A DNA stretch of 21,319 bases from a virus: positions 1 to 21,319 of the IMG/VR virus record IMGVR_UViG_3300008266_000608, one strand, 5' to 3'. Positions 1 to 21,319 of this stretch are shown here, in pieces (position 1 is the stretch's first letter; each line of letters starts with the position of its first letter). The notes beneath the pieces are model-generated. The model did not search any database. It saw nothing but the letters and a program-made list of their open reading frames with translations, and was not told where the DNA came from. A program made the translations under genes and the position numbers.

Positions 1-603
1 ATTGCAAAGGGCGAATCAGCCCTGTGCGCCTGGAACGGCTCTGACTTCATCAAGATCAGCAACACTGCTGGCCCAGGCACGTTCACCAATTTAACCGTCA
101 CTGGTAACACTACCCTTGGGGACGCTGTTACAGACACCATTACCGTAAATAGCCAATTTGTAACTGGCACGGTACTCAGATCTGCCCAAGCAAACACCAA
201 CACTTTGTCTCTTGCCGCCTACGATGTGGACGGCACAGCCTATACCAATTTAATCACTCTCACGGCAGGCAATACTCCGACATTGGCTCTTACATCTACG
301 GGTGTAGGCACTATCAACAATATGTCGATTGGTGCCACCACAGCCTCTACTGGGGCGTTCACTACCCTGTCTGCATCGTCTACTGTCACCTTGTCGGGCG
401 GCACAATCAACGGCGTAGCCTTTTTAAATGGCTCCAATGTGCTGACCACTGGGTCTGCGCTTACTTTTGATGGGACGAAGTTTACGGTTGGTATTGGCAG
501 CACTTTTTCTGACGCTATTGCTGATTTCTATCAAGATACAAACGCGACTCGTTATCGCAAGCACAATCAATGTGGGTATTGGGTTAAGCAATGCAACCGC
601 TAA
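1..603 (+). CDS. Tail fibre, upstream part (5' end outside window, ends at a frameshift)
   Basis: This frame is open from the first base of the window, so the true start lies outside it. The product is Thr/Ser/Gly/Asn-rich beta-repeat sequence typical of phage tail fibres, with phrases such as GTFTNLTVTGNTTLG, INNMSIGATTASTGAFTTL and LTFDGTKFTVGIG. Such proteins form trimeric fibres that contact the host surface. The reading frame stops at 601-603. The fibre-like sequence continues without a break one frame over: NATR in this frame leads into IASTINVGIG in the next. The last 15-20 residues here (YRKHNQCGYWVKQ) are therefore out-of-frame junk rather than fibre. I read this and the next entry as one gene broken by a 1-bp insertion or 2-bp deletion. 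Whether the lesion is real or an assembly error cannot be told from one sequence. Confidence 0.8.
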   Translation: MAKGESALCAWNGSDFIKISNTAGPGTFTNLTVTGNTTLGDAVTDTITVNSQFVTGTVLRSAQANTNTLSLAAYDVDGTAYTNLITLTAGNTPTLALTSTGVGTINNMSIGATTASTGAFTTLSASSTVTLSGGTINGVAFLNGSNVLTTGSALTFDGTKFTVGIGSTFSDAIADFYQDTNATRYRKHNQCGYWVKQCNR

Positions 604-1648
604 ATTGCAAGTATTCAAGGGTGCATCTGGAAGTGGCGCAATTGCAGATTCTGCGCTGGCCTTGCAATATGATGCCACCACAACTTATGGCCGTCATTTC
701 ATGGATGGAAATGGGTTTTATCAGATATACGCACCAAGCGGCGGTGTGTCTGGTGGCAATTTAAGCCTGTGGGCTACAAACTCAGTTCAATTTCGCACTG
801 CCGGGGCTGCCGCCGATCCAGCAAAAATGACCCTCGACTCCAGCGGTAACTTGGGATTGGGTGTTACGCCTAGTGCTTGGAGTACGGCAAGTAGCACAAG
901 GGCTTTGCAGTTTGCGGGTGGTTCAGTTTGGTCTTACCTCACTGACCGAATTGCAATGATTCAAAACTCTTATCTTGATTCAGCAGGAAATTACAAATAC
1001 ATCAATACAGATGCGGCATCAATGTATCGACTTGCATCTGGTGTTCACGCATGGTTCAATGCCCCATCAGGTACAGCAGGTAACACTGTTACCTTCACCC
1101 AAGCAATGACCCTTGATGCAAGCGGTAACTTGCTGGTGGGGACTACAAGCACAACCCCAACAAATGGTGGTGTTGTATCACTTTTTGGTGGTGGAGAATC
1201 TTACTTAAATATAGGGCACAAAACTGGCGCAGCATCTGGCGCATATTATCTTGCTGGCTTCTACAATGGGTCATTAGTAGGTGGTTTAACGCAATCTGGA
1301 ACAACTGGTATTGTTTTAACAAACTTATCTGACTACCGCTTAAAAGATAAAGTGGTAACAATGCAAGGTTCGCTTGCAAAAGTGCTTGCATTAAATCCTG
1401 TGACCTATAAATGGAAGTCAGATGGTTCTGATGGTGAAGGTTTTATTGCACATGAACTGCAAACTGTAATTCCTACCGCCGCAACAGGTACGCAAGATGA
1501 AGTCGATGAAGAAGGTAATGCGAAATATCAAGGTATCAACTTGTCGGCTCTTGTTCCACATTTGGTAAAAGCCATCCAAGAACAACAAGCCCTCATAGTC
1601 AGTATGCGTGAAGAAATTGAGGCATTGAAAATCAAGGTGGGCGCATGA
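467..1648 (+). CDS. Tail fibre, downstream part with peptidase S74 intramolecular chaperone
   Basis: The frame is open from 467, but fibre-like sequence begins only near 548 (ASTINVGIGLSNATAKLQV). The first ~28 residues are an out-of-frame reading of the upstream fibre, so the 467 ATG is probably not a natural start. The body has fibre phrases such as DSSGNLGLGVTPSAW and MTLDASGNLLVGTT. From residue 288 comes the S74 domain: the autocleavage motif SDYRLK (codons 1328-1345) with Ser288 and Lys293, then NPVTYKWKSDG, GFIAHELQ and INLSALVPHLVKAIQEQQALI, ending in a coiled coil. In this family the C-terminal ~106 residues trimerise and fold the fibre, then cut themselves off at the Ser. The TGA stop at 1646-1648 overlaps the ATG of the HNH gene. 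S74 assignment is confident. Confidence 0.85.
   Translation: MMGRSLRLVLAALFLTLLLISIKIQTRLVIASTINVGIGLSNATAKLQVFKGASGSGAIADSALALQYDATTTYGRHFMDGNGFYQIYAPSGGVSGGNLSLWATNSVQFRTAGAAADPAKMTLDSSGNLGLGVTPSAWSTASSTRALQFAGGSVWSYLTDRIAMIQNSYLDSAGNYKYINTDAASMYRLASGVHAWFNAPSGTAGNTVTFTQAMTLDASGNLLVGTTSTTPTNGGVVSLFGGGESYLNIGHKTGAASGAYYLAGFYNGSLVGGLTQSGTTGIVLTNLSDYRLKDKVVTMQGSLAKVLALNPVTYKWKSDGSDGEGFIAHELQTVIPTAATGTQDEVDEEGNAKYQGINLSALVPHLVKAIQEQQALIVSMREEIEALKIKVGA
541..563 (+). other. Apparent frameshift inside the tail-fibre gene
   Basis: Fibre-like coding passes from frame 1 to frame 2 here. Before about 552 frame 1 reads DFYQDTNATR. After about 548 frame 2 reads VIASTINVGIG. Removing one base near 552-554 would join them as NATR-IASTINVGIG. 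There is no homopolymer run and no obvious slippery heptamer, so programmed frameshifting is not favoured. A mutation or an assembly error is likelier. Confidence 0.75.
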
Positions 1649-2166
1649 TTACCAAAGAGCGTTTGCATGAAATGTTTGAGTACAGGGATGGAATCCTGTA
1701 TCGAAAGGTAAGCCTTGGCAGAACCAAAGTTGGTGACAAAGTTGGTTTTGTAAATGACAAGGGTTATGTGGCTGTTAATATTGATAAACAGTGTATTGCT
1801 TTACATCGAATTATTTGGATGATGCAGTATGGCGAAATGCCAGCGTTAGTTGACCATGTTGATGGAAATCGTCAAAACAACAAGATAGAAAATTTGCGTT
1901 TGGCTGATAGATTTCAAAATGCCCACAACAAGCAAATGCACTCAAATAACACATCTGGAGTTAAAGGTGTGTATTGGCATCAAAAAGCAAAAAAGTGGAA
2001 GGCTCAAGTCTATTGTCATAACAAAAAATATGATTTAGGTCTTTTTGAAAATTTAGAAGATGCCGAAGAATTTGTTGGTCTTGCAAGAGATATGTTGCAT
2101 GGTCAATTTGCCAATCACGGCATCACCCAACTCACCGCCCGTATAACCGCTTTAGAAGGAGCATAA
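1645..2166 (+). CDS. HNH homing-type endonuclease with AP2-like DNA-binding domain
   Basis: The 173-residue product has the HNH_3-type core: LHRIIW (H54), then VDHVDGNRQNN (D70, H71, D73, N75) and KIENLR (N83). The core coordinates a metal and nicks or cuts DNA. Residues ~100-155 (NTSGVKGVYWHQKAKKWKAQV ... LGLFENLEDAEEFV) form an AP2/ERF-like DNA-binding module often fused to phage HNH nucleases. The ATG sits in an ATGA overlap with the fibre stop and has AAGGTGG just upstream, so translation is probably coupled. AP2-type HNH proteins usually end near the HGQFANHG phrase. Here about 14 more residues (ITQLTARITALEGA) follow and look like a fibre C-terminal coiled coil. The gene is AT-richer than its flanks. 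Likely a mobile selfish gene. Confidence 0.9.
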   Translation: MITKERLHEMFEYRDGILYRKVSLGRTKVGDKVGFVNDKGYVAVNIDKQCIALHRIIWMMQYGEMPALVDHVDGNRQNNKIENLRLADRFQNAHNKQMHSNNTSGVKGVYWHQKAKKWKAQVYCHNKKYDLGLFENLEDAEEFVGLARDMLHGQFANHGITQLTARITALEGA

Positions 2167-2169
2167 ATC

Positions 2170-2499
2170 ATGTCAACCATAGTCTGGAATGTATCTGCGT
2201 TAAATTGTTTGCCTCAATCAGAGGGGCAGACAGATGTGGTCATAGTTGCCCATTGGCAATGTAATGGAACTCAAGAGCAAGATGGGAAAACATACAACGG
2301 TAGTGTTTATTCCACCTGTTCATTTAACTACACTGGCGGCACTTTTGTGCCTTACAGCCAATTGACATTGAACGATGTGCTTGGCTGGATTTGGGCATCT
2401 GGTGTGGATAAGGAAGCTACAGAGGCGGCTGTTAACCAGCAGATTGCACAAGCTATCAACCCACCCGTGGTGAATTTACCGATTCCTTGGCTGGTGTAA
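2170..2499 (+). CDS. Small conserved phage protein, DUF7936-like
   Basis: The product is 109 residues with no signal peptide or membrane segment. It begins MSTIVWNVSALNCLPQ, continues with VVIVAHWQC, YNGSVYSTCSF and FVPYSQLTLNDVLGWIW, and ends with an Ala-rich helix and PPVVNLPIPWLV. This layout matches, from memory, a family of small proteins encoded beside phage tail-fibre genes (DUF7936-like). Its function is unknown. A fibre-associated or assembly role is only guilt by position. A strong Shine-Dalgarno sequence (GAAGGAG, 2155-2161) lies 8 nt before the ATG, inside the last codons of the HNH gene. Its last 44 bp overlap the convergent GIY-YIG gene. A near copy of its terminal codons occurs at 3269-3298. 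Confidence 0.75.
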   Translation: MSTIVWNVSALNCLPQSEGQTDVVIVAHWQCNGTQEQDGKTYNGSVYSTCSFNYTGGTFVPYSQLTLNDVLGWIWASGVDKEATEAAVNQQIAQAINPPVVNLPIPWLV

Positions 2500-3256
2500 T
2501 GTACCGCCATGTGTACCCATAGGCAGTTTTCATGACCCCTCTGCACACTTTGCTTATTTGTGAGTTGTTCCCACATCCCAGTGTGGAGCGCAACCATTCT
2601 GCGGCAAGTGTGCAAGTCCCGAAAACTTTGCCCGTTTCAATACACATGACTGCTTTTGCTTGTACATGGGCGGCTCGTTTGTCTGGAGTATTAAATCGTT
2701 CTAAGGCTTTTTTGCTTGCAAGTTTACGTGCTTCAGGGTTAGAAAAATATTTGATAGTGTTTTGCCGAGTCTTTTCTATTTCTTCTGGATTAGAAAATCG
2801 TTTTAAAGCAATTACACGTAATTTTTCTTTAACTTCAGGTCGATTCATTACAAGCAATTGCCTGTCTAAATGCGCTTGTCTATATTCTGGATTGGCAAAT
2901 CGTTCTTTGGCTTTGGCGCTTAAATTGTTGCGCCATTTGTCAGACCATCGTTGTTCAAAATGTTTTTGCTTGGTTTCCTCTGTAATGGTAAAGCCAGATG
3001 CTCCCTCACCCCCGTTGGTGCGGTTGCAAAGGCCATGGTCGCTGTACTTCAAAATTAACTCGCACTCAAGCTCAAAAGCCCACCATTCTTGCATTCCTGT
3101 TTGTACAATCTCAATGGTGTAGCCATGTTTATTCACAATGTTTTGCCAATGTTGAGATCGATTCCAGAGCGACTTGTGTCTGTATCTGCAACCTTTCCCA
3201 ACATAAAACACTTTTCCATTGGAGGCTCTTCGATGAAGATAAACAAAAAAATTCAT
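2456..3256 (-). CDS. GIY-YIG homing-type endonuclease with NUMOD-like modules
   Basis: The 266-residue product starts with a GIY-YIG nuclease domain: FVYLH (residues 4-8) and VFYVGKG (16-22) are the two signature strands. Arg24/Arg26 and a Glu in FELECELI (61-68) are candidate catalytic residues, and NGGEGASG (81-88) is the usual closing loop. Residues ~105-195 repeat short helical units around RFANPEYR, RFSNPEEI, YFSNPEAR and RFNTPDKR, like the NUMOD3 DNA-binding repeats. Residues ~203-252 (CIETGKVFGTCTLAAEWL ... SQISKVCRG ... YGYTWRY) resemble NUMOD1/IENR1. The module ends at TWRY, almost exactly at the DUF7936-like stop. The last 14 residues are read antisense to that gene. No good ribosome-binding site precedes the ATG. 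It is AT-rich and opposes every neighbour, which suits a recently arrived mobile endonuclease. Confidence 0.9.
   Translation of the reverse strand: MNFFVYLHRRASNGKVFYVGKGCRYRHKSLWNRSQHWQNIVNKHGYTIEIVQTGMQEWWAFELECELILKYSDHGLCNRTNGGEGASGFTITEETKQKHFEQRWSDKWRNNLSAKAKERFANPEYRQAHLDRQLLVMNRPEVKEKLRVIALKRFSNPEEIEKTRQNTIKYFSNPEARKLASKKALERFNTPDKRAAHVQAKAVMCIETGKVFGTCTLAAEWLRSTLGCGNNSQISKVCRGVMKTAYGYTWRYITPAKESVNSPRVG
2485..2500. repeat. Left copy of a 16-bp imperfect direct repeat flanking the GIY-YIG gene
   Basis: CCTTGGCTGGTGTAAT here matches CCTTGGCTGGCATAAT at 3284-3299 in 14 of 16 positions. It encodes PWLV-stop, the end of the DUF7936-like protein. The two copies bracket the GIY-YIG gene. 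Confidence 0.7.
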
Positions 3257-3283
3257 GGGTGTGATTCTATCACCCCACCTCTG

Positions 3284-3299
3284 CCTTGGCTGGCATAAT
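3284..3299. repeat. Right copy of the 16-bp direct repeat; displaced end of the DUF7936-like gene
   Basis: This copy lies beyond the GIY-YIG start codon. Read on the plus strand from 3269 it gives ITPPLPWLA-stop, which parallels NLPIPWLV-stop at the left copy. It looks like the original 3' end of the small gene, cut off when the endonuclease inserted. Confidence 0.65.
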
Positions 3300-3305
3300 T
3301 AAAAA

Positions 3306-3324
3306 AGGGCAACCCGCTGGCCCT
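3306..3324 (-). terminator. Possible rho-independent terminator for minus-strand transcription
   Basis: AGGGC at 3306-3310 pairs perfectly with GCCCT at 3320-3324 around a 9-nt loop. On the minus strand the stem runs into six T residues (complement of 3301-3306). The stem is short and it lies upstream of the only minus-strand gene, so it would block stray leftward transcription rather than end a known transcript. It may be fortuitous. Confidence 0.3.
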
Positions 3325-3349
3325 GACAGCGGTAACTATGGAGCAACTT

Positions 3350-3526
3350 ATGAACGACAAGAAAATTGAATTGACATTGGGCCTTGTGAATGCCGTTATG
3401 CAGTATTTGGGTACACGCCCCTATGCTGAAGTGGCTGACATGATCCAAGCTATTCGTGAGCAAGCCATTCCTCAAGTGCCAATGCCTGAAGAAGCCAAGC
3501 CTGCGGAGCAGCCATTGATCCAATAA
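3350..3526 (+). CDS. Small phage protein of unknown function
   Basis: The product is 58 residues: MNDKKIELTLGLVNAVMQYL, then GTRPYAEVADMIQAIREQA and a Pro/Glu-rich tail. It looks like two short amphipathic helices and has no membrane segment or known motif. I chose the ATG at 3350 because GGAG (3340-3343) lies 6 nt upstream. An in-frame ATG at 3338 would add four residues but has no such site. Similar short proteins with an NAVMQYLGTRPY-like phrase occur in phage genomes, from memory. Function is not known. It is followed, with overlap, by the membrane protein that seems to start at 3514. Confidence 0.65.
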   Translation: MNDKKIELTLGLVNAVMQYLGTRPYAEVADMIQAIREQAIPQVPMPEEAKPAEQPLIQ

Positions 3527-4083
3527 CTGCATTTGCCCTGTGTAAAGGGGCATATGAAGGCATAAAGGGCTGCATCAGCGTTTACCAAGACCTGAAGAAA
3601 ACCGGGTCTGATCTGACAAAGATCACAGGTGAAGTTGGTACAGCCCTTTCGAGTTTTTTCAAAGGCCACGCAGAGTTGGAGGCCAGCCATGAGAAGGCTC
3701 AGTACCAGCGTGAAGAGAACCAAAAGAAGGGGATCAAAGACGATCTTGCCACACAAGCCATAGACAACGTGATGTATCTGCGGCAGACCAAGCAGTTCTA
3801 TGCCGATCTTGAGAGAATGGTGCGCTGGGAGATGGGTCAACCTGATCTCTGGCGTGAGATTGTTGAAGAGTATCAAAAGCTGTTGGATCAGAAATCGGAG
3901 CAAGCGGCACGGGAGTTGCACGAAAAGCGGGTGAAGGCATGGCGGCGACAAAGGTTAAAAAATCAGATACTGGACAGGGTTTTGGAAACGGTGCTGGTGG
4001 TTTTCGTAATCGGATACCTGATATGCCTAATGTGGATAATCAGTCTTCATCATCGGGGTCGTTTGGATACCTTTTTGTCTTGA
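3514..4083 (+). CDS. Conserved phage membrane protein, apparent AUU start
   Basis: The frame is open from 3490 to 4083. It has no ATG, GTG or TTG before 3676, yet convincing protein starts earlier: IDPITAFALCKGAYEGIKG at about 3514, then SVYQDLKKTGSDLTKITGEV. Cyanophage and pelagiphage relatives, as I recall them, begin M(I)DP.(S/T)A and share the later part: TQAIDNVMYLRQTKQFYADL, PDLWREIVEEYQ, a Lys/Arg-rich helix and one C-terminal membrane segment (VLETVLVVFVIGYLICLMW). ATT at 3514 has GGAG (3505-3508) 5 nt upstream and gives 189 residues. The conventional alternative, TTG at 3676, would delete about 54 conserved-looking residues. Function is unknown. Its position before the holin suggests a membrane or lysis role. 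The 3' end overlaps the next gene by up to 145 nt. Confidence 0.75.
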   Translation: MDPITAFALCKGAYEGIKGCISVYQDLKKTGSDLTKITGEVGTALSSFFKGHAELEASHEKAQYQREENQKKGIKDDLATQAIDNVMYLRQTKQFYADLERMVRWEMGQPDLWREIVEEYQKLLDQKSEQAARELHEKRVKAWRRQRLKNQILDRVLETVLVVFVIGYLICLMWIISLHHRGRLDTFLS

Positions 4084-4244
4084 TCCTGTTTGCGCTGGTC
4101 TTTGTGCTAATGATCCCTCTGGTGGGGATGCTGTATGTGGACACGATGGTGGTGAAGCGCGAAGCCAAGGCTCAAATGGAAAAAGTGGAAAAGCTGCGTA
4201 AGCAGGTTGAAGAAGATGCCAAACGAGAAGCCGAACCCAGATGA
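3939..4244 (+). CDS. Small single-pass membrane protein
   Basis: The product is 101 residues with three parts: a Gly/Ser-rich N-terminus, one strong membrane segment (FGYLFVLILFALVFVLMIPL, then VGMLYVD), and a charged C-terminal coiled coil (KREAKAQMEKVEKLRKQVEE). Small TM-plus-coil proteins of this shape occur in the same block of phage genomes, and a holin-like or spanin-like role is possible but unproven. From the 3939 ATG it overlaps the preceding gene by 145 nt. An in-frame ATG at 4023 (MPNVDNQSSSS) would cut the overlap to 61 nt and keep the membrane segment. Neither start has a strong ribosome-binding site, so the N-terminus is uncertain. It overlaps the following gene by 29 nt. Confidence 0.65.
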   Translation: MAATKVKKSDTGQGFGNGAGGFRNRIPDMPNVDNQSSSSGSFGYLFVLILFALVFVLMIPLVGMLYVDTMVVKREAKAQMEKVEKLRKQVEEDAKREAEPR

Positions 4245-4833
4245 CACCTTGAGCAAGGTGCTGGCCTATGTGGACAGCCCATTCAAGCTAATCGCCATCC
4301 TGGTGATGGGGGTGGTAACGTTTACAGGGTATTTTCTTTGGCAGAACCAAGAATTGTTGGTGGGGGCATACCGGGAGAACCAGAAGATGCCCTCCATTGC
4401 AGAAGACAGAATTGAGGATGCGGCGTCACACCTGTTCAAGCATACTGGGGCAGTGGTTGTGGCAGTGTTCAAGGTCAACCCCATGTTTGGCACACGGGTG
4501 CTACACAGAGCCTACACAAAGGAAGGCCGGGACAAGATTAATGACGGGCTGGATGTTGGGCTGTTTACATCCAATGCAGCCAACAACAGGGATGTGGTGG
4601 CGCTGATGGCAGGAGAGATAACCTGCGGAAGCTACACCCAAGCGCAGAGTGAGATTGGCCTTTGGTACATTGAGAAGGGAATGACCTTTGGGTGTAGAGT
4701 GGGTGTGCCGCCTGATCCAAGCAGGTTCATTGGACAGATTACCGTTGGATGGGCCGAACAGCCAGAAGACATGGAGAAGATTAACAACCTGCTGCTCATA
4801 GCGGCAACAATGCTTTCAAGGAGTAAACAGTAA
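4216..4833 (+). CDS. Conserved phage membrane-anchored protein of unknown function
   Basis: The product is 205 residues. A short charged head and YVDSPFKL precede one membrane segment (IAILVMGVVTFTGYFLW). A soluble domain follows with AASHLFKHTGAVVVAVFKVN, RDKINDGLDVGLF, DVVALMAGEITCGSY, IEKGMTFGCRVGVPPDP and FIGQITVGW. I recognise this set from cyanophage and pelagiphage genomes, where it is strongly conserved and unassigned. The VAVF/GQITVGW framing resembles a GAF- or PAS-like sensor fold, but that is a guess. Two cysteines (TCGSY, FGCRV) could form a disulphide if the domain is periplasmic. I chose ATG 4216. A TTG at 4207 would add three residues. The stop overlaps the next ATG (TAATG). 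Confidence 0.75.
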   Translation: MPNEKPNPDDTLSKVLAYVDSPFKLIAILVMGVVTFTGYFLWQNQELLVGAYRENQKMPSIAEDRIEDAASHLFKHTGAVVVAVFKVNPMFGTRVLHRAYTKEGRDKINDGLDVGLFTSNAANNRDVVALMAGEITCGSYTQAQSEIGLWYIEKGMTFGCRVGVPPDPSRFIGQITVGWAEQPEDMEKINNLLLIAATMLSRSKQ

Positions 4834-5348
4834 TGCTGACCCTATTTTCAACCCTGATCTCTTTCCTGATGGGTGGCTTGCCCAAGTTGCTGGAGTTCTT
4901 CCAAGACCGCAGCGACAAGAAGCATGAGATGGCCCTGGCCCAGCTTCAGATTCAGCGGGAGTTAGAAATGCGAAAACTGGGCTTTGAAGCCCAGGAGCGG
5001 GTTGAGCATATCAAGTCAGAGCAACTGGAGATGGAAACCAAATCCAATGAGAAGCAAGCCCTGATTGGCGCTCAACAGGCTGAGATGCAGGCCATATACG
5101 CCCACGACACTAGCTTAAACGAGGGCACAAGCACCTGGATGAAGAATCTGAGGGCATCGGTACGCCCGGTCATCACCTACGGCTTCTTCCTGCTTCTGGT
5201 GGGCATTGACTGTGCCTTGATCTGGCATGGCTTCACCAACAGCGTAAGCTTTGCGGAAATGGCAAACCAACTGTGGGATGACGAAACCCAGGCTCTGTTC
5301 GCGGCCATAATAAGCTTCCATTTTGGTGGCAGGGCGTTTGGCAAATGA
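4833..5348 (+). CDS. Holin-like membrane protein (TM / coiled coil / TM)
   Basis: The product is 171 residues. It begins with a short hydrophobic segment (LFSTLISFLMGGLPKLL), continues with a long charged coiled coil from ~25 to ~95 (KKHEMALAQLQIQRELEMRK ... AQQAEMQAIY), then RASVRPVITYGFFLLLVGID as a second membrane segment, and ends LWDDETQALFAAIISFHFGG RAFGK with a third hydrophobic stretch. This is the plan of the 3-TM holin/GTA-holin type proteins, which make the membrane lesion that lets endolysin reach the wall. It sits directly before the lysozyme gene with an ATGA overlap, the usual holin-endolysin order. A strong AAGGAG lies just upstream of its ATG. The family name is from pattern and position. 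Pore activity is inferred. Confidence 0.75.
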   Translation: MLTLFSTLISFLMGGLPKLLEFFQDRSDKKHEMALAQLQIQRELEMRKLGFEAQERVEHIKSEQLEMETKSNEKQALIGAQQAEMQAIYAHDTSLNEGTSTWMKNLRASVRPVITYGFFLLLVGIDCALIWHGFTNSVSFAEMANQLWDDETQALFAAIISFHFGGRAFGK

Positions 5349-5821
5349 ACGTCAGCCCCAAGGCTTGCGAGGTCATCCGCCACCACGAAGGTGTGCGGTA
5401 CAGGCCGTATCGTTGCCCAGCGGCGCTTTGGACGATTGGCGTGGGCCATGTTCTGTACCCCGAACAAGCCAAGATACCAATGGCCGAGCGCATGAACTTC
5501 CCCCTGCGCCCGGAAGACAATCGTGTATGGACAAAGGATGAGGTGGATGCAATACTTAAAGCTGATCTTGCTAGGTTTGAGAAGGGAGTGGCAACTTATT
5601 GCCCTGTTCCTCTTACTCAAGGAATGTTTGATGCGCTGGTTTCATTTTCATTCAATGTAGGGCTAGGAACTTTGCAACGCAGCACACTGCGATCCAAGCT
5701 AAACCGAGGTGATAAAGCGGGTGCTGCGGAGGAGCTATTGAAATACTGCCTGGGAGGTGGGAAAATACTCAAAGGGCTGCAAAATCGGCGTATCGATGAA
5801 CGAGCCATGTTCTTGTCATAA
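5345..5821 (+). CDS. Endolysin, GH24 (T4-type) lysozyme
   Basis: The product is 158 residues, the normal length for a single-domain GH24 muramidase, which cuts the MurNAc-GlcNAc bond of peptidoglycan. The active site is clear: HHEGVRYRPYRC...LWTIGVGH, with Glu15, Cys24 and Thr30 at T4 lysozyme spacing (Glu11, Asp20, Thr26). Cys in place of Asp is a known natural variant, as in the P1 Lyz group. The rest matches the family: LTQGMFDALVSFSFNVGLG and a C-terminal GLQNRRIDERAMFL. There is no signal peptide or N-terminal membrane anchor, so export should depend on the holin encoded directly upstream. The ATG overlaps the holin stop. Confidence in the family is high. Confidence 0.95.
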   Translation: MNVSPKACEVIRHHEGVRYRPYRCPAALWTIGVGHVLYPEQAKIPMAERMNFPLRPEDNRVWTKDEVDAILKADLARFEKGVATYCPVPLTQGMFDALVSFSFNVGLGTLQRSTLRSKLNRGDKAGAAEELLKYCLGGGKILKGLQNRRIDERAMFLS

Positions 5822-5829
5822 GGTCAATC

Positions 5830-8316
5830 ATGCCACTCAAAAAACTTCTGCTCCGCCCCGGTGTAAATAAGGAGAACACCCGTTACACCAGCGAGAACGG
5901 CTGGTATGACTGTGACAAGATTCGCTTTCGCCAAGGTACGCCAGAGAAGATCGGTGGCTGGACGCAAATATCTGCGCAAAAGTTTCTTGGTGTGTGCCGA
6001 TCCTTGTGGGCCTGGGTCACACTTGGCGCACAACAACTGCTAGGCGTAGGTACAAATTTAAAGTTTTACATTGAAAGCGGCGGTTTTTACTACGATATAA
6101 CCCCGCTCAATCAAACCAACACGCTGACCAACCCGTTTGCTATGGTGAGTGGATCGTCCACAGTAACGGTCACTGATGCAAACGGCGGGTACTCAAACAA
6201 CAATTATGTAACCTTCACGGGCTCATCGTCCAATGGTGGAATTACTTTGCTGGGGGAGTATCTTCTAACCTCCGGCACCACGGCCAATACTTACACCGTG
6301 CCGGTTCAATCGGAAGCTTCAATCTCTATTGCTGGTAACGTTTCCATTGCTGCCGGATCTTTTGTGATTGGTAATTCGTACAGCATCACATTTGTAGGAA
6401 CCACTGACTTCACGCTAATTGGCGCGTCAGCCAATACTGTTGGTGTAGCGTTTATCGCTACGGGCGCTGGATCTGGTACTGGGACGGCTAAAGCAAACAC
6501 TGTTTTTGCAACGCAGTTTCAGCTTGCCAACAATGTCCAGGTGACGTTAACTACCACAGGTACGCTTCCTGCTCCGTATGTAGCTGGAACAACTTACTAC
6601 GTTATTGCCACATCCGGCTATACATTTAGTCTGTCTTTGACCTCTGGCGGGGCTGCAATTGATTCCACGGGATCAACTCAATCGGGGATTTGCACGGTAA
6701 CGGCTAAAGCTTCTTCTTCTGCCACGGGTGGCGGCACTGTTCGGGCGGCTTATCAAATAGCTACAGGCGCTGCATACGCTGCTGCGGTTGTGGGATGGGG
6801 CGCGGGAACGTGGGGGTCTGGAGCCTGGGGCATAGGAACGGAATCGCAACAAACATTCCGTATGTGGAGTCAAAGTAACTTTGGCGAGGATCTTATCTTT
6901 GGCCCAAGTGGCGGCGGGATTTACTACTGGGATGCCTCTTTTGGATTGACCGGGACAACATTCACCGTAACGATTGCTACGCCAGCAGTGTTGTCTACGT
7001 CCATTACATTGGCAGATGGCATGGCAATTATTCTGACTACAACGGGGGCACTGCCTACTGGATTGAACGTGGGTCAGGTGTACTACGTCATCAATTCATC
7101 GGGAACCTCGTGTAATTTGTCTGCTACCTATGGTGGATCTGCCATAGCTACCACCGGATCACAATCAGGGGTTCATAAGATCTCCTCCAGGGCCATAGCT
7201 TTGGAGGATTACGGTGGCGCAACCGATGTGCCGATTACCCAAAACTACATATTGGTATCCGATTCCAGCCGGTTTGTGTTTGCTTTTGGGGCCACGGAGT
7301 ATGGATCAGCGACATTCAATCCAATGCTTATCCGCTGGTCAGACCAGGGAGATCCATTTAATTGGACGCCAAGCCCCACTGTAGAAGCTGGATTTACCTA
7401 CCTTTCTCACGGCTCGGAGATCGTAACCGCCATGCAGGCCCGTCAAGAAATCTTGGTGTGGACAGACTCATCCATCTATTCTCTACAGTATGTGGGTGCC
7501 CCCAATGTATGGGCACCTCAAATCGTTGGGGATAACACTTCAATTGCCTCTGAGAATGCAGTGGCATACGCTAACGGCGTGGCGTACTGGATGGGCGTGG
7601 ACAAGTTTTACAAATATGATGGACGCACCCAAACACAGAACTGCGATTTGCGGCAGTATGTGTTTTCAAACATCAATAAAAGTCAACTTACCCAGGTTTT
7701 AGCCGGATCAAATGAGGGCTTCAACGAGATTTGGTGGTTCTACTGCTCGGGCACAAGCACCAATATTGACAGCTATGTGGTGTTTAACTATGCAGAAAAC
7801 CAGGGTCAAGGCTGCTGGTACTACGGGTCAATGGCCCGGACGGCATGGCTAGATAGTGGATTGCGGGACTACCCAATCGCAGCCACCTATGACCTCAATG
7901 TGGTAAACCACGAGCAAGGCGTAGACGATAACACTACGCCGGTAACGTTACCAATTGAGGCGTTCATTACTTCTGCTGAATTTGACCTTGAAGATGGTGA
8001 CAAGTTTGGGTTTATTTGGCGTGTGGTGCCTGACATTACGTTCAGGGGATCTACTGCGGCTAGCCCACAGGTGACGATGTATCTCAAGCCCATGCAAAAC
8101 TCAGGCTCTGGGTATAACAGCCCAGCCTCCGTGGGCGGTGAAAACAATGCCACAGTTACCAGAACGGCCATACTTCCCATAGAAGAATTTACTGGTCAGA
8201 TCTATACTCGCGTCAGAGGGAGGCAGATAGCTATGGAGGTTAGATCTACGGCAGCAGGCGTGACTTGGCAGCTTGGCTCACCACGTATTGACATCCGCCA
8301 GGACGGCAGACGTTAA
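5830..8316 (+). CDS. Large virion protein, P22 gp10-like head-tail stabilisation candidate
   Basis: The product is 828 residues and starts MPLKKLLLRPGVNKENTRYT, then WYDCDKIRFRQGTPEKIGGW, a start I recognise from many environmental phages. Beta-propeller-like strands follow: EILVWTDSSIYSLQYVG, AYANGVAYWMGVDKFYKYDG and EGFNEIWWFYCSG. The C-terminus (RVRGRQIAMEVRST, WQLGSPRIDIRQDG) resembles the end of P22 gp10-type plug proteins, which close the portal after packaging. Residues ~95-455 hold Ser/Thr/Gly-rich inserts, including a pair of similar beta modules (~238-290 and ~399-450). These make it much longer than P22 gp10 (about 470 residues). AAGG lies upstream of the ATG. The stop overlaps the next start. 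Virion location is likely; the gp10 assignment is tentative. Confidence 0.7.
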   Translation: MPLKKLLLRPGVNKENTRYTSENGWYDCDKIRFRQGTPEKIGGWTQISAQKFLGVCRSLWAWVTLGAQQLLGVGTNLKFYIESGGFYYDITPLNQTNTLTNPFAMVSGSSTVTVTDANGGYSNNNYVTFTGSSSNGGITLLGEYLLTSGTTANTYTVPVQSEASISIAGNVSIAAGSFVIGNSYSITFVGTTDFTLIGASANTVGVAFIATGAGSGTGTAKANTVFATQFQLANNVQVTLTTTGTLPAPYVAGTTYYVIATSGYTFSLSLTSGGAAIDSTGSTQSGICTVTAKASSSATGGGTVRAAYQIATGAAYAAAVVGWGAGTWGSGAWGIGTESQQTFRMWSQSNFGEDLIFGPSGGGIYYWDASFGLTGTTFTVTIATPAVLSTSITLADGMAIILTTTGALPTGLNVGQVYYVINSSGTSCNLSATYGGSAIATTGSQSGVHKISSRAIALEDYGGATDVPITQNYILVSDSSRFVFAFGATEYGSATFNPMLIRWSDQGDPFNWTPSPTVEAGFTYLSHGSEIVTAMQARQEILVWTDSSIYSLQYVGAPNVWAPQIVGDNTSIASENAVAYANGVAYWMGVDKFYKYDGRTQTQNCDLRQYVFSNINKSQLTQVLAGSNEGFNEIWWFYCSGTSTNIDSYVVFNYAENQGQGCWYYGSMARTAWLDSGLRDYPIAATYDLNVVNHEQGVDDNTTPVTLPIEAFITSAEFDLEDGDKFGFIWRVVPDITFRGSTAASPQVTMYLKPMQNSGSGYNSPASVGGENNATVTRTAILPIEEFTGQIYTRVRGRQIAMEVRSTAAGVTWQLGSPRIDIRQDGRR
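6541..7185 (+). repeat. Two divergent copies of a beta module inside the 828-residue protein
   Basis: Copy one (about 6541-6700) reads VTLTTTGTLPAPYVAGTTYYVI ... LTSGGAAIDSTGSTQSGICTV. Copy two (about 7024-7185) reads IILTTTGALPTGLNVGQVYYVI ... ATYGGSAIATTGSQSGVHKI. Both share T-T-T-G-x-L-P, YYVI, GG-A-I and TG-S-QSG at the same spacing. They are diverged at DNA level, so the duplication is old or both came from a common phage module. Confidence 0.65.
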
Positions 8317-8966
8317 TGGCAACCATTGTCACTCGGTTTCTACGCAGGTTCAGAGCGCCTGCTTTACCCAATTCACCGATTGAATATGGGAAAACAGACG
8401 AGGATCAGTTCCGCAATATCCTGCGCTTGTATTTCAATCAGATTGACAGCGCCTTTGGGGGTCTTCTGGACACCACCGGGGGTAAGTACGTCAACTTCCC
8501 TTATGGGGCGTTTTCTTCTAGCGTAGATCAAACCGCCACGGCCAACACAGCCACCTTGATGACTCTGAACACCACGGACTTTGCCAATGGCGTCAGCATC
8601 AGTTCATCCAAGATTACGGTTAAAAACGCCGGTATATACAACCTCCAGTTTTCAACTCAGTTTCAAAACACCGACACCGCCTTTCAGGATGTCTACATTT
8701 GGCTGCGTCAAAACGGGGTAGATATATCGGGTTCAACTGGCTTTGTGTCTATCCCAAACAGACACGCTGGAACAGATGGGCACGCAATTGTTGGTTGGAA
8801 CTATTTTTTAAGTATGGCTGCAAATGATTACATTGAAATATACTGGTCTATACCCAACACTGCCGTAAGTATCCAGCATCTCGCCGCTTCCGGCACTCCT
8901 ACCAAGCCATCAACTCAATCGGTTGTGGCTACGCTTTCATTTGTTTCATCCTTACCGGTGACTTGA
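8316..8966 (+). CDS. Virion protein with C1q/TNF-like beta-sandwich candidate
   Basis: The product is 216 residues. The first ~65 residues (MATIVTRFLRRF, then EDQFRNILRLYFNQIDSAFG) look like a helical attachment part. The rest looks like a jelly roll: FPYGAFSSSVDQTATANTAT, VSISSSKITVKNAGIYNLQF, QDVYIWLRQNGVDI, IVGWNYFLSMAANDYIEIYW and a final VVATLSF strand. The order 'A-GIYNLQFS...D-YIWLR-NG-DI...W---L-A-DYIE--W' is the pattern of C1q/TNF-like domains in phage appendages and decoration proteins, so a surface-exposed structural role is likely. It starts inside the TAATG of the preceding gene and is followed after one base by the 1075-residue gene. The fold is inferred from sequence pattern only. 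Confidence 0.7.
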   Translation: MATIVTRFLRRFRAPALPNSPIEYGKTDEDQFRNILRLYFNQIDSAFGGLLDTTGGKYVNFPYGAFSSSVDQTATANTATLMTLNTTDFANGVSISSSKITVKNAGIYNLQFSTQFQNTDTAFQDVYIWLRQNGVDISGSTGFVSIPNRHAGTDGHAIVGWNYFLSMAANDYIEIYWSIPNTAVSIQHLAASGTPTKPSTQSVVATLSFVSSLPVT

Positions 8967-8967
8967 T

Positions 8968-11900
8968 ATGGCAACACCAGAAGAAAAAGCGGCGCAAGAG
9001 ATTGATGACGCTTTTGCGGCCTCAAAAAAGAACGCGGGCAACCTCAAAGATGTGAGCGCGGAATATCCAGGTCAACCTTCTGTTTGGGCGTCCGCAAAAT
9101 ATCCCACAAAGGCTTTTATCACGGGCGCTGATGGAGATAAGTACGTCTATGTTCCTTTGGAGTTTGTCCAGAAGGGCATGATAGATAAATCAACCAATGA
9201 GCAATACTACAAAAAAGAATACTTAAACGGCGACACTTTTAAAAATGCAATTCAATATCAGTTACCTGACTCTGCTGGTTTGCCACCAATGTTTGCAGAA
9301 CAATACAAAGAGCCAAATAAAGGTTTTTTGTGGAAACAAACTGATTTTGATAAAGCCGTATCGCAAGGGGTTGAGTATTATTCTTTAAAACAATTCCCTC
9401 CAATTCTTGGAACGGGCGTTCCATCAGTTGGCCCTAGTGCTGGTGATGACAAAAATCATTTCTACATCACACAGCCAAATAAAGTTAGCTCTGAATACGC
9501 TCAACAATTCTATGTTGGAGCATCAGGGGATGTGATAAACGGAAGCAGTCAAGTTTATTATTACTACCCCAATGATCCAACCGGTGGAATTTTTGGAAAG
9601 GCGTGGACTCAAGTTAATAAAGACTTGGGGCCAATCATCCCAATGGTGATGAATTATTTTGCGCCTGGATCTGGGTCTGCATACATTGCCACAAATGCCG
9701 TCATTGGCGGAATGAGAACTGGTGAATGGGGAAATGCAGCGCTGACCCTTGGTATGTTGTACGGCGCTCCAATGGTGGCGGATAAGGTTACCAGTGCAAT
9801 TGATCCAACCATTGCAACATCAATTGCAAATAAGATTCCATTGACCACCATGCAGTTGGCAACGCAAGCAATAGCGTCCGCCACAACTGCTGGCGTAATG
9901 GCGGGTGTTGTTGGGAAAGACCCGGTGGCGGCATTTAGGAATGCAGGAGTTGCAGGCGCAGTTCCCATTCTTGCTGGAAGTATTTCCGGCTTCAATGATT
10001 TAAATCCGTTTGCCAAGATGGCGTTCAATGCCGCAGTCACCGCCAATTTGACTGGAAAAGACCCAACACAAGCGGTTTTGATTAACGCCTTTGGAGCGGG
10101 CCTTAATGCTTTAAAAGCTGTAGACCAGACAAAACAGTTCTTTGATGAGGCTATGGGCAGAGAGCCAACCTTTGAAGAATTGAATAAATTTATTTGGTTT
10201 ACCAATCCAAATAGCTTGGCAAACAATTTAATAAATTACAAGTCAGTTGCGGATCAAGCTGCAAACTTGGGGTACACGCCAACAGACGATCAGCTTAAAG
10301 AAAGCCTAAAGGCTAAAAACCCAGTTGCTGCATTTAACACTATTGCCGATGGTGTATTGAAGTCTGAGGGATGGGATAACTGGGATCAAAGAAAAGCAGC
10401 AATTCAAGAGGGCTATACCGACCCCGCCAAGTACAAAAATTATCTTGATGGAAAAACAACGGATGCTGGTGAGGCGCAGGAGTTTTTGCGAGGCGTGCTT
10501 GGTAGAGATCCTACTGATGCCGAAATACAAAGATTTGTTGGAGACCGCCCCGAGGCTCAAACGCTTACAGCCCAGAATGCGTATGACACGCTTGTTGGAT
10601 TCTTGGATGCAAACGTGCCCATAGGCAGCTACAACAAAGACATCACCTCTGTTAGCTTTGATGAAGATTTAGTTGCTGGGCCTGCTGGTGCGCCCAAGCC
10701 ATTGAGGGCAGGTCAAGTGGTGCTTGACGCAAATGGTTTACCTAAGACTATTGGCATCATGGATTTTGCAACTGGGAAGATTGTTGCCACGCCAATTTCG
10801 CTTAATGCAAATGGTGGGATGTATTACATTGCCGATGGCAAAGTTGTTGGCATTGATCCTACTGTTTTGGAGAGGGAGTTTTATAGAAACAACCCATCAA
10901 AATATGTGGAGATGATGAACAAAATTTATTCCCTGAATCCCGATCAAGTTAATGAGGAGCTTCGTAAAAAAGGATTTGTCAATGGGCCCAACAGGGACTC
11001 AAAAATTGTTGACGTAGATGCAAAGGTTGTTCAAGAGGATTTGAAAAATAGAGGAATGCCATCTACGCTACGTGAAGTATTTCAAAAATTTGGAACCCTT
11101 GATGCTGCTGAAGCGGCGATGGGTATTCATGCGCTGCAAAGTATTCCTGGGATGCAGGGTTTGCTAGCTGGCGATGCTTCATTTGCTAAAGAACTTATAC
11201 AAGCTATTAACGATGCAAAAGGGGATTCAACCACTTCGGCAGGCGTTGTACAGGGCTTTAAAGATGAACTTCAAAAGTTAGTGGATAAAAATCCAGGGAT
11301 TGTCAACAATCCAATCTTTAATGACATAAATGCCGTTCTCAATCCTTCTCTTACGCCGTTAACGCCGGTTGATGTGCCTCCAAGCAAAGTCATTCCAACC
11401 ATAAACGTAGGCGATGTTAATTTTGAAACTGGCTTTGAAAACTTTGTGGTCGTATCGTATGACCCGGCAACAAAGAACGCCGTGGTTGCGCGGCCAGATG
11501 GAACCCAGGCAACCGTAAATGTTCCATATGATTTGACGCCCAATCAAACCATTAAGATGGATTTGACTGCCAAAACAATTGCGCCTCAAATAGCTTCACC
11601 CAGCCCATCTCCATCTGTCACGCCTACAGTTACCTCACCTGTTGCGCCGCCGGTAGTTGTTCCGCCTGTTGTCGATACCACAGCCCCTCCCGTAACTCCG
11701 CCGGTTACACCGCCTGTAACTCCGCCAGTTACGCCCCCGGTCACCCCTCCAGTTACTCCACCAGTGACCCCTCCAGTTACGCCAGAGCCTCCGGTGACGC
11801 CAGAGCCTCCAGTTACGCCTCCTGTAACTCCTCCGGTGACGCCGGAGCCTTCAGTTACGCCTACACCAACGCCGACTCCCACGCCAACGCCTACTCCCGC

Positions 11901-12195
11901 GCCAAAGCCCAAAACTCGTCAACAAAAAGCTGCGGACAAATTGATTTCTGCAATGTCAGCTGGATCCCCTGCTGTTGCGGCACCGACAACGCCACCCGTG
12001 GTAGAGGCATCAAACGTACTTGACTTTAGAGATCCCCTAAATGTGGGGTTCTTTAGCTTTCCAACGCCAGAGAAAAAAGATACCCAAGATCAGCCGAGGG
12101 TAGTTAAAATTGCCCAGGGTGGTTATATGAATGCGCTTTTTCCCCAGGAAGAAGTTACTATGGACGAAATCCTGAGAATCTTAGAAGGAAGATGA
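8968..12195 (+). CDS. Large virion protein with Pro/Thr repeat tract; internal or tail protein candidate
   Basis: The product is 1075 residues with no family I can name. Residues ~220-390 are Ala/Gly-rich and moderately hydrophobic (IATNAVIGGMRTGEWGNAAL, AVPILAGSISGFNDL), like membrane-active internal proteins. Two similar short motifs, GREPTFEELNKF (~398) and GRDPTDAEIQRF (~513), lie about 115 residues apart. Residues ~886-980 are a Pro/Thr/Val tract of PPVT units, then PTPTPT units, ending in a basic patch (PKPKTRQQKAADK). The C-terminus is KIAQGGYMNALFP and a helix ending ILRILEGR. Its place among other large structural genes suggests a virion protein, possibly ejected with the DNA. It starts one base after the preceding stop. 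The 3' end carries GAAGGAAG, serving the next gene. Confidence 0.7.
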   Translation: MATPEEKAAQEIDDAFAASKKNAGNLKDVSAEYPGQPSVWASAKYPTKAFITGADGDKYVYVPLEFVQKGMIDKSTNEQYYKKEYLNGDTFKNAIQYQLPDSAGLPPMFAEQYKEPNKGFLWKQTDFDKAVSQGVEYYSLKQFPPILGTGVPSVGPSAGDDKNHFYITQPNKVSSEYAQQFYVGASGDVINGSSQVYYYYPNDPTGGIFGKAWTQVNKDLGPIIPMVMNYFAPGSGSAYIATNAVIGGMRTGEWGNAALTLGMLYGAPMVADKVTSAIDPTIATSIANKIPLTTMQLATQAIASATTAGVMAGVVGKDPVAAFRNAGVAGAVPILAGSISGFNDLNPFAKMAFNAAVTANLTGKDPTQAVLINAFGAGLNALKAVDQTKQFFDEAMGREPTFEELNKFIWFTNPNSLANNLINYKSVADQAANLGYTPTDDQLKESLKAKNPVAAFNTIADGVLKSEGWDNWDQRKAAIQEGYTDPAKYKNYLDGKTTDAGEAQEFLRGVLGRDPTDAEIQRFVGDRPEAQTLTAQNAYDTLVGFLDANVPIGSYNKDITSVSFDEDLVAGPAGAPKPLRAGQVVLDANGLPKTIGIMDFATGKIVATPISLNANGGMYYIADGKVVGIDPTVLEREFYRNNPSKYVEMMNKIYSLNPDQVNEELRKKGFVNGPNRDSKIVDVDAKVVQEDLKNRGMPSTLREVFQKFGTLDAAEAAMGIHALQSIPGMQGLLAGDASFAKELIQAINDAKGDSTTSAGVVQGFKDELQKLVDKNPGIVNNPIFNDINAVLNPSLTPLTPVDVPPSKVIPTINVGDVNFETGFENFVVVSYDPATKNAVVARPDGTQATVNVPYDLTPNQTIKMDLTAKTIAPQIASPSPSPSVTPTVTSPVAPPVVVPPVVDTTAPPVTPPVTPPVTPPVTPPVTPPVTPPVTPPVTPEPPVTPEPPVTPPVTPPVTPEPSVTPTPTPTPTPTPTPAPKPKTRQQKAADKLISAMSAGSPAVAAPTTPPVVEASNVLDFRDPLNVGFFSFPTPEKKDTQDQPRVVKIAQGGYMNALFPQEEVTMDEILRILEGR
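11620..11905 (+). repeat. Degenerate PPVT / PTPT coding repeat tract
   Basis: Twelve-base units of the type CCN-CCN-GTN-ACN are repeated many times, interrupted by PEPPVT units, then six-base PT units. The third codon positions vary freely while the protein is kept, so the repeat is maintained at protein level. The region is Cys-free and likely an extended linker. Such tracts are prone to length change by slippage and recombination. Confidence 0.85.
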
Positions 12196-12196
12196 T

Positions 12197-14089
12197 ATGA
12201 GTGATTCAATTGACTTTGGCGATTTATATGTCCCACCAGATTTTAATTGGTCTACGATTGACGTAGATACATCGGCGGCAGATAAGGCAACGCAATATCA
12301 AAATTACCTGGATTTCTACAATAATCCGGCTAACTTAGCCCTCATAAATGAGGCGCAAGCTGTTGTTCAAAATCCAACGGGCAGGCAAGTTATTGAAGAT
12401 GCCATCAATAGTCTTGGCTCTGCTGCCGGTTCATTCATTAAAAACTATCTGTACGACCCTCAGACAAAAAAGTTTAACGTAGCTGGTATTGGTACCGCTG
12501 CTACGGCCCTTAAGGCTTTGCAGGGTGGTGATAGGCCGCAGTCAAACTCATATCAGGGCAGTATTCCAAGCTATACCGCCGTAAGGAAGCAGGTTGAATA
12601 CGACGATCCTAATCGTGTCCCCGGTTCTGCTGGGCGGAGCTACTTTACTGACACGCAGTTTGTCACTCCGGGCGGTGTAGAGGCTGCAAATACTGCTGCT
12701 GCCACCCAAGCGAAAGGTATTTTGTCTGGGTACAGACCTGCTCCATCGCCATCGGTTAACCCGTATGCGGGCAAGTTTAGGATGGCATATGAACCCACAC
12801 CCACTACCACTCCTACTGGTAACGTTACCAGTGAGCCCGCTTCCGGCGTAGCTTCATTGATGCCAGCACAATTTGCCCGTGGTGGTGTGGCTAGATATTT
12901 GCAGGGCGAAACAGACGGCATGGCTGACAAGATCCCATCTTCTATCGATGGGAAGCAAAAAGCTGCCTTGAGTCATGGAGAGTTTGTGATTCCTGCTGAT
13001 GTCGTTTCCCACCTTGGCAATGGAAACTCTGATGCCGGGGCCAAAAAGCTGTATGAAATGATGTCTCGGGTTCGCAAAGCACGCACTGGAAACCCCGAAC
13101 AGGGTAAGAAAATCAACCCCAATAAGTTCATGCCAGGGGGCGAGGTTGGCTTTTCTGCCGGTGGAGTGGCTAAGTTTCAGGGCGGAGGCCCAGCAGGAAC
13201 GGGTGTCACGACCCCCACCATAACCTCACAAGGTACATCTACTGCTCAAGGTCTTTCTACTTGGGCGGGGCCGATGGTGTCTGACTATCTTGGCAAGGGT
13301 CAGGCTCTAGCCAACACGCCATATCAAGGGTACAAAGGGCCGCTTACTGCCGGTGCCTCTGACCTTCAGCAGCAGCAATTTGCCGGTCTGTCTGATGTGG
13401 CTACAACGGGATATACGCCTACGCAATTTAAAGGCGGCATCTTTGATACCAACGCTGCCCAGGCGTACATGAATCCATTTCTTAATGTTGCACTCAATCC
13501 GCAATTAGAAGAGTTGCGCCGTCAGGGACAGATTACCAACCGGGCAAATCAAGCTCAAGCTACCAAGATGGGTGCATTTGGCAGTTCCGGTTCTGCCCTG
13601 TCAAAAACTGAAGGTGAGCGTAACGTCTTGGATAAGATGCAAGCGGCCCTGGGTCAGGGATACAGCACAGCTTACGACAAGGCTATGGCTCAATTCAACG
13701 CCGACCAAAATCGTGAGTTGCAGGCTGGTCAGAGTACAGAAGCATCACGGCAGTTCGGTGCTAATTTCGGTCTTACTAGCCTTGATAAGCTGGGTGCAGC
13801 TGGCGCGGTTCAGCGTGACATTGAGCAGCAAGGTCTTACGGCTGACAAGAAACAGTTTGAAGAAGAGCGGGAAGATCCGTTCCAAAAGGTGCAGTTCCAG
13901 AAAAACTTGCTTACGGGCCTGCCCATCACAACGACTGAATCCACGAATATGCAGAGTGAGATCGGTAAGATCAGTAATCAGATTGCGGGCCTTACTGCGC
14001 TGTACAAATCGCTGGAGGCTTTGGGTCAGGTTTCGCCTACGCCTACGCCCACACCAACAACAGTTGCTACTCCCACTCCAACCCGCTAA
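12197..14089 (+). CDS. Virion-associated protein with the DGM..KIP..GEFVIPADVVS domain
   Basis: The product is 630 residues. Its best landmark is residues ~225-300: FARGGVARYLQGETDGMADK, GEFVIPADVVSHLGNGNSD, then AGAKKLYEMMSRVRKARTG. I recognise this domain from many environmental phage and prophage late proteins; its function has not been settled. Two further Gly-Gly motifs follow (FMPGGEVGFSAGGVAKFQGG). The C-terminal half is Gln/Ala-rich and helical (QITNRANQAQATKMGAFGSS, EREDPFQKVQFQKNLLTG), and the last ~20 residues are PT-rich. There is no signal peptide or clear membrane segment. AAGGAAG precedes the ATG by a good distance and the gene begins one base after the previous stop. A structural or ejected role is inferred from its neighbours. 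Confidence 0.75.
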   Translation: MSDSIDFGDLYVPPDFNWSTIDVDTSAADKATQYQNYLDFYNNPANLALINEAQAVVQNPTGRQVIEDAINSLGSAAGSFIKNYLYDPQTKKFNVAGIGTAATALKALQGGDRPQSNSYQGSIPSYTAVRKQVEYDDPNRVPGSAGRSYFTDTQFVTPGGVEAANTAAATQAKGILSGYRPAPSPSVNPYAGKFRMAYEPTPTTTPTGNVTSEPASGVASLMPAQFARGGVARYLQGETDGMADKIPSSIDGKQKAALSHGEFVIPADVVSHLGNGNSDAGAKKLYEMMSRVRKARTGNPEQGKKINPNKFMPGGEVGFSAGGVAKFQGGGPAGTGVTTPTITSQGTSTAQGLSTWAGPMVSDYLGKGQALANTPYQGYKGPLTAGASDLQQQQFAGLSDVATTGYTPTQFKGGIFDTNAAQAYMNPFLNVALNPQLEELRRQGQITNRANQAQATKMGAFGSSGSALSKTEGERNVLDKMQAALGQGYSTAYDKAMAQFNADQNRELQAGQSTEASRQFGANFGLTSLDKLGAAGAVQRDIEQQGLTADKKQFEEEREDPFQKVQFQKNLLTGLPITTTESTNMQSEIGKISNQIAGLTALYKSLEALGQVSPTPTPTPTTVATPTPTR

Positions 14090-14106
14090 GTCTCTAAGGG
14101 AAAGAT

Positions 14107-15627
14107 ATGAATCTCGTACAAATCAATGAGCATTTAAAAGACGTTCCTGTTCAGAAGCTAATGGAGTATGCCAACGGCAAGGATCCAATGGTTCCCGCCT
14201 ATATGGCTACGGGTGAGATGCAGCGCAGAGAGGTTATGCAGCAAAGGATGGCCGCTAGTCAACAGGCTGCACAAGGTAAACAGCCTACTGTTAAGGAGCA
14301 AGTTGAGCAGAAAGCTGGACTGATGGCCCTTCAGGCTAAACAGCAGGAAATGGCTCAGCAGCAAATGGCTCAGCAGCCTCAGCAGCAGCCTATGCCCGTG
14401 CCTCCAGGTATACCTCAGCCTCCTATGCAGGAAGAAGAGCAGCCTGAGTTTGCAGCGGCTAGTGGGGGTATTGCCCGTTTACCTGTGCGAGATGATATGT
14501 TTAAGTTTGGCAGCGGTGGAATCATTGCCTTTGCTGCTGGCGATCAAGTGCCCGTAGTTCAAGAGACTGAAGAAGAGAAGCGGCGCAAAGCTCAATTTGA
14601 TGATTCTTATGAGCATCGGTATGAATTGCCTACGACTACGCCACAAACCCCTGCCGAGAAGCCTTTGAGCCTGCAAGAGATCTTGTCCGATCCAGCGGCT
14701 AGAAAAGCTGCAATGTCGGTGTTGACTCCTCAACAGCTTACCGATATTAATGCAGAGCGTCTGAAGGCTCGTGAATTGGCTGGCGTAAAGGGTGAGTACG
14801 GCGAAGAACAGCGGAAACGTTTAGCTCAAGAAGAAGAGCAATACAAGGGAATGCTCAAAGATCGTAACCTAAACAGGGCGCTTGCCGTGTTAAGTGGCAT
14901 GGGCCAGGGTGGTCTGGGCGGTGCAGCCCCTGCTTATTTGCAGTCACAAGCGGCAGAGCAAGCTGCTGATATTGCGCAGAAACGCCGTTTAAATGAGTTG
15001 TATGGCGGTCTGGATAAAGCGCAACGTGAAGAGGCAATGGCTGCTGCTACCGGCATGACAACTGAGCAAGCTCGGCAAAGAGGCTTGGCTGGTACTGTTG
15101 GCGGTCAGATGTACTCTGCACAAACGCAAGGTCTTGCTTCTTTGGAAACAGAAAAAGAAAGAGCAAAGAACGATATGGCTCGTCAAACTCTTTTGATTAA
15201 TTCCAATGAAAAAATTGCGCAGATGAGCAAAGATACGCAAGAAAGAATTGCTCGACTTGATCGTGATATGCGAGTTAGATTGCACAGCACGCCATCGGCG
15301 TCCATTGATTCCGTTGCTATTGCCAACTACGTTGCAGCAGGTCTGAGTCCAACTGAGGCTTATGAGCGTGTGCGGGCTCTTACGGGTGGATTTAAGGGTG
15401 AAATGACCCGCGACCAAGCCGAAGATAATGTTAGACAAAACATGGCGGCTGGGGTTTACATGAAGGAAATAAGTGAAGCTCAGAAAAAAGCCAAAGAGTC
15501 TGGTGTGCCCTTTGACATAGAGGCGTATATGAAGAAAAAAGTTGATGACAGAATGGCAACTTCTGGAAGAAGTGCGCTAGGCAGCCCCACTGGTAAAGTA
15601 GACACATCCAATCCCTTGCTGAAGTAA
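14107..15627 (+). CDS. Coiled-coil internal virion protein candidate
   Basis: The product is 506 residues, strongly helical and rich in Gln, Ala, Glu and Lys. The N-terminus (NEHLKDVPVQKLMEYANG, VPAYMATGEMQRR) matches a head found on unassigned environmental-phage virion proteins, from memory. A Gln/Pro-rich stretch (~75-115) is followed by two Gly-Gly motifs, ASGGIARL (~118) and FGSGGIIAFAAGD (~135). The middle is charged coiled coil (ERLKARELAGVKGEYGEEQR ... RLAQEEEQYKGML), then a Gly/Ala segment (LSGMGQGGLGGAAPAYL) and more coil (EKIAQMSKDTQERIARLDRD). AAGGGAAAG lies 6 nt or so before the ATG. It sits between the 630-residue protein and the giant polyvalent protein, so co-packaging with them is a reasonable inference. 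Confidence 0.7.
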   Translation: MNLVQINEHLKDVPVQKLMEYANGKDPMVPAYMATGEMQRREVMQQRMAASQQAAQGKQPTVKEQVEQKAGLMALQAKQQEMAQQQMAQQPQQQPMPVPPGIPQPPMQEEEQPEFAAASGGIARLPVRDDMFKFGSGGIIAFAAGDQVPVVQETEEEKRRKAQFDDSYEHRYELPTTTPQTPAEKPLSLQEILSDPAARKAAMSVLTPQQLTDINAERLKARELAGVKGEYGEEQRKRLAQEEEQYKGMLKDRNLNRALAVLSGMGQGGLGGAAPAYLQSQAAEQAADIAQKRRLNELYGGLDKAQREEAMAAATGMTTEQARQRGLAGTVGGQMYSAQTQGLASLETEKERAKNDMARQTLLINSNEKIAQMSKDTQERIARLDRDMRVRLHSTPSASIDSVAIANYVAAGLSPTEAYERVRALTGGFKGEMTRDQAEDNVRQNMAAGVYMKEISEAQKKAKESGVPFDIEAYMKKKVDDRMATSGRSALGSPTGKVDTSNPLLK

Positions 15628-15630
15628 GCC

Positions 15631-18600
15631 ATGCCCACTTTACAAGAAGTTCTTGCTGACCCAAATTATGTAAATGCAAACTTTGCTACCAAGCAAGCCA
15701 TTTTTAATAAGTATGCGTCACAGGATCCCAACTATTCCCAGGCAAATGATGCAACACGCTTTGCCATCCGGCAAAAGTATGGGGTAGAAACGCCTGTTGT
15801 CCAAGAAGAAGCGGTTCCTACAGCCAAGCCTATTCCTCAAAGGACATATGGGGAAGCTGCCAAGGACGTAGGCGGCAAGTTTGTTTCTGGCATTGGTTCG
15901 TTGGTACAGTTACCGGGCCAGTTGTATGGCTTGGCTACCGGGGACTTCTCTAAAACTGGTCTGTTGGGGGCTGGTGAAGACATCAAGAAGTACGGGGAAG
16001 AGATGCTGTCCCCGGCGCTCAAGGCTAAAGAAGAAGCCAGGGCGCAGAAGGTACAAGAAGCTGAGAAGACCGGACAGATTGCTGCCGGTGCTACAGCTTT
16101 TGGCGAGACTATCAAAGACCCAGCCTTGCTTGTTGGGTTCTTGGTGGAACAGATTCCACAGATTATCCCTGCCTTATTAACAGGTGGCGGTACTGCCGCA
16201 CTTACTGCCGCTGGTATTACTGCCCGTGAGGCCGCTGCATTGGTGGCAAGCGGCGCTGCCAAAGAAGCTGCACAGGTTGCGGCTAAGCAGATCGCGGCCA
16301 AGAAAGCTGGTGAGCTTGGTGTCAAGGCTGCTGTTGGTACTGGTGCCGTACAGCAGGGTGCTGATATAGGCGCTGGTGCATATGAGAACATCTACAAAGA
16401 AGCGATAGCTCAAGGCATGTCTGAGCCCGAAGCTGCGCAGAAAGCTTTGGGATTAGCTAGGGCTGCTGGTGCGTCTGGTGCTTTGATCTCACTGTTGGCC
16501 CAGAGACTTCCCGGCGCACGTACTTTGGAAGAGGCATTTGCTGGAGTTCCAGGAAAAACTGGTCGCATTCTAGGTGCCGGTAAAGGCGCTTTGGGCGAGT
16601 CCGTAAGCGAAATGGTTGAAGAGGGTGGCGGTAAGTTCTCTCAGAATTTGGCTATGCGTGAGGTCAACCCTGAGCAGGATCTGTTTGCCGGTGTTGGTCA
16701 GGCTGCTGGTATGGCTGCTATTGGTGGCGGTGGCATGGGTGCTATTGCTGGTGCAGCACGGCGTCCCGGTACCGTGGAAACGTTACCACCTGCCGCCCCG
16801 CCTACCGGTCAAGGCACACCTCCGCCGCCACCTGCTACGCCGCCCACAGAAACAGCACCGGGCGAACCCGTTGGCGTGGAAACGTTACCACCTGCCGATC
16901 AGGGCATACCCTCTCAAGTTGAGATTCCTGGCGCCGTTGCGCCAACCGGCGTGGAAACGTTACCACCTGCGGAAGCGCCCCCTGTTGCTACACCTCCTGA
17001 GCCGCAGGCTGCTGCGCCCGTGGAGCCAGAAGCGCCTGAGTTTGTTCCCAGTGAGACTGAGCAAACAAAGCCCAGGGGCGTGGAAAAGTTTGAATTTACC
17101 CCAGAGGAAAAGCAAGAAATAAAAGAAGTGCAAGCTGCTTTGGTTGAGGTAAACAAAGAAATAAAAGAGGCGCAGGCTGAAAAGGGAAGCCTATTCCGTA
17201 TGCTCAAAGGCTCTCTTGTGGAGCGGCCCGGTGCATTCTCTTTGGCCGATATTGACAAAGACAAAAAGAGTTTGCGTCAGTTGTACAGCGCTAGCGGGCA
17301 GGGTGTTCTCTTGGAGGACATGGTTGCTGATGGCACATTGGATGCGTTTTTGCCAACGGAAAACCGCTCCGACAATGAAAACTTTGATGCCCAGGCAGCG
17401 ATAGAACATATTGCAGGGAAGTTGCGCAACGGGGACTATAGAACCGAAGAAGCCGCCGCAAAGCTAGAGGCTGCACAAAATAAAAAAGCACAGATACAGG
17501 ATCAGTTAGAAAAGCTAAAAGCTGTTCCAAGCATAAACCTTGAGCTTGGCGAGATGGCCGAGCAGCCAAAAGACATCGCCCCCGAAGTCAGCTTAAGCGA
17601 TCTGGAGGAAGAGGCCCGTTCTGCTGGTGTAGATATTGATGCTCTGAAAGAAGATCTAGACGCCAATATGCCAAAGGCGACTCCGGCTGAGTATCAGGGC
17701 GCATATCGCAGTGCTTTGTTTGCTGCAACAAGCGGGTCGCAGTCATACACCATTGGTGAAAATCAGTACACCATAGACGAAATTGCAACATACATCAGCG
17801 AAGGATTTACCGAAGATGAAATCAATGAACTCATCGCCCAAGCCGAAGCTCAACAAGCAGATGCTATTAAGAATTCTTCAGTCATTAAACCCCAAAGAAA
17901 GACTGACGGTGTTGCAAAAATCCCTCCAAAAGAAGAAAAACCAACAGTAGACGCAGGGCTTCCCGCAGAGTTGCCGGAGCCAAAAGATTTTGTTGCCAAG
18001 AAGTCAATGGAGGAAATTGCCGCAGAGATAAAAGGCATGACCGCTACTCAGCTTGCTCAATGGGCTGTGGACAATGCGCCAAACAGTGCGGCAAAAGCTG
18101 TTGCAGAAAAGGTCTTGGTTCGAATTAAAGAGCTTGATGACAGGAATTTTTTCAATAAACCTGTTACCGTTTTAAACCGAGATGACTTAAGTTACCGTGG
18201 CATATTTAGTTACGCAATTAATTTAAGCGCTGGTAATTTAAAATTTGCTGGGCTGAAAAACGGCAAGGCGCATAGAGGTACAGGCACAAGATACATCACC
18301 ATCTTGCATGAATTGCTTCATGCTGCCACCGTTCCTTTGCTGAGCGCACGGGGAAAAGAGTACAACGACTTAACTGTTGTGCTTGACAAAGTAAAAAAAC
18401 AAATTGCTGCCGACAAAAGGGCGGGTAAACAGCATCCAATTTTTGACGCAATTGCCCAGGGTGCCAACACCGTCCAGAACGTCAAAGAATTGATTTCATG
18501 GGGTTTAACTTATCCAGATTTTCAGGACTACCTTAAAACTGTAAAGGTTGGAAATACCAATGCTTTGATCCGCTTGGTAGAGATATTCAGGAAGTTTCTG

Positions 18601-21319
18601 GGTATAGATGCGCAGTATGAAACCGCTTTGGATGCGGTGGTCAGAGCGGCTGATACGTTGCTAGAAACCCCCACAGAGGTAACCGAGAAGGCTATTGGTC
18701 GCAGCATTGGCACCAAGAAGGTTGCGCCACCGGCAGCAGCAAAACCTGCTGCTAAAGCTCCTCCCAAGCTAACTGCGCCCAAGGGATTCAAGCTAAAAGA
18801 AGGCCGCAATGAACAGGTTGTGCTTGCTGCGCGTGAGCTAAAGGCTGGAAACATTACCAAGCAACAGTATGATGAGTATGTAAATTACTACACTCCCATT
18901 GGAGAAATACTTGGCGACAAGCTAGAAACTCCAATTAATGATGATTTAATGCGTTTAATCTTGGTAAACAAGATTCCTCAGAAAAAAGATCCAAAGCTTG
19001 TTAATGCTACTGTTGCAGACGGCACAAAGGTTGGTTTGCGAATGGACATCCCTGCGTTGGAGTGGGGAAGAGCCAACGGAGTTAATGGCAGCGTAGTGTC
19101 TATTCACGAAGGCAAGCCCGCAACCAATGCGGCGGCTGGAAAAAACATCAGCTACAAGTCGGCTGGATTTCTGAAGAATGCTGTGTTTGCTATCCGCTCT
19201 GAAGAGAAGGCGTTTGGCATTGCTCAAATGAAAGAAGGGCGTGCAGGACAAAAGGCACCGCAGCAAACCATTGAGGGAACCTGGGTCAACATGACGCCAG
19301 ATGAAATCTTCAAGATGGTCAAAGAAAAGATGAAAGATCCTGCGTGGTCACAGGTTAGCCTGGATCCGTTGCGCCATTCATTCTTCTACGACAGATCAAA
19401 CACTAAGCCTGTTGTGTCTGCTGACGAGGTATTGCAGGTGGGTCGTTTTGTCTTGGCTAAGAACGTCAAGTATGCGCCTAGAGAAGAATTTCTCTATGAG
19501 GATGTGGGCAAAGAACAGGTTGAAGAGGAAAGCTTAGGCGACAAATTAAAAGCCAAGGTTTCTACTGCTCTGCAAAAGCGCAAGCCTCTGTCGCCCACCA
19601 GCTTCCAAGATGTACCGCCTGACTTCTTAGAGAAGGCTAATCCTATCTTTGCTCCTCAGAGGAAAACAATCGTTGAGCGCATTGAAGAGATGCGGGATCG
19701 CTTCTGGCAGCGCCTTTCCCAAGGTATTGCTGATCAGTTCCGCACCATTAAAGAGTACAGCGAAGACGCCTATATTCTTGCGCGTATGTCCAAGACTGTA
19801 GACGGCGCTCTTGAAGGTCTGATGTTCTTTGGTCAAGTATTCAATGACGGTGGTGCGCTGAATATTAAACAAGGCACCAAGGGAATGATTGAGGTGTTGA
19901 AGCCTCTGGGTAATGAAGTGGATCGTTACCAGATGTGGGTTGCCTTGAATCGTGAAGCTGATCTGCCCGCGAACAAACGATCCAACATTGACAACCTGGA
20001 TGAGCTTGTTAGCCGCAGGGATGAGCTTAGTGCTGGAGAGATAGACGGCAAGCCCCGTGAGCAGGTCTATAAAGCTGTGCGCACGGAGATGAACAAGCTA
20101 AACCGTTCTGTGCTGAAGGTGGCCCTGGACGCTGGCCTGATTGACTCTACGGCCAATGCAATTGACAGGTTGCGTGACCGCATCAATGTTGCTCAGAACA
20201 ATGAAAACCTGTCTGATGCCAAGAGAGAAAAAGAGATTGAAGAGCTTGAGGCCCAGATTGAGGAATTGCAAAAGAACCCAATCGGCTATGAGCGTTTCAT
20301 TGCTGACATCAATTACATCCCGTTCTATCGTGAGATGGAAGATGGTGACGTTTCCAAGGTGATGACTTCTAGCGGCTTGTCAAACCAGCACTTCTCCAAA
20401 GCTTTGGAGGGTGGCGTTAGCCCATTTGCCGATCTGATGGAAAACACGCTGCGCAACTGGAGTCACATCCTGTCTGCTTCCATGAAGAATCAGGCTGCTG
20501 CCGCTTCGCTTACTGCTGCCGAAAAGCTTGGCGGCGCAGAGCCAAACCTCAAAGTGCCGTACTACATCATTGACGGTAAGGTGTACTACCGCAGCAATGA
20601 TGAAATGGTGGGCGATGGATCTGTCAAGTCGTGGATGACTGAATCCGGCAAGGGAACAGTTAAGGCGATGGTCGATGGTCAGCCCGTGTATTACCAAGTG
20701 CTTGATCCTTTGCTGCTGGATTCAATTACTTCCATTGGATACATGGGGCCAAAGTCCAAGTTCTTGGATGTGGCTAGAGGATTTAAGAATGTCCTCCAGT
20801 TTGGCGTGACCATTTCTCCTGCGTTTAAGATCCGCAACTTGTTCCGCGACTCCATCTCTGCGATGGCCGTCAGTGACTTGAAGAAAAATCCATTTGCCAA
20901 CGTGGTTAACGGCTGGGCTTTGAGCAACAAGGACAATCCTGCCCATATGTCTGCCCTGGCTGGCGGTGCTTTGTTTAACTTTGGCTCCATCGTTGAGGGA
21001 GATCAGGCTGCGCTGGTGAAGCGGCTGATCAAGATGGGCGTCAAAGAAGAACACATTCTGGACACACCTGCAAAGATTAAGAACCAACTTAAAAAGGCAT
21101 GGGATAAGTATCAAGAGTTTGGCAACAAGTCTGAATCTGCAAACCGCATGGCGCTGTATCAACAGATGAAAGACAAGGGCTACGGGCACCTTGAAGCTTC
21201 ATACTACGCCAGAGATTTGCTTGACTTCTCTATGCAAGGCTCATGGCCTGCCTTCCGCCTGCTGACTCAAGTGATTCCATTCTTGAATGCCCGCACACAA
21301 GGTCTGTACAAGCTGGGCA
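15631..21319 (+). CDS. Giant polyvalent virion protein with HExxH metallopeptidase-like and LPD38-like domains (3' end outside window)
   Basis: The frame is open from ATG 15631 to the window end, at least 1896 residues. The head (ADPNYVNANFATKQAIFNKY, TRFAIRQKYG) is followed by an Ala/Gly-rich region (~65-380: LVEQIPQIIPALLTGGGTAA, SEMVEEGGGKFSQNLAMREV) that may cross or line a membrane. A Pro-rich linker with three GVETLPPA-type units spans ~381-480. HELLH (893-897), followed by KELISWGL with Glu953 as a possible third zinc ligand, marks a metallopeptidase-like domain. Residues ~1110-1290 match a large-polyvalent-protein-associated domain (SLDPLRHSFFYDRSN, PVVSADEVLQVGRFVLAKN). After a coiled coil (~1525-1550) comes YERFIADINYIPFYRE, then an LPD38-like region (FKIRNLFRDSISAM, ANRMALYQQMKDKGYGHLEA, FRLLTQVIPFLNARTQGLYK). 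Known polyvalent proteins are packaged and delivered with phage DNA. The substrate is unknown. Confidence 0.9.
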   Translation, partial: MPTLQEVLADPNYVNANFATKQAIFNKYASQDPNYSQANDATRFAIRQKYGVETPVVQEEAVPTAKPIPQRTYGEAAKDVGGKFVSGIGSLVQLPGQLYGLATGDFSKTGLLGAGEDIKKYGEEMLSPALKAKEEARAQKVQEAEKTGQIAAGATAFGETIKDPALLVGFLVEQIPQIIPALLTGGGTAALTAAGITAREAAALVASGAAKEAAQVAAKQIAAKKAGELGVKAAVGTGAVQQGADIGAGAYENIYKEAIAQGMSEPEAAQKALGLARAAGASGALISLLAQRLPGARTLEEAFAGVPGKTGRILGAGKGALGESVSEMVEEGGGKFSQNLAMREVNPEQDLFAGVGQAAGMAAIGGGGMGAIAGAARRPGTVETLPPAAPPTGQGTPPPPPATPPTETAPGEPVGVETLPPADQGIPSQVEIPGAVAPTGVETLPPAEAPPVATPPEPQAAAPVEPEAPEFVPSETEQTKPRGVEKFEFTPEEKQEIKEVQAALVEVNKEIKEAQAEKGSLFRMLKGSLVERPGAFSLADIDKDKKSLRQLYSASGQGVLLEDMVADGTLDAFLPTENRSDNENFDAQAAIEHIAGKLRNGDYRTEEAAAKLEAAQNKKAQIQDQLEKLKAVPSINLELGEMAEQPKDIAPEVSLSDLEEEARSAGVDIDALKEDLDANMPKATPAEYQGAYRSALFAATSGSQSYTIGENQYTIDEIATYISEGFTEDEINELIAQAEAQQADAIKNSSVIKPQRKTDGVAKIPPKEEKPTVDAGLPAELPEPKDFVAKKSMEEIAAEIKGMTATQLAQWAVDNAPNSAAKAVAEKVLVRIKELDDRNFFNKPVTVLNRDDLSYRGIFSYAINLSAGNLKFAGLKNGKAHRGTGTRYITILHELLHAATVPLLSARGKEYNDLTVVLDKVKKQIAADKRAGKQHPIFDAIAQGANTVQNVKELISWGLTYPDFQDYLKTVKVGNTNALIRLVEIFRKFLGIDAQYETALDAVVRAADTLLETPTEVTEKAIGRSIGTKKVAPPAAAKPAAKAPPKLTAPKGFKLKEGRNEQVVLAARELKAGNITKQQYDEYVNYYTPIGEILGDKLETPINDDLMRLILVNKIPQKKDPKLVNATVADGTKVGLRMDIPALEWGRANGVNGSVVSIHEGKPATNAAAGKNISYKSAGFLKNAVFAIRSEEKAFGIAQMKEGRAGQKAPQQTIEGTWVNMTPDEIFKMVKEKMKDPAWSQVSLDPLRHSFFYDRSNTKPVVSADEVLQVGRFVLAKNVKYAPREEFLYEDVGKEQVEEESLGDKLKAKVSTALQKRKPLSPTSFQDVPPDFLEKANPIFAPQRKTIVERIEEMRDRFWQRLSQGIADQFRTIKEYSEDAYILARMSKTVDGALEGLMFFGQVFNDGGALNIKQGTKGMIEVLKPLGNEVDRYQMWVALNREADLPANKRSNIDNLDELVSRRDELSAGEIDGKPREQVYKAVRTEMNKLNRSVLKVALDAGLIDSTANAIDRLRDRINVAQNNENLSDAKREKEIEELEAQIEELQKNPIGYERFIADINYIPFYREMEDGDVSKVMTSSGLSNQHFSKALEGGVSPFADLMENTLRNWSHILSASMKNQAAAASLTAAEKLGGAEPNLKVPYYIIDGKVYYRSNDEMVGDGSVKSWMTESGKGTVKAMVDGQPVYYQVLDPLLLDSITSIGYMGPKSKFLDVARGFKNVLQFGVTISPAFKIRNLFRDSISAMAVSDLKKNPFANVVNGWALSNKDNPAHMSALAGGALFNFGSIVEGDQAALVKRLIKMGVKEEHILDTPAKIKNQLKKAWDKYQEFGNKSESANRMALYQQMKDKGYGHLEASYYARDLLDFSMQGSWPAFRLLTQVIPFLNARTQGLYKLG
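16774..16970 (+). repeat. Three exact 20-bp repeats in the linker of the giant gene
   Basis: GTGGAAACGTTACCACCTGC occurs exactly at 16774-16793, 16876-16895 and 16951-16970 (spacings 102 and 75 bp) and encodes VETLPPA each time. A decayed fourth unit, GVEKFEF, follows at about 17077. Between the units the sequence is non-repetitive and Pro-rich. Confidence 0.9.

Follow-up and report, generated by a model that had tools for sequence, protein, structure and literature searches.

The window, the 21,319-base virus record that we analysed as a whole, carries an S74 tail-fibre gene ending at 1648 and a DUF7936 gene of 109 amino acids at 2170-2499 (Pfam PF25590, E 2.4e-20), both on the plus strand. 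A GIY-YIG endonuclease gene of 266 amino acids lies on the minus strand at 2456-3256 (PHROG 314 homing endonuclease, E 8.6e-18). The DUF7936 gene is interrupted by this insertion yet intact as a reading frame, and it now ends with a left, substitute tail, NLPIPWLV-stop (2473-2499, plus strand), delimited by alignment with the empty loci L003 and L008 and the filled loci L073, L082-L085 and L254 (L-numbers denote viral loci compared with the window). Comparison of filled sites places the right edge of the element, with the endonuclease leader, at 3257-3271 (minus strand). It is followed by a right copy of the gene ending, TPPLPWLA-stop (3272-3298, plus strand), which is detached from any gene and which we interpret below as the orphaned native DUF7936 3' end. 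The native downstream DNA (3299-3526, plus strand) comprises a CCGCTG...CAGCGG inverted repeat and then a 62-amino-acid ORF at 3338-3526; in empty relatives it continues directly from the DUF7936 gene end.

The sequence agrees with the initial annotation that the DUF7936 gene ends in NLPIPWLV-stop at 2499 and that ITPPLPWLA-stop is encoded in the same direction at 3269-3298, and the match of the 16-bp ends at 14 positions was borne out. The repeat itself stands; its length does not, since the repeated segment spans about 27-28 bp rather than 16. The annotation had also let the endonuclease's NUMOD-like domain end at TWRY, near the left repeat. The reading frame does not stop at TWRY: it crosses the left copy and continues for 14 codons, as far as 2456. 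The resulting overlap of the DUF7936 and endonuclease genes measures 44 bp (2456-2499), the sense strand encoding the DUF7936 end and the antisense strand the endonuclease C-terminus. Taken alone, the 16-bp repeat is weak evidence: when the window's flanks are locally aligned with each other an unrelated 11-bp match scores equally high, and DNA-level repeat detection at a single locus has little power, most known cases scoring as chance does. The repeat gains its weight from relatives, in which empty alleles join the left flank directly to the right flank.

Empty alleles and the origin of the two gene endings

A search with the DUF7936 protein provided 80 viral loci, and 392 loci with a DUF7936-related reading frame were recovered, a count that includes overlapping contigs. 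The empty allele anticipated by the initial annotation, running from about 2470 straight into about 3270, exists in L003, where the window's ~2472 is joined to its ~3272. L003 matches window positions 2174-2500 at 92.4% DNA identity (327 bp) and 3272-5867 at 94.7% (~2600 bp); the two matching blocks overlap by 28 bp with nothing in between, giving a net insert of 799 bp. The L003 DUF7936 gene ends VVTPPLPWLA-stop (TTAAAAAAGGGC), equal to the window's right copy plus downstream DNA. L004, L009, L013, L015, L017 and L020 likewise read ...LPWLA-stop (TTAAAAAAGGGCAACCCGCTGGCC). The net insert is also 799 bp for L082 against either L099 or L093, and 802 bp for L084 against L177, and presence and absence at one site in collinear relatives were found for the empty/filled pairs L003/window, L099/L082, L177/L084 and L260/L254.

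Relatives of the endonuclease are 62-67% identical in L082-L085 and 58% in L254, with partial copies in L073/L086 and L255, and every relative with readable flanks sits at a DUF7936 3' end in the orientation seen in the window. Six complete filled sites, namely the window and five with diverged DUF7936 genes, share one layout, with inserts of 799-802 bp where measured; the host DUF7936 genes are 47-59% identical to the window's and the endonucleases 62-80%. This recurrence bears on whether the window is a one-off chimera, in which simple recombination at similar ends joined by chance the gene and endonuclease of one phage to the right part of a second. These phages are mosaic, the window is closest to L001 on the left and to L017 at the right junction, and its tail is common to L008, all of which would suit such an origin. 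However, the same layout and insert size recur across the six sites, and L003 matches both window flanks at the identities given above. We therefore consider a chimera very unlikely, and for the family these comparisons leave simple recombination disfavoured.

The right copies and the DNA beyond them match empty relatives closely: 75/75 bases in the window (against L017, from CCTTGG on), 73/75 in L082, 97/100 in L083, 89/90 in L084, 77/83 in L085 and 77/78 in L254. A native C-terminal segment matching insert-less relatives thus lies downstream at 6/6 complete sites. The native endings on the right (WSSAPQTA, WATPSA, WQTA, WxTPxPATKP) are set against short left endings (WVA, WLA, WKS, WLV). The codon before Pro-Trp has T as its third base in 7/7 left endings versus 36/233 distinct empties, and this T combined with the absence of a Pro codon before it occurs in 6/7 left endings versus 7/233 empties (Fisher p 5e-8, relatedness ignored). 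Because these features are common among insertions and rare in empties, we take the core of the left ending to be element-borne. With the right copies native and the left copies foreign in these features, the comparison supports the proposal of the initial annotation that the insertion brought a substitute 3' end restoring DUF7936 and left the original end orphaned downstream. A foreign C-terminal segment that completes the host gene in frame was accordingly found, its length being uncertain in the window copy. In L082 and L083 the codons immediately upstream of the left-ending core still match empties (IQP, IMP), and L084 and L254 have a longer foreign tract (GTGAGYCYAAAACTTCC).

Two similar copies might also reflect a target-site duplication, in which a mobile element made a 16-28 bp staggered cut at the gene end and the left copy drifted later. 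The left and right copies are indeed alike, both with Pro-Trp, and in L082 and L085 the two edges are bordered on the outside by identical 7-8 bases (ATCCAGCC, TTCAACC). Yet over a 12-base core the left endings of most insertions agree with one another at 10-12 of 12 positions and with their own right copy at only 6-9 (the window's left copy is an exception, sharing 7-9 of the 12 with other left copies), and the right copies are still native beside short left tails (WVA, WLA, WKS). GIY-YIG homing is not known to make such duplications, which also counts against this origin. The sequences thus leave a target-site duplication disfavoured, and we judge it unlikely. A motif scan of 262 distinct loci found a true second tail copy in the 2.5 kb downstream only at endonuclease-bearing sites; other loci gave four hits, all by chance, and two filled sites either escaped the motif or lay outside the set.

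The left boundary in the window itself is uncertain. The empty phage L008 has the same NLPIPWL tail (L008:1411-1431), with 31 bp identical to the window's, and when the viral collection was scanned with 21 bases of this tail, a scan that may omit the window's own genome records, the L008 contig was the only hit. Given this identity, the foreign part in the window may amount to no more than the final codon plus the stop, and the left ending may be partly native; the element-borne part probably runs from TTCCTTGG (about 2484) onward and comprises at least GTGTAA. The NLPIPWL of L008 and the TPQLPWL of L015, both empties, would likewise fit a left tail that is native save for the final codon and stop (V-stop); on that reading the element would have entered at PWL and the right copy would have come with it. 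Against this, the right copy and 2.6 kb of downstream DNA form a single native block in empties, the nearest empties of L082, L083, L084 and L254 are of the right type save for a few Lys- or Glu-type alleles, and right copies vary between insertions together with their hosts, making an element-borne right copy highly improbable.

Under the preferred reading, with the substitute ending on the left, L008 may be a footprint that recombination of one copy with the other left behind; alternatively, this ending may already have been present in the window's recipient. The empties L008, L015 and L080 agree in their last codons with the left tails of the window, L073 and L254, respectively, over 15-31 bp and then revert to a native ending; TPQLPWL is common to the empties L015/L017 and the filled L073, and PKLPW to L080 and the filled L254. 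These endings are suggestive of footprints of lost elements, or may simply be native alleles; several empties of the L253 clade have Lys at the same position as PKLPW of L254. L274, L275 and L293 have TPKLPWQTA endings with downstream DNA as in the filled L254, a Lys-type tail on a native end with no endonuclease.

The endonuclease and its antisense overlap

The endonuclease is laid out as a GIY-YIG domain (about residues 1-90), helical repeats (about 93-196) and a NUMOD1-like C-terminal domain (about 201-252). It bears a VYL...FYVGKG motif, and Y6, Y18, R26, E64 and N78 are invariant across eight relatives; catalytic roles are predicted for these residues from their positions. Pfam and NCBIfam returned no usable domain call for this protein, and no solved structure matched it by sequence. 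An AlphaFold2 model (mean pLDDT 75) places the GIY-YIG domain at the N-terminus; the pTM of 0.33 makes the domain arrangement in the model unreliable. The best Foldseek matches of the model are the GIY-YIG nucleases PD-T4-3 and the UvrC domain (probability 1.00, E 0.01-0.06; UvrC 0.025), and an I-HmuI chain was matched at probability 0.99. The predicted structure is that of a GIY-YIG fold in which the characteristic Tyr, Arg, Glu and Asn residues are present.

Across relatives pN is 0.14-0.31 and pS 0.66-0.84, giving pN/pS of about 0.2-0.45 with synonymous sites near saturation, a pattern that indicates purifying selection on the protein. A scan of genome contigs returned no endonuclease relatives. 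Isolated phages hold distant relatives that are annotated as homing endonucleases; at eight such GIY-YIG genes a protein-level tail test of moderate power found no tail duplication (the same test was clear for L316, L082 and L254, marginal for the window and L083, and missed L084). A TATAAT-like stretch lies a few bases before the endonuclease start, TATAATC in L083, L084 and L085 and TAGAATC in the window (within 3257-3271), and could yield a nearly leaderless transcript.

It is the last 14 endonuclease residues that lie antisense to the DUF7936 tail, an extension whose first residues are conserved in relatives. The C-terminus contains TPAKES in the window and is of PxKEV type in relatives, antisense over the host's xLPWxx-stop. 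The T characteristic of left endings is synonymous for Leu in the sense frame and sets a Glu in the endonuclease frame, a Glu kept in 7/7 cases. We infer that the overlap is under selection on both strands.

Similar layouts at DUF7936 and S74 genes

A second GIY-YIG case occurs in L316 and L317, which are identical to each other over 4.3 kb (the case lies at L316:3001-4200). The endonuclease is 26% identical to that of the window and co-directional with its distant DUF7936 gene, which ends PPVSPQNTPLPWA-stop. The last residues of the endonuclease read ITPPVSPENTPLPWAA-stop, and the DNA after it is of native type, homologous to L319 and L326. By this comparison the orphaned native DUF7936 ending serves as the predicted C-terminus of the endonuclease itself.

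The window holds a further example immediately upstream. An HNH-AP2 endonuclease gene (1645-2166, plus strand; Pfam HNH_3, E 2.2e-14) begins with a start codon that overlaps the S74 stop, and the S74 gene ends QEQQALIVSMREEIEALKIKVGA-stop, within a putative substitute 3' end (VSMREEIEALKIKVGA-stop; 1597-1648, plus strand) recognised by comparison with L002. At this empty site of L002 the S74 gene reads QEQQALITQLTARITALEGA-stop and is followed directly by DUF7936, so that the net HNH insert is 527 bp. The orphaned native S74 tail (ITQLTARITALEGA; 2122-2163, plus strand) is fused in frame to the HNH C-terminus; the same 14 residues, ITQLTARITALEGA, identically end the S74 gene in L002, L022, L024 and others, and among the HNH relatives listed the best align only to residue 159-168 of 173. 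Sequence comparison thus places the window's HNH gene in the S74 3' end in a layout like that of the GIY-YIG case, represented by a single filled copy. In L003, L004, L005, L017 and L056 the stretch between an S74-type end and the DUF7936 start is occupied directly by other HNH genes (about 38-44% identity to that of the window), with no obvious duplicated tail at these five; their presence suggests that this border is a repeated target.

A proposed homing cassette and its known counterparts

Gene layout, empty alleles, native right copies, foreign features of the left copies and selection on the endonuclease together make it very probable that the window contains a free-standing GIY-YIG homing cassette of ~800 bp, which targets DUF7936 3' ends in several phage lineages and carries a replacement ending. 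Such a cassette would bring the last codons of the gene that it enters, xLPWxx-stop in about 20-27 bp, whose opposite strand would encode the last residues of the endonuclease. The endonuclease would cut empty alleles near the conserved CCnCTGCCnTGG end, and break repair would copy the cassette into the cut allele. On insertion the carried ending would complete the DUF7936 gene, leaving the native ending orphaned downstream, and would both keep the gene working and render the site uncuttable. In these terms the insertion would be nearly harmless and the endonuclease a homing one, as the initial annotation had called them, both inferences from sequence.

Putative carried endings were seen with GIY-YIG genes of both orientations at DUF7936 and with an HNH gene at S74. 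More tentatively, and with somewhat less than even confidence, we suggest that carrying a 3' end is a strategy which phage endonucleases have evolved repeatedly and independently, with the antisense segment selected for both ends, and that loss of the element may leave a changed, possibly cut-resistant ending (L008, L015, L080). These cases suggest that an endonuclease gene with neither intron nor intein can invade phage coding sequence without breaking the gene. They also carry a warning for annotation: what looks like a difference at the C-terminus, or a small gene end left orphaned, can be the footprint of an endonuclease gene. The phage setting makes cleavage, homing and fitness cost measurable.

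Among phage systems, T4 SegA-SegG resemble the window's endonuclease in joining a GIY-YIG nuclease to a DNA-binding C-terminus, in being free-standing and in being absent from relatives; unlike the cassette, Seg genes sit between conserved genes, according to passages of a review on T4 endonucleases (PMC2988022). Those passages describe split genes (Aeh1 nrdA, split gene 43) with no carried 3' end, and the string 'duplicat' is absent from the text of the review (PMC2988022). Group I introns with GIY-YIG endonucleases such as I-TevI are similar in making an insertion in coding sequence harmless. A group I intron was rejected here: unlike at I-TevI-type introns, Rfam detected no intron RNA at 1500-3700, and splicing is not needed because the DUF7936 frame is complete, at 2499, before the rest of the endonuclease gene.

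The literature searched held no phage precedent for a carried 3' end, and the counterparts to this strategy that we found reported were only in fungal mitochondria. There, mobile ORFs with a carried C-terminus occur in atp6 of Allomyces macrogynus and in atp6, atp9, cox2 and nad3 of Glomus (PMC3630166). As in the phage loci, the gene concerned has a homing-type endonuclease (GIY-YIG in atp9) in its 3' end and is completed by a foreign C-terminus, and its native end, closely matching insert-less relatives, is found downstream (PMC3630166). The carried part is about 51-238 bp in the fungal elements (PMC3630166) and about 20-27 bp in the phage cassette. Unlike the fungal elements, the window's endonuclease points the opposite way, its carried ending is antisense to its own last codons, and the hosts are phages, the target being a small phage gene.
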